Assembly: GCA_028287285.1 (NCBI GenBank)
Contig: JAQBPY010000065.1
Location: 1 to 64,000, forward strand
From: Gemmatimonadota bacterium
GTDB lineage: Bacteria > Gemmatimonadota > Gemmatimonadetes > Gemmatimonadales > Gemmatimonadaceae
DNA length: 64,000 bases
Direction of reading: 5' to 3'
Position 1 is the stretch's first letter. Every line of letters starts with the position of its first letter. This document shows positions 1 through 64,000 of this stretch, piece by piece. The position numbers were made by a program, and so were the translations under genes. A model generated the notes under the pieces. That model saw only the letters and a list, made by a program, of their open reading frames with translations. It searched no databases and was not told where the DNA came from.

Positions 1-787
1 CCACAACAGTCCGCTCGATGGATGGAAAAAGCTTCGTCTTTGCCATGGCGCGCACACGCACCGGCCCGTGCGAAAGCGTCGAGCGAAGTGAATCCAGCGC
101 GCCGCGGGAAATGGGCATGCCCCATCCCTTCTTTGCCGAATCCATCGGGATGGATGAGAACTGGATGGAGGAGCGGTTGATCTCCGGCTTGGTATAGGCC
201 GGCATGCGGTAGGCCAGCACACCAACCGCACCGCGCTTCTGGACCGCCTCGGCGAAACCCGCACTCACGCCATTTTCCACGAGCACGATCTTTCCTGCCA
301 CCTTCGCCTTGTCGTAGTCCGCTGCCGTGCCCTTGCCCACGTCCACCAGCTCCGCCACGACGCCGGAATCGGGGGTAGACCACGAGTTGATGGCGAGCAT
401 GTTGAGGTTCGTGGCAAGCTTGAGCAGTGGTGCCTTGTCGCCGACAATCGTCAACGATGCGTCCACGAGATCCCACGCGGGGCCGCGGAGCGGACGTCGC
501 TCGACCCGATACGTGAGCAGCGTGGATTTGCCCGCCGAATCTTCCGGCACGTATCCGGCTGCGTGAAGCTGCTGGATGACGCGGTCGAGGCTCTTGTCGA
601 AGGCCGTGTTGCCGGGCCACCGGAACCAGCCTCCCATGTACGCAACGAGTTCCTTCGCGCGCTCGCCAGAATATTCGGCGCGCGCAAGCGTGAAGTAGCG
701 GTCGATTGGCGCCGCGACGGTGCGCGGTGCCTGTGCGTGCGCCGTGGCGGAAAGTGCACACGCGCTGATCCAGAGAAGTTTTCGCAT
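1..787 (-). CDS. M28-family metallopeptidase with PA domain, N-terminal part (runs off window start)
   Basis: Reading the minus strand from ATG at 787 gives MRKLLWISACALSATAHAQAPRTVAAPIDRYFTLARAEYSGERAKELVAYMGGWFRWPGN...VAELVDVGKGTAADYDKAKVAGKIVLVENG...ERTVV, open to position 1; signal peptide plus PA-like segment. Confidence 0.75.
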   Translation of the reverse strand, partial: MRKLLWISACALSATAHAQAPRTVAAPIDRYFTLARAEYSGERAKELVAYMGGWFRWPGNTAFDKSLDRVIQQLHAAGYVPEDSAGKSTLLTYRVERRPLRGPAWDLVDASLTIVGDKAPLLKLATNLNMLAINSWSTPDSGVVAELVDVGKGTAADYDKAKVAGKIVLVENGVSAGFAEAVQKRGAVGVLAYRMPAYTKPEINRSSIQFSSIPMDSAKKGWGMPISRGALDSLRSTLSHGPVRVRAMAKTKLFPSIERTVV

Positions 788-795
788 CCCCAAGA

Positions 796-2061
796 TTACC
801 GCGTTCGCGCCAACTCCGACATATGCTTTTGTTGCGGCAGCGCGAGTGCCCACGCGATTGCCAACTGTGCCGGCAACAGCAGCGCCACCACGGGGCTACT
901 CTCCTGACCACCCGGAATGATGGCGAGGCAGAGAGACACAAGGCCCATCGCCGCGTTGATTGCCGCCACCATGCGCGCGGGCCGTGCCGCCTTGCCGCTG
1001 AGGAGCGCGATTGGCAGCAGGACCACGAGTGCAAGCGACAGCGGCGTGAGCAGCAGGACGTTCTCGTTGTACGCCCAGAACACGTGTTGTGTGGCCATCC
1101 AGGCAAGGAGCAGGATCACGCCAAGCACGCCGCACAGCAGCGACCAGACTGTCCCCACAAATGCCAGCGCATACGCGGCCGCACGGTGCGACATCATCAG
1201 CATCCTCAAACCGGCAATGAGCACGGCAAAGAGAATTCCGACGTACAGATACGTGAGGGTGATGTGCGGCGCGACGGTCGCTTCGGGAATGGGCGTCGTG
1301 GTGGCGGGCAGTGCGACCATCCATTCCTTCGCGACGAGCGGAACCTGAGTGCCATTCGCGCCCGGAATTCGCATTACCCGCGCCGCGTCCCTGAGGCGCA
1401 TGGGAATGAAGAACGACTTCCATTCGCTGATGGGCACGTCTGCGGGACGGCCAAGTGCGATGTCGATGCCCGCCTGCACGGGACGGTCGCCATCCGTGAG
1501 CCGAATGCTTTCCCGGCGATATGTGATGTCTGTGGGAACGCCTTCAGTCTGCCGCTTGAGTGCGCCGCCAACGGCACCATCGAGTGCATCACGGAGACGC
1601 GTCGCACAGTTGTCCCGGAAATAGTCGTAGCGGTAGTACTTGTTCTCCTCGAGCGAGTTCGTCTCCACTGCTTTCAGCAGTGACAGCGCCTGCGCCGGGG
1701 AGAGATTGAGGAGCTGCAGGGTGACCGGACGCCCGCGCATCCGCTCGCGCTCGATCAACCCCCTGGGATCGTCCGCGCCCATCCAGTAGCGTGTGTCACC
1801 GGTGAGGAAGCGGCGCAGAAACCCCGGCTGGTCAAAGCTGAACTGGCCCCAGTGATACGCGACCGTGGCGCCGGTGAGCGCGTTCCGGAAGATGAGCGCG
1901 TCGTGCCCGAACCGCTCGAATACTTCTTCGCCCAGTCCAATGGTCACGAGCGTAACGTCGATCTCGCTTCCCGGTACCGACGCCGACACCACCGCTTTCT
2001 GCGCACTTGCAACGTTCGCGAAAACGAACAGGACGGCCGCGCCCCATCGACGCCAGCTCAA
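796..2061 (-). CDS. DUF4105 (Lnb N-terminal periplasmic) domain membrane protein
   Basis: ORF 421 aa; RFGHDALIFRN...YHWGQFSFDQPGFLRRFLTGDTRYWM and YYRYDYFRDNCATRLRDALD motifs, C-terminal TM helices. Confidence 0.85.
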   Translation of the reverse strand: MSWRRWGAAVLFVFANVASAQKAVVSASVPGSEIDVTLVTIGLGEEVFERFGHDALIFRNALTGATVAYHWGQFSFDQPGFLRRFLTGDTRYWMGADDPRGLIERERMRGRPVTLQLLNLSPAQALSLLKAVETNSLEENKYYRYDYFRDNCATRLRDALDGAVGGALKRQTEGVPTDITYRRESIRLTDGDRPVQAGIDIALGRPADVPISEWKSFFIPMRLRDAARVMRIPGANGTQVPLVAKEWMVALPATTTPIPEATVAPHITLTYLYVGILFAVLIAGLRMLMMSHRAAAYALAFVGTVWSLLCGVLGVILLLAWMATQHVFWAYNENVLLLTPLSLALVVLLPIALLSGKAARPARMVAAINAAMGLVSLCLAIIPGGQESSPVVALLLPAQLAIAWALALPQQKHMSELARTR

Positions 2062-3092
2062 AGACGTACCTCGCGCTCCTCGTCGGCGGACTTGTAGATC
2101 GCCTCCACGATGCGGTGCAGCAGGATCTGATCGGACGGCGCCTCATACTCGGCGTCACCCGCGATGACTGCGACGAAATGCGCCAGCTCCGCGCGATATG
2201 ACTGGATGAACGCGCTCTCGCGCGCTGCGGCGCCGCGCGGCGAAACATCCGTTGGGCGACCGTGCAGCTCCTTTACCACACGTAGCGGCGCGAGACGCGT
2301 GCTGCCGCGCGCGGAGAGTGTCTCGAACCACCAGCGCTCTACCTCGCCCACGTACGCGCCCGACACGTCGAAGTTGAACCCCACACCCGAGGCGCAGTGC
2401 AGCTGCACGAGCATGCCGTCTTCCACGGCATTCTTGCCCACGCCGCGATCCATCTGCGCCACCACGCGCTCGGGCTCCGGGAAATCCGACAGCCAGAGAG
2501 CGAGGTCGAGCAACGGAAGGCCGTAGTCGAAGAATGCCCCACCGCCCGCCTCGACCCGGCGCTGCCGCCATCCCTGCCCCGGGCGCTTGTGGTGATAGGC
2601 CCCGCCGCGCATGCCTGTCAATTTTCCCAACTCGCCACCGCGGAGAAAGCCGGCAAGCGCCTGGACGTCGCTGCGAAAGCGATGATTGTTCGCCACCAGA
2701 ATCTTTCGGCCGGCTCGCTGCGCTGCGTTCACGATGCGCTCCGCTCCCTTGGCGGTCAGCGACAGCGGGCGCTCCACGAGCACGTCGACGCCCGCCGCAA
2801 TCGCACTGAGCACGTGCGGCTCGTGCAAATGATTGGGCGTCGCGATGACGATGGCCGCGAGGGATTCCGCCTCGAGCAGGTCCTCGATGTCCGTAAACAC
2901 GTCGGCAATGTCGAAGCGGTCGGCAAGTGCGCGCGCCTTTGGCCGGTCATTGTCGCAGATACCCACCAGGTGGACGCCTCGCATCTTGGAAAGCACCGGA
3001 AGATGAGCCAGCTGCGCAATTGCCCCTGCGCCCACGACGCCAACGCGCATTGGCTCGTTCACGACCCTCGTCTCCTGGCTTGGCCGGCTCAC
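2058..3092 (-). CDS. Gfo/Idh/MocA family oxidoreductase
   Basis: ORF 344 aa; GVVGAGAIAQLAHLPVL Rossmann motif; 4-nt overlap with the next gene. Confidence 0.9.
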   Translation of the reverse strand: MSRPSQETRVVNEPMRVGVVGAGAIAQLAHLPVLSKMRGVHLVGICDNDRPKARALADRFDIADVFTDIEDLLEAESLAAIVIATPNHLHEPHVLSAIAAGVDVLVERPLSLTAKGAERIVNAAQRAGRKILVANNHRFRSDVQALAGFLRGGELGKLTGMRGGAYHHKRPGQGWRQRRVEAGGGAFFDYGLPLLDLALWLSDFPEPERVVAQMDRGVGKNAVEDGMLVQLHCASGVGFNFDVSGAYVGEVERWWFETLSARGSTRLAPLRVVKELHGRPTDVSPRGAAARESAFIQSYRAELAHFVAVIAGDAEYEAPSDQILLHRIVEAIYKSADEEREVRL

Positions 3093-3125
3093 GATACGTC
3101 TCCCCGCCTTTCGGCGCGCTCTTGC

Positions 3126-4412
3126 TCAGTCGATGCTGCCAACGGTGGTACCCGGATAATACGTCCGCAAGATGGTTCGAAAGTCCTGCCCCGCGCGCGC
3201 CCGGCCGATCGCGCCGGCTTGGCACATGCCGACACCATGGCCATTTCCTCCACCACGCAGCGTGAGTGTTTCCACGCCATCACGACCACCTGCCACATCG
3301 ACGGAAAAATACGTGCTGTACAACAACTCGCCACTCGGCAGCCGCAGGGCGTCCCGCATCTCGTTGCCCCGAAGTGTGACCGCACCGCGGTCGGTATCGA
3401 CCGTCAGCAATGCAACACGCCCCGCGGGCGTGACGTCGGTCACCGTCACGTTACGCACCGAGCTCACGGCCCCGCGCCCCGGAAGTGTTCGCACGTACCG
3501 GGCGATGGTCTCGCGTAGCGCCTCACGCGAATACGTGCGCGTCCAGCGGAATTTCGGAGCACCGTCACAATAGAAGCGTGTGGTGCCGGGGATCTGGTCG
3601 CTCACCCGCTGCAGGTATGGCTCAGCCGATGTCTTCCATGCATCCTGCGGCTCGGCGGTACTCCCTCCGCACGTGGAGAAGTACGGCGCATTTACCACTC
3701 GGCCATCGTACAACAGTACGAGACCGGACGTCGATTCCACCGCGGCATTCGAAACGGTCGTCTCCACACTCGAGCCACCATACACCTGGTCGCTCACCGT
3801 CGCGCGCATGTCGTACGGCCGCGTCGTACCGGATAGATGCGCCACCGCATAGCTGCGCGCCGTAACCGCCTGCGCTTCCACCGCCGCTGCATCCGCTGCC
3901 GCGGACGTGCCGATCTCGCCGGGAACGACCCCCTTGAGATAGTCGTCCATGCCGAGGCGGTTGACGACGAGCATTCCTTCTCCGGCGGCGATGATCAGCA
4001 CCTCGCCACGATACGCGCGACTGTTGAACGAGATGCGTCCGCGGTCATCGGCGGGTCGCGCGATGAGCACCATCTCTCGCCCCGACACCGGGCGGGAATC
4101 CTCACGCTTTGCACGGATGTTGCGCCCGTCACGCTCGAGAATCCATTGCTCACCGGGCTGGGTGAGCGCCACCGGCGTGCGCCCATCCTCGGCGAAAATC
4201 TCCCACGCACCCGGCGAGGAGAGCCGCACTTTTGGTTGTGATTCAGCGAGCGCAATGCGGACGGTCCGTGCCGACGCACCCCGCCTGCCGCTCGATGGAG
4301 CACCCGGCCGTTCGGGAGCACGTGACGCCACGGCCGCGGAGCATGCGATCGCCGTCAGCGCAACGAGCGCCGACGCGCGCAGGCTAACGGCGCGCGTGGC
4401 CGAGAGCCGCAT
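3126..4412 (-). CDS. SpoIID/LytB domain-containing protein
   Basis: ORF with start trimmed to [19 protein letters not shown] signal peptide; [36 protein letters not shown] and [15 protein letters not shown] motifs. Confidence 0.9.
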
Positions 4413-5727
4413 CGAGGCGTTCGAGTGTCGCGGCAATTTCGGCGTCACCGTGCGCGGCGGACATGAATCCGGCCTCGAACGCGGACGGTGCAAGATAGAC
4501 ACCCCGTTCCAGCGCCGCGTGAAAGAACCGCCTGAAGAGCTCCACGTCGGCAGTCCTGGCATCGGCGAACGAGCGTACCGGCTCCGCCCGAAAAAAGAAT
4601 CCGAACATGGAGCCCGCACAATCGGCGGTGAATGGCACACCGTGCCGCGCCGCAATGTGCCTGAGCCCCTCGATGAGCGCGCGAGTGCGTTGTGCGATAC
4701 TCTCATGCAGCGCCGGCGTTAGCGCGCCGAGCGTCGCGATTCCCGCGGCCATTGCCAATGGATTTCCGGATAGCGTACCAGCCTGGTAAACAGGTCCGGT
4801 TGGCGCAATTCGCTCCATCAGCTCGCGACGTCCGCCATATGCGGCCACCGGCAAGCCACCACCGATGACCTTGCCCAGGGTGGTGAGATCGGGCGTGACA
4901 CCGTAGTACGCCGCCGCACCGCCAATGGCAACGCGAAATCCAGTCATCACTTCGTCGAAGACGAGCAGCGCACCATGTGCATCCGCAATGCTCCGAAGCG
5001 CCGGAAGAAATTCCGCATCCGGCGCGATGAAGCCCGCATTGCCAACGGCCGGCTCGACAAAAATTGCCGCAATGCGCTCGCCATGCTGGGCAAAGAGCCG
5101 CTCGACTGCCGCAATGTCATTGAACGGCGACGTCAGCGTGAGCGCCGCAAGCGCATCCGGCACGCCGGGCGAGTTTGGAAGGCCCAGGGTGGCGACCCCC
5201 GAGCCGGCGCGCACGAGAAAGCTGTCCCCATGCCCATGGTAGCAGCCGTCGAACTTGAGCAGCAGGTCGCGACCGGTTGCCGCACGGGCAAGACGCAGTG
5301 CACTCATCGTCGCCTCCGTGCCACTCGACACGAAGCGCATCATCTCGACATGCGGCATCCGCTCGCGAATGAGCTCGGCCAGCGCCACCTCCAGCCCATT
5401 CGGAATTCCAAAGCTGGTGCCACGGGCCATGGCTTCGCGCAGGGCATCGAGCACCACCGGCGCAGCGTGGCCGAGTACGAGCGGCCCCCACGACAGCACG
5501 TAGTCGATGTATTCGTTGTCGTCCGCGTCCCAGATGCGTGCACCCGCGCCCCGCGCCACGACGAATGGGTCACCCCCCACGCCACTGAACGACCGCACCG
5601 GCGAGTTCACTCCTCCCGGGAACAGATCGCGGGCACGAGCCATGAGCGCCGCCGACTGTCGCCCTGAACGCAGTGGAAGCATGCCATCGAGCGCCGCGGA
5701 AGGGCCTGCTTTTCCATCGGACGTCAA
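4384..5727 (-). CDS. hemL: glutamate-1-semialdehyde 2,1-aminomutase
   Basis: ORF 447 aa; [52 protein letters not shown]. Confidence 0.95.
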
Positions 5728-7106
5728 CGCCCGAAGCTCCCGATCGACGTCCCCATCACCGGCAACGACCGCACGCGCTTCGGCGCCGCACTCGGCGCAT
5801 CGATCACTCTCAGCAGCGTCGCCCTGAAATCGACGTCGTCTTCAATGCCTTCGATGACTGCATCGATGATCGTGCCCGGCGGCAGGTGCTCCGCTCCCTG
5901 CACATACGCAATGCCGTCCACGTCATCCGCCTGCCACACCGTCCGCGCCTGCGCTTCACCGTCGACGATCCGGTCGATCATGGTGCGCGCCGCACGTCCG
6001 ACAAACCGCTCGTATCGCTCTGCCGTGATCTGCCGCTGGAGCTCCATGAGCCGCTCCAGCCGCTGCCGCTTGACCGATTCGGGGACGTCATCGAGCATCT
6101 CGGCGGCACGCGTTCCTTCCTGTGGCGAATACGTGAACGCGCCCACACGCTCGAACTGGATCTCCTCCACGAACGCCATCAGCTGATCGAAGTCCTCATC
6201 CGTCTCGCCGGGAAAGCCCACGATGCACGTTGTCCGAATCGCGATGTCGGGCACCACACCACGGATGGTCTGGACGCGGTCGCGAATGCTGCGCTGCCGC
6301 TCGGGGCGGCGCATGCGCTCGAGCACCTTGTCCGACGCATGCTGCATGGGCATGTCGAGATACGGCAGGATGCGTGATTCCTTCGCCATCACCTCAAGCA
6401 GCCGCGGCGTGATGCCCGACGAATAGAGATACAGCATCCGCATCCACGGAATGGTCGTTTCTGCCACCAGTGCCTCGAGCAATTCGGGCAGCGTGAATCC
6501 GTCGCGGCGGTCACGCCCGTAGTGCGCGAGATCCTGTGCGACGAGATTGATCTCGCGCGCCCCTTGTGCCTCCAGCAACTGGGCGTCACGGATGACCTCA
6601 TCAAGTGCAAACGAGCGATGCTTGCCACGCATGAGCGGAATTGCACAGAAGGCGCAGCCGTGATCGCAGCCTTCACTCACCTTGAGGTAGCGTATGTGCG
6701 GTGTGTCGCCGGTAAAGAGCCGCACGCCAGGATGGATGGCCGGTACATCGGCAATGAGCCCCCGCGCCTCGAGCTCCGGCAGCAGGCGGTCCATCTCGGA
6801 CGACCCGAGAAAGAGATCGACCTCGGGCAGCGCCTCCTCGAGCTCGCCCTTGTGCCGTTGCACCATGCATCCCACCGCCACGACCGCCTTGCACGAGCCG
6901 GAGCTCTTGAGATCGCCGGCCTGAATGATGGCATCGAGCGACTCTTTTTTTGCCGCGTCGATGAAGCCGCAGGTGTTGATGACGATCACCTCCGCTTCCG
7001 AAAGGTCGTCCGTGTATTCAGCGCCGCGATCGGCGAGCTGCGCGAGGTAGCGCTCGCTGTCCACGGTATTCTTGTCACAGCCAAGTGTGATGAAGCCTAA
7101 TTTCAT
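5724..7106 (-). CDS. rimO: ribosomal protein S12 methylthiotransferase RimO
   Basis: ORF 460 aa; [39 protein letters not shown] radical SAM motif, TRAAEM, TRAM-like C-terminus. Confidence 0.95.
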
Positions 7107-7192
7107 ACCCTAAACATAACCAATTCCATGACTTAGCTGAATGCCATGCGGACTCTGTTGCGCAAAGTGACTTTGTGTTGTAAAGTTCTTTC

Positions 7193-8797
7193 ATGCAGAC
7201 CACCCACGCCTCCGCCGCCCACCCCGCCCTGCACTCGGACATCCCGCTCCAACGGCTGACCACACCCGCCAATCGTCCGCTTGCGAGACGAATCGCCTGG
7301 CACGCCGTACTCCTGGGCGTCTCGGCCGACGTCCTCCTGAAAGGAGGGCCGCACGGAGCGGCGTTCCCCATCTGGATCGGACTCGCCGCCCTCTCCCTCA
7401 TCGCCATGATCTGGCGCGCGGATCGGGTCGTATCGCGAGAAACAGGCTGGTGGCTCGCAACCGCCGTTCTTTTCGCGTGCGTCCTTGCCTGGCGCGACGC
7501 CGAAATGCTCGCCCTCGTCGACGTGCTCGCGACACTCGGTGCACTCGCCATGGCGGCGATCGCCATTAGCAGTGCACGATCCGCACTCTTTGCGACGCGT
7601 CTTCGAGACACCGTCTGGGCCGCAGCGTCATTGCTGCGATCCATCATCGCTGGCTGGCTTCCCTTCACGGAGCCAGGACTGATTGCGTCCGGTCCGTACG
7701 GACGCATCGCGCACCGGGTCGGGCCGATTGCGCGCGCCGCCATCATCGGATCCATCGTGCTCTTTGTTTTCGGCTCACTGCTCCGCTCCGCAGATCCGAT
7801 CTTTGCCAGCATCTTCGCACTCCCGGAGCTCGATGCGTCGGCCATCGTCGCGCACGTGCTGGTGACGACGTTCTTTTCGTGGCTCGTGAGCGGCTGGGCG
7901 CGGGGCGCACTGCTGGTGAACGTGGGAGCGCGGCGGCCTCCGGATGTGTTTCCACTTTCGCTCTCGGCCCTCGACGTCAGCACCGCGCTGGGCATCCTGA
8001 ACGTCCTGTTCGGCGCCTTCGTCGTGACACAGCTCGGCTGGTTCTTTGGCGGAGAAACATTCCTGCACGCGCGCACCGGCCTTACGGCATCCGCCTACGC
8101 GCGGCAGGGGTTCTTCGAGATGTTGTGAGTGGTGCTGCTCGTGGTTCCCCTGCTTGTGGGCACACGCGCGCTGCTGCGTCCAGGCCAGGCACTCGCCCGC
8201 CGGCACACGATGCTCGCCACACCAATTGTTGGCCTGTTGGGCGCGATCCTGTTCTCCGCCGTCATGCGCATGAAGCTGTACGTGCAATACTTCGGGCTTA
8301 CCACCGACCGGTTCTATCCGCTCATTTTCATGGCGTGGCTCGGCATCGTGCTCGCGTGGCTGGCCGTCACGGTCCTCCGCGGTCGCGGCCGCCTGTTCAT
8401 TGCCGGGGTGGCCACGTCCGGACTGGCGGTTCTTGGCGCACTGAATGTCGTGTCGCCGGATGCGGTGGTCGCGCGGTTCAACCTCGAGCGTGCTGCCCAC
8501 CTGGCCAGTAATGCGGAAGCGCGCCTCGACTTGCGGTCAATGGCAAACTTGAGCGCGGACGCGGTCGACATCACTGTCCAGGCAGTGCTTTCGTCATCGT
8601 CAGACCGCGAAGCGGAATGCGCGTCGGCAACGACACTTCTGAACCGATGGGGGCCGGATTCAATGGCGGCGTTCAAGAGCAGTCTCGCCGGCGCATGGCG
8701 CTGGCACAATGCTGCCGAGCTTCATGCTTTTCATGTTGTAAGTACCAATGCCGCCCGTCTCGACGAGCTCGCTCGACGCACGTGCGCCGCGAGATAG
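7193..8797 (+). pseudogene. DUF4173/DUF4153-type membrane protein interrupted by one in-frame TGA (8126-8128)
   Basis: ORFs 7193..8128 and 8129..8797 are adjacent and in the same frame; codons ATG TTG TGA GTG GTG CTG; both halves are hydrophobic and together read as one protein (...YARQGFFEML*VVLLVVPLLVGTRALL...). Confidence 0.8.
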
Positions 8798-8822
8798 CGT
8801 GGAATGGCGCTAGAATTCAGCT

Positions 8823-9326
8823 GTGCGCATTTCCTGGTTTCTCCTTGTCCTCATCGTGCTTGGTTGCCGCGACAACCAGCGTCACGTATTCCAGGCGCCT
8901 CGGCCGCCGGCACCGTCCGGGTGCGCGAGTGCATCAGTCGCGGCCGCGCCCGACGTCCCCATTGGCAGCGCCGGTCCGGAAGCGCGTATTACGGCAGTTG
9001 CCGACGCAGCCACCGGGGCGCCGGTCACACTCAGCGCGATTCCGGCAACATTTCAGGTTCTCTCGATCGTCGCGCGCGGCAAGTATGACTTTCCGCCCAA
9101 CGCGGTGGTGTACGTCGACATCGCGATTCGCGGCCGCATGGATACCACCATGGCCGTTCACTTCGGCTCGCCGGCGCCCAGTATCATGGCGCATGCCTTC
9201 GAGGTGCCGGTGGCTCGGGCCGGCCAGCCCGGTCTCGTGCCAGGCAGCTACTCCGCGCAGGTGCGGCTCATGGTAAACGAGCGCCCGCTGGTGTCATCCG
9301 CGCCAATCTACTTTACGGTCAACTGA
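8823..9326 (+). CDS. putative secreted lipoprotein, unknown function
   Basis: GTG start; MRISWFLLVLIVLGCRDNQ lipobox-like N-terminus, 167 aa. Confidence 0.6.
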   Translation: MRISWFLLVLIVLGCRDNQRHVFQAPRPPAPSGCASASVAAAPDVPIGSAGPEARITAVADAATGAPVTLSAIPATFQVLSIVARGKYDFPPNAVVYVDIAIRGRMDTTMAVHFGSPAPSIMAHAFEVPVARAGQPGLVPGSYSAQVRLMVNERPLVSSAPIYFTVN

Positions 9327-9338
9327 AACGCCGCTGTT

Positions 9339-9839
9339 TCAGCGGTAGTTTCCGAACTGCAGCTGCACGCCGAAATCCTTGCTCTTCAGGAGCGTGATGG
9401 CTTCCTGCAGGTCGTCCCGTGATGGCCCGCTGATGCGCACCTGCTCCCCCTGAATCGACGCCTGTACCTTTTTCAGCTTGGCGTCCTTGATCGCGGCCGC
9501 CACTTTCTTGGCCGTCTCCGTATCGAGCTCCATCTTGAGCTTCACCTCGCGGCGCACGGTGTCTCCGGCGGCCTGCTTGATGTCGCCCACGTCGAGGTTC
9601 TTAACGGGAACGCCGCGCTTGATCAGCTTCGACTGCACGATGTCGAAAAGCGCCGTCATCTGGAAATCGCTGTCGGCCACAAGGGCAATGAGGTTTTCCG
9701 CGCGCTTGAACTCGATGGTCGCGCTGGAGCCCTTGAAGTCATAGCGCTGGACAACTTCCTTCTGCGCCTGATTGATTGCATTGTCGACCTCCTGAAGGTC
9801 GACACCCGTGGTCACGTCAAAAGAAGCGGTCTGAGCCAT
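9339..9839 (-). CDS. YajQ family (DUF520) nucleotide-binding protein
   Basis: ORF 166 aa; SFDVTTGVDLQEVDNAINQAQKEVVQRYDFKG...VRISGPSRDDLQEAITLLK. Confidence 0.95.
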   Translation of the reverse strand: MAQTASFDVTTGVDLQEVDNAINQAQKEVVQRYDFKGSSATIEFKRAENLIALVADSDFQMTALFDIVQSKLIKRGVPVKNLDVGDIKQAAGDTVRREVKLKMELDTETAKKVAAAIKDAKLKKVQASIQGEQVRISGPSRDDLQEAITLLKSKDFGVQLQFGNYR

Positions 9840-9979
9840 TGCGGTATCCGAAACGAATCTGAGTGAGATCGGCGATTCCCGACTGCTGAAAGTGCGAGGA
9901 TGTCGGAATAACGCACAAGTGCATCAAAACAGGTGGCCTGAGCGTATAATCAGTATCTCTCCCACCCTTCGCTCTGGTC

Positions 9980-11758
9980 TTGCGCTCCCATTTCACTGCT
10001 GCCGCATTCGTTTTCACGGCAGCCTTCAGCACTTCGCCGACGATGGCGATGGCCCAACAGGAATTCGTGGGTCAGCGGCTGCTCGTCCATACCTTCGAAT
10101 CGCCGCGCGGCGCACTCGGCCGGCGGGTTGGTGACGAGATCTCCAGCGCCATCGATCACGGAAAGGAACGTGACCTGGAGGTGGTGGATCGCGATGAGAT
10201 GCTTCGCTCGTTCGAGAAGTCCGGCTTCAACCCGGACAGCGTGCTGCTCATGAACGAGATCCGGGAGACCACGCGCCGTTACCGCGCCGACGAATATGTG
10301 ATTGGGCGCGTCATTCCCGGTGCCGGCCGGGCCCTGCGGCTCGAGGGGAATCTCATGCTCACGCGCGACTCCGGCCTCAAGCAGCCTATCTCGACGAAGG
10401 AATTTCCCGACCTCGCCCCGGCCGCCGAAGCCTTTGCGGCCGAAGTCCTGAGGGCCCGTGGGCAGCTCGTACCGGTGCGCCGCTGCGAGAATGCAGTGCG
10501 CGGCGGCAAGCTCGCCGATGCGGTCACCGCGGCATTGCAAGGCATCAAGACCTACCCGCGCGCCGCCATCGCACGCATCTGTCTCCTCCGCGCCTACACC
10601 GCGTCGGCCATGCCTGCCGACACGATTCTCTCCGTTGCCAACGCGCTGCTTGCAATCGACTCGCTGAATCCGTACGGCCTCGAAGCCGCCGCCGCGTCCT
10701 ACGACGAAATGGGCAACAGGGAAAAAGCGGGACACGCCTGGAATGCGCTCGCCACCGTGTCCGCACATGATGCGGATGTCGTGAGCCGTACGGTATCAGC
10801 GCTGATGCGCGACGGAAATGCCACCATCGCTCGGCCCATCATTGCGCGTGCCGTGGCCGAGCGTCCAACCGACGAGCATCTCCTTGGCCTGAACTGGCGT
10901 GTGATGCTTGCGTCCGAAGACTGGGTCGCGGCGGCGAAGGCGGGCGAAGCGCTCCGCAAGGCGTACCCCAACTACGAGACGCAGCCGGACTTTTTCGTGC
11001 GCATGGCCACCGCGTACAAGAATGCGAGAGATCCGTTTCGTGCCCTCGCGACAGCAGCAGAGGGCGTGTCGCGCCACCCGGAAGATGCGGACCTCTATCT
11101 CCTTTACGCGCAGCTCGTTGGTGGCGAGAACGATACGGCGCTCGTACGCGGCATCGAGCGTTTTCCAAAGAACGGCAAGCTGCTCGCGCTCGATGCGCAG
11201 AACAAGCGGAAGCGCGGAGACAAACAAGGCGCGCTCGACGCCACCCGCCGTGCCGTGCGGCTGGATTCCACGCTCACGCGCGGATATCTCCAGCTGGCCC
11301 AGGCATTTCTCGACATCGATCAGAACGACAGTGCACTCGTGGCCCTCACCACCGGCATGAAGACGGTGGGCGATACCACCATCGTTGCGCAGTTTGCGCT
11401 CGCACGTGGCAACACGCTCTATCGTGCGGCGAGCGCGAGCAAGAAGCGCGGCGACTTCGAGTCTGCGGTCAAATTCCTGCAGCTCGCAAACACGCTTGCC
11501 CCGTCGCAGAACGCCGGCTTTCTGCTCGGCTCCGCGGCATTCGGCGTGGCACAATTGGTCGCCACGGACATGCCCACCTCCAGGAGCTGTTCGTTGGCCA
11601 CCACGGCACAGCAGAACCTTGCCATTGCGGAAACGCAGCTCACGGCAAACAGCGCTGTGGCTCCGGAGGCGGCGAAACAGTTCCTCGACTATCTGGGGCA
11701 GCTCAGGCCGTACGTGGCGCAGCAGCTGAAGCTGCTCTGCACATCTCCCGCGCCCTGA
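9980..11758 (+). CDS. TPR-repeat protein
   Basis: ORF 592 aa with signal-peptide-like N-terminus and repeated TPR-like helices (e.g. GALDATRRAVRLDSTLTRGYLQLAQAFLDIDQNDSALVAL). Confidence 0.75.
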   Translation: MRSHFTAAAFVFTAAFSTSPTMAMAQQEFVGQRLLVHTFESPRGALGRRVGDEISSAIDHGKERDLEVVDRDEMLRSFEKSGFNPDSVLLMNEIRETTRRYRADEYVIGRVIPGAGRALRLEGNLMLTRDSGLKQPISTKEFPDLAPAAEAFAAEVLRARGQLVPVRRCENAVRGGKLADAVTAALQGIKTYPRAAIARICLLRAYTASAMPADTILSVANALLAIDSLNPYGLEAAAASYDEMGNREKAGHAWNALATVSAHDADVVSRTVSALMRDGNATIARPIIARAVAERPTDEHLLGLNWRVMLASEDWVAAAKAGEALRKAYPNYETQPDFFVRMATAYKNARDPFRALATAAEGVSRHPEDADLYLLYAQLVGGENDTALVRGIERFPKNGKLLALDAQNKRKRGDKQGALDATRRAVRLDSTLTRGYLQLAQAFLDIDQNDSALVALTTGMKTVGDTTIVAQFALARGNTLYRAASASKKRGDFESAVKFLQLANTLAPSQNAGFLLGSAAFGVAQLVATDMPTSRSCSLATTAQQNLAIAETQLTANSAVAPEAAKQFLDYLGQLRPYVAQQLKLLCTSPAP

Positions 11759-11900
11759 TCGCAGTTACGGGTATACAACGGTCACCGCCGTCTCTGCGGT
11801 CTTGTCCAGGTGACCTGACGACTCAGCGGCAATCCGCTCGCATCGTACGTGGTGGCTGACGGTTGACGTCGCGCCGATGGTGACTTGTATCCCGACCGGC

Positions 11901-12761
11901 CTAACCCAGGTACGACTCCAGCGCGCGAGCCCTGCTCACGTGCCGTAAACGGCTCAACGCCTTTTCCTTGATCTGCCTTACCCGCTCACGGGTGATGCCC
12001 AGCAGCGAGCCAATCTGTTCCAGCGTCATGGGCTCCTCGCCGTCCAGCCCGAAGTACAGGCGAAGAATCTTTGACTCGCGCTCCTTCAGGTGCGCCAGCG
12101 CCTCTTCGATGGACTCGGTGAGCGCCTTCTCGAAGGTGAGCTCGTCGGGGGTGGGATTCAGGTTGTCGGGCAGGTAGTCCAGCAGCCGGTTGTCCTCACC
12201 CGGCGTCATGGGCGCATCCAGCGAGAGGTGGGTCTGCGAGATGGACATCGTCTTCGCGACTTCCTCTTCCGTGATGTCCATTCCCTCGGCGATCTCGGCG
12301 TGCGTCGCCTCGCGGCCCAGCTCCTGGAGCAGAAAGCTTGCGCGCTTTCCAATGCGGTGGAGTGTGCCTGCCCTGTTCAGCGGGACGCGAACAATGCGGC
12401 TCTGTTCTGCCAGCGCCTGCAGGATGGCCTGTCGGATCCACCACACGGCATACGAGATGAACTTGATGCCCTTGGTCTCGTCGAACTTGTGCGCCGCGCG
12501 AATGAGGCCGAGGTTGCCCTCGTTGATCAGGTCCGAGAGTGAGACGCCCTGATTCTGGTATTTCTTGGCGACGCTGACGACGAAGCGCAGGTTGGAGCGC
12601 ACGAGCTTGTCGAGCGCCTCCTGGTCTCCCACCCGGATTTTCTGGGCGAGCGCAACCTCATCTTCCCGCGTGATGAGCGGGTAGATGCTGATGTCGCGCA
12701 GGTACTGATCCAGCGATCCCTCTTCGAACGACGACTTCTTGCTGTTCGGAGTGGTGGCCAT
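11901..12761 (-). CDS. RNA polymerase sigma factor, short RpoD/SigA family
   Basis: ORF 286 aa; DLINEGNLGLIRAAHKFDETKGIKFISYAVWWIRQAI and ILRLYFGLDGEEPMTLEQIGSLLGITRERVRQIKEKAL. Confidence 0.93.
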   Translation of the reverse strand: MATTPNSKKSSFEEGSLDQYLRDISIYPLITREDEVALAQKIRVGDQEALDKLVRSNLRFVVSVAKKYQNQGVSLSDLINEGNLGLIRAAHKFDETKGIKFISYAVWWIRQAILQALAEQSRIVRVPLNRAGTLHRIGKRASFLLQELGREATHAEIAEGMDITEEEVAKTMSISQTHLSLDAPMTPGEDNRLLDYLPDNLNPTPDELTFEKALTESIEEALAHLKERESKILRLYFGLDGEEPMTLEQIGSLLGITRERVRQIKEKALSRLRHVSRARALESYLG

Positions 12762-12816
12762 GCTGCGGTGTCCGGGGAACGGCGAGGCGACCGAAAGGTC
12801 GTGGGGGAAATCTAGT

Positions 12817-13599
12817 TCAATGCACGCGCTCGCCGAGACGCAACCATCGCACGTGCGTCAACCAGGCGAAGTCGTTGGATGAATCCGGGGCAAAGCTGAA
12901 GTAGACCACCTCGGGGCGTCCGCGCAGCAAGGAGTCCGGCACGAAGCCCCAATATCTGCTGTCGAGCGAATTGTCACGATTATCGCCCAGCACGAAGAAG
13001 TCGCCCTTGGGAACGATGAGGGGGCCCCAGTTGTTGCGCGACGGATGGTAGGACGGAACGACACCGGCGGGGCGCACGAGATACTCGGCCTGCCAGCGGA
13101 AATCGTCCCAGACCGGATCCGAGTCAGGATCCGAGTGGCTGACGTATGGCTCCGAGAGCGCAAGGCCGTTCCGAATCAGTACGGCATCGCGCATTGCGAG
13201 CGTGTCGCCCGGAAGGCCAACGAGGCGCTTCACGAAATTCTTGGTGCGGTCCTTGGGCCACTCGAACACGATCACGTCGCCGCGCTGCGGCTGCCGGACG
13301 GCGGGGAGCCGCCTGCCCGTGAGCGGCACTTCGGCGCCGTAGACCAGCTTGTTCACCAGCAGGAAGTCGCCAATGAGCAGCGTGCCTTCCATGCTCCCGC
13401 TCGGGATCTTGAACGCTTCCACGACGAACGTGCGCAGCAGGACGAACATCGTGATGGAGACGAATCCGATCTTCACCCACTCGAAGAAGAAATCGAGGTT
13501 GACCCGGCGGCGATTGACGTGCTCCAGCGCCTCGAGCTTGCGCTCGATCGTGATTTCGCGAGGAGGGAAAACGGGATCAGTCGCTTCCGGCATGGCCAC
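12817..13599 (-). CDS. lepB: signal peptidase I
   Basis: ORF 260 aa; IPSGSMEGTLLIGDFLLVNK, KRLVGLPGDTLAM, GDNRDNSLDSRYWGFV. Confidence 0.95.
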   Translation of the reverse strand: MAMPEATDPVFPPREITIERKLEALEHVNRRRVNLDFFFEWVKIGFVSITMFVLLRTFVVEAFKIPSGSMEGTLLIGDFLLVNKLVYGAEVPLTGRRLPAVRQPQRGDVIVFEWPKDRTKNFVKRLVGLPGDTLAMRDAVLIRNGLALSEPYVSHSDPDSDPVWDDFRWQAEYLVRPAGVVPSYHPSRNNWGPLIVPKGDFFVLGDNRDNSLDSRYWGFVPDSLLRGRPEVVYFSFAPDSSNDFAWLTHVRWLRLGERVH

Positions 13600-13683
13600 T
13601 CTGCAATTAAGCCCGCGCTCGGGACGGCAGCAAGCGGTCTGCTGTCGTCCCGGGCGGAGCGAAGGACCTGCTTCTATGAGCCC

Positions 13684-15180
13684 TTAGATATCCTGGTAGT
13701 TGTCGATCTGCGCCCGTTGCAGCGCCCCGGAGAAGTCGCAGTACCCGACCTTCGTCTCCGAATAGAACTCGTACACTTCCCACCCGCCTTCGCGGTGGCC
13801 ATTTCCTGTCTGCTTTACCCCGCCAAACGGCAGATGTGCTTCGGCGCCGATGGTAGGCGCATCGATGTACGTGATGCCGTTGTCCAGCTCGTTGAACGCG
13901 CGGAAGGCAAGGTTCACATCCCTGGTGTACAGGGAGGACGACAACCCGTATTTCACGCCATTGTTCACCTGGAACGCCTCATCGGCATCCTGCACGCGAA
14001 CCACGCTGAGCACGGGCCCGAAAATCTCCTCCTGCTCGATGCGCATCCCGGACTCCACGCGTGCAAAGATCGTGGGCTCGAAGAAGAACCCATGCTCGAA
14101 CTTCTTGCCCTCCGCCCGGCGTCCGCCGCAAAGGAGATCGGCGCCATCGCTCTGCCCGATGTCGATGTAGCGCTCGACTTTCTTGAGTGACTCCTCGTGG
14201 ATGAGCGGGCCCACGTCCGTGCCCTTCTTCCGCCCGTCGCCGAGCACCATGGCCCGCGCGCGGTCCACGAGCTTGCTGAGAAATTCGTCGTGCACTCCCT
14301 TCTGGAGAATGAGCCGGCTCGTTGCCGTGCAGCGCTGGCCCGTGGTGCCGAACGCACCCCAGAGAATGCCGTCGAGTGCCAGCTCGAGATCCGCGTCGTC
14401 GAGCACGATCATCGCGTTCTTGCCCCCCATCTCGAGCGACAGGCGCTTGTGCATGCGCCCGCACTCCTGGCCAACGAGGCTGCCCGTCTGCGTGGAGCCC
14501 GTGAACGAGATGACGGGCACTTCCGGATGCGACACGAGCGGTGCGCCCACATCCTCGCCCAGTCCATGGACGAGCTGAATGACCTCGGGCGGGAGGCCTG
14601 CCTCGAGCATGATCTCCACGAGCACATGCCCGGTATGCGGCACATCCTCGCTCGGCTTGAAGATGCAGGAGTTTCCGCACACCAGCGCAGGAAACATCTT
14701 CCAGGTGGGAATGGCGAGCGGAAAATTGAAGGGAGCAATGATCCCGCACACACCAATGGGCCGGCGAAAGCTCATCGCCCACTTGTTCGCGAGCTCACTC
14801 GGCACGGTGCGCCCGGAGAGCTGGCGGCCCATCGTGGCGGCGTAGTAGGCGGTGTCGATGCCCTCCTGCACGTCGCCGCGCGTTTCCGTGAGGGGCTTGC
14901 CCATCTCACGGGTCATGAGGTCCGCGATCTCCTCCTTGCGCTTCGCAAGCAGGTCCCCGACGCGGCGGAGCACGTCACCGCGCGCGGGGGCCGGCGTCTT
15001 GCGCCACAGCTCGAAGCCTCGCTTTGCTGAAATGACGGCGGCGGCGACGTCGAGGGAATTGGAGAGTGGGAACTGGCCGATCACATCACGTGTGTCCGCG
15101 GGGTTCCGGTTCTCGAAATACGCATCGGACTCGGGGGCGACCCACTGTCCGGCAATGAAGTTCTGGAAGGTCTTGGGCAT
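13684..15180 (-). CDS. aldehyde dehydrogenase family protein
   Basis: ORF 498 aa; FKPSEDVPHTG, SFTGSTQTGSLVG, LEMGGKNAMIVLDDAD, GTTGQRCTATSR. Confidence 0.93.
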   Translation of the reverse strand: MPKTFQNFIAGQWVAPESDAYFENRNPADTRDVIGQFPLSNSLDVAAAVISAKRGFELWRKTPAPARGDVLRRVGDLLAKRKEEIADLMTREMGKPLTETRGDVQEGIDTAYYAATMGRQLSGRTVPSELANKWAMSFRRPIGVCGIIAPFNFPLAIPTWKMFPALVCGNSCIFKPSEDVPHTGHVLVEIMLEAGLPPEVIQLVHGLGEDVGAPLVSHPEVPVISFTGSTQTGSLVGQECGRMHKRLSLEMGGKNAMIVLDDADLELALDGILWGAFGTTGQRCTATSRLILQKGVHDEFLSKLVDRARAMVLGDGRKKGTDVGPLIHEESLKKVERYIDIGQSDGADLLCGGRRAEGKKFEHGFFFEPTIFARVESGMRIEQEEIFGPVLSVVRVQDADEAFQVNNGVKYGLSSSLYTRDVNLAFRAFNELDNGITYIDAPTIGAEAHLPFGGVKQTGNGHREGGWEVYEFYSETKVGYCDFSGALQRAQIDNYQDI

Positions 15181-15209
15181 GCGGGAAAGCTAACTTGTAG
15201 GGACGGAGG

Positions 15210-16181
15210 TTGTTAATGCGCCCATTGTCTGCCGACCGCATCGCCGAAGCGATGGCTGTGATCGATCCCGTGTTCCTGCGCAGCCCGCTGCTGCGCGAGA
15301 CAACGCTCGACCGCGCCCTGGGAATCGAGATCAGCCTCAAGGTGGAGACGCTGAACCCCATCCGCTCGTTCAAGGGACGCGGCACGGACCTGCTGGTGAC
15401 GCAGCTCAGGGACCGGCGGCTCCTCGTCTGTGCGTCGGCGGGCAATTTTGGTCAAGGTCTGGCACGGGCTGCGCGTCGCCGGCAACGACCGCTCGTCGTC
15501 TACGCCGCACGCAATGCGAACCCACTCAAGGTTGACGCCATGCGTGCCCTGGGCGCTGAGGTGCGGCTGTTCGGCAAGGATTTCGACGCCGCAAAAGACG
15601 CGGCGCGCCGGTTCGCGGCATCATGTGACGCATACTACGTGGAGGACGGCGCGGTGCCGGAAGTGGCGGAAGGTGCGGGCACCATGGCGTTCGAGCTGAG
15701 CGAGGCGGGGCTCATGCCGGAAACCATTCTTGCTCCCGTGGGAAACGGCGCATTGATCACCGGCATTGGCACGTGGTGCCGGCATGCGGAGCGTGGAACG
15801 CGCGTGATTGGCGTTGTGGCAGAAGGCGCGCCGTCCATGCAGCTGTCCTTTGCAGCGCGGGAGCCGTTGCCCACCGACGTTGCCCGCACCATCGCCGATG
15901 GCATCGCCGTACGCGAGCCGGTTCCCTACGCCGTGGAGGCGATGAAGTCCACGGTGGATGAGATGGTGAGCGTGACGGACGACGCCATCGTTCGCGCGAT
16001 GCGGTTGGTGCTCCTGCATACGGGCATCGTCGTGGAGCCTGCGGGCGCAGCAGGAATTGCCGCGCTGCTCGAGTATCCGGAGCGGTGGCGCGGCGGCAGG
16101 GTGGCGGTGCCGCTGTGTGGCGGGAATGTCACGCAGGCGGATGCACGAAAGTGGTTGCTCGCTCCGAACGCGTCCGCCTGA
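15210..16181 (+). CDS. PLP-dependent threonine/serine dehydratase family protein
   Basis: ORF 323 aa; LNPIRSFKGRGTDLL, SAGNFGQGLARAARR, GNGALITGIGTW. Confidence 0.88.
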   Translation: MLMRPLSADRIAEAMAVIDPVFLRSPLLRETTLDRALGIEISLKVETLNPIRSFKGRGTDLLVTQLRDRRLLVCASAGNFGQGLARAARRRQRPLVVYAARNANPLKVDAMRALGAEVRLFGKDFDAAKDAARRFAASCDAYYVEDGAVPEVAEGAGTMAFELSEAGLMPETILAPVGNGALITGIGTWCRHAERGTRVIGVVAEGAPSMQLSFAAREPLPTDVARTIADGIAVREPVPYAVEAMKSTVDEMVSVTDDAIVRAMRLVLLHTGIVVEPAGAAGIAALLEYPERWRGGRVAVPLCGGNVTQADARKWLLAPNASA

Positions 16182-16214
16182 CGGGCGACAGAGGTAAGCT
16201 GATCTACTTTGCCC

Positions 16215-16667
16215 TTACTTTGCCTTTGCCTCGACACAGGAGAACCCGGCGCGCGCGACGTCCGGCTTGGCGTACCCGGTGCGAGGAAGGACTTCACGGG
16301 CACCGAGGAACAGTCCCCAGCCCACGAGCAATAGCGAGAGCACGTGCGCGCGCGCGGTCCGGTGTTTCCAGGTCCATACGCTGCTCCACAATCCGCCCAG
16401 TGTAACCGTCGCAATGGCCGCGGCATAGCCCGCAAACCCGAACCCGCATTGCGAGGGGTATGGCCAGAACACAATGCCGATCGCAAGCGCCGTGGCGAGT
16501 GCCAGCCGCAGGAACGCAGGCCATGTGCGCGTTTGTGCCCGCTCCGCGGCGACCTGCGCCTTCACCGCCGGCGGCGCGTTCTTGGCAGGCGCCGGAATGA
16601 GGGCCGAGTCCGACATGGACTCGAGCTGCTTGTCGATCTTCTTGAGCTCTGCGTCCCAGTCGGTCAT
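16215..16667 (-). CDS. hypothetical membrane protein
   Basis: ORF 150 aa with hydrophobic segments, 4-nt overlap with the upstream response regulator. Confidence 0.6.
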   Translation of the reverse strand: MTDWDAELKKIDKQLESMSDSALIPAPAKNAPPAVKAQVAAERAQTRTWPAFLRLALATALAIGIVFWPYPSQCGFGFAGYAAAIATVTLGGLWSSVWTWKHRTARAHVLSLLLVGWGLFLGAREVLPRTGYAKPDVARAGFSCVEAKAK

Positions 16668-18082
16668 CCGTCATCCTCGTCTGATGCAGCACCATCGGGC
16701 GCAACCACCGGCGGGCCACCTTCTCTCGTCAGGCCATATCGCTCGATCTTCTTGTAGAGATTCGATCGCGGCATGTCCAGCGCGCGCGCCGTCTCGCTCA
16801 CGTTCCAGTCAAAGGCGCGAAGCTTGACGAGCAAATAGGCACGCTCCGCGGCGTGCTTGAAATCCTCGAACGTGGGGACGTCGAGCAACGCGCCCAGCCC
16901 ACCGTCCGGTGTTTCGCCACGGCGTCCCACGAGCCGCTCCACATCGTCCGCGGTGACGCGCGGCCCCGCGGACAGGATGAGCAGCCGCTCTATGGTGTTG
17001 CGCAGCTCCCGGACGTTTCCTGGCCACTCGCGCTTCTGGAGGCTCGCGACCGCGTCATCGCCAAAGGCGCGCGGTGCAATGCCACCCTGCGTGGTGAGCT
17101 GGGAGATGAAGTGCGAGATCAGCGATGGAATGTCCTCGCGCCGTTCACGGAGAGGCGGTACGTGGATGGGCACCACGTTGAGCCTGTAATACAGGTCTTC
17201 CCGGAACCGGCCTGCCGCAATTTCCTCTTCCACCACCTTGTTCGTGGCGGCAAGGACGCGGACGTCCACCTGCACCGCCTTCGCTCCGCCAATTCGTGTG
17301 ACCACACCATCCTGCAGCACGCGCAACACCTTGGCCTGCGCCGCGAGGCTCATGTCGCCGATCTCGTCCAGGAAGAGCGTGCCACCCGTGGCCTGCTCGA
17401 ATTTCCCGGCGCGATCGGTCACGGCGCCCGTAAAGGAGCCCTTCATGTGGCCGAACAACTCGCTCTCGATCAACTCGCTCGGAATGGCCGCGCAGTTCAC
17501 TTCGACAAAGACGTTCTTGGCGCGAGCTGATTGCGAATGCACCGCGCGCGCCACCAGCTCCTTGCCGGTACCGTTCTCACCGGTGATGAGCACGCGCGCC
17601 GGCGTCCTGGCAACGAGCGCAATCTTCTCCGTAAGCTCCCGGATGCCGTACGAATTGCCCACGATCTGGAAGCGCGAATGCACCGTATCGCGCAGCCTCG
17701 TGTTCTCCTCGGCGAGATCCAGGTGCGCGAGCGCATTGCGCAGCGTCACGAGGATACGATCCGTATCGAGCGGCTTTTCGAGAATGTCGTATGCGCCGTG
17801 CTGCGTGGCCTCCACGGCCGTCGCAATGGTCGCGTGTCCGCTGATCATTACCACGATGGCATTGGCGTCCTGCTCGCGCAGCTTCTTCAGCGCCTCGAGC
17901 CCATCTATGCCTGCCATCTTCACATCCATGAACACGAGATGCGGCTTGAACCGCGCATACTCGGCCAGGCCGTCCACCGCGTTGGCTGCGGTCCTCACGT
18001 CGTATCCCTCGAACTCGAGCAGCTGCCCTAGGGCGGCCCGAATGCCCTGCTCGTCGTCGACGATCAGGATCTTCCGGTTCAT
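16664..18082 (-). CDS. sigma-54-dependent response regulator (NtrC family)
   Basis: ORF 472 aa; receiver ILIVDDEQGIRAAL...VFMDVKM, ITGENGTGKELVARAVH, GSFTGAV (GAFTGA-like), C-terminal Fis-type HTH. Confidence 0.95.
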   Translation of the reverse strand: MNRKILIVDDEQGIRAALGQLLEFEGYDVRTAANAVDGLAEYARFKPHLVFMDVKMAGIDGLEALKKLREQDANAIVVMISGHATIATAVEATQHGAYDILEKPLDTDRILVTLRNALAHLDLAEENTRLRDTVHSRFQIVGNSYGIRELTEKIALVARTPARVLITGENGTGKELVARAVHSQSARAKNVFVEVNCAAIPSELIESELFGHMKGSFTGAVTDRAGKFEQATGGTLFLDEIGDMSLAAQAKVLRVLQDGVVTRIGGAKAVQVDVRVLAATNKVVEEEIAAGRFREDLYYRLNVVPIHVPPLRERREDIPSLISHFISQLTTQGGIAPRAFGDDAVASLQKREWPGNVRELRNTIERLLILSAGPRVTADDVERLVGRRGETPDGGLGALLDVPTFEDFKHAAERAYLLVKLRAFDWNVSETARALDMPRSNLYKKIERYGLTREGGPPVVAPDGAASDEDDG

Positions 18083-18738
18083 GGCGTCGCGCCCGGGGTC
18101 GTCTTGTACAGCGTAACGAGATGGTTCGCGATGCGGACGTCGCCAAGGGTTTTTGGTGTGGTCACCGGCAGCGCATCAGGCGCGATCCCCTCCGGGCGAT
18201 TGCCACGGGAAATCTGCTGCACGAGCTTGGGAATGGCGCCGGCGGGAATCTTGAAGTCGCGGAGCTTGATCTCGCGAATCTGGAATTCACTGAGACCGGG
18301 CCGCACCACACGGAACGTCCCGCCAAAGGAAAGACGCTCACGATCATTCAACAGGCCGCCGAGCGGACCCAGGATTCCGCTGCCGGCGATGTCTTTGACG
18401 GGCACAACCGCACGCACGAAAAGCGCATCGCCAATGACCGCGGCCTCGGCGCTGTCGGCGCTCGTGGGGATGGTTTTGGCAACCGTTTGAAAGACGTACG
18501 ACGCCACTTCGCCGGCCCGGAGGTTGGCAAAGACGGGACCGCTCGTGGTGGACATCGATTCGATGGCCAGCCTACCGCGCTCACCGGCCGCCGGGGACAG
18601 CGGCTCCCACGTGGACGTCGTGGCCACGACGGGTGCCGCCCCGGTGACCTTGCTCATCCACTTGTCGCGGGTGAACCACGCGGCAACGCAGAGAATTGCC
18701 AACAGCACGAGACATCCCATGCGAGCAATGCAGCCCAT
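18079..18738 (-). CDS. hypothetical protein, N-terminal TM
   Basis: ORF 219 aa overlapping the response regulator by 4 nt. Confidence 0.65.
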   Translation of the reverse strand: MGCIARMGCLVLLAILCVAAWFTRDKWMSKVTGAAPVVATTSTWEPLSPAAGERGRLAIESMSTTSGPVFANLRAGEVASYVFQTVAKTIPTSADSAEAAVIGDALFVRAVVPVKDIAGSGILGPLGGLLNDRERLSFGGTFRVVRPGLSEFQIREIKLRDFKIPAGAIPKLVQQISRGNRPEGIAPDALPVTTPKTLGDVRIANHLVTLYKTTPGATP

Positions 18739-18741
18739 CGG

Positions 18742-19311
18742 TCAGCGTCCTCCCCCTGCGAGTGTCGCCGCGTGCACCTTGCGGTAGCGGGCGCCATCCG
18801 GCGCCAGCGTGCTTTCGAACAGCGTGATCTCCTCGACCGCGCACGTCGCTGAAAAATCTATCTTGCGCGCGGCTCGGGCAAACCGCCGCATTCGATCCTC
18901 GGGCAGCGGCGTCCGGACGCGGGCCAGTGTGACATGCGGCCGGAATGCACGCCCCTCGATGCCAAAGCCGTGAGTATCAGCCGCGACCTCGACGTCGTGA
19001 TGCAGCAGCTCGAGGCGCGGCTCCTGTGCTACACCGATCCATACGACGCGTGCCCGCCGGAAGTTTGGAAAGGCGCCAAGACCGCCAATTTCCATGGCAA
19101 ATGGCCGGTGCTTCGCGGCCGCACTTTCCGCGACGGCGACGACTGCCTCCAGCCGGACGCCGGGGACGTCACCTAAGAACCTTAGGGTAAGGTGTCGCTT
19201 GGGCGGAGCGACCCATGCAAGCTCGGGCGCTTCAGCCCGCAACATGGCGAGCGCTGCTTCCAGTGTCTCGAGCAGCGCTGTTGGGAGCTCAATGGCGAGA
19301 AAGAGGCGCAC
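18742..19311 (-). CDS. thpR: RNA 2',3'-cyclic phosphodiesterase (LigT/ThpR)
   Basis: ORF 189 aa; MRLFLAIELP, HLTLRFLGDV and RPHVTLARVR (HxTx motifs). Confidence 0.92.
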   Translation of the reverse strand: MRLFLAIELPTALLETLEAALAMLRAEAPELAWVAPPKRHLTLRFLGDVPGVRLEAVVAVAESAAAKHRPFAMEIGGLGAFPNFRRARVVWIGVAQEPRLELLHHDVEVAADTHGFGIEGRAFRPHVTLARVRTPLPEDRMRRFARAARKIDFSATCAVEEITLFESTLAPDGARYRKVHAATLAGGGR

Positions 19312-19394
19312 TCGCCCAATCTAGACCAGAAGATCAACAAATGAACCTTCAGGCCGTGCCTATGGCCAAGCTGCCGTCGCGGCGGCGTGCACAG

Positions 19395-20109
19395 CTAGTA
19401 CTGCAGATCGATCAACTCACGCACGCGCAGCACCGCTTCGGCGCGTACGGGCGCAGGCGCGTCGTCTCGTACGAGTTCCACCCGCACATCACGAAAGCCA
19501 CCGGACGCCTTCACCGCATCGGCAACTGGCCGCAGTGCACGCATCCACGCCGCATAGTCCTCCGCGGAGTTGGGACCGTGTCCCACAATGAGCAGTGCCC
19601 GCTCCGATGGTGGGGAGCCCACCTACGTCGCCAACGCGCGACCGCGATCCGCAAGCACGCGCGCCATCTCGATGGAGCTGTCCATCGCCGCGGTAACCCG
19701 CATGGGAACAGACCCGTGTGCCTTCTCGATGCCCGACATGTGCAGGTGATGCATCATCTCATTGTCGAGCGTCACGGACTCGCCCGCGAGATATCGTATC
19801 TGGTCGTAGTGGCCGCTATGGCTCGATATGAGCATCGGGACGACCACGATCCGAGATACCCCCTGCGCGGCGAGCGTGGCCGCAGCGTCCTGAAAACGAG
19901 TGGTCGCCGCACTAGTGCCCATGAGGAAGCTCACAGCCACCGGGCCTCCCGTATGTGCCTGCTTCGCCACGTCCACGACGTATGCGTTCCAGAGCGAATC
20001 GCCGCCGTGCGCGACCACGATGGTTCCCACCTTGGTGGGCCTGGGCGCTCGAGGCGCAGGGAAGCGAGAGCGCGACTGCGAGAAGCGTGCGGATCATGTA
20101 GCGGATCAT
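19395..20109 (-). pseudogene. CbiX/sirohydrochlorin-chelatase-like secreted protein, degraded
   Basis: Signal peptide MIRYMIRTLLAVALSLPCASSAQA (20109) in one frame; GTIVVAHGGDSLWN... body (20030) in another; in-frame TAG at 19623-19625 followed in frame by GSPPSERALLIVGHGPNSAEDYAAWM...; ends at another TAG (19395). Confidence 0.8.
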
Positions 20110-20271
20110 CTAACCGATGATCGAAGCACGGCCGGGGTTACGCGGGCGGCTGAGCAGCTTGTGCCCAGTCGCGTCGTCATGCGTCTCCACGCGGCGGCAA
20201 CGAGGATCGCGGACGTGCTGAGAGCAGAGCGGTGGTGCATGTGTCGTTCATCCAATCGTTGAAGGGACCGG

Positions 20272-20532
20272 TCAGTCGGCGTCCGAAATGCCGTTCTCGA
20301 TTGCGTATCGCGTCAGCGCCGCAACCGACGAGGTGCCAAGCTTTTTCGCGATGTTCTCGCGATGGCAGTTCACGGTACGAAGACCAATGCCAAGCCGCTC
20401 CGCGATTTTCTTGCTGGTGTAGCCAAGGGCGATGCGCCCCAGCACCTGGCGTTCACGCGCCGTGAGCCGCACGGGCGCGCGGTCGACATCGGCGGGTGTC
20501 ATGGGTTCGCGAGGAGGCGCGTGTCCGTACAT
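20272..20532 (-). CDS. LuxR/GerE-type HTH transcriptional regulator (single domain)
   Basis: 86 aa; LTARERQVLGRIALGYTSKKIAERLGIGLRTVNCHRENIAKKLGTSSVAALTRYA. Confidence 0.9.
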   Translation of the reverse strand: MYGHAPPREPMTPADVDRAPVRLTARERQVLGRIALGYTSKKIAERLGIGLRTVNCHRENIAKKLGTSSVAALTRYAIENGISDAD

Positions 20533-20622
20533 GACGGCAACGTATCCAGCATACCCGAGTAAATCAATCGGGATTGCTACCAGTATGTATTCATTCTGCG
20601 TAAGTCAATGTCCTACATGAAC

Positions 20623-20853
20623 TTAGGAATCAGATCGGAGCTCAATGGCGACATGCGTGAACCCCTGTTCACGCGCCAATGCCAATGCGGCGCGCCGCAG
20701 CTCCGCATCAGATCCCAATCTGGCTACTGTGGCCTCGTCGGCAATGAGCACGGCCAGGCCTGCCCGCGCCTCCACACGACACACCAGCCCGCGCTCCGCC
20801 AATGCTCCTTCCAGCACCGGCTGGCTGCCGGGCTTTTCGCGGCGAACGCTCAT
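20623..20853 (-). CDS. small protein, unknown function, downstream of larE
   Basis: Start trimmed to MSVRREKPG...; ATG overlaps the larE stop (ATGA). Confidence 0.55.
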   Translation of the reverse strand: MSVRREKPGSQPVLEGALAERGLVCRVEARAGLAVLIADEATVARLGSDAELRRAALALAREQGFTHVAIELRSDS

Positions 20854-21665
20854 GCGGTGACTCCATGCAGCACATTCAACGAGCCCGACCTGAAGCCGCG
20901 AAGATCGAGTGACGCGCGCGAGAATCCCGCACCTTTTACCGCCTTCACGAGCACTGAGAGCTTTGCCGGTTCCATCCACTCCGGCAGCGTCGCCTGTGAC
21001 AGCTCCACTCGCGCGAGATCATCATGATACCGGACGCGCAGGTCCCCCTCGATACCCAGGTTGCGCAACGCCTTTTCGGCCTGCTCCACCTGCCCCAGCC
21101 GCTCCGTCGTTACACTCGTGCCGTAGGGAATACGTGACGACAGGCACGGCGACGACGGCTGCGACCAGGTGGGGATGCCAAGTGCGCGGGAGCGGTCACG
21201 AATGTCCGCCTTGGTGAATCCAAGTGTTGCCAGGGGGCTCGCCACGGCATGCTCGTGGGCCGCCCGCGCGCCGGGACGATAGTCGGCCAGATCGTCGGCA
21301 TTTGTGCCATCGACCACCGTGTGGAACCCGCGAGTGCGAGCCACGGGCACGAGCTTCGACCACAGCTCCGTCTTGCAGAAGTAGCAGCGGTTGGACGGAT
21401 TGGCTGCGTAGCGCGGATCCTTCAACTCGTCCGTATCCAGCTCGAGCACGGGCACGTCGAACGCGTCAGCCACCCCCCGTGCCACCGCCCATTGTTCTGC
21501 GGGATACGACGCGCTCCGGCCAATGATCGCGAGCACGTCATCCCGGCCGAGCGCCCGTTGTGCGACAACGGCGAGATACGCCGAGTCCACGCCGCCGCTG
21601 AAGCCGATGGCCACGCGGCCGCGCGCCTGAAGCCAGTGCGTGAGGGCGAGCTCCTTCTCATCCAT
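20850..21665 (-). CDS. larE: ATP-dependent sulfur transferase LarE
   Basis: ORF 271 aa; VAIGFSGGVDSAYLAVVAQ (PP-loop), NPSNRCYFCKTELWSKL, QPSSPCLSSRIPYG. Confidence 0.93.
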   Translation of the reverse strand: MDEKELALTHWLQARGRVAIGFSGGVDSAYLAVVAQRALGRDDVLAIIGRSASYPAEQWAVARGVADAFDVPVLELDTDELKDPRYAANPSNRCYFCKTELWSKLVPVARTRGFHTVVDGTNADDLADYRPGARAAHEHAVASPLATLGFTKADIRDRSRALGIPTWSQPSSPCLSSRIPYGTSVTTERLGQVEQAEKALRNLGIEGDLRVRYHDDLARVELSQATLPEWMEPAKLSVLVKAVKGAGFSRASLDLRGFRSGSLNVLHGVTA

Positions 21666-21866
21666 GCATGTGAATCTATCAGCCTGCGGGGCGGGGCGAA
21701 TGTATCAGCCTGGAAAATTTGCGGTTGTCCGATGCGGAGCCGTGCGGAAAGCCGTACTTTCGGTGCGTTCGTGAAAGCCTGACAGGAAACGCGAGGGCGG
21801 CGAAGCCGCGGCCCGCGAAGGTGCCAGCAGTGGCTGGCGACATGCACGGCAGACACACATCGCATC

Positions 21867-22562
21867 ATGCGCATGGAGCAGGCAGTTCCGGTTTCGGTCT
21901 TCGTCGTGGGACTTTCGCCACGCGAGCGCGAGCGGCTCCTCGAGCTGCTTCCGTCCAGCGATTCGCACATCACACTAGCCTCAGCGCTTCTCGCGGACGA
22001 TGGCTCGCATGGTGAGCCGCCCGACCTGGTGATCATCGACGCCAATGGTGGTGCCGCGCGTGCAGCCCAGACAGTTCAGCGGGCGCGGCGCCGCTGGCCA
22101 ACACCTCCCATGCTCTGTCTCAACGTCAGCGACGGTGCGGATGCAGTCATGCTGCTCGACGCAGGCGCCGACGATGTGTCCATGTCGGACACCCCCTTCG
22201 ACGTCGTCTCCGCGCTCGTGTCCGCGGCGCTGCGGCGTGTACGGGTCTCCAATGCGCAGGCGCGCATCAAGTTCGGCGATCTCATTTACGACCGCGAAGC
22301 ACGGCGGGTATGGTGCGCAGGCCAGGAAGTGCTCTTCACGCCCAGAGAGCTCAGGTTGTTCGATATCCTGTTTCTACGCGCGGGGAACCCGGTGTCGGCG
22401 GATACGTTGCAGGACTACGTCTGGAGCGACGGGCATGCGGCCACGTCCAATGCGCTGGCCGTCTACATCGGATACCTGCGCAAGAAGCTGCGCGGCAGCC
22501 GCATCTCCATGCTGGAGACGCTTCGCGGGAATGGCTATCGCTTCGTCCGCCGAACGGACTGA
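21867..22562 (+). CDS. OmpR-type winged-helix response regulator with atypical receiver
   Basis: 231 aa; C-terminal FGDLIYDREARRVWCAGQEVLFTPRELRLFDILFLRAGNPVSADTLQDYVW...LAVYIGYLRKKL...GNGYRFV. Confidence 0.88.
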   Translation: MRMEQAVPVSVFVVGLSPRERERLLELLPSSDSHITLASALLADDGSHGEPPDLVIIDANGGAARAAQTVQRARRRWPTPPMLCLNVSDGADAVMLLDAGADDVSMSDTPFDVVSALVSAALRRVRVSNAQARIKFGDLIYDREARRVWCAGQEVLFTPRELRLFDILFLRAGNPVSADTLQDYVWSDGHAATSNALAVYIGYLRKKLRGSRISMLETLRGNGYRFVRRTD

Positions 22563-22566
22563 TCGG

Positions 22567-24453
22567 CTATCGAATACGGGCCATCGGGTCCATGGAGGCC
22601 GCGGCAGCACGAAGTAGTGCGTCGTTGAGCAGGGGTAATTGCGGGAGCAGCGGGAGCCGGACGTTCGCTCCCCGGATGTCTCGCGTATGTGCTTCCATCC
22701 AGGCCAATAGTCCCCGCGCCACACGCTCGTTGGCTTTGCCATGCGGCGTATTATCGCCCAGGTTGCCGAGCATCATGGCGGTGATGGCGAGGCGCGGTCG
22801 CGGTGAGAAAGCCAGCTCGGAGAGCTTGGCGTTGAACTCGAGATCGGCGCCCGCGGTGGGGCTGCCGAGCCGCTTGTCGATTGCATGGCGGCCCTCGTGC
22901 ACGAAGATCGATGTCTCCTGGATCGCATCGCCGTAAAGCCGCTCGTACGCCGCTTCCAAAGCTGTTCCGGCCAGACCTTGGCTGCTCAACGAATCGAGGA
23001 GCTGTTGCTGTCCGTCGCGCTGCATGCGATCCGCAACACTTGGGAAATACGCAACGGGGGTCGTCTCTGCCCGGATCAGGTCAGCGGCGCTGTCGGCCGC
23101 AATCTCGCGATTGCGTAACGCCCGCCGCGTTGAATCCGTTATCACGCTCCATGCGTCGAGCGTGCCGTCCGCGTACTCCGGCCGCACCTGGATGATCAGG
23201 TCCTTGGTGGCCCAACCACCGTGACCGGCACGGCCATCCCACAACCATGTCTGGAAGCCGTCGGACACCATTCCGTCCAGCGCCACGAAGCGTAGGTCGG
23301 CCGAGTGCCCGTACTGCGTGATCTGGCGGCGTTCGTCCACCACGCGATGACCGAAATGCAGATCGTTGTAGCCCGACGTCACGCCAAAATTCACATATGC
23401 GCCGAACCGCGCGTCGAGCTCGGATGCGAGCCTCACGCGGTCCAGCCGCGGCATTGCTCCCGTCCATCCGAGGTGTGGCCACAGCACGGCGCCGAGCGCC
23501 AGATATTTTCGTCGCCACTCCGTCGTATCCGTCTTCCCGAGCGCGAGCTGGCGGTAATACTCCTCCGTGGCCAGTTGGACGCCTTTCAGGAATCGCGCAT
23601 AGTGAATGATCTCGTCCAGGCGCGCGTCGGCCGTGGCGGCGGCCACGACCAGCGCCGCGTCGAACAACCGCGAATCCATGAGCGCTTTGGTAATTGACGC
23701 AGCCTGCGGTGTGCCTGCAGCGTGGCCGTAACCGGGCAACGCCGCCTCGAGCACACGACGAGGGTCGTGCAACAACCCGCGCGAGGTATCGCCCGTGCCT
23801 ATGAGGTAGTATGAGCGCCAACCGTCCAGGAGCGATGGCCCGTCTCCGGCTACGGCGGCGGCCATGATGAGCGCTTTCGCGAGCCTGGTCTGCCCGGGAT
23901 TCTGGCGGACAATCGTGCGAAGCTGCATCACTCCGGTATGCAGGAAGTGCAGCGTTGCGGAATCCATCGCGGCCGGGCGTTCTCCGCGGCGAAGCTGCTG
24001 CAAGCGTGGGTCGGCAATGCTTTCGACCAATGCCACGAGCGCCCCGGCGCTGTCGGCCATGCTGTTCGATTCCGCGAGCGCCGACAAGGCCATGGCTCGC
24101 GCAGCGGTGAAGTTCCCATTGGCCATGAGCATGCGTGCGCGCTCCACGTCAATGAGCGGCTTCGCATCCTGAATGCGGGCGCCTTCTGCCAACAGCCGCG
24201 ACGCTGCGACGGTATCAGCACGAATTCGCCATGCGATGGTGGCAAGGACTCGCGTGGCCTGCACGCGGTGATTCCGCACCGTGTCGCTTGCCAGGACGGA
24301 CCTGAATGCCTGTTCCGCGCCGGCAATGTCAGCGGCCAGGAATGCCGACTCTCCGCGAACGAACGCCGGAGCGCCCGATTGCGCCGCGGCCAGACGTGCG
24401 CCACCAATCACCATGAGGAGGGGCAAATACTTCACCCCGAATGATACCCTCAA
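22567..24453 (-). CDS. TPR-like protein with HExxH zincin-type motif
   Basis: ORF 628 aa (TTG start at 24453 or later GTG); ETSIFVHEGRHAIDKRLGSPTAGADLEFNAKLSELAF, HEGRH encoded at about 22885-22899. Confidence 0.7.
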   Translation of the reverse strand: MRVSFGVKYLPLLMVIGGARLAAAQSGAPAFVRGESAFLAADIAGAEQAFRSVLASDTVRNHRVQATRVLATIAWRIRADTVAASRLLAEGARIQDAKPLIDVERARMLMANGNFTAARAMALSALAESNSMADSAGALVALVESIADPRLQQLRRGERPAAMDSATLHFLHTGVMQLRTIVRQNPGQTRLAKALIMAAAVAGDGPSLLDGWRSYYLIGTGDTSRGLLHDPRRVLEAALPGYGHAAGTPQAASITKALMDSRLFDAALVVAAATADARLDEIIHYARFLKGVQLATEEYYRQLALGKTDTTEWRRKYLALGAVLWPHLGWTGAMPRLDRVRLASELDARFGAYVNFGVTSGYNDLHFGHRVVDERRQITQYGHSADLRFVALDGMVSDGFQTWLWDGRAGHGGWATKDLIIQVRPEYADGTLDAWSVITDSTRRALRNREIAADSAADLIRAETTPVAYFPSVADRMQRDGQQQLLDSLSSQGLAGTALEAAYERLYGDAIQETSIFVHEGRHAIDKRLGSPTAGADLEFNAKLSELAFSPRPRLAITAMMLGNLGDNTPHGKANERVARGLLAWMEAHTRDIRGANVRLPLLPQLPLLNDALLRAAAASMDPMARIR

Positions 24454-24848
24454 CGGTCGCCGCGGTCTCGCTTCCTGGCGGGAGGCTTCAACAGTTCGCG
24501 CATGCGCGCCAGTTCGGCCGCCGAAAACTTTCGCTGCTCCATCAGGTGCGCGAGCAGCTTGAGCGGCGATCCGCCGTAGATCTTGTCCAGCACCCTGTCC
24601 AGCGTCGATTCTCCCGCCGTCTCCGCGTCGATCACGGGGTAGTACACATGTGTCTTTCCTTCCCCACGCCGATGCGACACATAGCCCTTCAGTTCGAGCG
24701 TCCGTATCATGCTCGAGATGCTCGTGTAAGCGAGGGCAGGATCAACGCGGTCGCGCACCTCGGTGACCGTTGCCTCGCCCAGGTCCCAGAGCACACTCAT
24801 GATGTCCAGCTCGCGCTGGGTCAGATGCAGGGCGGTCATCGTGGGCAA
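24450..24848 (-). CDS. BlaI/MecI/CopY family transcriptional regulator
   Basis: 132 aa; LTQRELDIMSVLWDLGEATVTEVRDRVDPALAYTSISSMIRTLELKGYVSHRRGEGKTHVYYPVI. Confidence 0.93.
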   Translation of the reverse strand: MPTMTALHLTQRELDIMSVLWDLGEATVTEVRDRVDPALAYTSISSMIRTLELKGYVSHRRGEGKTHVYYPVIDAETAGESTLDRVLDKIYGGSPLKLLAHLMEQRKFSAAELARMRELLKPPARKRDRGDR

Positions 24849-24876
24849 ATGTGGTGTGAAACACGCGCACTTCGCA

Positions 24877-26070
24877 TCAGATTGGCCGTCCGTAGGTCAG
24901 TCGTCTCCACACCCATTCCACAGGGCCGAAACGGTAGTGCGAGAGCCACCAGGCGCTGAGCGGGATCTGTACGGCAAGAATCGTGATGGCAATGAACATC
25001 GCTCTCGACGCGCCCACACGCCACCACAGGGCAAAGCCGAATCCATAGGAAAGCACCACGCATGTGATGGAGTGCATGAGGTAGTTCGTGAGCGCCATGC
25101 GGCCCACCGGCCCGAACACCGTAATTACGCGACGGCCGTCCACAACGAGCAATGCGATTGTGGCCGCGTATCCAATGGCAAGCATCGGAACGCCGATGCC
25201 CTGCATCACGACACCAATCAACCCCCCTGCCGAGGGCATGAGGTACGGCCAGCGCTCCATGCTCCACGCAGCAATGAGATTGGCGGGCAGGCCTACACTC
25301 AGGCCGAGCAGGCTCCATTGTCGGACCGTTTGACGGTGGGCAGATGGCGACAACGCGATGCCGGATCGCACCGTCCACAACCCGAGCAGGAACATGCCAA
25401 GCACCTTAGGGAACCGCACGGTAACGACAAGGTCGGCCCAGCGAATACCCACGAATACCAGGTTGCCAAGGAGGGCGTCCTTCAAGGTGCCTCTACCCAT
25501 GGCTTCAAACATGGAAAGAATCTTTGGCGGCACTCCCACTGCTGACGTCGCCGGTGTCGCAGGTGAGCCTGTGAGCATCCATGCGACGAGCGCCACGGCA
25601 TACAGCACGGTGGGAACGGCAAGCAGCCCCACCGTCCATCGGAGCAGCGAGCGATTGGACTTGCGCGCAAACCACGGCATCGTGAATCCGAGCAGGGCGT
25701 ACAGCATGAGGATGTCGCCTGCCCAGACCAGAAAGGCATGAACCGCACCGATGCCCAGGAGGATCCGCAGACGGCGCCTGAACCTCGGCACCGCCGCATC
25801 ACCACCGCGGCTGAGCTGTACACCAAAGCCGATGCCGAACAGCAGGGAAAAAACAGAATAGAACTTGCCGTCCACGAAAACGTGCTCGAGAAATCGTGCA
25901 ACGGTGTCCGCAGCGGCAGTGGGCAGCGCTGCGGCCCGATTGGCCGGTATGGCGAACAGCCCGAAGAACACCAGCACATTCGCCAGCAGAATGCCGCCAA
26001 CGGCCACACCGCGAATCACGTCCAGCGCCTGGATGCGCTCGCGCACGGGCAACGTTGCGACAGCAAGCAT
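24877..26070 (-). CDS. DUF418 domain-containing membrane protein
   Basis: Start trimmed to ATG 26070 (MLAVATLPVRERIQALDVIRGVAVGGILLANV); C-terminal GPVGRMALTNYLMHSI...GPVEWVWRRLTYG. Confidence 0.92.
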   Translation of the reverse strand: MLAVATLPVRERIQALDVIRGVAVGGILLANVLVFFGLFAIPANRAAALPTAAADTVARFLEHVFVDGKFYSVFSLLFGIGFGVQLSRGGDAAVPRFRRRLRILLGIGAVHAFLVWAGDILMLYALLGFTMPWFARKSNRSLLRWTVGLLAVPTVLYAVALVAWMLTGSPATPATSAVGVPPKILSMFEAMGRGTLKDALLGNLVFVGIRWADLVVTVRFPKVLGMFLLGLWTVRSGIALSPSAHRQTVRQWSLLGLSVGLPANLIAAWSMERWPYLMPSAGGLIGVVMQGIGVPMLAIGYAATIALLVVDGRRVITVFGPVGRMALTNYLMHSITCVVLSYGFGFALWWRVGASRAMFIAITILAVQIPLSAWWLSHYRFGPVEWVWRRLTYGRPI

Positions 26071-26110
26071 GGTTTTGTCGGTCAGGGGCTCAGTTGTACA
26101 AAATGCGCAC

Positions 26111-26132
26111 AATAACTTAGTCGTTAGTTATT
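26111..26132. promoter_or_regulatory. candidate operator: 7-bp perfect inverted repeat AATAACT-TAGTCGTT-AGTTATT
   Basis: Lies 41-62 bp upstream of the DUF418 ATG, at the head of the DUF418-BlaI-HExxH gene run. Confidence 0.5.
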
Positions 26133-26277
26133 ACGGAACGGTGTATGACAAGTTTCGATTGCGGGCGCGTCCTTCGGCCGCACCCCCAGAGTTACGAGCG
26201 GACCGTTTTTGAATTACGGACGGCGACGTTGTCGGCCTTGCGGCACGGTCACCTAGTGGCAATGCGGTTCAGTTAAC

Positions 26278-26421
26278 TGTCATCCCGCAGGAGCGAGCGA
26301 AGCGAACGAGTGTCGGGATAGACTTTCCGCACCCCGAACTCCCCCAGGACGGAACAGCAGTTCCCGACAGTCGCTTCGCTCCTGCGGGATGACAGTCTGA
26401 AGTGCTCCTGCGGGATGACAG
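26278..26421. repeat. Extragenic palindromic repeat: inverted copies of CTGTCATCCCGCAGGAGC plus a third partial copy
   Basis: CTGTCATCCCGCAGGAGCGAGCGAAGCGAACGAGTGTCGGG (26278) versus CCCGACAGTCGCTTCGCTCCTGCGGGATGACAG (26363-26395) and CTCCTGCGGGATGACAG (26405-26421). Confidence 0.85.
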
Positions 26422-26474
26422 CTTAGGTGAAGTATTGCCGCATGGTGTTGCAAGTAGCCTTCATGCGAGCGTGG

Positions 26475-28019
26475 TTATTCATGTCGTCGGCTACCGCCGT
26501 CGGACGTATCTGCCGCGCGCGGACGATAGCCGAGCGCTTCGGCGATTTGCGCGGTGGAGATGGTGCGTATGCCGTCCAGGTCCGAGATGGTTCGAGCCAC
26601 TCGCAACACACGGTGGAAAGCGCGTGCGGAGAGATGCAGGCGCTCGCCCGCGCTTGTGAGCAGCGCTCGCGCGCCGGACTCCAGGTCGCCGTGTGTTTCC
26701 AGCCACCGGCCGGCGGCGCGGGCGTTGCATGTGCCGTCGCCCTTGTATCGCTCGCGTTGGCACAGGCGTGCCCGTTCCACATTGGCGCGGACGTCGACCG
26801 AACGGGCGCTCGTGTCACGTGCGGACAAACGCGATAACGCAACAGGCGGGACGTACACGTGCAGGTCGATGCGGTCGGCCAGTGGTCCGGAGAGACGTGC
26901 GCGATACTTTACCACGTCTGCTGCCGGACATACGCAGGGTAAGGTGGAGCCGGAATGGCCGCACGGGCAGGGATTCATTGCCGCAGCAAGAGCAAACCGT
27001 GCCGGAAATTTCAACGAGGCCGACGCGCGCGCAATTGTCACGGTGCCATCTTCCATTGGCTGCCGAAGCGCCTCGAGCACCGAGCGAGGAAATTCGAGGA
27101 GCTCATCGAGAAAGAGCACGCCATGATGCGCGAGACTCACCTCACCCGGCCTCGGCGATGATCCGCCGCCAACGAGTCCGGCTGTCGAGATGGAATGGTG
27201 CGGTGCGCGAAAAGGCCGCCTGATGACGGACCCGGACGCTGCGTCGAGCATGCCCGCGACCGAGTGCACCGCGGTGACCTCGAGCGCCTCCGCATCGGTG
27301 AGCGAAGGAAGAATCGCCGGCAGCCGCCGCGCGAGCATTGTCTTCCCTGCTCCGGGCGGCCCGACTAACAGGATGCCATGCGACCCTGCGGCGGCGATCG
27401 CCAGCGCGCGCTTTGCACCCTCCTGCCCCGCAACGTCGGCGAGATCGAGTAAGTCGTCATCCGCATGCACCCTGGGCGCAATCACCGGCGGCGGAATCGT
27501 TCCACGCATCAGCCACCCGACCAGCTCACCCAGCGATGATGGCGCTCCAAGCCGAACGTCGCGCACGAGCGATGCTTCGGCGACGTTGGCGGCGGGGAGG
27601 ATCAACACCGAGCCCTTTGCGCCCCCGCTCGACGACAGCTTTCTGGCAATGGAGAGTGCGCCGCGAACGGGCCGGATGGATGCATCGAGGCCAAGCTCTC
27701 CAACAACCAGACACTGCTGGACTTGTTCCGGCTTCAGCACGCCCGTGCCAACGAGCACGCCCAGGGCGATGGGCAGGTCGAATGCGGTTCCCTCTTTTCT
27801 GATATCCGCCGGTGCCAAGTTTACCGTGATGCGCCGCGACGGCACGTCGAAGCCCGCATTGATCAACGCGGCACTCACGCGCTCTCGGCTCTCCTTTACC
27901 GCATTCGCGGGGAGGCCGACGATGAACCATTGGGGCAGGCCGTTGGCGACGTCGACTTCGACGGTGACGTCATAGGCGTCGATTCCAAGCACGGCGGCAG
28001 AACGAATGGCGGCAAGCAT
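26475..28019 (-). CDS. YifB/ComM family Mg-chelatase-like AAA ATPase
   Basis: ORF 514 aa; VEVDVANGLPQWFIVGLPANAVKESRERV, LLVGPPGAGKTMLARRLPAILP, RPFRAPHHSIS, CPCGHSG. Confidence 0.95.
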   Translation of the reverse strand: MLAAIRSAAVLGIDAYDVTVEVDVANGLPQWFIVGLPANAVKESRERVSAALINAGFDVPSRRITVNLAPADIRKEGTAFDLPIALGVLVGTGVLKPEQVQQCLVVGELGLDASIRPVRGALSIARKLSSSGGAKGSVLILPAANVAEASLVRDVRLGAPSSLGELVGWLMRGTIPPPVIAPRVHADDDLLDLADVAGQEGAKRALAIAAAGSHGILLVGPPGAGKTMLARRLPAILPSLTDAEALEVTAVHSVAGMLDAASGSVIRRPFRAPHHSISTAGLVGGGSSPRPGEVSLAHHGVLFLDELLEFPRSVLEALRQPMEDGTVTIARASASLKFPARFALAAAMNPCPCGHSGSTLPCVCPAADVVKYRARLSGPLADRIDLHVYVPPVALSRLSARDTSARSVDVRANVERARLCQRERYKGDGTCNARAAGRWLETHGDLESGARALLTSAGERLHLSARAFHRVLRVARTISDLDGIRTISTAQIAEALGYRPRAADTSDGGSRRHE

Positions 28020-28100
28020 GCAACGAAGCTACCTGCGCCATTCGAATCTCCATCACCAAACCCCTGCGTCCAACATCACGCGAACGCACGGGCCCGGACG

Positions 28101-29094
28101 CTACTTGTTGACGAGATCGACGAGGAACTGTGTCACACGCGCGTCCCTCCGGCGTCCCAGACGCGATATGGCCCGCTTGCGGAGACTCAGATTCTGCTCG
28201 TCCTGCGCGATCTGCAGCAACGTGTCGGTTGCGGCCGCCTCGGTGCGGTTCGAATAGACGTCGAGCAGTTGTTCCTGAAGCTCCGTCTGGCCGTTGAATT
28301 CCTTGTAGAGCGCGAGGAGATCCTTTACCTCCAGCCCCGATGCATTCGCGCTGCGGCTGTCCGCGCTCGGAATGCCGTTGCTCATGTTGCGCAGCGCCGC
28401 CTTCCGAAGCTCGATGTCCGAGCTCTTGTCCCGCACCACGTCCAGCAGAAACTTCGTCACTTCAGGGCTTCGCTGGCTGGCAACGGCGCGCATGATGCCT
28501 TCGCGTAATTGCGGACTGACGGTCTTGGCGTAGAGACCCTCCAGGTACTGGAGATCGTCGGCGTCCCTTGCGGCCGGAACCCATGTAGCTCAGGGCACGC
28601 GAGCGGAGCTCGATGGGCAGCGTGGCACTTTCCGCAATCCGGCGCAGGCTGTTGCGTGCCACGGGATTCTGCTGGGACGCAATGGCGCGGAGTGCGGGGT
28701 CCTTCAGGTCGACGTCACTCGCGTTGAAGACGATCGAGTCAAGTGCGGCGGATGCCCGGTCGTCGTGTGTTTGCGCGAGCGATTGCACCGCCTGACGGCG
28801 AACCATGCCATTCGGATCTGTTCGTGCGACGCGAAGCATGATGTCCACGCGACTTGCGTCATGCGTACGGGCCAGGAAGCTCACCACTTGCCGGCGCAGC
28901 TCGACGGAGCATTCGTCCTTGCGCTCCAGCACTTTCTGAAGGACCGGCATGACCTGATCCGATTCCGTCTGCATGATGACGCCAAGGGCGGAGACACGTA
29001 TGTCGTCGGCGGGCGCCGGACAGGAGGCGGTCTGCGCTTCCGCGGCAACGCACGCGGACAGCAACAGCGCGCACAGAACGCGAACGGTATGCAT
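28101..29094 (-). pseudogene. secreted HEAT-repeat protein, frameshifted
   Basis: N-terminal part (MHTVRVLCALLLSACVAAEAQ...RSRALSYMGSGRK) and C-terminal part (DADDLQYLEGLYAKTVSPQLREGIMRAVASQRS...LGRRRDARVTQFLVDLVNK) are in different frames, joined across AAGGGACGCCGAC near 28560-28575. Confidence 0.8.
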
Positions 29095-29299
29095 GGGGAA
29101 TCTGGGGTAAGTGCGATACTCGAACATCGTGCGAAGCCACCGGTGTGCGGCTTCACAGCCCTAGACACGGGAACGCCACGGAGGGTTGGGTCGCGGCCAG
29201 CCGCGGCGACTTGTATTCTTGGGTGATGGGTCCATGCCGGTGGCAGGTGCATTCGCCGGCCACCGTCATTTCACCGAGCCGCACACCGGAGATCTCTCA

Positions 29300-29689
29300 A
29301 TGAGCTGGCAGCCAGTTTTCCTCGGTACCGATGTGCCCGCGCCCAAGGGTGCGTATTCGCCGGCCGTGCGTGCCGGTGACTTCATCTATGTGTCGGGCCA
29401 GGTACCGCGCGACGCCATCTCGGGCGAGATCGTGGGGGACGACGTCAGGTCCCAGACGCGCCAGGTCCTGCGCAATGTGGAGCGAACACTCGCCGCAGCC
29501 GGTGCGACCCTCACGGACATCGTGTCGGTAACAGCCTATCTGTCCTCGTCGGATCTCTGGACGGACTTCAACGACGAGTACAAGTCGATCATGTCACCGC
29601 CATACCCCGCACGCACGGCGCTCGGCTGCGACTTGCGGGGCATTCTCGTGGAGATCACCGTCGTGGCGTACAAGCCGCTCCCAGGGTAG
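29300..29689 (+). CDS. RidA/YjgF family protein
   Basis: Start trimmed to MSWQPVFLGTDVPAPKGAYSPAVRAGDFIYVSGQVPRD...PPYPARTALGCDLRGILVEI. Confidence 0.93.
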   Translation: MSWQPVFLGTDVPAPKGAYSPAVRAGDFIYVSGQVPRDAISGEIVGDDVRSQTRQVLRNVERTLAAAGATLTDIVSVTAYLSSSDLWTDFNDEYKSIMSPPYPARTALGCDLRGILVEITVVAYKPLPG

Positions 29690-29789
29690 AGATCGCCTCC
29701 ACTATATAGCAACCGATTTCACATAAGAGTCTTCTCGGCGCGTCCTTTTTGACCTGAAGGAAGATCCTGGCGCCGAGACTGTCGTTCGG

Positions 29790-29810
29790 GGCACGAAGGA
29801 CGTGCCTTTT
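29790..29810 (+). terminator. Putative intrinsic terminator GGCACG-AAGGA-CGTGCC-TTTT
   Basis: 6-bp perfect stem followed by TTTT, downstream of the RidA gene. Confidence 0.45.
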
Positions 29811-29948
29811 GCTGCACCTCATGTGAAGGTCAGTTGCACCCCGGCCGCCCAGGAATCCAGCCAATGTGGCGCGGCGCGGGGCGGACTCGGCAATGGAAGA
29901 TGACAGGCGTCAACGCTTTCCGCCGTCCCATTGTCACAGGGGGCACGC

Positions 29949-30536
29949 ATGGAAACTGAAAGCCTTCCCCACCTGGAGCGAGCCGACTTGCTCCCAGACC
30001 AGCGCGCGCTCGTCGAGCGGGCGCGCCGGGGCGACCCATCAGCTCATCGTGCGCTGTATGAAGCCCATGTCGACCGGATCTTCCGCCTCACGTTCCGGCT
30101 CATTGGACGAGAGGACGCCGCTCGCGAGCTCACGCAGGACACGTTTGTCCGTGCGTTCGCCTCGATCAGCGGATTTCGTGGAGACGCCGCCTTCTCGACC
30201 TGGCTCCATACGATCGCGGTCTCGGTCACACTCAACGAAATAAAGCGGAGCAAGCGACAGCGGACGCGGGAAGCACCACTCGAGGAAGCGCTGATGGTCA
30301 CCAGATCGGCGCCTGAATCGGACCCCGTGATGCGGGAACGTCTCGCTGCTGCGGTCGCTGACCTCCCTGAAGGATGCCGGACGGTATTCATGATGCACGA
30401 CGCTGAAGGCTATACACACGAAGAAATCGCGACTGCGCTCGGCGTCACGCCGGGTACGTCGAAGGCGCAGCTGTTCCGTGCGCGAGGAAAGCTTCGCATC
30501 GCACTGGCGGATTTCGCCGAGGAATGGAAACCATGA
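29949..30536 (+). CDS. ECF-type RNA polymerase sigma factor
   Basis: about 195 aa; HRALYEAHVDRIFRLTFRLIGREDAARELTQDTFVRAFASI...TWLHTIAVSVTLNEIKR...GYTHEEIATALGVTPGTSKAQLFRARGKLR. Confidence 0.93.
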   Translation: METESLPHLERADLLPDQRALVERARRGDPSAHRALYEAHVDRIFRLTFRLIGREDAARELTQDTFVRAFASISGFRGDAAFSTWLHTIAVSVTLNEIKRSKRQRTREAPLEEALMVTRSAPESDPVMRERLAAAVADLPEGCRTVFMMHDAEGYTHEEIATALGVTPGTSKAQLFRARGKLRIALADFAEEWKP

Positions 30537-31240
30537 TGGATCATCCGGATTTTGGTGAGGACGCTGACGTCGAGCTTCCGGGGGACGAACAGTTCGACGC
30601 GTGGGTCAGCGCACGGGCGCGCTCACTCAACGTGCCGCCGGCGACGCCGCGCCTCGAGATGTGGGATGCAATCGCCTCCACGCAGAAAACGTCGGCAATT
30701 GCGCAGACGGGTGGAATTGCCGGAGTGCTTCCCTTCCGCATCTCACGGCGGTTCCTCCCGGTTGCCATCGCCGCTGCGCTGCTCCTCGGCGTGGGAATAG
30801 ATCGTGTGTTGCAACACGAGGCGATCGTTGTTCCACCGCCGGTCGCGTCACAGCCTGTTCCCCCTGCGGATCCATCACGCCTTTATCACATGGCCGCGGT
30901 TCAGACGCTCAGTCAGGCCGAAGCGCTCCTTACGGCGTTTCGTGCGAGCGACGTCGCCGTGCACGACCCCGCCGCTGCTCGCCAGCTCGGTGCGTGGGGC
31001 CGCGACGTCCTGAGCAGCACGCGCCTGCTCATCGATTCTCCAGCGGGTGCCGATCCACAGCTTCGCCCTTTGCTCAATGATCTCGAGCTCGTACTCGTGC
31101 AGGTCATCAGCTTGTCCGGCGCTCCGTTGGATTCGAGCGACCGCAAGCTGATCGACCAGACCCTCCACGATCGCGACCTCCTTCCACGCATACGCACCGC
31201 GGTTCCCGCCGGCATCGGCGGCACCGCTTCAGACGAATGA
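30533..31240 (+). CDS. single-pass membrane protein, candidate anti-sigma factor
   Basis: ATGA overlap with the ECF sigma stop; one TM (RFLPVAIAAALLLGVGIDRVL) with soluble segments on both sides. Confidence 0.65.
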   Translation: MMDHPDFGEDADVELPGDEQFDAWVSARARSLNVPPATPRLEMWDAIASTQKTSAIAQTGGIAGVLPFRISRRFLPVAIAAALLLGVGIDRVLQHEAIVVPPPVASQPVPPADPSRLYHMAAVQTLSQAEALLTAFRASDVAVHDPAAARQLGAWGRDVLSSTRLLIDSPAGADPQLRPLLNDLELVLVQVISLSGAPLDSSDRKLIDQTLHDRDLLPRIRTAVPAGIGGTASDE

Positions 31241-31251
31241 GGAGTACCTCA

Positions 31252-32619
31252 ATGTTCAGACGTCTTGTCATGGTGAGCGCAGTTGCGCTCCCTGCACTGC
31301 TCGTCAGCTCCACCGGCGTTTCCGCACGGAACGTTTCTTCCATCTCGACGCATGCGCCGGCGCCGTGGGCGGACAATGACCCGGCGGACTCGCTGTATCG
31401 CGTGGCCCGCGAAGCGCTCAACCGCAATCAACTGACCCGTGCGGCCGAGTTGTTTGCGGACATCGGAAGAAAGTATCCGAAGTCCGCATACGTGGCGGAC
31501 GCGCTGTACTACCGCGCCTTTGCGCTCTATCGCATGGGGGGCGAAGATGACCTGCGCCAGGCGCTCACGTCGCTCAATACCCAGCTGTCTCGGTATCCAA
31601 AGGCGAATACGGCGGGTGATGCGGAGGAGTTGCGGGTCCGCATTCGGGGCGCCCTGGCGAAACGCGGGGACGCCGAATCCGCGGCACTCGTATCTGAAGC
31701 CGCCCAGGACTCGACGCCGTGTGCGCGCGGCGCGGTGCGTGACGACGACAACGACGTGCGTGTCGCGGCCATGAATGCGCTCCTGCAGATGGACTCCGAG
31801 AGCGCGATGCCGATCATCAAGCAGGTATTGCAGAAGCGCGATGGGTGCACGGCGGTGTTGCGCAAGAAGGCAGTATTCCTCCTCTCGCAGAAGCGTTCCA
31901 GCGAGACCGAATCGGTGCTCAGCGACGTCATCCGCAACGATCCGAGCAGGCAGGTCCGCGAGGATGCCGTGTTCTGGATGGGCCAGATTCACTCGGACCG
32001 CGCTGCGGCCCTCCTCGAGGACATTGCGACCTCCTCGCCGGATATCGCATTGCGCGAAAAGGCCATTTTTTCCCTTAGCCAGCAGAATTCAGCTCGCAGC
32101 GCAGCCCTCATGCGCCGTGTTGCCGAGAGCGACGACACACCCCGCAGGGTGCGCGAGAATGCGATCTTCCAGCTCGGCCAGCACCGGTCCACGGAAAACG
32201 CGGAGTATCTGCGCTCACTCTTTGCCAAGCTCGGAAGGGGAAACGAGGACCTTCGCAAGAACGTGCTCTTTTCGCTCTCGCAGATGCGCGGCGTGGGCAA
32301 CGAGAAATGGCTCGTGAATGTCGCGCTGGACGGATCGCAGAGTGTCGAGGTTCGCAAGCAGGCACTGTGGACGGCAGGCCAGGCCGGCGCTTCGTCAACG
32401 GACCTGATTGGCATCTATGATCGGATAACGGATGCGCCCGTAAAGGAGCAGCTCATCTGGGTATTGTCCGAAGCTCGGGAGAAGGCGGCCTCCGACAAGC
32501 TCGTGGAGATTGCGACCAGGGACAAGGATCCCGAGATGCGCAAGAAAGCGCTCTTCTGGCTCGGGCAGAAGAATGATCCGCGCGTGAAGCAGATCATCCT
32601 GGACATCCTCAAGGATTGA
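31252..32619 (+). CDS. secreted HEAT-repeat protein (HEAT-1)
   Basis: ORF 31237..32619; GAGGAG 5' of ATG 31252; signal peptide MFRRLVMVSAVALPALLVSSTGVSA; repeats such as REDAVFWMGQIHSDRAAALLEDI and RKKALFWLGQKNDPRVKQIILDI. Confidence 0.85.
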   Translation: MFRRLVMVSAVALPALLVSSTGVSARNVSSISTHAPAPWADNDPADSLYRVAREALNRNQLTRAAELFADIGRKYPKSAYVADALYYRAFALYRMGGEDDLRQALTSLNTQLSRYPKANTAGDAEELRVRIRGALAKRGDAESAALVSEAAQDSTPCARGAVRDDDNDVRVAAMNALLQMDSESAMPIIKQVLQKRDGCTAVLRKKAVFLLSQKRSSETESVLSDVIRNDPSRQVREDAVFWMGQIHSDRAAALLEDIATSSPDIALREKAIFSLSQQNSARSAALMRRVAESDDTPRRVRENAIFQLGQHRSTENAEYLRSLFAKLGRGNEDLRKNVLFSLSQMRGVGNEKWLVNVALDGSQSVEVRKQALWTAGQAGASSTDLIGIYDRITDAPVKEQLIWVLSEAREKAASDKLVEIATRDKDPEMRKKALFWLGQKNDPRVKQIILDILKD

Positions 32620-33689
32620 TGCACATGCGTCTCGCATTCGGACTGCTCGTGGTGGCCGCGCCGCTCATGGCGCAGACGCCGCTGGCCGCGCGGATCGCGC
32701 AGGCACCCGATGGCGTCGTCCGCATGCAGTTCGATGCGCGCCCCGGCGTCTGCGGCGATGGACGCGACCGTATTTCCTTCCGGCATTCGACCTTCGGCGA
32801 CCACTTCGAATCATACGGACGTTGGAGCGACGACAGCTGTCTTGCCGGGCCGTTACGCGTCACGCTCTCCGTCGCGGGCAACCGCGTGACACGTGTGCAG
32901 ACGCAGGTTGGTGGCAGATGGAACACCACCGGCGACCGCGTCACGGATCTTGGCATTGTCTCGCCGCGCGAGGCGTCGGCATACTTTTTTTCCCTCGTGG
33001 CGCGCTCGGATGCACTTCGCGACAGGAATTACACGCTTCTCCCCGCGGTGCTTGCCGACGACGTCGTCGTCATTTCACCACTGCTCGGCATTGCGCGTGA
33101 CGACTCGAGGACGATGGATACGCGCCGTCAAGCGGTGCACTTCCTCGGGATGTTCGGTGACGCGAGTGTGATCCCCGCGCTCGTGTCCTTTGCCAACGAA
33201 GATGACCGCCGCGACGCGGCAGGCCTCGCAGGCTCGGCCATTGCTGCGCTTTCGCAACTCGAGTCCGGAGCAGGCATTCCCGCACTGATCGAGCTTGCGC
33301 GCAAGGGGCCCCAGGGCACACGAAAGAATGCGGTATTCTGGTTGGGTCAGTGCGGAGATCCGCGCGCGCTCCGAACGCTACGCACAATCATCTCGGACGG
33401 CGACGAAAACATCGAGGTCCGAAAAAACGCCATTTTTTCTCTTGGCCAGAGCGAAGAAACGCCAACGCGCGACCTTGCGTTGCTCTATGGTGACCTCGGC
33501 GACAGGGCACTCAAGGAGCAGGCGATCTTTGCGCTCTCACAACGCAATGATAACGCGGCGACGGATGCACTCATCCGAATCGCTCGTGACGACCGCGACA
33601 AGTCCATGCGCGGAAAAGCAATCTTCTGGCTCGGACAGAAGCACGATCCTCGAGCGACAAAGCTCATCAGTGACCTCATCCTGAAATGA
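32616..33689 (+). CDS. secreted HEAT-repeat protein (HEAT-2)
   Basis: 357 aa; signal peptide MRLAFGLLVVAAPLMAQ; RKNAVFWLGQCGDPRALRTL, RGKAIFWLGQKHDPRATKLISDLILK; start/stop overlap with HEAT-1 (TTGATG). Confidence 0.85.
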   Translation: MMHMRLAFGLLVVAAPLMAQTPLAARIAQAPDGVVRMQFDARPGVCGDGRDRISFRHSTFGDHFESYGRWSDDSCLAGPLRVTLSVAGNRVTRVQTQVGGRWNTTGDRVTDLGIVSPREASAYFFSLVARSDALRDRNYTLLPAVLADDVVVISPLLGIARDDSRTMDTRRQAVHFLGMFGDASVIPALVSFANEDDRRDAAGLAGSAIAALSQLESGAGIPALIELARKGPQGTRKNAVFWLGQCGDPRALRTLRTIISDGDENIEVRKNAIFSLGQSEETPTRDLALLYGDLGDRALKEQAIFALSQRNDNAATDALIRIARDDRDKSMRGKAIFWLGQKHDPRATKLISDLILK

Positions 33690-34456
33690 TCATGCGCGCA
33701 TCCTGCCTCATGGTACTCGCAGCCGTCGCCCTGCCGCTCGGCGCGCAATCGCTCGCCGGCCGCGTTGCCGCCGAACGCAATGGGACCGTCATGTTCCAGT
33801 TTGCCGCTCGCGCCGGTGTTTGTGGTGACGGCTACAGCTTCATCCGTCATGGACGAACATTCTTCGGCTCGTACTCCGACGCAAATCGTTACGGTGATTG
33901 CACGACAGGCCCCGTGCTCGTTCGCCTCACGCTCAGCGACGGCGTCGTCGAACGGGTCCAGACCTGGGTCGGCCCTGTTCGGGCTCATGACGCGAAGTCC
34001 ATTGGGGTGGTGCCGGCCAGGGAAGCCGCCGACTATCTGTTGAGCATTGCCATGCAGGTGAACGGCCGGACAGGCAGCAACGCACTCCTGCCCGCCATCC
34101 TTGCCGACAGCGCTGTTGTCTGGCCGCAGTTGCTGCGCATCGCGCGCGACTCGGAGACACGCTCACGCTCGCTGCGCATCGACGCCATGCATTGGCTCTC
34201 TCGATTTGCCGCCGGAGCGACGACGGGCCGGCCGAACACTCCGTGGATCGACGACGGCGACGACGAGTACGACAAGATAAAGGAGAATGCCGTTTTCGTG
34301 CTGTCGCAGATGCGGGATGACACCAGAATTCCGGCGCTCATCGACGTGGCACGCAAGAACGCCGACGCGCATGTCCGCGGCAGTGCGCTGTTCTGGCTTG
34401 GCCAGACAGGTGACTCGCGCGCCATCGACCTGTTCGAGTCGATTCTTCGCGGCTAG
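33686..34456 (+). CDS. secreted HEAT-repeat protein (HEAT-3)
   Basis: 256 aa; signal peptide MRASCLMVLAAVALPLGAQ; RGSALFWLGQTGDSRAIDLFESILRG; ATGA overlap with HEAT-2. Confidence 0.83.
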   Translation: MIMRASCLMVLAAVALPLGAQSLAGRVAAERNGTVMFQFAARAGVCGDGYSFIRHGRTFFGSYSDANRYGDCTTGPVLVRLTLSDGVVERVQTWVGPVRAHDAKSIGVVPAREAADYLLSIAMQVNGRTGSNALLPAILADSAVVWPQLLRIARDSETRSRSLRIDAMHWLSRFAAGATTGRPNTPWIDDGDDEYDKIKENAVFVLSQMRDDTRIPALIDVARKNADAHVRGSALFWLGQTGDSRAIDLFESILRG

Positions 34457-34485
34457 CCTTACCCGGCCCTTGGGACAAACGAAAA

Positions 34486-34514
34486 GACCCGCTCTCCATG
34501 CCGACGAGCGGGTC
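34486..34514. terminator. Hairpin GACCCGCTC...GAGCGGGTC downstream of the HEAT operon
   Basis: 9-bp perfect stem, 11-nt loop, 30 bp after the HEAT-3 stop; no long T tract. Confidence 0.45.
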
Positions 34515-34571
34515 CTTCGATTCGCTGCGCTCAGGACGACAGCATGCTGTTACAACTTGTGTAACATCCCA

Positions 34572-34787
34572 CTAGTAGTAGCGATAGTCGAACACGCCAC
34601 CAGGACCGGGTGCAGTAGCCGCACGATGGAGCATGTTCCGTGACGACGACTGGTAGTGCATCATGTCGAAGCGGCCTGCTGGCTGCTTCACCGGCGTGGG
34701 AACGAATGCGCCTGTTCCCACTGACGAACATGCCGAGAGAAGTGCCGAGCCGGCAACTGCGAGTACAAGTGCGAGACGACGTTTCAT
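34572..34787 (-). CDS. small lipoprotein
   Basis: MKRRLALVLAVAGSALLSACSSVGTGAF lipobox; 71 aa. Confidence 0.65.
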   Translation of the reverse strand: MKRRLALVLAVAGSALLSACSSVGTGAFVPTPVKQPAGRFDMMHYQSSSRNMLHRAATAPGPGGVFDYRYY

Positions 34788-34859
34788 CTGCTCACCTCGT
34801 TGGCGTGGCCGTGCCGATGGATGCGCAACCCCGACGGGGGGACTGCTCGTCACGAATGG

Positions 34860-34884
34860 TACTACAATCTGTATACAGATAGTA
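34860..34884. promoter_or_regulatory. Palindromic candidate operator TACTACAATCTGTATACAGATAGTA
   Basis: 14-bp perfect palindrome ATCTGTATACAGAT (34867-34880), 80-93 bp upstream of the small lipoprotein start. Confidence 0.5.
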
Positions 34885-34938
34885 TGCCGCCGACATCCGA
34901 TTTACGCGAGGGGTCCTGACAAGTTCAGGTGCCGGACT

Positions 34939-37900
34939 CTACGGTTGCTGCACCTGCACATTCTGTCCGCTCCCCGGCTTCACGACGGGCTTGGGTTTGT
35001 CCGAGAACGTAACAGGATTTCCAAACTGCCACTGGCTGTGCTCGCGACTTTCCTTCGGCGTTGCCACCATGTTCTTGAGCATCGGAAACAGCTCCTTCTG
35101 CGACGGAGTCACCAGTGAATCGGCGATCTCCGGCTGCTCCCAGAAAATCTTCCAGTACGCCTTGCTCGCCGTCTGAACACTGTCCAGCTCGGCCTTGCCT
35201 GCACCACCACGCCCCTGCGCGAGGAACTGGCCGAGCGGCGCGTAGACGCCGCGCACCCGCGCCGAGAACACCGAGTCTGCCCTGCGCAGGTCCCTGATCT
35301 GCCCTGCGCTCAGAAAGAGCGAGTCACTCTCGAGAATGAGCGCCTTGAATATGCTGGACGTATTGGACAGGTAAAATGCCGCGAGCGAATCGGCCGATCG
35401 GCGCTGCCAGCCAGAATCAACCCGAATGGGCTCCACCGCGCGACGCAGCTGCTGCAAGTCGTAATTCGTGGAAAGCTGGAAGGAGAAATCCATGACCAGC
35501 CGGAACGGGTTCAACGCGAGGTTGCGATTGGGTCGCGTGTCCGCAAAGCGGGGGTTCACGTCGTACTTGAACCGGTTGGCGCTTGCGTCAAAACCACGCG
35601 GTACGAGCAGCACCGGATCGACGTACGAGGGCGAGCCCCATCCGTGGAGGCTTTCACTTCCGTGAACGAGCTGATCGACGCCAGCGAGCACGTTCTGGAA
35701 GTAGATGTTGGGAGACACACGTCCATTCCACCGCGACGGCATGGGCGGGCGCCACTGGATGTTGAACGACTGCGTCCACGGTCCGCGACATCCATTGCGA
35801 TCCACGACCTTACCCAGATATTGGTTGAGGCAGCCCTTTGCCGTTGATGCGCCATTCGCAAGCAACGCACGAATCTGCGCGGCGACATTGACGTCGGTCT
35901 CATGAGCAGGGTCCGGCACGAACGCACGGTCCCCGCCACGGCCATCGCCGTTGACGTCGCCCTGGACTGTAGGGGTGAACGGCAACCCCGATTGGGCGCG
36001 GGCAAACATGGTAACGGCACCCGTGCTGGGCGTATAGAAGCCGCTTGTGAAAACGACCGCATGACGCGCGTCGTTCTGTCCAACAGACCACTCCTTGACG
36101 CGCGGATCACCGAAGCTTCCACCATCAAAGCCGCGGAACTCACGCTTGGTTGCCTGCAACGTGTAGTTCAGCGAGCCAAAGAACGAGGCATTCGCGCTGA
36201 ACTTGAACACGTCCGGCGCCAGGCCGAGATTCAGCTGCCCGCCGTATCCGCGCAGGTCGCTCGACCGCACTGCCACGCGCCCGTATTGATCGCTGCGCCG
36301 CGACTCTGACGCCGATACCGCTCCGGTTGCCGGATCAATTGATGCGGCGGACACGTACACGGGGCGATTTCCCTCCGACGCAAGCGACAACCGCTGCAGC
36401 GCGCTGAAGTTCGCGTCCACGATGCCCGGCTGCGACACGTCGTACGAGCCAAGAACACCGGCGCGAAGCAACCACGTTTTCCAGCTCGTATTCCAGTCGA
36501 GCGACGCACGCCAGCTGTGCGGCACGTCATAGTGCTTGTCGATCAACACCACCGAGGGCGCACTTTCCGCCAGCACTCCGCTGCCGTTGACGCACTGCGT
36601 TGGAATCGACGCAGGGTCATTCGCGAATCTCGTCCAGTCCGCGCTCGGCACCGCGGCACCAACGCACGAGAGCACGGATGTTCCGCCCGACAGCCCCGTG
36701 CCCGCCGAGGCATCGGCAAGAATATTTGGCCGCAAGAGGTCACGGAAATCGCCAATGCCGCCGCGAATGACACCGCTGGTGGTCCGATAGTAGCGACCGA
36801 CCGGCGTCTGACTCGAGCCGCTCCCATTTTCCTTGTCACGATTGTACGTGTAGGAAAACCCGATGCGCGGGCTCACGTGAATCTGCATCGGAGCCGCACC
36901 TGTCTGCACGCCGAGCGCTTGCTCGAGAGGACCATTGGCGGCCGGTGCGCTCATGAATCCGTCAGCCTCGACCCGCGCACCATACAGCATGCTGAAGAAC
37001 CGTGTCGGGCTCCACTGATGTGCGAGCGCGGCTGCTGAATTCCAGACGCTGCCTTCGCGAGCCGGTTGTGCAAGCGTGCGCGTAAAGCTTGCGGGATGAC
37101 CTGCCGCGAGATCGGCAATGGAGTTGTAGGTGAAGCTGCCAAGGCGGTTCTGCACACCGGTAGAGCTGGTGCCGTCCGCGCGCGCCCACAGTTGCGTCTT
37201 GAACCGGTGCCTGCGCCCACCCGCCATCCACGTCGTTTCGTTCGAGCCTTCCGCGGTCCACTTCGTGTCGTCCGTGGACAGATACGGCGCGCCGCCCAGC
37301 GTGATGCCGGTGATGTCGCTGCTGGCGTCGAGCGCGGACGAACGCACCAGTACATTCACACCGGGCAGCTCACGATACGGCGACACGTTCGTGCGGACCG
37401 CACTCGCGGCAAATCGCGATTCCGTGAGGATGCGCCGGCCCTCTCCAACGTAGTCGCCAAAGGTCAGCTGCCCACCAATGGTCTGCTCCTTCCGCTCGCC
37501 CGAGGCAGAGGGCGCAGCGAGTGGACCAAAGTTCAACGCTCCGTCGCGCGTGTAGCCCGCGTACGCCGTGAGTGCACGGGTGCGGAGCGTGTCGCGCGTA
37601 TCATCGAAGCGGGACAGGAAGCTCACCGCATCATGCACCCGGCTCGATGGCACGGACCGGCTGCCAACGGTAAGGCCAAGCGGGTTCGCAACCGCCACGA
37701 GGCGCGCAACCGAATCCGGTGATACGCCCGCGCGAAGGAGCGCGTCGGCATCGGCATCGAGCAGCGTGGCCGGGTCACTCGTGCTGCGACCGGCGTCGAC
37801 CGCAACGTTATATGTCGCCGCCTTCCGGATCATCTCGCCATTTGCCCCAAGGCTGCCGCGAACGCCACCGCTGCGCGCGCCAAGTGAGCGGCCGGTATTA

Positions 37901-38670
37901 TCGGTGAACTGCAATGCCTGCGGATCGAGCGTGAGAAATCCGCTGCGCCGCTGATAGGATCGGTCGCCGGGTCCGAGGCGGACGTCGATGTTCGCTCCGG
38001 CAAAACCGCCGCGCGTTGGATCGAACGTCGCGCCCGTCACGCGTGTCTGCGCGTTCGCCGCACGCGGAATCGCACCTGCGGAAAGCCCCATTCCATTGAG
38101 CGTGGTGAGGTTGGACTCCGCACCCGAGCCAAGGATGGACGGGCCAAACCCTGTCATCGTGACATTCGACATCAGACCTGCGATTGCATTCAGATCACCG
38201 GCTGCACTGGGCGGAATGGCGCCGTTCACTCCATCCTGCCACTTCTCCGATGATCCCGGCTCGAGATTCGTGGGACTGATGTTGTTTGTCGCGCGCACCG
38301 CCTTGTCAGCCACCACTTTCATCGCATCGAGCATCGTGACATCGCGCGAGAGGCTGAAGTCGGCCACGAACTCGCGCTCCGTGGTCTCGCGTGTCACCCG
38401 CCGGCGCACCGGCTTGAAGCCCTGCGCGGTAACGTAGATGAGGTAGTCGCCGGTGCCTTGCTCGAAGCGCATCTGATACCGGCCGCTGGAGTCGCTGGCG
38501 GTCTGTTGCGTGAGCCGGTCCGGCCCACGAGTGATCATGACGGTCGCCACGACTCCTCGGCTCGAATCATCGACGATGCGACCGCGAATGACGTCCGGTG
38601 CCTGCGCGGCGAGTGGGAAAACGCTGAAGGCCAACGTGGCGACGATGGCGAGTGAACGGTATTGGCTCAT
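34939..38670 (-). CDS. TonB-dependent receptor with carboxypeptidase-regulatory-like N-domain and C-terminal helical tail
   Basis: ORF 1262 aa, start trimmed to MSQYRSLAIVATLAFSVFPLAAQ; RGRIVDDSSRGVVATVMI...YQMRFEQGTGDYLIYVTAQGFKPVRRRV; plug/barrel features. Confidence 0.85.
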   Translation of the reverse strand: MSQYRSLAIVATLAFSVFPLAAQAPDVIRGRIVDDSSRGVVATVMITRGPDRLTQQTASDSSGRYQMRFEQGTGDYLIYVTAQGFKPVRRRVTRETTEREFVADFSLSRDVTMLDAMKVVADKAVRATNNISPTNLEPGSSEKWQDGVNGAIPPSAAGDLNAIAGLMSNVTMTGFGPSILGSGAESNLTTLNGMGLSAGAIPRAANAQTRVTGATFDPTRGGFAGANIDVRLGPGDRSYQRRSGFLTLDPQALQFTDNTGRSLGARSGGVRGSLGANGEMIRKAATYNVAVDAGRSTSDPATLLDADADALLRAGVSPDSVARLVAVANPLGLTVGSRSVPSSRVHDAVSFLSRFDDTRDTLRTRALTAYAGYTRDGALNFGPLAAPSASGERKEQTIGGQLTFGDYVGEGRRILTESRFAASAVRTNVSPYRELPGVNVLVRSSALDASSDITGITLGGAPYLSTDDTKWTAEGSNETTWMAGGRRHRFKTQLWARADGTSSTGVQNRLGSFTYNSIADLAAGHPASFTRTLAQPAREGSVWNSAAALAHQWSPTRFFSMLYGARVEADGFMSAPAANGPLEQALGVQTGAAPMQIHVSPRIGFSYTYNRDKENGSGSSQTPVGRYYRTTSGVIRGGIGDFRDLLRPNILADASAGTGLSGGTSVLSCVGAAVPSADWTRFANDPASIPTQCVNGSGVLAESAPSVVLIDKHYDVPHSWRASLDWNTSWKTWLLRAGVLGSYDVSQPGIVDANFSALQRLSLASEGNRPVYVSAASIDPATGAVSASESRRSDQYGRVAVRSSDLRGYGGQLNLGLAPDVFKFSANASFFGSLNYTLQATKREFRGFDGGSFGDPRVKEWSVGQNDARHAVVFTSGFYTPSTGAVTMFARAQSGLPFTPTVQGDVNGDGRGGDRAFVPDPAHETDVNVAAQIRALLANGASTAKGCLNQYLGKVVDRNGCRGPWTQSFNIQWRPPMPSRWNGRVSPNIYFQNVLAGVDQLVHGSESLHGWGSPSYVDPVLLVPRGFDASANRFKYDVNPRFADTRPNRNLALNPFRLVMDFSFQLSTNYDLQQLRRAVEPIRVDSGWQRRSADSLAAFYLSNTSSIFKALILESDSLFLSAGQIRDLRRADSVFSARVRGVYAPLGQFLAQGRGGAGKAELDSVQTASKAYWKIFWEQPEIADSLVTPSQKELFPMLKNMVATPKESREHSQWQFGNPVTFSDKPKPVVKPGSGQNVQVQQP

Positions 38671-38755
38671 GAGATGGGATGAAGCGGGTACGGGGTCAGG
38701 GAACAGCGATTGGACACCGTATGCCATCGGAGCGTTGTCCTTCGGGGTCTTTCAT

Positions 38756-38787
38756 GCTAGAATATTAGCATATGCTAGTATTCTAGC
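38756..38787. promoter_or_regulatory. 32-bp near-perfect palindrome GCTAGAATATTAGCATATGCTAGTATTCTAGC
   Basis: One mismatched base pair; AT-rich; between the radical SAM stop (38794) and the TonB receptor start (38670). Confidence 0.65.
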
Positions 38788-38793
38788 CGTCCG

Positions 38794-39873
38794 TTATCCC
38801 AATGGGAGATCGAACTGCACGGACACCGGCCCTCGTGCGTCACTCGTCTCCACGTCGTCATCCTTGGCATGCCCATAGCTCACGCCGTGGGCATCGCACA
38901 CTGCCTTGAAGCGCCTGCGGAGTCCATCCCGATAGCTGGCCGACACCTGGTATCCCTTTGCGTATGCGCGCCGGTATCGATCGGCCAGCTCCGGAAATTC
39001 AGCGTCGATGAACGGCAGGTAGCGGTCACGGGCCGTTGCCTGAAGGCGCAGCGCACAGGCGCCCACATATGAGGCGTCCGCCGCTTTCACGGCCTGGATG
39101 AGCGCCTCCACCATTTCCGTCTTGTCCGTAATACCGGGGAGCACGGGCATGATGTTCACGCCAACCTCGATGCCGTGCTCGCGCAGCCTCGCTATGCCGC
39201 GGAGCCGGGCTTCCGGGGTGGGCGCGCGCGGCTCGAGACGGCGAGCGAGCTCCCGATCGACCGTAATGAGCGAGACGTTCACGCACACGTCCGAGTGCTC
39301 CTTGATGCGCTTGAGGAGATCGATGTCGCGCGTGACGAGGGGACTCTTGGTGATGATCGTGACCGCAATGCCCTTCTGATCCGCCAGCACTTCGAGCACG
39401 CTGCGGGTGATGCGAAAACGGCGTTCCGCTGGTTGGTAGGGATCGGTGGCCGTCCCGATCACGACACGGTCCTCTCGCAGCGCGTTGAGGACTGCGGGTT
39501 TTGCCAGTGCGCGGCGGACGAGCGTTCCCGCTTCGCGCTTGACCAGAATTCGCCGCTCGAACGCGAGCCAGGGCGGAAGGTCGTCAGTAGGAATGGTCTC
39601 GCCCCTGGGCGCGTGGGCGAGCCGCTCGGCGGTATACCGGTGTGCGTAGCGTGCATAACAATACGCGCACCCGAACGCACACCCTACATACGGATTGATG
39701 GACCAGAACCCCATGCCGGTGGCTTTCGGGCCGTTCAACACGCTCCGGGAATTTGCTGCGAAATACCGGATGTCTTTTTGCTCACCGACCTGCAGCAGGC
39801 TCTGCCGGCCGGAGCGTGGTTCATCCTCCAAGAGAAACGAGGTCTGCGTGTTGTGAGCGTGGGCCATGCCCAC
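38794..39873 (-). CDS. SPL-like / PA0069-family radical SAM protein
   Basis: ORF 359 aa; FWSINPYVGCAFGCAYCYARYAHRY, KREAGTLVRRAL, GTATDPYQPAERRFRITRSVLEVLAD, ITKSPLVTRDIDLL. Confidence 0.9.
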   Translation of the reverse strand: MGMAHAHNTQTSFLLEDEPRSGRQSLLQVGEQKDIRYFAANSRSVLNGPKATGMGFWSINPYVGCAFGCAYCYARYAHRYTAERLAHAPRGETIPTDDLPPWLAFERRILVKREAGTLVRRALAKPAVLNALREDRVVIGTATDPYQPAERRFRITRSVLEVLADQKGIAVTIITKSPLVTRDIDLLKRIKEHSDVCVNVSLITVDRELARRLEPRAPTPEARLRGIARLREHGIEVGVNIMPVLPGITDKTEMVEALIQAVKAADASYVGACALRLQATARDRYLPFIDAEFPELADRYRRAYAKGYQVSASYRDGLRRRFKAVCDAHGVSYGHAKDDDVETSDARGPVSVQFDLPLG

Positions 39874-39948
39874 ATATTGTACCGAATAAAACCCGAAACT
39901 GCAACATCACAAATGTGTGCGGTTATGGTTTGTGGCCTCCAGGAGGAC

Positions 39949-41514
39949 TCAGATCGCCGCCGTCGCCTCCGCCGAGCTCCACGGCTGCCATCCCGCGCGA
40001 TACTCGCGCGTGAGCCACTGATTCACGTCTGGATTGTTCGTCACGCGCATACCGGCGCCGTCGTACAGGATCTTCTGCGACTGGCCGGCACGCAACGCCA
40101 CTACACCCAGCAGCATCGTCTCCGTGAGCTTCGCAGCGTAGTCGAACCCCGAGCTTGCAGTGCCATTGCCCTTGCACGCCGACGCCCAGTTCGCCTCATG
40201 CGACACATCGATACGGGGAACGCTCTTGGCCACGTCGTTCGCGCGCGCCGCTGCGGCATCGGGATAAACCTTGGGATTGTTGCCGTAGGTCTCGTAGGTG
40301 ATGAAGCCTTTTTCACCCACGAAGACGCCACCGCCGCCATCACCGCGCGGAAGGGCAAAGTCTCCGGCGATCATCGGCATCAGGCCGCCGTCATACCAGG
40401 TGAGCGCGACGGGGGGCGCAGCGTCGCGTGCACCGAACTCGTAGCGCGTGGTCATCGCCAGCGGATACGAGCCTGGATCCTTCGCCGAACCGCCCCACGG
40501 TGTCGACGACGAGATCACGCTCTTTGGATAGTCGAGACCGAGGGCCCAGAAAGGCTGGTCGATGAGATGTGCGCCCATGTCGCCGATGGCACTCACGCCA
40601 AAATCCACCCAGCCGCGCCAGCTGAAGGGGTGGTACGCCGGGTGGTACGGCAGCGCCTTTGCCGGTCCGAGAAAGATGTCCCACTCGAGCCCCGGTGGTG
40701 CCGTCTGTTGATTCTCGGACATCGCCTTGAGCACGGCTCGCTCGACGGTCCGCATGTTCCACTGCGCTGGTGGCGCACCTTCCGGAAGCGCAGGCGGCGG
40801 CGTGTAGGCAGCCGGACGCGGAATGCCCTGCGCCCAATACCGCTGCGGACGATCGGTCCACACGTGCACTTCGTGCACGGGGCCAATGACGCCGGCGCCA
40901 AGGAGCTCGACCAGTCGGCGCGTGCCGTCCATCGAGTGGCCCTGGTTGCCCATCTGGGACACGATCTTCATGTCGCGCGCCGTCTTCGCCAGAATGCGCG
41001 CTTCCTGCACCGAATACGTCAACGGTTTCTGGACGTACACATGCTTGCCCGCTTTCATCGCGGCGTAGGCGATGATCGCGTGATTGTGATCGGGCGTCGC
41101 AATGGAAACGGCGTCGATGTCCTTCTGCTGCGCGAGCATCACGCGGAAGTCGGAGTATTTCTTGGCCCTGGTATACGCTTCCTTCAACTTGATGTTCGCC
41201 GCCGAGGGCGCCGGCTGGCCTTTTTCCGGCTGCTTCATGCGGCTTTCCAGCGAGCGCTCCACATAGGGAAAGTCAGCATCGCAAATGGCCACGATGTTCA
41301 CACCGGCGGCAACGAGCGATGCCATGTTCGACATCCCCATCCCGCCAATGCCCACCATCGCAACATTCAGCGTGTCACTCGGCGCCTGAAAACCGGCGCC
41401 GCCGAGCACGTGCCGCGGGACGATCATGGGGCCGAGTGCGAAGGCGACCGCGGTCGGCGCCGCGCCCTTCACACAGCTGCGGCGGGAAATGGGGTTGGCG
41501 TCATCAGCGGACAT
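39949..41514 (-). CDS. Gfo/Idh/MocA family oxidoreductase with Tat-like signal
   Basis: Start trimmed to MSADDANPISRRSCVKGAAPTAVAFALG; VAMVGIGGMGMSNM, VSIATPDHNHAIIAYAAMKAGKHVYVQKPLTYS. Confidence 0.9.
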   Translation of the reverse strand: MSADDANPISRRSCVKGAAPTAVAFALGPMIVPRHVLGGAGFQAPSDTLNVAMVGIGGMGMSNMASLVAAGVNIVAICDADFPYVERSLESRMKQPEKGQPAPSAANIKLKEAYTRAKKYSDFRVMLAQQKDIDAVSIATPDHNHAIIAYAAMKAGKHVYVQKPLTYSVQEARILAKTARDMKIVSQMGNQGHSMDGTRRLVELLGAGVIGPVHEVHVWTDRPQRYWAQGIPRPAAYTPPPALPEGAPPAQWNMRTVERAVLKAMSENQQTAPPGLEWDIFLGPAKALPYHPAYHPFSWRGWVDFGVSAIGDMGAHLIDQPFWALGLDYPKSVISSSTPWGGSAKDPGSYPLAMTTRYEFGARDAAPPVALTWYDGGLMPMIAGDFALPRGDGGGGVFVGEKGFITYETYGNNPKVYPDAAAARANDVAKSVPRIDVSHEANWASACKGNGTASSGFDYAAKLTETMLLGVVALRAGQSQKILYDGAGMRVTNNPDVNQWLTREYRAGWQPWSSAEATAAI

Positions 41515-41619
41515 GGTGCTGATCCTCGGGCGTGGCGGGTGGGCGCTCGCGGGGATTCCGGTCTGCGGCGCACACAACGTTACAGCCGAAACGCCCCGCG
41601 GCGGAAGAGACGTCTTGCT

Positions 41620-42690
41620 CTACAGTCTGGCGCGCTGGTACTGCTCGGGCCAGGTGACGTCAGCGCCGAGCTCGCGCGCCGCGCGCAAGGGCCAATAAGG
41701 ATCGCGGAGCAGCTCGCGAGCGAGTACGACGACGTCAGCCTGCCCGCTCGCAATGATGCCATTGGCCTGGTGCGGCTCGGTAATGAGACCCACCGCGCCC
41801 GTTGGCACACCCGCCTCCCTTCGTACCTGCTCGGCGAACGGCACTTGATATCCCGGAGCAAGCGGAATGGTGGCACCCGACACATTTCCGCCAGACGAGC
41901 AGTCCACGAGATCGACACCGCGCGTGGCAAGCACCTTCGCGAGCGCCACCGACTGCTCCACGTCCCACCCGCCCGGTGTGTAGTCCGTCGCCGATATCCG
42001 GAAAAAAAGGGGAAGGCCATCGGGCCAGACGGAACGTACCGCATCCACGACCTCGAGCGAGAAGCGCGCGCGGTTCTCGAACGATCCGCCATACTCGTCG
42101 GTGCGCTGGTTGCTCGTGGGCGACAGGAATTCATGCAGCAGATATCCATGCGCCCCATGCAGCTCGATCACGCGAAATCCGGCAGCGTGCGCCCGCACAG
42201 CGGCGGCCTTGAAGTCACCGGCCACGCGTGCGATGTCGGCGGTGGTCATTGCAACAGGCGTCTGGTATCGTGGAGAAAATGCGATGGCGTTGGGTGCATA
42301 CAGCGGGGTCCATCCGCCCTCACTGGCGTCGAGCGCACGTCCTGCGCGCCACGGGACGTCCACGCTCGCTTTTCTGCCCGCATGCGCGAGCTGTATGCCC
42401 GCCACCGCGCCCTGCGCGTGCACGAATCGCGTGGCGCGGAGCAACCCTTCAATGTGTTCGTCCTTCCAGATACCCAGATCGTACGGAGAGATGCGGCCCT
42501 CCGGCGATACCGCCGACGCCTCGGCAATCACGAGCGAGGCACCACCCACGGCACGTGATCCCAGATGCACCAGGTGCCAGTCCGTCGCAAATCCGTCCAC
42601 GCTCGAGTACTGGCACATCGGGCTCACGACGATGCGATTGCGGAGCGTGACGCCGCGAATGGAATACGGATCGAACAACATTGCAGTCAT
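41620..42690 (-). CDS. NADH:flavin oxidoreductase / Old Yellow Enzyme family (YqjM-like)
   Basis: ORF 356 aa; RNRIVVSPMCQYSSVDG, VELHGAHGYLLHEFLSPTSNQRTDEYGGSFENR. Confidence 0.93.
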   Translation of the reverse strand: MTAMLFDPYSIRGVTLRNRIVVSPMCQYSSVDGFATDWHLVHLGSRAVGGASLVIAEASAVSPEGRISPYDLGIWKDEHIEGLLRATRFVHAQGAVAGIQLAHAGRKASVDVPWRAGRALDASEGGWTPLYAPNAIAFSPRYQTPVAMTTADIARVAGDFKAAAVRAHAAGFRVIELHGAHGYLLHEFLSPTSNQRTDEYGGSFENRARFSLEVVDAVRSVWPDGLPLFFRISATDYTPGGWDVEQSVALAKVLATRGVDLVDCSSGGNVSGATIPLAPGYQVPFAEQVRREAGVPTGAVGLITEPHQANGIIASGQADVVVLARELLRDPYWPLRAARELGADVTWPEQYQRARL

Positions 42691-42744
42691 TGCGGCGTCA
42701 TCCTGAGCGGTTTGTCGTCCTGAGCATAGCGAAGGACGACGGCA

Positions 42745-43410
42745 TCATTGACGATCTGCGCTCTGCGTGCCTGCGGCCGTCGGATGCGATGCGAGACTGT
42801 GCACGAGCTGCGGCAGCGTCACGGGAGTGCCGGGCGCCACGAGCACCGCCACGTGCAGATGTACCGGGTGCCGCTCTTCGGTCGCCTCGATGAGGCCTTT
42901 CCGTTCCAGCTCCACCAATGCGCTTCGCATCCAGGTAAGGCACGGGCCCGCCGGCGGGCGTCGAAAATCGACGGCGATTCCCGTAGGGTGCACAGAATGC
43001 GGATTGGAATTCCTGGGCTGCTTGGTCACCGGCCGCTCCGCACTCGTGACCGTGAGCGGAACCCCGCACGCCGTGCGGTATTGCGGCGCGAACGCATGCA
43101 CGAACAGGCTTGCTTCCCGCGTCACGAACGAAAAATGGACGTCGCTCTTGAGCTCGAACGTGGAGTCGGCCGTGAGTGCGATCAGGTGGCCCTGTGAGAT
43201 TCCGTCAATGACGTTTTCCGGCGTGCGATAGAACGGCAGGCCATGCGACATCGCGAAATCATACATCCGTTCCACGCTGGCAACGGAGCCGTGCAGCTCC
43301 TCGGGCTGCGGCACACGCTTCACGCGCGCCTTCCGCTGCGCGTGCGCACTGGGCGCGAGCGTGAGGAACGCGGCGAGGACGACGGCAGCGGCTCGGATCG
43401 GCTTCATCAA
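42745..43410 (-). CDS. DUF5715-like secreted protein with M15-peptidase-like motifs
   Basis: 221 aa; signal peptide; NPHSVHPTGIAVDFRR and PVHLHVAV. Confidence 0.7.
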   Translation of the reverse strand: MMKPIRAAAVVLAAFLTLAPSAHAQRKARVKRVPQPEELHGSVASVERMYDFAMSHGLPFYRTPENVIDGISQGHLIALTADSTFELKSDVHFSFVTREASLFVHAFAPQYRTACGVPLTVTSAERPVTKQPRNSNPHSVHPTGIAVDFRRPPAGPCLTWMRSALVELERKGLIEATEERHPVHLHVAVLVAPGTPVTLPQLVHSLASHPTAAGTQSADRQ

Positions 43411-43485
43411 CTCAATATAATCGCATGAATGGTTCCAACGATTGCCGTGAGCTACCTTTCGCCGCTCTCACTCCAGCCCTTCCGC

Positions 43486-44118
43486 ATGCGTTCAGTCATA
43501 GTCGCATCGCTCTTCGCACTCACGAGCGCGTCCGTTGCACAGCCGCAGGCCCTCAAGGAATACCGCCCCGAGATCATTCTCACGCTGCCACGCGTGCACG
43601 GCTTTGGCCTCCAGCTCGTGCTCGACGACCGGCTCTCCATGGACGACGTCATCCCGAATGAGCGCATCATGGGTGGCGGAATCGTCTCACCGGTGTTTCA
43701 CGGAATGAGCCTGCTCATGGAGGCGAAGCAGGTGCGCGAGCGCGACGGAACGTTCGAGCATCGCTACGTACCCACACTCTACGCGAACGTGGAGCTGCCG
43801 GCGGGCTTCGAGCTGCGCAACAGGAACAGATGGGAGATTCGCGATATCAAGACCGAGTGGTCACACCGCCTCATCAACCGCAGCGCGATCGGCCACACCG
43901 TGATGGCCGCCGGCCATCCGTTTTTTCCATACGGACAGGTAGACGTGTTTTACGACACGCGCTACGGAATGCTCAACCGCCATGATTTTACCGTCGGGAT
44001 GCGCACTCCCCTCCTTGGTGCAACGAGTATCGATCCCTTCTTTACGCGCACCATCGACATCCGTCGAACGCCCCGGCTCGCACTGACCACCGGGGCGATT
44101 TTGCGAGTGCCGCTGTAA
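43486..44118 (+). CDS. DUF2490-like outer membrane protein
   Basis: MRSVIVASLFALTSASVAQ signal peptide; NRNRWEIRDIKTEWSHRLINR; beta-rich C-terminus. Confidence 0.65.
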   Translation: MRSVIVASLFALTSASVAQPQALKEYRPEIILTLPRVHGFGLQLVLDDRLSMDDVIPNERIMGGGIVSPVFHGMSLLMEAKQVRERDGTFEHRYVPTLYANVELPAGFELRNRNRWEIRDIKTEWSHRLINRSAIGHTVMAAGHPFFPYGQVDVFYDTRYGMLNRHDFTVGMRTPLLGATSIDPFFTRTIDIRRTPRLALTTGAILRVPL

Positions 44119-44119
44119 C

Positions 44120-47100
44120 TCAGCCGGGTCGGCCGCCGCCGCCGGCTCCTCCAAAGCCGCGCTGCGGCGGCATCGTCCTGGCACTGTCCGGCAGCTTGTT
44201 CCACTGCACCGGCGTCAGCGTCTTCTTCAGATCCTCGAACGCTTTTTCTCCCAGCTTGCGGGCGTCTTCCGTTTTTGCCTGCATCTTGGCGCCCATCGCC
44301 TGCATGTCGGGGTTCGGACCAGCCGCGGCCAGCACATCGGCGATCTCCTGCGCCATCTGGTCCGCCTTTGGGGCGATGGAATCGGAGAGCGTCTTGAGCC
44401 TGACCTTCTGCACCGGTGTTAGCGCGAGCTTGAGCGAATCATCGAGGCCGAGCACCGTCAGGAACGGGTTGGGGACGAGACGCGACAGGCGAGCCTTGAA
44501 TGCCTCGGGCGTTTGCGCACCCTGTCCAAATGCGCGTCCGAACGCCTGGCGCGCGGGATCCTGGCCCACGCTCAGGCGGCCCTGCAAGCCGATCTGGAAT
44601 GGAACCCGGAAAGCGCTGTTCTGGCTGTTCGCCACGCCGAAATGCCCGTTGACCTGATACTTGAACTGCTGAGTAGCCGGATCGAAGCCGCGGACGAACA
44701 GCAGCGTGCGGTCAGCAATGGCCGGCTGCCCCCATCCATGCAGGTTGCTCTCGCCATGCAGGAGCTGGTCAATTCCTACCAGACCGTTCTGCACGTTGAT
44801 CGACAGCATGAGACGACGTTGCAAGCCGAATGCATCCGGGCTGAAGTTGATCTGGAAATCCAGCGACGGGGTGAACGGCGCCGTGCAGCTGTTGCGTCCG
44901 GCGATCGACCCGAGCTGCGACAGCAGACATTCACGTGTGCGCTGCGGCGAGTTAGCAAGGATGCTCGAGATGCCGTTCGCCACGGCGGTGTCGCTCGTCG
45001 TCGCCGGATTGAAGATGAACGCGCGATCGTTGCGGGAGCCGTCGCCATTCACGTCGCCGTTCACGGTGGGCGTGTAGCGCTGGCCCGCCGTGATGCGGCC
45101 AATGGTGCTGACCGTGAACCACGTCTTTACCGGAAAGGTCACGTTTGCCAGGATCGAGTGCCGGCGCTCGAGATCGGACGTTCCCCACTGCACGATGTTC
45201 GGATCACCCGCCGTCGACTGCGCACCAAAGCCACCGCCCCCCGCGCTGAAGCCGTTCTGCTGGTCGCGCGAGCGAAGGTACGAATACGAAAGATTGACGT
45301 TGATGCCGAGCGCCGTCATGCCGCCCACGGACGCCGTGAGCTGCGATGACAAGGAATGCAGATCCGACGAGATCTCGGAGACGCTGCCATATTCGGAATG
45401 CAGCCGTGATGACGTGATCGTCGTGGCGCCTGTGGTCGTCACGATGCTCGACCCAGGGCTGTACACCGGACGACCGCCTTCATTGGCGAGCGCGAACTTT
45501 GCCGAATGATCGAGGTTGAGGTCGTGCGAGCCGGTCTGGTTCACGCCGTATGCAACGGCTCCATCAAGGCTTACATTGTAGCGCGTAAAGAAGCGCCGGC
45601 TCGTGCCGAGCGATCCGCGCCAGACTTTCGGGGCACTGAAGCCGTCCTCGAAGACCGTGACGTTCTTTCGCTGGCCAAATGTGGGCGTCGAGGACGCGCC
45701 GCCAACACACTGCGTGGGAATAGTACCTGGATCATTGAGGTACGACGTCCAGTCCGGAATCGGCACGGACGCGCCAATGCAGGACAGCTGCGATTGGCCC
45801 CCATCGAGACCGGTGGCATCGAATGCCTGCGCCACGAGGCTCGACGAGATCTTGCCGCGGAACTCGCCGACGCCGCCGCGAATGGTCCACGCCGTGGAAT
45901 TGAAGCCGCCGGGCCCACCAGGACCTCCGGGGCCGCCCCCACCCCCGCGCCCACCGCCACCACCCCCACCGCCGCCGCCTTGGCCACCAGCCGCGGGGGT
46001 CGCACCGGCTGCCTCATTGGTGGTTGGACGCGGTGAGCCAGTGAAGAACGTGAATCCGGCGCGCGGACTCAAGTGAATTTCCGACGGCGACTGGTCGGTG
46101 CGCTTGCCAAAGAACTGGTCGACCTGCGCGTTGTAGTCCGGCGTCCGCGGAAACTGCGAGCCTTCGAGACGAACGCCATACGTCAACTGGAATTGCGACG
46201 ACTTGCGCCACGCGTCACCCAGATACACTGCTTCGTTGTTGCTGCCCGCAAAGCGGTCGCGCCCCGAAATGGTGCGCGTGAATTGCGACGGCATGTTGTT
46301 CTGGAAATCAGCCAGTGAATTGTAGAAGTATGTGCCGTACCGGTTGGAGATCGTTCCAACGGTACTCCGGTCCATGTTGAACAGGAACCCGAGCTTGGCG
46401 CGGTGCGCGCCACCACGGCTGATGAAGCTGATTTCATCAGTGGATTCGAGCAGGCGGCTGTGGCTCTCCTGCGGCAGCGCGGGATTGCCGCCGAACTGCA
46501 GGCTCGTCACGCTCGATGTTCCGTCGGCCAGCGTGGACGCAACGGTCACGCGGCCATCCGGCGCAATGAGATACGGCGCGGTCTCCTGCCTGTCCGACGA
46601 CTGGTAGATGCGCGCTTCATTGATGAAGCTCTCGTAATGCGACGTCAGCGTCGCCATGATGCCGCCGCCCATGGTATGCAGGTTGCCGCCGGTGCTGGGC
46701 ACCGAAGTGGAATTGATGCGCGTTCCATCCTGAATCTGCCCACGCCAGTCTGCGCGAACGGTGAGCGTGTGAATTTCGCCAAGCGACCAGTCGAAGCGCG
46801 TGATGGCCGAGGCGTTGTCGGCGAGACGCTCGTCGGGAATACCGGGCAGCGTCGCGCGCACACCAATCTGGTTCAGGCGCCCGAGAAACAAGCCAACCGA
46901 ATCAGGCGCCGCGCCAAGACGCGAGAGCGTCTGCGGGTTGGCGGCGAGCAGCGACGACAACGGATTGGTGCGGCGCGAAACGGAGCCCGCGCCAAAGATG
47001 AACATCTCGTCTTCGATGAGGGGCCCGCCAACACCAAAGCTCAAATTGTTCTGCATGTACTTCTGTCCGAACGTCGCCGACGACTCGTCGACGAACTCCA

Positions 47101-47884
47101 GATCCGGATCGCGAAGCGCGTACGTGAACACGCCCTGAATGTTGTTGGTGCCGCCACGTGTCGTCGACGCGACCTGGCCGCCCGTGAACTGGCCACGGCT
47201 GACGTCGTAGGTGTTGGTGATGACGCGCGTGCTGCGCACCGCTTCCGAGGGAACGGTGCCGGATCCAAAGCTCAAGCCATCGAGCGTGATCTGGTTCTGG
47301 TTCGTGGGCTGTCCACCAACGGAAAATGTCGACGTCGTCGAATCCGTGGCTGACGTGGAGATTACTCCCGGAGCAAGTGCCGCGATGGACGCGAGGTCGC
47401 CCTTGTCGATGGGCAAACGGTCGAGCTGCGCCGCGGAGAGATTGCGCTCCGTGCTGCCCGCCGTGGGGCGGTCCTGCTGGTTCTGGTTGTTGTTGTTCGC
47501 ACGCACCTGTACCGCCGCCAGCACCTGCGGCGCGCGCGTGAGCCTCACGTTTGCCACAAGACGATCTTCATCCGCCTGCCGCGCAACCGTCGTGGAAAAC
47601 GGGCCATAGCCGATGTACGTGACCTTCAGCTCGTACGTACCACCGCCATCGGGGAAGATGATGGAATATTCGCCCTTGTCGTTGGTAGTCTTGCGGCGGG
47701 TGATTCCCGTTTCGGTGGATTTGAGCTCGATGCGGGCGCCCACCACGGGCTGAGAATCCGGACCGACCACCTTGCCCATGACGATGTCCGTCGTCGATCC
47801 CACCTGGGCTCGAGCCGGCCGTGAGGCCGCGACAAGGAGGGCGATCGCAATGAGCGACCGTCGAAACAAAGCAGAAACGCGCAT
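44120..47884 (-). CDS. TonB-dependent receptor with carboxypeptidase-regulatory-like N-domain and C-terminal LTxxQ helical tail
   Basis: ORF 1254 aa; signal peptide; GKVVGPDSQPVVGARIELKSTETGITRRKTTNDKGEYSIIFPDGGGTYELKVTYIGY; FSVGGQPTNQNQITLDGLSFGSG plug; C-terminal LTPVQKVRLKTL and LTPVQWNKLPDS. Confidence 0.87.
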   Translation of the reverse strand: MRVSALFRRSLIAIALLVAASRPARAQVGSTTDIVMGKVVGPDSQPVVGARIELKSTETGITRRKTTNDKGEYSIIFPDGGGTYELKVTYIGYGPFSTTVARQADEDRLVANVRLTRAPQVLAAVQVRANNNNQNQQDRPTAGSTERNLSAAQLDRLPIDKGDLASIAALAPGVISTSATDSTTSTFSVGGQPTNQNQITLDGLSFGSGTVPSEAVRSTRVITNTYDVSRGQFTGGQVASTTRGGTNNIQGVFTYALRDPDLEFVDESSATFGQKYMQNNLSFGVGGPLIEDEMFIFGAGSVSRRTNPLSSLLAANPQTLSRLGAAPDSVGLFLGRLNQIGVRATLPGIPDERLADNASAITRFDWSLGEIHTLTVRADWRGQIQDGTRINSTSVPSTGGNLHTMGGGIMATLTSHYESFINEARIYQSSDRQETAPYLIAPDGRVTVASTLADGTSSVTSLQFGGNPALPQESHSRLLESTDEISFISRGGAHRAKLGFLFNMDRSTVGTISNRYGTYFYNSLADFQNNMPSQFTRTISGRDRFAGSNNEAVYLGDAWRKSSQFQLTYGVRLEGSQFPRTPDYNAQVDQFFGKRTDQSPSEIHLSPRAGFTFFTGSPRPTTNEAAGATPAAGGQGGGGGGGGGGRGGGGGPGGPGGPGGFNSTAWTIRGGVGEFRGKISSSLVAQAFDATGLDGGQSQLSCIGASVPIPDWTSYLNDPGTIPTQCVGGASSTPTFGQRKNVTVFEDGFSAPKVWRGSLGTSRRFFTRYNVSLDGAVAYGVNQTGSHDLNLDHSAKFALANEGGRPVYSPGSSIVTTTGATTITSSRLHSEYGSVSEISSDLHSLSSQLTASVGGMTALGINVNLSYSYLRSRDQQNGFSAGGGGFGAQSTAGDPNIVQWGTSDLERRHSILANVTFPVKTWFTVSTIGRITAGQRYTPTVNGDVNGDGSRNDRAFIFNPATTSDTAVANGISSILANSPQRTRECLLSQLGSIAGRNSCTAPFTPSLDFQINFSPDAFGLQRRLMLSINVQNGLVGIDQLLHGESNLHGWGQPAIADRTLLFVRGFDPATQQFKYQVNGHFGVANSQNSAFRVPFQIGLQGRLSVGQDPARQAFGRAFGQGAQTPEAFKARLSRLVPNPFLTVLGLDDSLKLALTPVQKVRLKTLSDSIAPKADQMAQEIADVLAAAGPNPDMQAMGAKMQAKTEDARKLGEKAFEDLKKTLTPVQWNKLPDSARTMPPQRGFGGAGGGGRPG

Positions 47885-47944
47885 GTGCAGGACGAATGTT
47901 CAGGAAGTCGGTGCGCGATCAGGTGCCTTGCGCGCAGATACAGT

Positions 47945-49441
47945 TCAGTTGCTAGTAATACGTCCCGTCGGTCCCGAACCGTTGGTATCAATTTCGTCCA
48001 CGGGTGCACCTGGTTCCGTCGACATCAGCATCGTGGACGCAATCGCGTCCCTCACGGCGCCATAGACGTCGCGGGACGCCTGCCGCACGATACGCGCCAC
48101 CGCGCCGATCGCGGCGCCGACGACCCGAACAGGATCGAGCTCGGGCCCTCCGCCATCCGGATAGAGCGACGTCATGATGCGCGACCGTAACGAGATGGCG
48201 ATGGGCGTGGCGAACACGAGTGCGTTGAAGTGCGAATCGTAGTGGGTCCCCAGCCCCTCGATCAGCGACGCCGTGCGCGCGAAATACACGAGCTGACTCG
48301 GCAGGACGATGGGCCAGTCATACAATTCCGCCAATACTTCATTGGCGAGCAGCTCCACGCGCTCACGCGTTGTGGTCCTGCGGTTGGCAATGGAGAGCAG
48401 CGCGGCCGCAAGGTGACGAATGACACCGGGCTCTGCTCCCGTCGCGACCAGACCAAGCCGCTGAAAGCTGTCGGCCAGCGCATCCGGATTCTTTCGAATG
48501 GCCGCAAAGATCGCTGCCACGAGCTCGCGCCTCAGCTCCAACGGCACGCGGACCACCATGCCGAAGTCCAGCAGGATGATTCGTCCGTCGGCGGCGACAT
48601 GCACGTTCCCCGGATGCGGATCGGCATGAAAGAGCCCGTGCACGAGCATCATGCGTGCATACAGCTCCATCACCTCGCGGATGAGTTGCTCCGGCTGGAC
48701 GCGTCCCTCCGCGACCCAGTCGTCGAGGCGGTCGATGCGACGGCCCGGGCAATACTCGAGCACCAGCGCCCGCTGCCGAATCAAGGGAGTCACAACGTAG
48801 GGAATCCACACCGCGGCGTAGTCGGCGAAGTTCGCGCCGATCGCCGCCGCATGCGCCGCCTCCATCCGGAAATCGAGCTCCTCCGCCACACGAATCGCGA
48901 ACTCGTCGATCACCACCCGCACTCCCACCACGTGCGGATTGGGCCAGAACCGCTCGATCACGCGCACGATGCGCTTCGACGCCTTGATGTCCGCGGCGAC
49001 GAGCGCTTCGACGCCAGGCCGCAGGACCTTCACCACCACTTCCCTATTGTCATAGCGCGCGCGATGCACCTGTCCGAGCGACGCGGCAGCCAGCGGTGCA
49101 CGATCGAAGCGCTCGAACAGCTCCTGCGCACTCGTGCCGTACTCCTCGCAAATGATCCGCTCGACTTCTTCCACCGGAATGGTGGGAACCTGATCGGTGA
49201 GCGTCGTCAATGCCTTTGCATAAACCGGCGCGAGCAGATCGGACCGTCCGGCAAACAACTGCGCACCCTTCACGAACGATGGGCCGAGATCGGACAGCGC
49301 CTTGATCAGACGCGCCGCACGGCGCGCGTGATCGGCCTCGCTTCGGAACGCCGGCGGGCCGAAAAAGAACCAGCGCCGATAATCTCGCCAGAAAGCAAGC
49401 GCGAGCGGCAACAACCGGTAGACGATGACGAGGAGACGCAT
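47945..49441 (-). CDS. ABC1 kinase / AarF/UbiB family protein
   Basis: ORF 498 aa; LGPSFVKGAQLFAGRSDLL, PLAAASLGQVHRARY, VHGLFHADPHPGNVHVAADGRIILLDFGMV. Confidence 0.93.
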   Translation of the reverse strand: MRLLVIVYRLLPLALAFWRDYRRWFFFGPPAFRSEADHARRAARLIKALSDLGPSFVKGAQLFAGRSDLLAPVYAKALTTLTDQVPTIPVEEVERIICEEYGTSAQELFERFDRAPLAAASLGQVHRARYDNREVVVKVLRPGVEALVAADIKASKRIVRVIERFWPNPHVVGVRVVIDEFAIRVAEELDFRMEAAHAAAIGANFADYAAVWIPYVVTPLIRQRALVLEYCPGRRIDRLDDWVAEGRVQPEQLIREVMELYARMMLVHGLFHADPHPGNVHVAADGRIILLDFGMVVRVPLELRRELVAAIFAAIRKNPDALADSFQRLGLVATGAEPGVIRHLAAALLSIANRRTTTRERVELLANEVLAELYDWPIVLPSQLVYFARTASLIEGLGTHYDSHFNALVFATPIAISLRSRIMTSLYPDGGGPELDPVRVVGAAIGAVARIVRQASRDVYGAVRDAIASTMLMSTEPGAPVDEIDTNGSGPTGRITSN

Positions 49442-49450
49442 GGGCCGCGC

Positions 49451-50584
49451 TCAGCGCGCGCGCATCTCATCCGGGTCGACGCCCTGGGAACGACACCACT
49501 CCGCGTACGCCTGCGGCATGATCTCGGATGGCGTGATCTCGCTCCGCCCTCCCCAGAACACATTGGTGTATGACACGGGAATGCCAGCCTCCTCGAGGTG
49601 CCGGTCAATGGCGGCCTTGTGCTCGAGGACGGTGTTCTTTTCGGTGCCATGTGCGACAGCCATGATGTTCACATGCGCGAATTCCGGACCGCCTTCGCGC
49701 CAGTATGCGTGCGTGATGATGTGGTGTCGCCCCACTTCGCGGCCGGCGTCGATCTCGCGCCCCTGTGGCACGCGCCAATGGAAGAGCGCGTTGTAGCGGG
49801 TCACGCGCTCACCGGTAGCCGACGGTTTCACATGTTCCAGAAATGTCGAGAAACGGCCAATCACTCCTCGCGCGGCGAGCCCGCTGGCAACCGCCAGAAA
49901 GTCCTCGTATGAAACGCCCGCCAGCGCCGCACGCTGTCGCCAGGGCTCCGCACGAACCTCGTCTACCGCGAACTCCTGCTTCAACGGACCGAGCACCCGC
50001 CACTCCAGTTCGGAGAGCGCTGCAATGTTCGTGTCGAACACCACACCGAGCTCCTCGCTGCGGCTTCCGGCCGCCATTCCCTTTCTCCGGACGTGCCCGA
50101 CGCCCAGCGCGAACAGCCGCTTTGCCGGCATGATGCGAAATGCCGTGGCGCCAATCCTGTCTGCGAGCAGCTCACAGTGCCGCTGCATGGAGAAGCCCTG
50201 CGGAACCTTCAGCGTCGTCCACAATCTGTACACGGAGCCCGGCGTGTCCGCGTCGGTGGACCGGATCACGATGTGTCCCGAGAACGGATCGCACTGCGAC
50301 AGAAACTCGAAGCCTTCATCGAGCCGCTCTGCCGGAACGCGCCACGCGACCAGCGCGCCGGGCGCAAGGTTCGTCGCCATGAGCGTCTGGCGAATGCGCC
50401 GTATCACACCCGCTTCGAGCATTGCCCGAAGCCGCTCGATCACCGTATCGAGCGGTAACGCAGCCGTACGAGCGATTTCGGAAAATGGATCTTCGAGAAA
50501 ACCTGCGATCCGGTCTTCACTGACGGCGAGGATCCGCGCGTTGACTTCGTCGGTGATGTCGGTTGGAATTGACGGCGCATTCAT
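49451..50584 (-). CDS. Two-module Lrp/AsnC-like protein resembling fused AhbA/AhbB siroheme decarboxylase
   Basis: 377 aa with two HTH+AsnC-like halves (EDPFSEIARTAALPLDTVIERLRAMLEAGVIRRIRQTL and AALAGVSYEDFLAVASGLAARGVIGRFSTFLEH); HEKxx-like heme-binding context not verified. Confidence 0.7.
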   Translation of the reverse strand: MNAPSIPTDITDEVNARILAVSEDRIAGFLEDPFSEIARTAALPLDTVIERLRAMLEAGVIRRIRQTLMATNLAPGALVAWRVPAERLDEGFEFLSQCDPFSGHIVIRSTDADTPGSVYRLWTTLKVPQGFSMQRHCELLADRIGATAFRIMPAKRLFALGVGHVRRKGMAAGSRSEELGVVFDTNIAALSELEWRVLGPLKQEFAVDEVRAEPWRQRAALAGVSYEDFLAVASGLAARGVIGRFSTFLEHVKPSATGERVTRYNALFHWRVPQGREIDAGREVGRHHIITHAYWREGGPEFAHVNIMAVAHGTEKNTVLEHKAAIDRHLEEAGIPVSYTNVFWGGRSEITPSEIMPQAYAEWCRSQGVDPDEMRAR

Positions 50585-50643
50585 GCGCTGAAAGCTAACT
50601 GGGCATGCAGCAGTCAGCGCGCGCTGGAAGGCCCGCCGCTCGT

Positions 50644-50943
50644 TCAGTAGCCAGGCAGCTTGTTCCTGATGTCGCGAACGCCCGCCGCCACGCCAGTTCC
50701 AACCGCCAGTCCGAGCGTGAGTGCAGTGCCGAACCCGACAATCGATCCGATAATCGGAATTACGCCGAGCAGCGAAACGACCGGAAGGGAAATGACCGCG
50801 GCACCGATGCCGGCGATGAACGGGGCAATCGTGGATTGCACCGCATCAACGTAGCGAAGCCGGCGCGTGACGAAGTTGCGCGCCTGCGCATAGGCGAGAA
50901 TCGCGAGTACGGTGGAGGCGGCGAAGCTCAGAATCATCCACAT
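50644..50943 (-). CDS. small DUF4126-like membrane protein
   Basis: Start trimmed to MWMILSFAASTVLAILAYAQ; Gly/Ala-rich TM segments. Confidence 0.5.
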   Translation of the reverse strand: MWMILSFAASTVLAILAYAQARNFVTRRLRYVDAVQSTIAPFIAGIGAAVISLPVVSLLGVIPIIGSIVGFGTALTLGLAVGTGVAAGVRDIRNKLPGY

Positions 50944-51071
50944 TGGAAACCTCAGTCTGTTCGGGACAATGATCCATACGGTGAACCATCGCATTCGGTT
51001 TCGCCACCGCGCTGGCTCACCCAATTCCGATCGCATAACTTCCCAGCCGACCTCAACCCACGCGATGACGT

Positions 51072-51386
51072 ATGATCACGCTCCGTGTCACGCGCCACGA
51101 CCGCAACGAGCAGTTGCTCGCCGAATGTATGAGCTCCGTTATTCCGGCGCGCGGCGAAGTCCTCCAGCTGGATACCGTTGAAGGCGACGGCTCCATGAGC
51201 CGCCCCAGCACCATGTGGCGAATCATCGCCGTCACCATGCATGTGCCTTCGATAAAGTCGGCTACGCCCCTGGTGGGCGAGCCGCTGCGCGTCAGGACGG
51301 TCGAGGTCAGCGTTCTCCCCGATGTCTCGCTCCTGCCCGCGCTGCATCACGCCGCAGAGGAAGTGCTTGCGGAGTCACGCATGTGA
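51072..51386 (+). CDS. hypothetical protein
   Basis: 104 aa ORF with coding-like composition upstream of the kinase gene. Confidence 0.45.
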   Translation: MITLRVTRHDRNEQLLAECMSSVIPARGEVLQLDTVEGDGSMSRPSTMWRIIAVTMHVPSIKSATPLVGEPLRVRTVEVSVLPDVSLLPALHHAAEEVLAESRM

Positions 51387-51439
51387 TCCGGTTCGGTCAC
51401 ATACTCTCCCGGCTGGCGTCGCCAGCGTAGATTACAGGA

Positions 51440-53272
51440 GTGAATCGTACGTCCAATTCCCTGAGCCATTCCCTGCGCGGAGACACGGAACGCCCCCTGC
51501 GCGCCTCCGGCGAGATCCATCGTGTCTCGTATGCATTGCCGGAGCACCTGGCGGAGTGGCAGCTGCCACCGGGCTGGCATTGGGGCTCCGAGGGACTCTG
51601 GCATCAGCACCGTCACTTCCAGGAAGTGATCGACGCGCTGGGGCGCTCCCTGTCGCTCGTGAGCGCGCCGGACACGGGGCATGCAGGTTGGCTCGAAGCC
51701 GAAGCACGTGCCCTGGCACATCGCAACCACCCCGCCGTACCCACCACCTATCACTACTGGGCCAGCTTCGCCGACAGCCGCCGCGGTCCCGGCTACCTGC
51801 GGCGCTGGATCGCCGGAGAAACGGTCGGAGCGCGTCTGTCACGCGCGGGTGCCGAAGACGTGCCCGCCGTACTGCGCGTCATGCGCGAGATCGGCTCCAC
51901 GCTGTCGTACCTGCACGATGCGGGCAGCGTGCACGGCGCCGTTTCCGTACACAATGTCTGGACCACCCCCATGGGCCGCCTGTGGCTGCTGGGCTGGCAA
52001 TGGGCCGTCCCCATCGCGTCGGTGCCCAGCGACCTCTCACCCGATACAACGGGCATGCCCCTTCCACCCGAGTGGGGCGACGGCTGGCAGCCATCATTCA
52101 TGAGCGACCAGTGGCAGCTCGGCGCACTATGTTTTCATGCGCTAACAGGCGAGGCTCCGCCGCGCGACAACATCCCCCCCGTTTCGCTCGTGCGGCCAGA
52201 CGTGCCGCCCTCCGTCTCCAATGTGCTGGATCGCGCCTTACAGCTTGACCCTGCCAAACGCTTCGGCTCCGTTGCCGCAATGGTGCGCGCCATGGATCGC
52301 GTGCTCGGAAGCCGCACTGTCCTCACACTGAGTGGCGAGACGACGGCTGCGTCGCGCGAGTCTCCGGAAGTTCGGCTGCGTTGGGCCCTTGCGGACGACT
52401 ACGAGGTGCTCGCCCCCCTCGGTGCAGGCACGTTCGGATCGGTGTGGCGCGTGCGCGATCTCTCCCTCGGCCGCGAAGTCGCGCTCAAGCTGCTCCATCA
52501 GCACGTGGCTCGCGATGAGCGCGCCGTCGGGCGATTTCGTCGCGAAGCACGACTCGCTGCGCAGCTCGCGCATCCATCCATCGTTCCCATCTATGACTGG
52601 GACAGCCGCGGCGACGTCGCCTGGTACACGATGGAATTGGCCGAAGGGGGCTCTGTCGCGGATCTCGTGGAGCGCGCCGGCGCCCGCCTGCTGGCCGAAG
52701 TCGCACCGCAAATCGACAACGTGTTGAGTGGGCTCGGTGCCGCCCATGCCATCGGTATCGTGCATCGCGACCTCAAACCCGAGAACATCCTCATCGACCG
52801 CTATCGTCGCTGGCGCATCGCGGATTTCGGTATCGCCAATCCGGCGGGCGAGGAAACCACGGGGGCATCGGGCACTCCCGCTTTTTCTCCCCCCGAACAG
52901 CTCCTCGGCGAGCCGCAGGAAGCCAGTGCCGACTGTTTTTCGCTTGCAGCCATCGTCGCGTTCGTGCTCACAGGAGAGCCGCCCTTTGGCGAGGCGGACA
53001 GCAAGACCATTCTCGCGCGGGAGCTTACCGGCCAGTTCGACGACTCACGTTTCGCGCCGGAAATCGCGCAGTGGCTCAGCGTGGGCCTCGCGGCGCAGCA
53101 GGAGAATCGTTTCGCTGATGCCGCGGTCATGCAGGAAACGTGGCGCATTGCGGCGGGCGCAGTACTCGAGCGCGAGCGCCGGGTGCCGTGGTGGAAACGA
53201 ATCTTCGGCAGCGAAGAGAGTGCCAGCGAAAGCTGGTGGCGCGAAGAAGGAGTCGCCTCTTCCACCCTTTAG
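51440..53272 (+). CDS. Serine/threonine protein kinase with N-terminal pseudokinase-like domain
   Basis: 610 aa; C-terminal LGAGTFGSVWRVRDLSLGREVALKLL, IVHRDLKPENILIDRYRRWRIADFGIA; N-terminal half kinase-like with VHGAVSVHNVWTTPMGRLWLLGWQW. Confidence 0.88.
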   Translation: MNRTSNSLSHSLRGDTERPLRASGEIHRVSYALPEHLAEWQLPPGWHWGSEGLWHQHRHFQEVIDALGRSLSLVSAPDTGHAGWLEAEARALAHRNHPAVPTTYHYWASFADSRRGPGYLRRWIAGETVGARLSRAGAEDVPAVLRVMREIGSTLSYLHDAGSVHGAVSVHNVWTTPMGRLWLLGWQWAVPIASVPSDLSPDTTGMPLPPEWGDGWQPSFMSDQWQLGALCFHALTGEAPPRDNIPPVSLVRPDVPPSVSNVLDRALQLDPAKRFGSVAAMVRAMDRVLGSRTVLTLSGETTAASRESPEVRLRWALADDYEVLAPLGAGTFGSVWRVRDLSLGREVALKLLHQHVARDERAVGRFRREARLAAQLAHPSIVPIYDWDSRGDVAWYTMELAEGGSVADLVERAGARLLAEVAPQIDNVLSGLGAAHAIGIVHRDLKPENILIDRYRRWRIADFGIANPAGEETTGASGTPAFSPPEQLLGEPQEASADCFSLAAIVAFVLTGEPPFGEADSKTILARELTGQFDDSRFAPEIAQWLSVGLAAQQENRFADAAVMQETWRIAAGAVLERERRVPWWKRIFGSEESASESWWREEGVASSTL

Positions 53273-56200
53273 GCTTTTTTCAGCTCCACGCGCACTACCG
53301 TCCCGGCGCCCGACGAGCTCTCGATCGACACGCTTCCGCCCCATCCATCCACCATGCGGCGCGTAATGGCGAGCCCGAGTCCGCTGCCACTGGTTCTGGT
53401 GGAGAAATGTGGCTCGAAAATCTTTGGAAGCACATCAGCTGCGATGCCGGCTCCGTCATCAGCCACGTCGATGCGCACGCGTTCTTCGGTGCTCTGAACC
53501 GTTGCCACCACCGTCTGCGCATTCGCGAGCCGGGCGTTCTCGAAGAGATTGAGCAGCACCTCACGCAGCTCGTCAGGCCGCGCCATCGCGTGGGGAATAT
53601 CTCCCATTACGATACAACGCCAGCTCACCTGCCCTTCACCCAACGTCTCCAGGGCGACGACGTCCTTCACGGTCGCCACGATATCCGTTGGAACGGCGGG
53701 CGCGCGCTGCTCGGGCCCACCACCATACCGGCTGAATGCGCGCGCGATCTCGTCGAGGCGGTCGATCTCGGTCAGGATGCGCGTCACGTTCTGGTCGAGC
53801 ACCTCCTCGAATTTCGGACGACCAAACGCGCGGCGGAGATGCTGCACGCCGAGCCGGATGGGTGTGAGCGGATTCTTGATCTCGTGCGCCACTTGTCGCG
53901 CCATCTCTCCCCATGCCAGGACGCGCTGAGCACGGGCGAGCTCGGTCACGTCATCGAGCGTCAACACTGCGCCGCCACGCGACAACCGCGTGAACTGCCC
54001 GCGCAGCGTTCGTCCGTCACGCACCAGATCGAATCCGTCGAATTCCTGCGAGCCGGCCAGGAAGCCGGCCAATCTGGTCGCTACGGCGGGAAGCGAGATG
54101 GAGCCCACCCCATCCCCGGCGGCCGGCACGCTTCCGAGCAGCGCTTCAGCGCGCGGGTTGGCCAGAATTACCCGTCCGTTTTCATCCACCGCGATCACAC
54201 CGCTGGCCACGGTCCGCAGCACGGCGTCAGTTCTCCGCTGCGCTTCCACCAGCGCCGCCCGACTCTCGCCAAGGTCACGTGCCATGGCGCGAAACGCCGT
54301 GAAGACGGGAAGAAATTCGCTGGACGCCCGCCCGTCAAAGGGGAGATCGCTTTCGCCGCGCGCGACGGCGCGAGCCGCTGAGCGCAGTGCGCTGATGGGA
54401 CGCGCAAGTTGCCGCGCCGCGATGGCGCTCAACCAGAGCGCGGCCGTGGCGCCAAGCGCCGTCGCGAACAGCACGAGCACGCCAAGGTCCCGGCGACGGC
54501 GATCGAGGAGGAAATCGTCGACGCGCGCGGGTGCCGCGAGCACAGACCGGCCTCCCCTGCCCGGAAGCACGCGATAGCCCATCATGCCGGTGGCACCGTC
54601 GAGTGGCTCGGCCTTCGTCGCCCCCAACTCCTCCGCAGCCGTCAACTCCACGGCCACCTCGGGGCGCAGCAGACGTCCCATGGGAATGAGATCGGCAAAG
54701 AGTGAATCGCTGGCGTCAACGAGCACGCCCGACTGGTACAGCAGCAGCTTGGTATCGAGACGGCGGCTTTCCCCTGCCAGCCCGCTGCCCGGGTTGAAGG
54801 CGCGCATGGTCTCGGTGACGAGCAGCCGGCGCGACGCCTGCGCATCGTCGAACAGCTGCTGCCACGACCACACCGCAAAGGCCGCCGCAGGCACGAGAAA
54901 GAACAGGAACAGCGCCACCGAGAGCTGCGCGCGGTAGCTGCGAATGCGGCGGCGGCGCAGCCGCAACCAACGGCCGACACGCCCATCGGTGGAGGCGCCG
55001 ACCAGCCAGACCAGCCACACGACGCCAAGGTTGACGATGACCAGCAGTCCTCCACGCGGCAGGAGGGAATCGAGCCGGCGAAGGTCCACTTCGAGGTGGG
55101 CGCGGGCCGGGCCGCCCGCCCCATTCACGGGCCAATCGCCGTGCAGCTCGTTCCCTTCGCGACGCCATCGCGTGGACGACCCCGCCTCGAAGGTGTCGGA
55201 GATTACCTGCACGGTGTACGGAGGCTCATTGCCCTCCTGGCCGGCGAGCCCATACCAGCGGGCATAGGCGTCCGTGCCGATCAGCCTGGTTCGGGGCGCG
55301 ATGACGATGGTGACAACTCCGCCACGCATGGGAACCGCAACGATGTGTACGCCGTATACACCAGCTTTCGCGGTTGACACCACCCGCTGTCCGGTCGCCA
55401 TCGCGCTATCGGCGGCTTGGCTCACGTCGCGAAATGGAAAGCCAAACGGTGCGGAGCCGAAGTGTGCGATTTGCTGGTCGTAGGACCAGGCATAGAGCGC
55501 AACCGGATACCCAGCCGACGCCAGGTCCGAGGTGACATAGCGCTCGAGGAGTGCTTGGACGGTACGCGGGATGTCCTCGCCCTGCATGGACCGCGCGAGA
55601 CGCTGGCCCAGCGTGTCGGCATAGGCGTCCGGTGCCGACAGACCGCGCGCGTCGCGTTCCGCAAGCTCCACGCGGCCGCGTGATTCGCTACCCCATACCA
55701 CCGTGGTGGAGGCGAGGGCAGCAACCGTGGCACACGCGAGGAGCGTGCGGTGGGAGGGCCGAGAGAGCACGACTGCGGCAACAGCCGCTGCCCATATGAG
55801 ACTGAACCACTGCGGCCATTGGCCCGGCGCTTCCCAGATGATGGGCGCGATGATCGCACCCACCAGGGCGAGTGCCGGACCCGTCATGATGGGCGCGCCC
55901 CTGCGTGCACCGAGGGCTCGGCGTCCCGCCCAGGTGGCCAGCGCGAGAAGCGCCGTGGCCGCGAGGCACAGCGGAATGGTCCAGATGATCCAGAGACCAC
56001 CCCCTGCCCCCTCGGTCGCCGGAGCAATTCCTCGCGAGAGTGACCTGATGGCAAACGGGCCGATCACAATTGTGATGGCCGCTACGGCGCCCGCCAGCAG
56101 CCGCGGCATCCGTGCGCCGACCCGCCGGACCGCGAGCAGCACGAGAAGCACGGCGATGGCGGACGTGAGTGCCAGTGCGCCGGCATTCGCCGTATAGGCG

Positions 56201-57186
56201 TGACCTGCCGGGTAGAAGTAGACCGAGGCATCGAATAACCGCGATCGCGTGGAGAACTCGCTTAGCGGCACGAGGGCAAGGCAGCGCAGGACGACGAGCG
56301 CCCCCGCGACCACGGCGAGATCGCTCGTCCCGGAGCCTGCCACACCCACCAGAAAAGCGATCAGTGCCACGAGGAGTGCAATACCGGCCCGCACCCGCGC
56401 GCGCTCGAGCAGCCGGAAGCGCACCTCACCGGGCGAGGGAACAATGGCGCGCGCAACAAAAAGCGGACGTCCTTCGTCGACGTACTGCAACTCGTCCGCG
56501 TTCAGGATTCCGCTGGGCGGCGCGAACAGAAAGCCCTCGGTGATCTCGTCGGACGCCAGGCGCTGCGCGAGGCCACGGGTGAGCCGGTCTGCCGGCGATG
56601 CGGCGTACAGCAGCGCAAAGACTACGGTGCGAACCTGCGCACTGTCGCTGGCGACATACACTGTCAGGCCAAACGGCGACGCAACGATCCCGCTCGTTCC
56701 CAGCAGGCGGCCAGGGTCTGCGTGGAGCGTACCCGCCCACGCAATGAGCGTGTCGCCGTGCAGCACGAGCACACCCCGATGCTCCACGTCGCCCACGAGG
56801 CGTTCCAGCTGACTGACTGCCTCGCGCGAGCTGGCGGGAAGGGTGCGCGCCCTTCGCGCAACGTCGCGCAGCGTCCGCAGCTCTTCATCTACACGGTTCT
56901 GCAGGCGGCTGCGCTGCGCGGCGGCCTCTTCGCTGCCCACTTCGGCGGGCGACCGCGAAAAGCGCGCGAGGCGCGTCTGCGCGCGTCCTCCCACGGCACA
57001 GATACCGGCCAGGGCGAGCAATGCCGCCATCAGGGGAATTCGGCCCGTGCGCCCTGGCTGCGCCTTCAGGACAATCGCGCCGGCAAGAGTAGCAATCAGG
57101 CAGACCGCGAGATAACCTACCCATGGCTCGGCGAGCCACGCGCTCGCGGCAAGGAGCGCCACGGCAACTGCCGCCGGCGCGAGCAT
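53269..57186 (-). CDS. large multi-TM sensor histidine kinase (HAMP-PAS-HisKA-HATPase, NtrY-like)
   Basis: 1305 aa; MARQVAHEIKNPLTPIRLGVQHL, LREVLLNLFENARLANAQ, VADDGAGIAADVLPKIFEPHFSTRTSGSGLGLAITRRMV. Confidence 0.92.
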   Translation of the reverse strand: MLAPAAVAVALLAASAWLAEPWVGYLAVCLIATLAGAIVLKAQPGRTGRIPLMAALLALAGICAVGGRAQTRLARFSRSPAEVGSEEAAAQRSRLQNRVDEELRTLRDVARRARTLPASSREAVSQLERLVGDVEHRGVLVLHGDTLIAWAGTLHADPGRLLGTSGIVASPFGLTVYVASDSAQVRTVVFALLYAASPADRLTRGLAQRLASDEITEGFLFAPPSGILNADELQYVDEGRPLFVARAIVPSPGEVRFRLLERARVRAGIALLVALIAFLVGVAGSGTSDLAVVAGALVVLRCLALVPLSEFSTRSRLFDASVYFYPAGHAYTANAGALALTSAIAVLLVLLAVRRVGARMPRLLAGAVAAITIVIGPFAIRSLSRGIAPATEGAGGGLWIIWTIPLCLAATALLALATWAGRRALGARRGAPIMTGPALALVGAIIAPIIWEAPGQWPQWFSLIWAAAVAAVVLSRPSHRTLLACATVAALASTTVVWGSESRGRVELAERDARGLSAPDAYADTLGQRLARSMQGEDIPRTVQALLERYVTSDLASAGYPVALYAWSYDQQIAHFGSAPFGFPFRDVSQAADSAMATGQRVVSTAKAGVYGVHIVAVPMRGGVVTIVIAPRTRLIGTDAYARWYGLAGQEGNEPPYTVQVISDTFEAGSSTRWRREGNELHGDWPVNGAGGPARAHLEVDLRRLDSLLPRGGLLVIVNLGVVWLVWLVGASTDGRVGRWLRLRRRRIRSYRAQLSVALFLFFLVPAAAFAVWSWQQLFDDAQASRRLLVTETMRAFNPGSGLAGESRRLDTKLLLYQSGVLVDASDSLFADLIPMGRLLRPEVAVELTAAEELGATKAEPLDGATGMMGYRVLPGRGGRSVLAAPARVDDFLLDRRRRDLGVLVLFATALGATAALWLSAIAARQLARPISALRSAARAVARGESDLPFDGRASSEFLPVFTAFRAMARDLGESRAALVEAQRRTDAVLRTVASGVIAVDENGRVILANPRAEALLGSVPAAGDGVGSISLPAVATRLAGFLAGSQEFDGFDLVRDGRTLRGQFTRLSRGGAVLTLDDVTELARAQRVLAWGEMARQVAHEIKNPLTPIRLGVQHLRRAFGRPKFEEVLDQNVTRILTEIDRLDEIARAFSRYGGGPEQRAPAVPTDIVATVKDVVALETLGEGQVSWRCIVMGDIPHAMARPDELREVLLNLFENARLANAQTVVATVQSTEERVRIDVADDGAGIAADVLPKIFEPHFSTRTSGSGLGLAITRRMVDGWGGSVSIESSSGAGTVVRVELKKA

Positions 57187-57223
57187 CGCCCCCGGCCATG
57201 GCCGTTCTTTCGTGTCGTTCAGA

Positions 57224-57961
57224 ATGACCTACTCCTCGCCCGATGTGGCGACACCGCGCCGCATCAAGGAGATGCGGCCGGCAGAAATCGCCGACGCCAT
57301 CTCGCGGGATGCGAGGCTCATCGTGCCCGTGGGCACGTGCGAGCAGCATGGCCCCCACCTGCCGCTCGGTACCGACACGCTCATCGTGGAGCACCTGGCC
57401 GACGATCTCTCGGCGGAGTTCGGGATTCTCCGCGCGCCCACCATCGAGTACGGCGTCAACGTCGACACGGAACGCACCTTTGCGGGCAACGCGTCCGTTC
57501 GCAAGAAGACCTTGCACCGCATGCTCAACGACTTGATCGCCACCTGGGAGACCACCGGGATAAGGGAATTCATTCTACTCACGGCGCACGAACATGATCC
57601 GCACCAGGAGGCCCTCGCCACGGTGGTGACGACGAGTGCCCGGGTCCGCGTGGTTGATATTTTTGCCGTGGACGTACACGGATTTCTCGAGGGCCAGTCC
57701 GAGCCGATGCACGGCGACGTAGTCGATACCTCGCTGGTGCTGCATGTGGCGCCGGCGCTGGTTCGCATGGATCTCGCCGAAGACTATATGATGTCGCGCG
57801 ATGCGCTGCGGCGATACCGGCGCGGCTGGCTCCGCATTCCGAGCGACAGCAGCGGCTCCATCGGCCGCCCCACCCTTGCGACCGCGGCCAAGGGGGCGGC
57901 GATTTATGCCCACATCCGCGAAAAGGTTCGCGCGCGGGTATTTTTGACGCCGGGGGAATAG
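57224..57961 (+). CDS. creatininase family protein
   Basis: ORF 57212..57961; IVPVGTCEQHGPHLPLGTDTLIVEHLA, LTAHEHDPHQEAL, SGSIGRPTLATAAKGAAI. Confidence 0.9.
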   Translation: MTYSSPDVATPRRIKEMRPAEIADAISRDARLIVPVGTCEQHGPHLPLGTDTLIVEHLADDLSAEFGILRAPTIEYGVNVDTERTFAGNASVRKKTLHRMLNDLIATWETTGIREFILLTAHEHDPHQEALATVVTTSARVRVVDIFAVDVHGFLEGQSEPMHGDVVDTSLVLHVAPALVRMDLAEDYMMSRDALRRYRRGWLRIPSDSSGSIGRPTLATAAKGAAIYAHIREKVRARVFLTPGE

Positions 57962-58073
57962 TTACTGGTCCGATACTCTGATGGTCTGTTGGTCGGATTG
58001 TCTGACTGCTTGAAACCCACCTCCCCACCGTTCCGTAAGGCACGGTGACTCAACTCACAGGACTTCCTCACCA

Positions 58074-59549
58074 ATGCGTACTCTGGTGTTCGCGCTCGCC
58101 GTCGCCGCCATCGCGCCCGTTCTCGGGGCACAGAGCGGCCCCGCCTCCAGCGCCACGCTCACGCTCGACGAAGCTGTTTCGCTCGCCCGCCGCAATAACC
58201 CCGTCTACCTCTCGCAGGCCAGTGCCAGGCGCACTGCCGACGCGAGCGTCCGTAGCGCGCGCGGCGCCCTGCTTCCCTCCGCCGATGCGTCGTTCACCAG
58301 CCGCTATCAGCAGGCGGGACAGCAGGTCTTCAGCGGCCAGTCATTCAGCAACAGCTCGGCCACGTTGCAGTCCAGCTATAGCCTGGGTCTCAACTATCGG
58401 GTCAACAAATCCACCTTCCTCACGCCCAGGGCGGCCGAAGCGAATCGCGACGCCGTCGAAGCGGACATCACCGGCTCGGCCGAGTTGCTGCGCTCGACCG
58501 TCACCCAGCAATACCTGAGTGTCCTTCAGGCGCAGGCGCGCTCCGCGCTCCAGGACACGCTCGTGAAAACCGCGCAGGGCCAGCTCGACCTCGCCAAGGC
58601 CAAGGTCGCCGTGGGATCCGGCACGTCGCTCGACATCCGCCGCGCCGAAGTCGCGCTCGGACAGTCGCAGGTGGCGCTGCTCCGTGAGCGGAACAACGTG
58701 GAAATCGAAAAGCTTCGCCTCTTCCAGCAGATGGGCGTGGCCCAGCCGGATAACGTGAGCCTCGTCACGGATTTTCCCATTACGGCGCCGAACTTCAATC
58801 TCGCCACGCTGCTGGATGATGCGCGCAGGGGCAACCCGGCCATCGTCGCGCTCCGCGCCCGCGACCGGTCGGCAGACCTGAACGTGCAGGTGGCAAAGTC
58901 GGCCTACACGCCTACACTCACGCTCAGCACGGGTGTTGGCGGGAATTCATACCAGTACACCAACGCCGACTACCTCATCGGCCAGGCGCAGGCGCAGATC
59001 GCCGGTGCCCAGGCCAGCTGCTTCCAGGTGGATTCGCTCCGGACGCGCGTGGGCTTGTCCAGCTCGAACTGCAACAGCTCCGCGTACCAGTTCACGTCTG
59101 CGCAGGCAGACGCCATCCGCGCGAAGAACAGTCAGTTCCCCTTCAGCTTCCAGCGGTCGCCACTCGCGCTCAACGCAACGCTCTCGATCCCGATCTTCGA
59201 CAACTTCGGCCGCGAGGAGCGCGTGCAGCAGGCGCAGGTGAACAAGGAAGACGCGCTGTACAATGTGAAGGCAAAGGATCTCGCGCTCACGGCAGACGTC
59301 ACGCAGGCCTATCGCACGCTGACGACCGCCGCACAGACGGTCACGCTGCAGGAACAGAACGCATCGAAGGCAAAGGAAGAGCTGTCATTCGCCGAAGAGC
59401 GCTACAAGGTCGGCGCGTCGACCTTCCTGGACGTCGTGACGTCGCGTGGCAGCTACGAGCAGGCCCTGATCGATCGCGTGAACGCAGTATACGACTACCA
59501 CAAAGCCTTTGCCGCGCTTGAAAATGCGGTTGGCCACCCCCTCCGCTAG
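58074..59549 (+). CDS. TolC family outer membrane efflux protein
   Basis: 491 aa; LTLDEAVSLARRNNPVYLSQASARR, VAVGSGTSLDIRRAEVALGQSQVALL, AEERYKVGASTFLDVVTSR. Confidence 0.93.
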   Translation: MRTLVFALAVAAIAPVLGAQSGPASSATLTLDEAVSLARRNNPVYLSQASARRTADASVRSARGALLPSADASFTSRYQQAGQQVFSGQSFSNSSATLQSSYSLGLNYRVNKSTFLTPRAAEANRDAVEADITGSAELLRSTVTQQYLSVLQAQARSALQDTLVKTAQGQLDLAKAKVAVGSGTSLDIRRAEVALGQSQVALLRERNNVEIEKLRLFQQMGVAQPDNVSLVTDFPITAPNFNLATLLDDARRGNPAIVALRARDRSADLNVQVAKSAYTPTLTLSTGVGGNSYQYTNADYLIGQAQAQIAGAQASCFQVDSLRTRVGLSSSNCNSSAYQFTSAQADAIRAKNSQFPFSFQRSPLALNATLSIPIFDNFGREERVQQAQVNKEDALYNVKAKDLALTADVTQAYRTLTTAAQTVTLQEQNASKAKEELSFAEERYKVGASTFLDVVTSRGSYEQALIDRVNAVYDYHKAFAALENAVGHPLR

Positions 59550-59573
59550 CACCTCCCCACCGAGATTATCCAA

Positions 59574-60856
59574 ATGAGCAAGAATGTGAAATTGACCCTG
59601 CTTGGAGTGGTGATTCTGGCCCTCGCAGGGGTTGGCGGGCTCACCGCCATGAAACGCGGCAACAAGGCGGTGGAAGTCCGCATCGAGGACGTGCAGAACC
59701 GCGACCTCGTGGCCTCCGTCACGGCCAGCGGCCAAGTACGCCCGCAGACAAAGGTCGACCTGAGCTCGGACATCACCGGCAAGATCGTCAAGTTGGCCGT
59801 GAAGGAAGGGCAGATGGTGACCAAGGGCCAGTTCCTCCTGCAGATCGACGCTGAGCAGGCCAATGCCGCCGTGCAGCGCATGGAGGCCGTCGTGGCCTCG
59901 AGCAAGGCGCAGCTGTCGCAGGCCAACGCGAACTTCATGCAGGCCCAGAAGAGCCTGGACCGCACCGCGGCCATGAAGAAGTCCAACCCCCAGCTGATTG
60001 CCGATGAGCAGATGGAGCAGCTGCGCACGGCCGTCGATGTCAACAAGGCCCAGTACGATGCAGCCAAACACTCGGTCGATCAGTCCACGGCATCGCTGCG
60101 CGATGCGCAGAGCGCCCTGAGCAAGACGTCCATCTACGCGCCGATGTCGGGCCGCGTGACGCGCCTGGTGGTGGAGAACGGCGAAACGGCCATCCAGGGC
60201 ACCATGAACAAGGATGCCGCCACGCTGCTCACCATCGCGGACATGAGCGTGCTGGAGACCAAGGTCAAGGTCGACGAAACCGACGTCGCCCGAATCGCCC
60301 TTGGCGACTCCGCGGTCATCCAGATCGATGCCTTTCCGGATACCACCTTCATCGGCAGGGTAACCAAAATCTCCAATAGTGCTGTCAAAGCAGCAACCGC
60401 CTCGTCGAGCACCGATCAGGCGGTAGATTACGAGGTCACCATCCAGCTCGTGAACACCCCGCCCGAAACGCGGCCGGATTTTTCGGCCACGGCCAAGATC
60501 ATCACGGATACCCGAAAGCAGGTGCTGTCCATCCCGATCATTGCACTCACCGTTCGGGAGAACGAGGCGCTGATCAAGGGTGACACGGCAGTTGGACTGG
60601 GCAAGGCGAAGCCCAAAAAGGAAGTCGGCAAAAAGGATGTGGAAGGTGTGTTCGTAGTCGCGAAAGACAACAAAGTGACGTTCCGGCCCGTAAAGGTAGG
60701 GATCGCTGGAGAGAAGCACTTCGAGGTGTTGAGTGGCCTCAAGTCGGGCGACAAGATCGTCGCCGGCACCTACCAGGCGATCCGCGAGCTGAAGGATGGC
60801 GCGTTGATTCGCGAAACGAAGGTTGACCCCAAGAAGCCGGCAACGGCGGCCAAATC

Positions 60857-60860
<4 letters not shown>
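59574..60860 (+). CDS. efflux RND/ABC periplasmic adaptor subunit (HlyD/MacA-like)
   Basis: 428 aa; [63 protein letters not shown]. Confidence 0.93.
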
Positions 60861-61669
<809 letters not shown>

Positions 61670-61737
61670 CCGATCAGTCTGTCGGCACCGTTCCGGTGGG
61701 ATAGCGTTAGATTCATAACGCTATCCCTACCCTCGCC

Positions 61738-62982
61738 ATGCCCTTCCTCGACGCCATCCGCCTCGCCCTCCAGACCATCTGGGTGCAAAAGCTCAAGAGC
61801 TTTTTCACCCTGCTTGGCGTGATGATCGGCGTCACGTTCCTCATTGCAGTCGTGTCCATCGTGGGCGGCATGAGCCGCTACATGAGCGATGAGCTCGTGG
61901 GCAAGATCATGGCGATCAACTCCTTCGAGGTCCGGCAGCGCCCCAACATCAACATCGGCGACAACTCCGAGGAGCATCAGCGCGAGTTGCGCCGGCGCCC
62001 GCGCATCGAGGAGGCGGACGTCGCGCCCATCGTGGCGGCGCTGGAGCCCGATATCCGCTATGCCGCGGTGGGCATCGGTAGCCTCAACGCGGAATCGAAA
62101 TACCAGCTCAAGCCGAAGGCAACGCGCGTCTTCACTGTTACGCCCGACTACTTCGACATCAAGCGGATGGCCCCTGTAAAGGGGCGGCTGTTCAGCCCGC
62201 AGGAGTATGAGCACGGCTCGAACGTGATCGTCATCGGGCAGGACGTGGCGAAATATTACTTCAACGGCCTCGAGCCGCTTGGACGCGAGCTGATCGTGAA
62301 AGGACTGCCGTACACCGTCGTTGGTGTGATGGAGACGCAGGGCAGCGCATTCGGCCAGTCGTTCGACCAGTTCATCGTGGCGCCGCACACGTCGCCGCTG
62401 AACCGGCTGGTCAACCCGCACGGCCTCATCAACTCGATCATCATCCAGGTGCCCGGCCAGCGTTCCATGGTCAGCACCATGGAGAACGTGCGCGAAGTCA
62501 TGCGCATCCGGCACCATCTGCGGCCCAACCAGAAAGACAACTTCGAGCTGCAGACGTCGGATTCCGCGCTCGAGTTCTGGAACAAGATCAAGAGCTATCT
62601 CGTGATCGCCGGCGTGGCGCTGCCCGCCATCGGGTTGGTCGTGGGTGCCATCGTCATCATGAACATCATGCTCGTTGCCGTGGCCGAGCGCACACGGGAG
62701 ATCGGCATTCGGAAGGCGCTTGGTGCGAAGCGGCGCGACATCATGAGCCAGTTTCTCGTGGAGAGTGCAACGCTGAGCACCCTGGGCGCGGCCCTTGGCG
62801 TGGCCACCGGCTTTGCCTTTGCGAAAGTCATCTCCATGCTGAGTCCGTTGCCCGCCGCCGTCGAGCTGTGGTCGGTACTGGTAGGCATTTCCATTGGTGC
62901 CGGCGTGGGCGTCATCGCGGGCGTTTATCCGGCCAGCCGCGCCTCGCGCCTGGATCCCATCACGGCGCTCAGGCAGGAGTAA
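61738..62982 (+). CDS. ABC transporter permease (MacB/FtsX type)
   Basis: 414 aa; KLKSFFTLLGVMIGVTFLIAVVSIV, AERTREIGIRKALGAKRRDIMSQFLVES. Confidence 0.95.
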   Translation: MPFLDAIRLALQTIWVQKLKSFFTLLGVMIGVTFLIAVVSIVGGMSRYMSDELVGKIMAINSFEVRQRPNINIGDNSEEHQRELRRRPRIEEADVAPIVAALEPDIRYAAVGIGSLNAESKYQLKPKATRVFTVTPDYFDIKRMAPVKGRLFSPQEYEHGSNVIVIGQDVAKYYFNGLEPLGRELIVKGLPYTVVGVMETQGSAFGQSFDQFIVAPHTSPLNRLVNPHGLINSIIIQVPGQRSMVSTMENVREVMRIRHHLRPNQKDNFELQTSDSALEFWNKIKSYLVIAGVALPAIGLVVGAIVIMNIMLVAVAERTREIGIRKALGAKRRDIMSQFLVESATLSTLGAALGVATGFAFAKVISMLSPLPAAVELWSVLVGISIGAGVGVIAGVYPASRASRLDPITALRQE

Positions 62983-62987
62983 GGCGC

Positions 62988-64000
62988 ATGTCGATGCTGG
63001 CGCAACGTATTTTCGGCATGAAGGAGGGCGTAACCATTGCCCTCGATTCCATTCGCGCGAACAAGGTTCGTGCAGGCCTGACCATTCTTGGCATCGCAGT
63101 CGGAGTATTCGTCGTCGTGGTGATCTCGGCCGCCATTCACGGCATCAACGACAGCGTCGCCAAGGATTTCGAGAGCGCGGGGCCGACCACGTTCTTCATC
63201 TCGCGCTTTCCCATCTCGTTCGAGGCGTGCGACGGAACGGAAAACACGTGCAAGTACCGGCGTAATCCGCCGCTCACCCTGGCCGACGTGTCGTCCATCA
63301 GCGCGCTTCCTACCGTGCGTACCGCCGGGGCACAGCTCCAGACTCAGCGCAACGCTTCGTATCGCGACAAGCGCGTGTCGGCGGTGGCGGTGGTTGGTTA
63401 CACGGCAAACTGGCAGCAGATCGACGGCGGCGGCGACTTGTTTCCTGGGCGCAATTTCACGGCAAACGAGGCCCAGGCCGGCGACCGTGTCGTGATCGTG
63501 AACGATGAGCTGGCGAAACAGCTTTTCGGCGAATCCGACCCGGTCGACAAGACGATTCAACTTGGCAGCGAGCCCTTCCTCGTTATCGGGCTGTATCACT
63601 ACAAGGCCAGCTTTCTGGGCGGCGGCGACAGCCCCAAAGCCATCATTCCCATCGAGACTGCGCACAAGCATCTGTCGGCCTCGATGCGCGATATCGGGCT
63701 TTCCGTCATCCCGGCGACGAATGCCACGCGAGCGGAAACGGTGGATGACGTCATCGCCTCGATGCGCGGACGGCATGGGCTCCGCCCCGGTGCCGACAAT
63801 GATTTCGCGATCATCACCCAGGACCAGCTGTTCGAGATCTACAACAAGGTCTTTGGCGCGTTCTTTCTCGTGATGGTGGTGCTCTCGGCGGTTGGCTTGA
63901 TCGTGGGCGGAGTGGGTGTTGTCGCAATCATGATGATCTCCGTTACGGAGCGGACGCGCGAGATCGGCGTTCGAAAGGCACTTGGCGCCACGCGTGGAAC
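62988..64000 (+). CDS. ABC transporter permease (MacB/FtsX type), partial at window end
   Basis: ATG at 62988: MSMLAQRIFGMKEGVTIALDSIRANKVRAGLTILGIAVGVFVVVVISAAIHGIND...TERTREIGVRKALGATRG, open to 64000. Confidence 0.93.
   Translation, partial: MSMLAQRIFGMKEGVTIALDSIRANKVRAGLTILGIAVGVFVVVVISAAIHGINDSVAKDFESAGPTTFFISRFPISFEACDGTENTCKYRRNPPLTLADVSSISALPTVRTAGAQLQTQRNASYRDKRVSAVAVVGYTANWQQIDGGGDLFPGRNFTANEAQAGDRVVIVNDELAKQLFGESDPVDKTIQLGSEPFLVIGLYHYKASFLGGGDSPKAIIPIETAHKHLSASMRDIGLSVIPATNATRAETVDDVIASMRGRHGLRPGADNDFAIITQDQLFEIYNKVFGAFFLVMVVLSAVGLIVGGVGVVAIMMISVTERTREIGVRKALGATRG

Follow-up and report, generated by a model that had tools for sequence, protein, structure and literature searches.

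Why should an extracytoplasmic function (ECF) sigma factor be encoded in one operon with exported HEAT-repeat proteins, and do these proteins take part in controlling it or are they only its products? The question is raised by a locus in a draft Gemmatimonadaceae genome (GCA_028287285.1, contig JAQBPY010000065.1), of which positions 1 to 64,000, hereafter the window, were analysed. ECF systems are common, but for phyla that have received little study most of their sensing components are, to our knowledge, not known. The locus is of interest as a case of an exported HEAT solenoid that is linked with a sigma switch throughout a bacterial class.

The locus and its gene products

An earlier sequence-only reading of this DNA had described five tightly packed genes with four overlapping junctions, the first encoding an ECF sigma factor. 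Both points were confirmed (Table 1): the coordinates are as claimed and the genes overlap at each junction, with ATGA at 30533, ATGA at 31237, TGATG at 32617 and ATGA at 33686. Pfam recognized sigma regions 2 and 4 in the first product, which scored 77.9 bits against TIGR02937 (cut-off 42.9) and contains the sigma2 and sigma4 domains only, as is characteristic of ECF (group IV) sigma factors.

Table 1. Positions of the features discussed in the text, numbered from the first nucleotide of the window.
Feature	Position	Strand	Remarks
Divergent secreted HEAT gene, HEAT1-related	28101..29094	-	Broken (frameshift, about 28566); relative intact in L014/L080
Promoter of the same type as that of the operon, CAACCCTCCGTGGCGTTCCCGTGTC	29164..29188	-	Upstream of the divergent HEAT gene; score 17.5
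Operon promoter, -35 TCAACGCTT, -10 TGTCACA	29910..29941	+	Conserved dyad; 16 nt between CAACG and TGTC
ECF sigma factor, 195 aa, sigma2 + sigma4	29949..30536	+	Pfam PF04542/PF08281 and NCBIfam TIGR02937 above cut-off
Single-TM anti-sigma-like protein	30524..31240	+	Start may be ATG 30533 (ATGA overlap)
HEAT1, 460 aa: signal peptide, BamD/YbgF-like TPR, HEAT solenoid	31237..32619	+	
HEAT2: signal peptide, N-terminal beta domain, HEAT solenoid	32616/32619..33689	+	
HEAT3: short HEAT2 paralogue	33686..34456	+	Most relatives have one such gene only
Hairpin with 9-bp stem, 3' of the operon	34486..34514	+	Before convergent genes; no T-run
Large outer-membrane protein, carboxypeptidase-regulatory-like N-domain	34939..38670	-	PF13620; probable start ATG 38670; putative regulon member
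Promoter of the same type, CAACGCTCCGATGGCATACGGTGTC	38713..38737	-	Upstream of the outer-membrane protein gene; score 17.4

The further claim of three exported HEAT paralogues had to be refined. HEAT_2/HEAT_PBS matches above the Pfam cut-offs were obtained for all three proteins, but these fall into two architectures. The N-terminus of HEAT1 is a BamD/YbgF-like TPR region that lies ahead of the HEAT repeats (Pfam and NCBIfam); this region alone matches, and the protein stays below the full-length equivalog cut-offs of TIGR02795 (46.9 vs. 90.1) and TIGR03302 (37.3 vs. 81.4). HEAT2 and HEAT3 share a beta-rich N-terminal domain with two invariant cysteines, C44 and C73 in the numbering of alignment A2. 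A signal-like core was found in 84/85 HEAT1 proteins. HEAT solenoids usually act as protein-binding scaffolds. Those of the module are like the HEAT/PBS-lyase-like solenoids (relatives of alphaRep) in their HEAT_2/HEAT_PBS matches and in a PDB fold search with HEAT2, in which the HEAT half alone matched, to solved alphaRep binders; unlike them, the module proteins are exported, are fused to a TPR region or to a two-cysteine beta domain, and are tied to an ECF operon.

The operon had also been said to end in a 9-bp hairpin. The hairpin is present, but since it lacks a T-run and its folding is only slightly above that of shuffled sequence (z -1.69), it provides weak evidence for a terminator and was not accepted as one. 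An Rfam search returned no match.

Conservation of the gene set

The core unit, consisting of the sigma factor, the TM protein, a long TPR and HEAT protein and a short beta-domain and HEAT protein, recurs across one Gemmatimonadota class, with two or three exported HEAT proteins per operon, and the genome of the window holds two further copies of it (contigs C211 and C346). HEAT1 relatives (E <= 1e-20) were found in 202 of the 395 sampled Gemmatimonadota genomes, all within one class, and TM-protein relatives in 103 of the 179 genomes of the family (Gemmatimonadaceae). The 85 loci that we sampled, nearly all of them fetched around HEAT1 matches, contain the sigma gene upstream in 81 cases; the TM protein was seen in 82, as was a downstream stretch with one or more further HEAT genes. 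Of the four loci without a sigma gene, three stop at contig edges; the fourth, L146 in the complete genome G166, lacks it, and here the TM protein and the HEAT genes are kept while the upstream sigma gene is missing. Reverse sampling of 30 loci picked by the TM protein gave 29 with sigma and 28 with HEAT1, the exceptions being located at contig ends. Joint conservation of the gene set, on which the sequence-only reading depended, is therefore seen with either way of picking loci, and a gene order repeated in over 80 loci of the class goes far beyond what chance would give. One pattern-limited search beyond the phylum found matches in Gemmatimonadota only, and a plasmid collection gave none.

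Neighbouring genes have a general tendency to persist, and it could be argued on that basis, and nothing more, that these genes are together by descent with no functional link. Beyond the unit, however, no other gene is conserved around the sampled loci; order, promoter and translational coupling are retained between families that share about 40-50% identity, and several paralogous copies within one genome retain the same gene set. Passive neighbourhood is thus an explanation to which we give almost no credence.

A tree that included other ECFs of the same genome placed 78 of the 81 module sigmas in a single clade (97/82) and the remaining three, which belong to one family, with sister ECFs. 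In these three modules (L083, L086 and L112, from a single family within the class) the TM/HEAT unit goes with a sister-clade sigma, which suggests a sigma exchange.

Promoter and predicted autoregulation

The best dyad in the 78 usable module upstream regions was CAACC-N16-TGTC, exact in 51 of them, with shuffled sequences giving at most 7 for any dyad. Upon site scoring, the 16-nt spacing was present in 77 of the 78 regions, in most cases no more than a few tens of nucleotides from the start, so that an AAC-type -35 and a GTC-type -10 element, as in ECF promoters, precede nearly every sigma gene. Such elements and positive autoregulation are a general rule for ECFs (PMC8103513), which makes autoregulation the natural reading; because the ECF-type promoter stands before sigma at the exact spacing, the operon is predicted to be self-activating. 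In the window the promoter elements (TCAACGCTT...TGTCACA, 29910-29938) end 10-13 nt upstream of the sigma ATG. Here (29932-29949), and in most modules, the -10 element is very near the sigma start codon, so that a leaderless or almost leaderless transcript is probable. In complete genomes, strict matches to the promoter point mostly to the module alone.

The TM protein as a putative anti-sigma factor

The TM protein consists of a short cytoplasmic part, a TM segment at about residues 79-98 and a periplasmic helical bundle at about residues 117-226. AlphaFold modelled the bundle confidently, and two cytoplasmic helices (residues 22-35 and 43-61) at low confidence. Profile searches of Pfam and NCBIfam gave no family match for the protein, and a PDB fold search revealed no significant counterpart to the periplasmic bundle. 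Of the 82 module TM proteins, 78 have a TM-like segment, and Lys and Arg residues are richer before the TM than after it in 71, with the reverse in 3, consistent with an N-in topology. A single TM, an N-terminus inside and a gene directly after that of the sigma factor are the general hallmarks of a membrane-bound anti-sigma factor, and the sigma and TM genes share an ATGA overlap, indicative of translational coupling, in 71 modules. The class I zinc motif HxxxCxxC was found in only 3 of the 82 proteins and is missing in the other 79. Given the lack of a family match and the scarcity of the zinc motif, the anti-sigma role rests on position, topology and co-variation; taken together, these indicate that the TM protein is probably the cognate anti-sigma of the operon's ECF sigma.

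Domain-split co-variation

Co-variation was assessed from pairwise distances after splitting the TM protein into its cytoplasmic and periplasmic parts. The cytoplasmic part correlated with sigma at r 0.70 (partial 0.56 given HEAT1) and with HEAT1 at 0.52 (partial 0.16), while the periplasmic part showed the opposite preference, with r 0.71 for HEAT1 (partial 0.59) and 0.51 for sigma (partial 0.13). Bootstrap intervals for the difference between sigma and HEAT1 exclude zero for each half of the TM protein, and the result holds when periplasmic columns are subsampled to match the cytoplasmic part in length. Simple linkage offers no easy explanation, since the correlation of the periplasmic part with the HEAT2 solenoid, encoded two genes away, exceeds that with the nearby sigma4 (0.60 vs. 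0.43). The HEAT1-HEAT2 value of 0.76 could be inflated by gene conversion between HEAT genes, and co-variation in general can also stem from linkage or from such conversion. Because the cytoplasmic part tracks sigma and the periplasmic part tracks the HEAT proteins, the best reading is that sigma would be bound inside the membrane and the HEAT proteins outside it, a layout like that of RpoE/RseA/RseB. The envelope-signalling role put forward by the sequence-only reading draws support from this result and from the conservation of the gene set.

These data also bear on the proposal that the TM protein is no anti-sigma at all and serves as an inner-membrane anchor for a co-transcribed HEAT complex, with sigma being controlled elsewhere. 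Such a role would agree with the absence of both a recognized anti-sigma domain and the class I zinc motif; it does not agree with a cytoplasmic part that, in the partial correlations, co-varies with sigma rather than with HEAT1, with the translational coupling of the two genes, or with the presence of zinc-type anti-sigmas in the same position beside sister ECFs of the same genome. We therefore consider it improbable.

Detached HEAT genes and the wider regulon

HEAT genes lying apart from the operon have a promoter copy to themselves (score 27.6 in L089, 14.9 in L080 and, in the window, 17.5 for that at 29188 on the minus strand), and for this reason look like direct targets of the sigma factor. 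Since its relatives in L014 and L080 are intact, the broken divergent HEAT gene of the window could reflect either recent pseudogenization or an error in the assembly. The site upstream of the outer-membrane protein gene is 42 nt before the likely start. L077 (G369) has a DUF5916-type barrel gene that runs divergently from the sigma gene and bears a promoter copy of its own (score 18.3).

In pattern-based regulon scans, this promoter class was seen to stand before envelope genes in many genomes. The 56 genes that were read behind 60 sites include 10 DUF5916/CBM9 barrels, as many PadR regulators, about 5 MacB/FtsX permeases and 3 DUF4097 proteins. The CAACC-N16-TGTC class before these genes is spread over Gemmatimonadaceae (L261-L320 and L187-L230), including genomes without the module. 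In module-bearing genomes a site precedes 13 of 30 CBM9 genes where 0.4 would be expected, and the opposite strand gave 2/30 and the gene interior 0/30; in module-free genomes 6 of 30 DUF5916/CBM9 genes have one (Fisher p 0.09 for the comparison with 13/30). The number of sites per genome is 2.74 with the module and 0.75 without it. The motif also occurs at three other (sister) ECFs of the window's genome (L157, L182 and L183). These sites and those in module-free genomes weakened the candidate assignment of the wider regulon to the module sigma specifically, and for the same reason this regulon is probably common to several ECFs; the operon and the detached HEAT genes are what can be assigned to the module sigma with some confidence.

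Are the HEAT proteins, then, output only? An ordinary sigma/anti-sigma pair, in which the TM protein does its own sensing through its periplasmic domain and the HEAT proteins are scaffolds or chaperones made on demand (e.g., for outer-membrane barrels), would account for HEAT genes having a sigma-type promoter even outside the operon, for the BamD/YbgF-like TPR region of HEAT1 and for the DUF5916 barrel genes preceded by the same promoter class. What it leaves unaccounted for is that the periplasmic domain co-varies with the HEAT proteins independently of sigma, and that ordinary regulon members leave the operon, whereas the HEAT genes almost never do. We regard this explanation as unlikely, though it deserves to be taken seriously.

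Proposed mechanism

We favour, with a probability of roughly 0.6, a model in which the operon is a self-contained autoregulated ECF signalling unit with a TM anti-sigma and with HEAT proteins as RseB-like co-regulators or sensors. The short cytoplasmic part of the TM protein would hold sigma, and the exported HEAT proteins would dock on its periplasmic helical bundle, in a manner comparable to that of RseB on RseA. An encounter of the HEAT proteins with their envelope ligand, or their titration, would lead to inactivation of the anti-sigma, probably by regulated proteolysis. The freed sigma would then activate the operon that encodes it, together with HEAT genes located elsewhere and, probably, some genes of the envelope. 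The model takes gene order, promoter, export and TM features and co-variation from the sequences, and from these we infer binding, the direction of signalling, proteolysis and the identity of the signal; neither a protease nor a ligand is encoded among the genes of the unit. The three modules of one family that have a sister-clade sigma, and the unit of G166 without any sigma, are points against the model.

A more specific and tentative proposal, for which the odds are somewhat against, is that a non-zinc anti-sigma has a new helical domain in the periplasm to which HEAT1 and HEAT2 bind jointly, and that these two proteins report on the state of outer-membrane proteins. If true, the HEAT proteins would represent a new class of periplasmic ECF co-regulator, and the class of Gemmatimonadota concerned would possess a sigma-E-like envelope response of separate origin. 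As the unit is small and predicted to be self-activating, with a sharply defined promoter, the contacts among sigma, anti-sigma and HEAT proteins, as well as the regulon, are directly testable.

Comparison with known systems

In the CnrH-CnrY-CnrX system of Cupriavidus metallidurans, which senses metals, a short cytoplasmic anti-sigma segment of about two helices is combined with a separate periplasmic sensor. The module resembles it, by layout only, in that the cytoplasmic segment of its TM protein is likewise short, with two helices predicted, and in that its periplasmic partner is a separate protein; unlike Cnr, it has no metal-binding sensor, and the partner is a HEAT solenoid. CnrY is the reference for class II anti-sigmas (PMC7406223). 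Class I (ASDI) anti-sigmas are common in Gemmatimonadetes, with about 79% of ECFs (PMC7406223), and the module is like these in that the TM gene directly follows that of the ECF sigma and its product is membrane-bound; it differs in the rarity of HxxxCxxC, a motif that marks part of that class, and may differ in its cytoplasmic part, which is modelled at low confidence with two helices only, the class I domain being multi-helical and over 50 aa in length.

The literature that we searched, with the 2021 ECF re-classification lying outside the search, describes no ECF system with HEAT partners, nor did it contain a published account of this exact context, in line with the earlier suggestion that the system is undescribed. 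The closest parallel in plan is RpoE-RseA-RseB, in which one operon encodes an ECF sigma, a single-TM anti-sigma bound by both RpoE and RseB, and a periplasmic protein, with positive autoregulation and an envelope-biased regulon (PMC8103513). The module shares with it the operon plan, the predicted positive autoregulation, an envelope-biased promoter class and a putative periplasmic binding partner of the anti-sigma. It differs in that its periplasmic partners are HEAT proteins, which have no RseB-type Pfam match, and that its TM protein is without a recognisable RseA-type domain. Sigma release in the RpoE system is by DegS/RseP proteolysis; for the module, regulated proteolysis is a proposal. 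The operon thus looks like an envelope sensor on the plan of E. coli sigma-E, apparently undescribed and put together from unrelated periplasmic parts.
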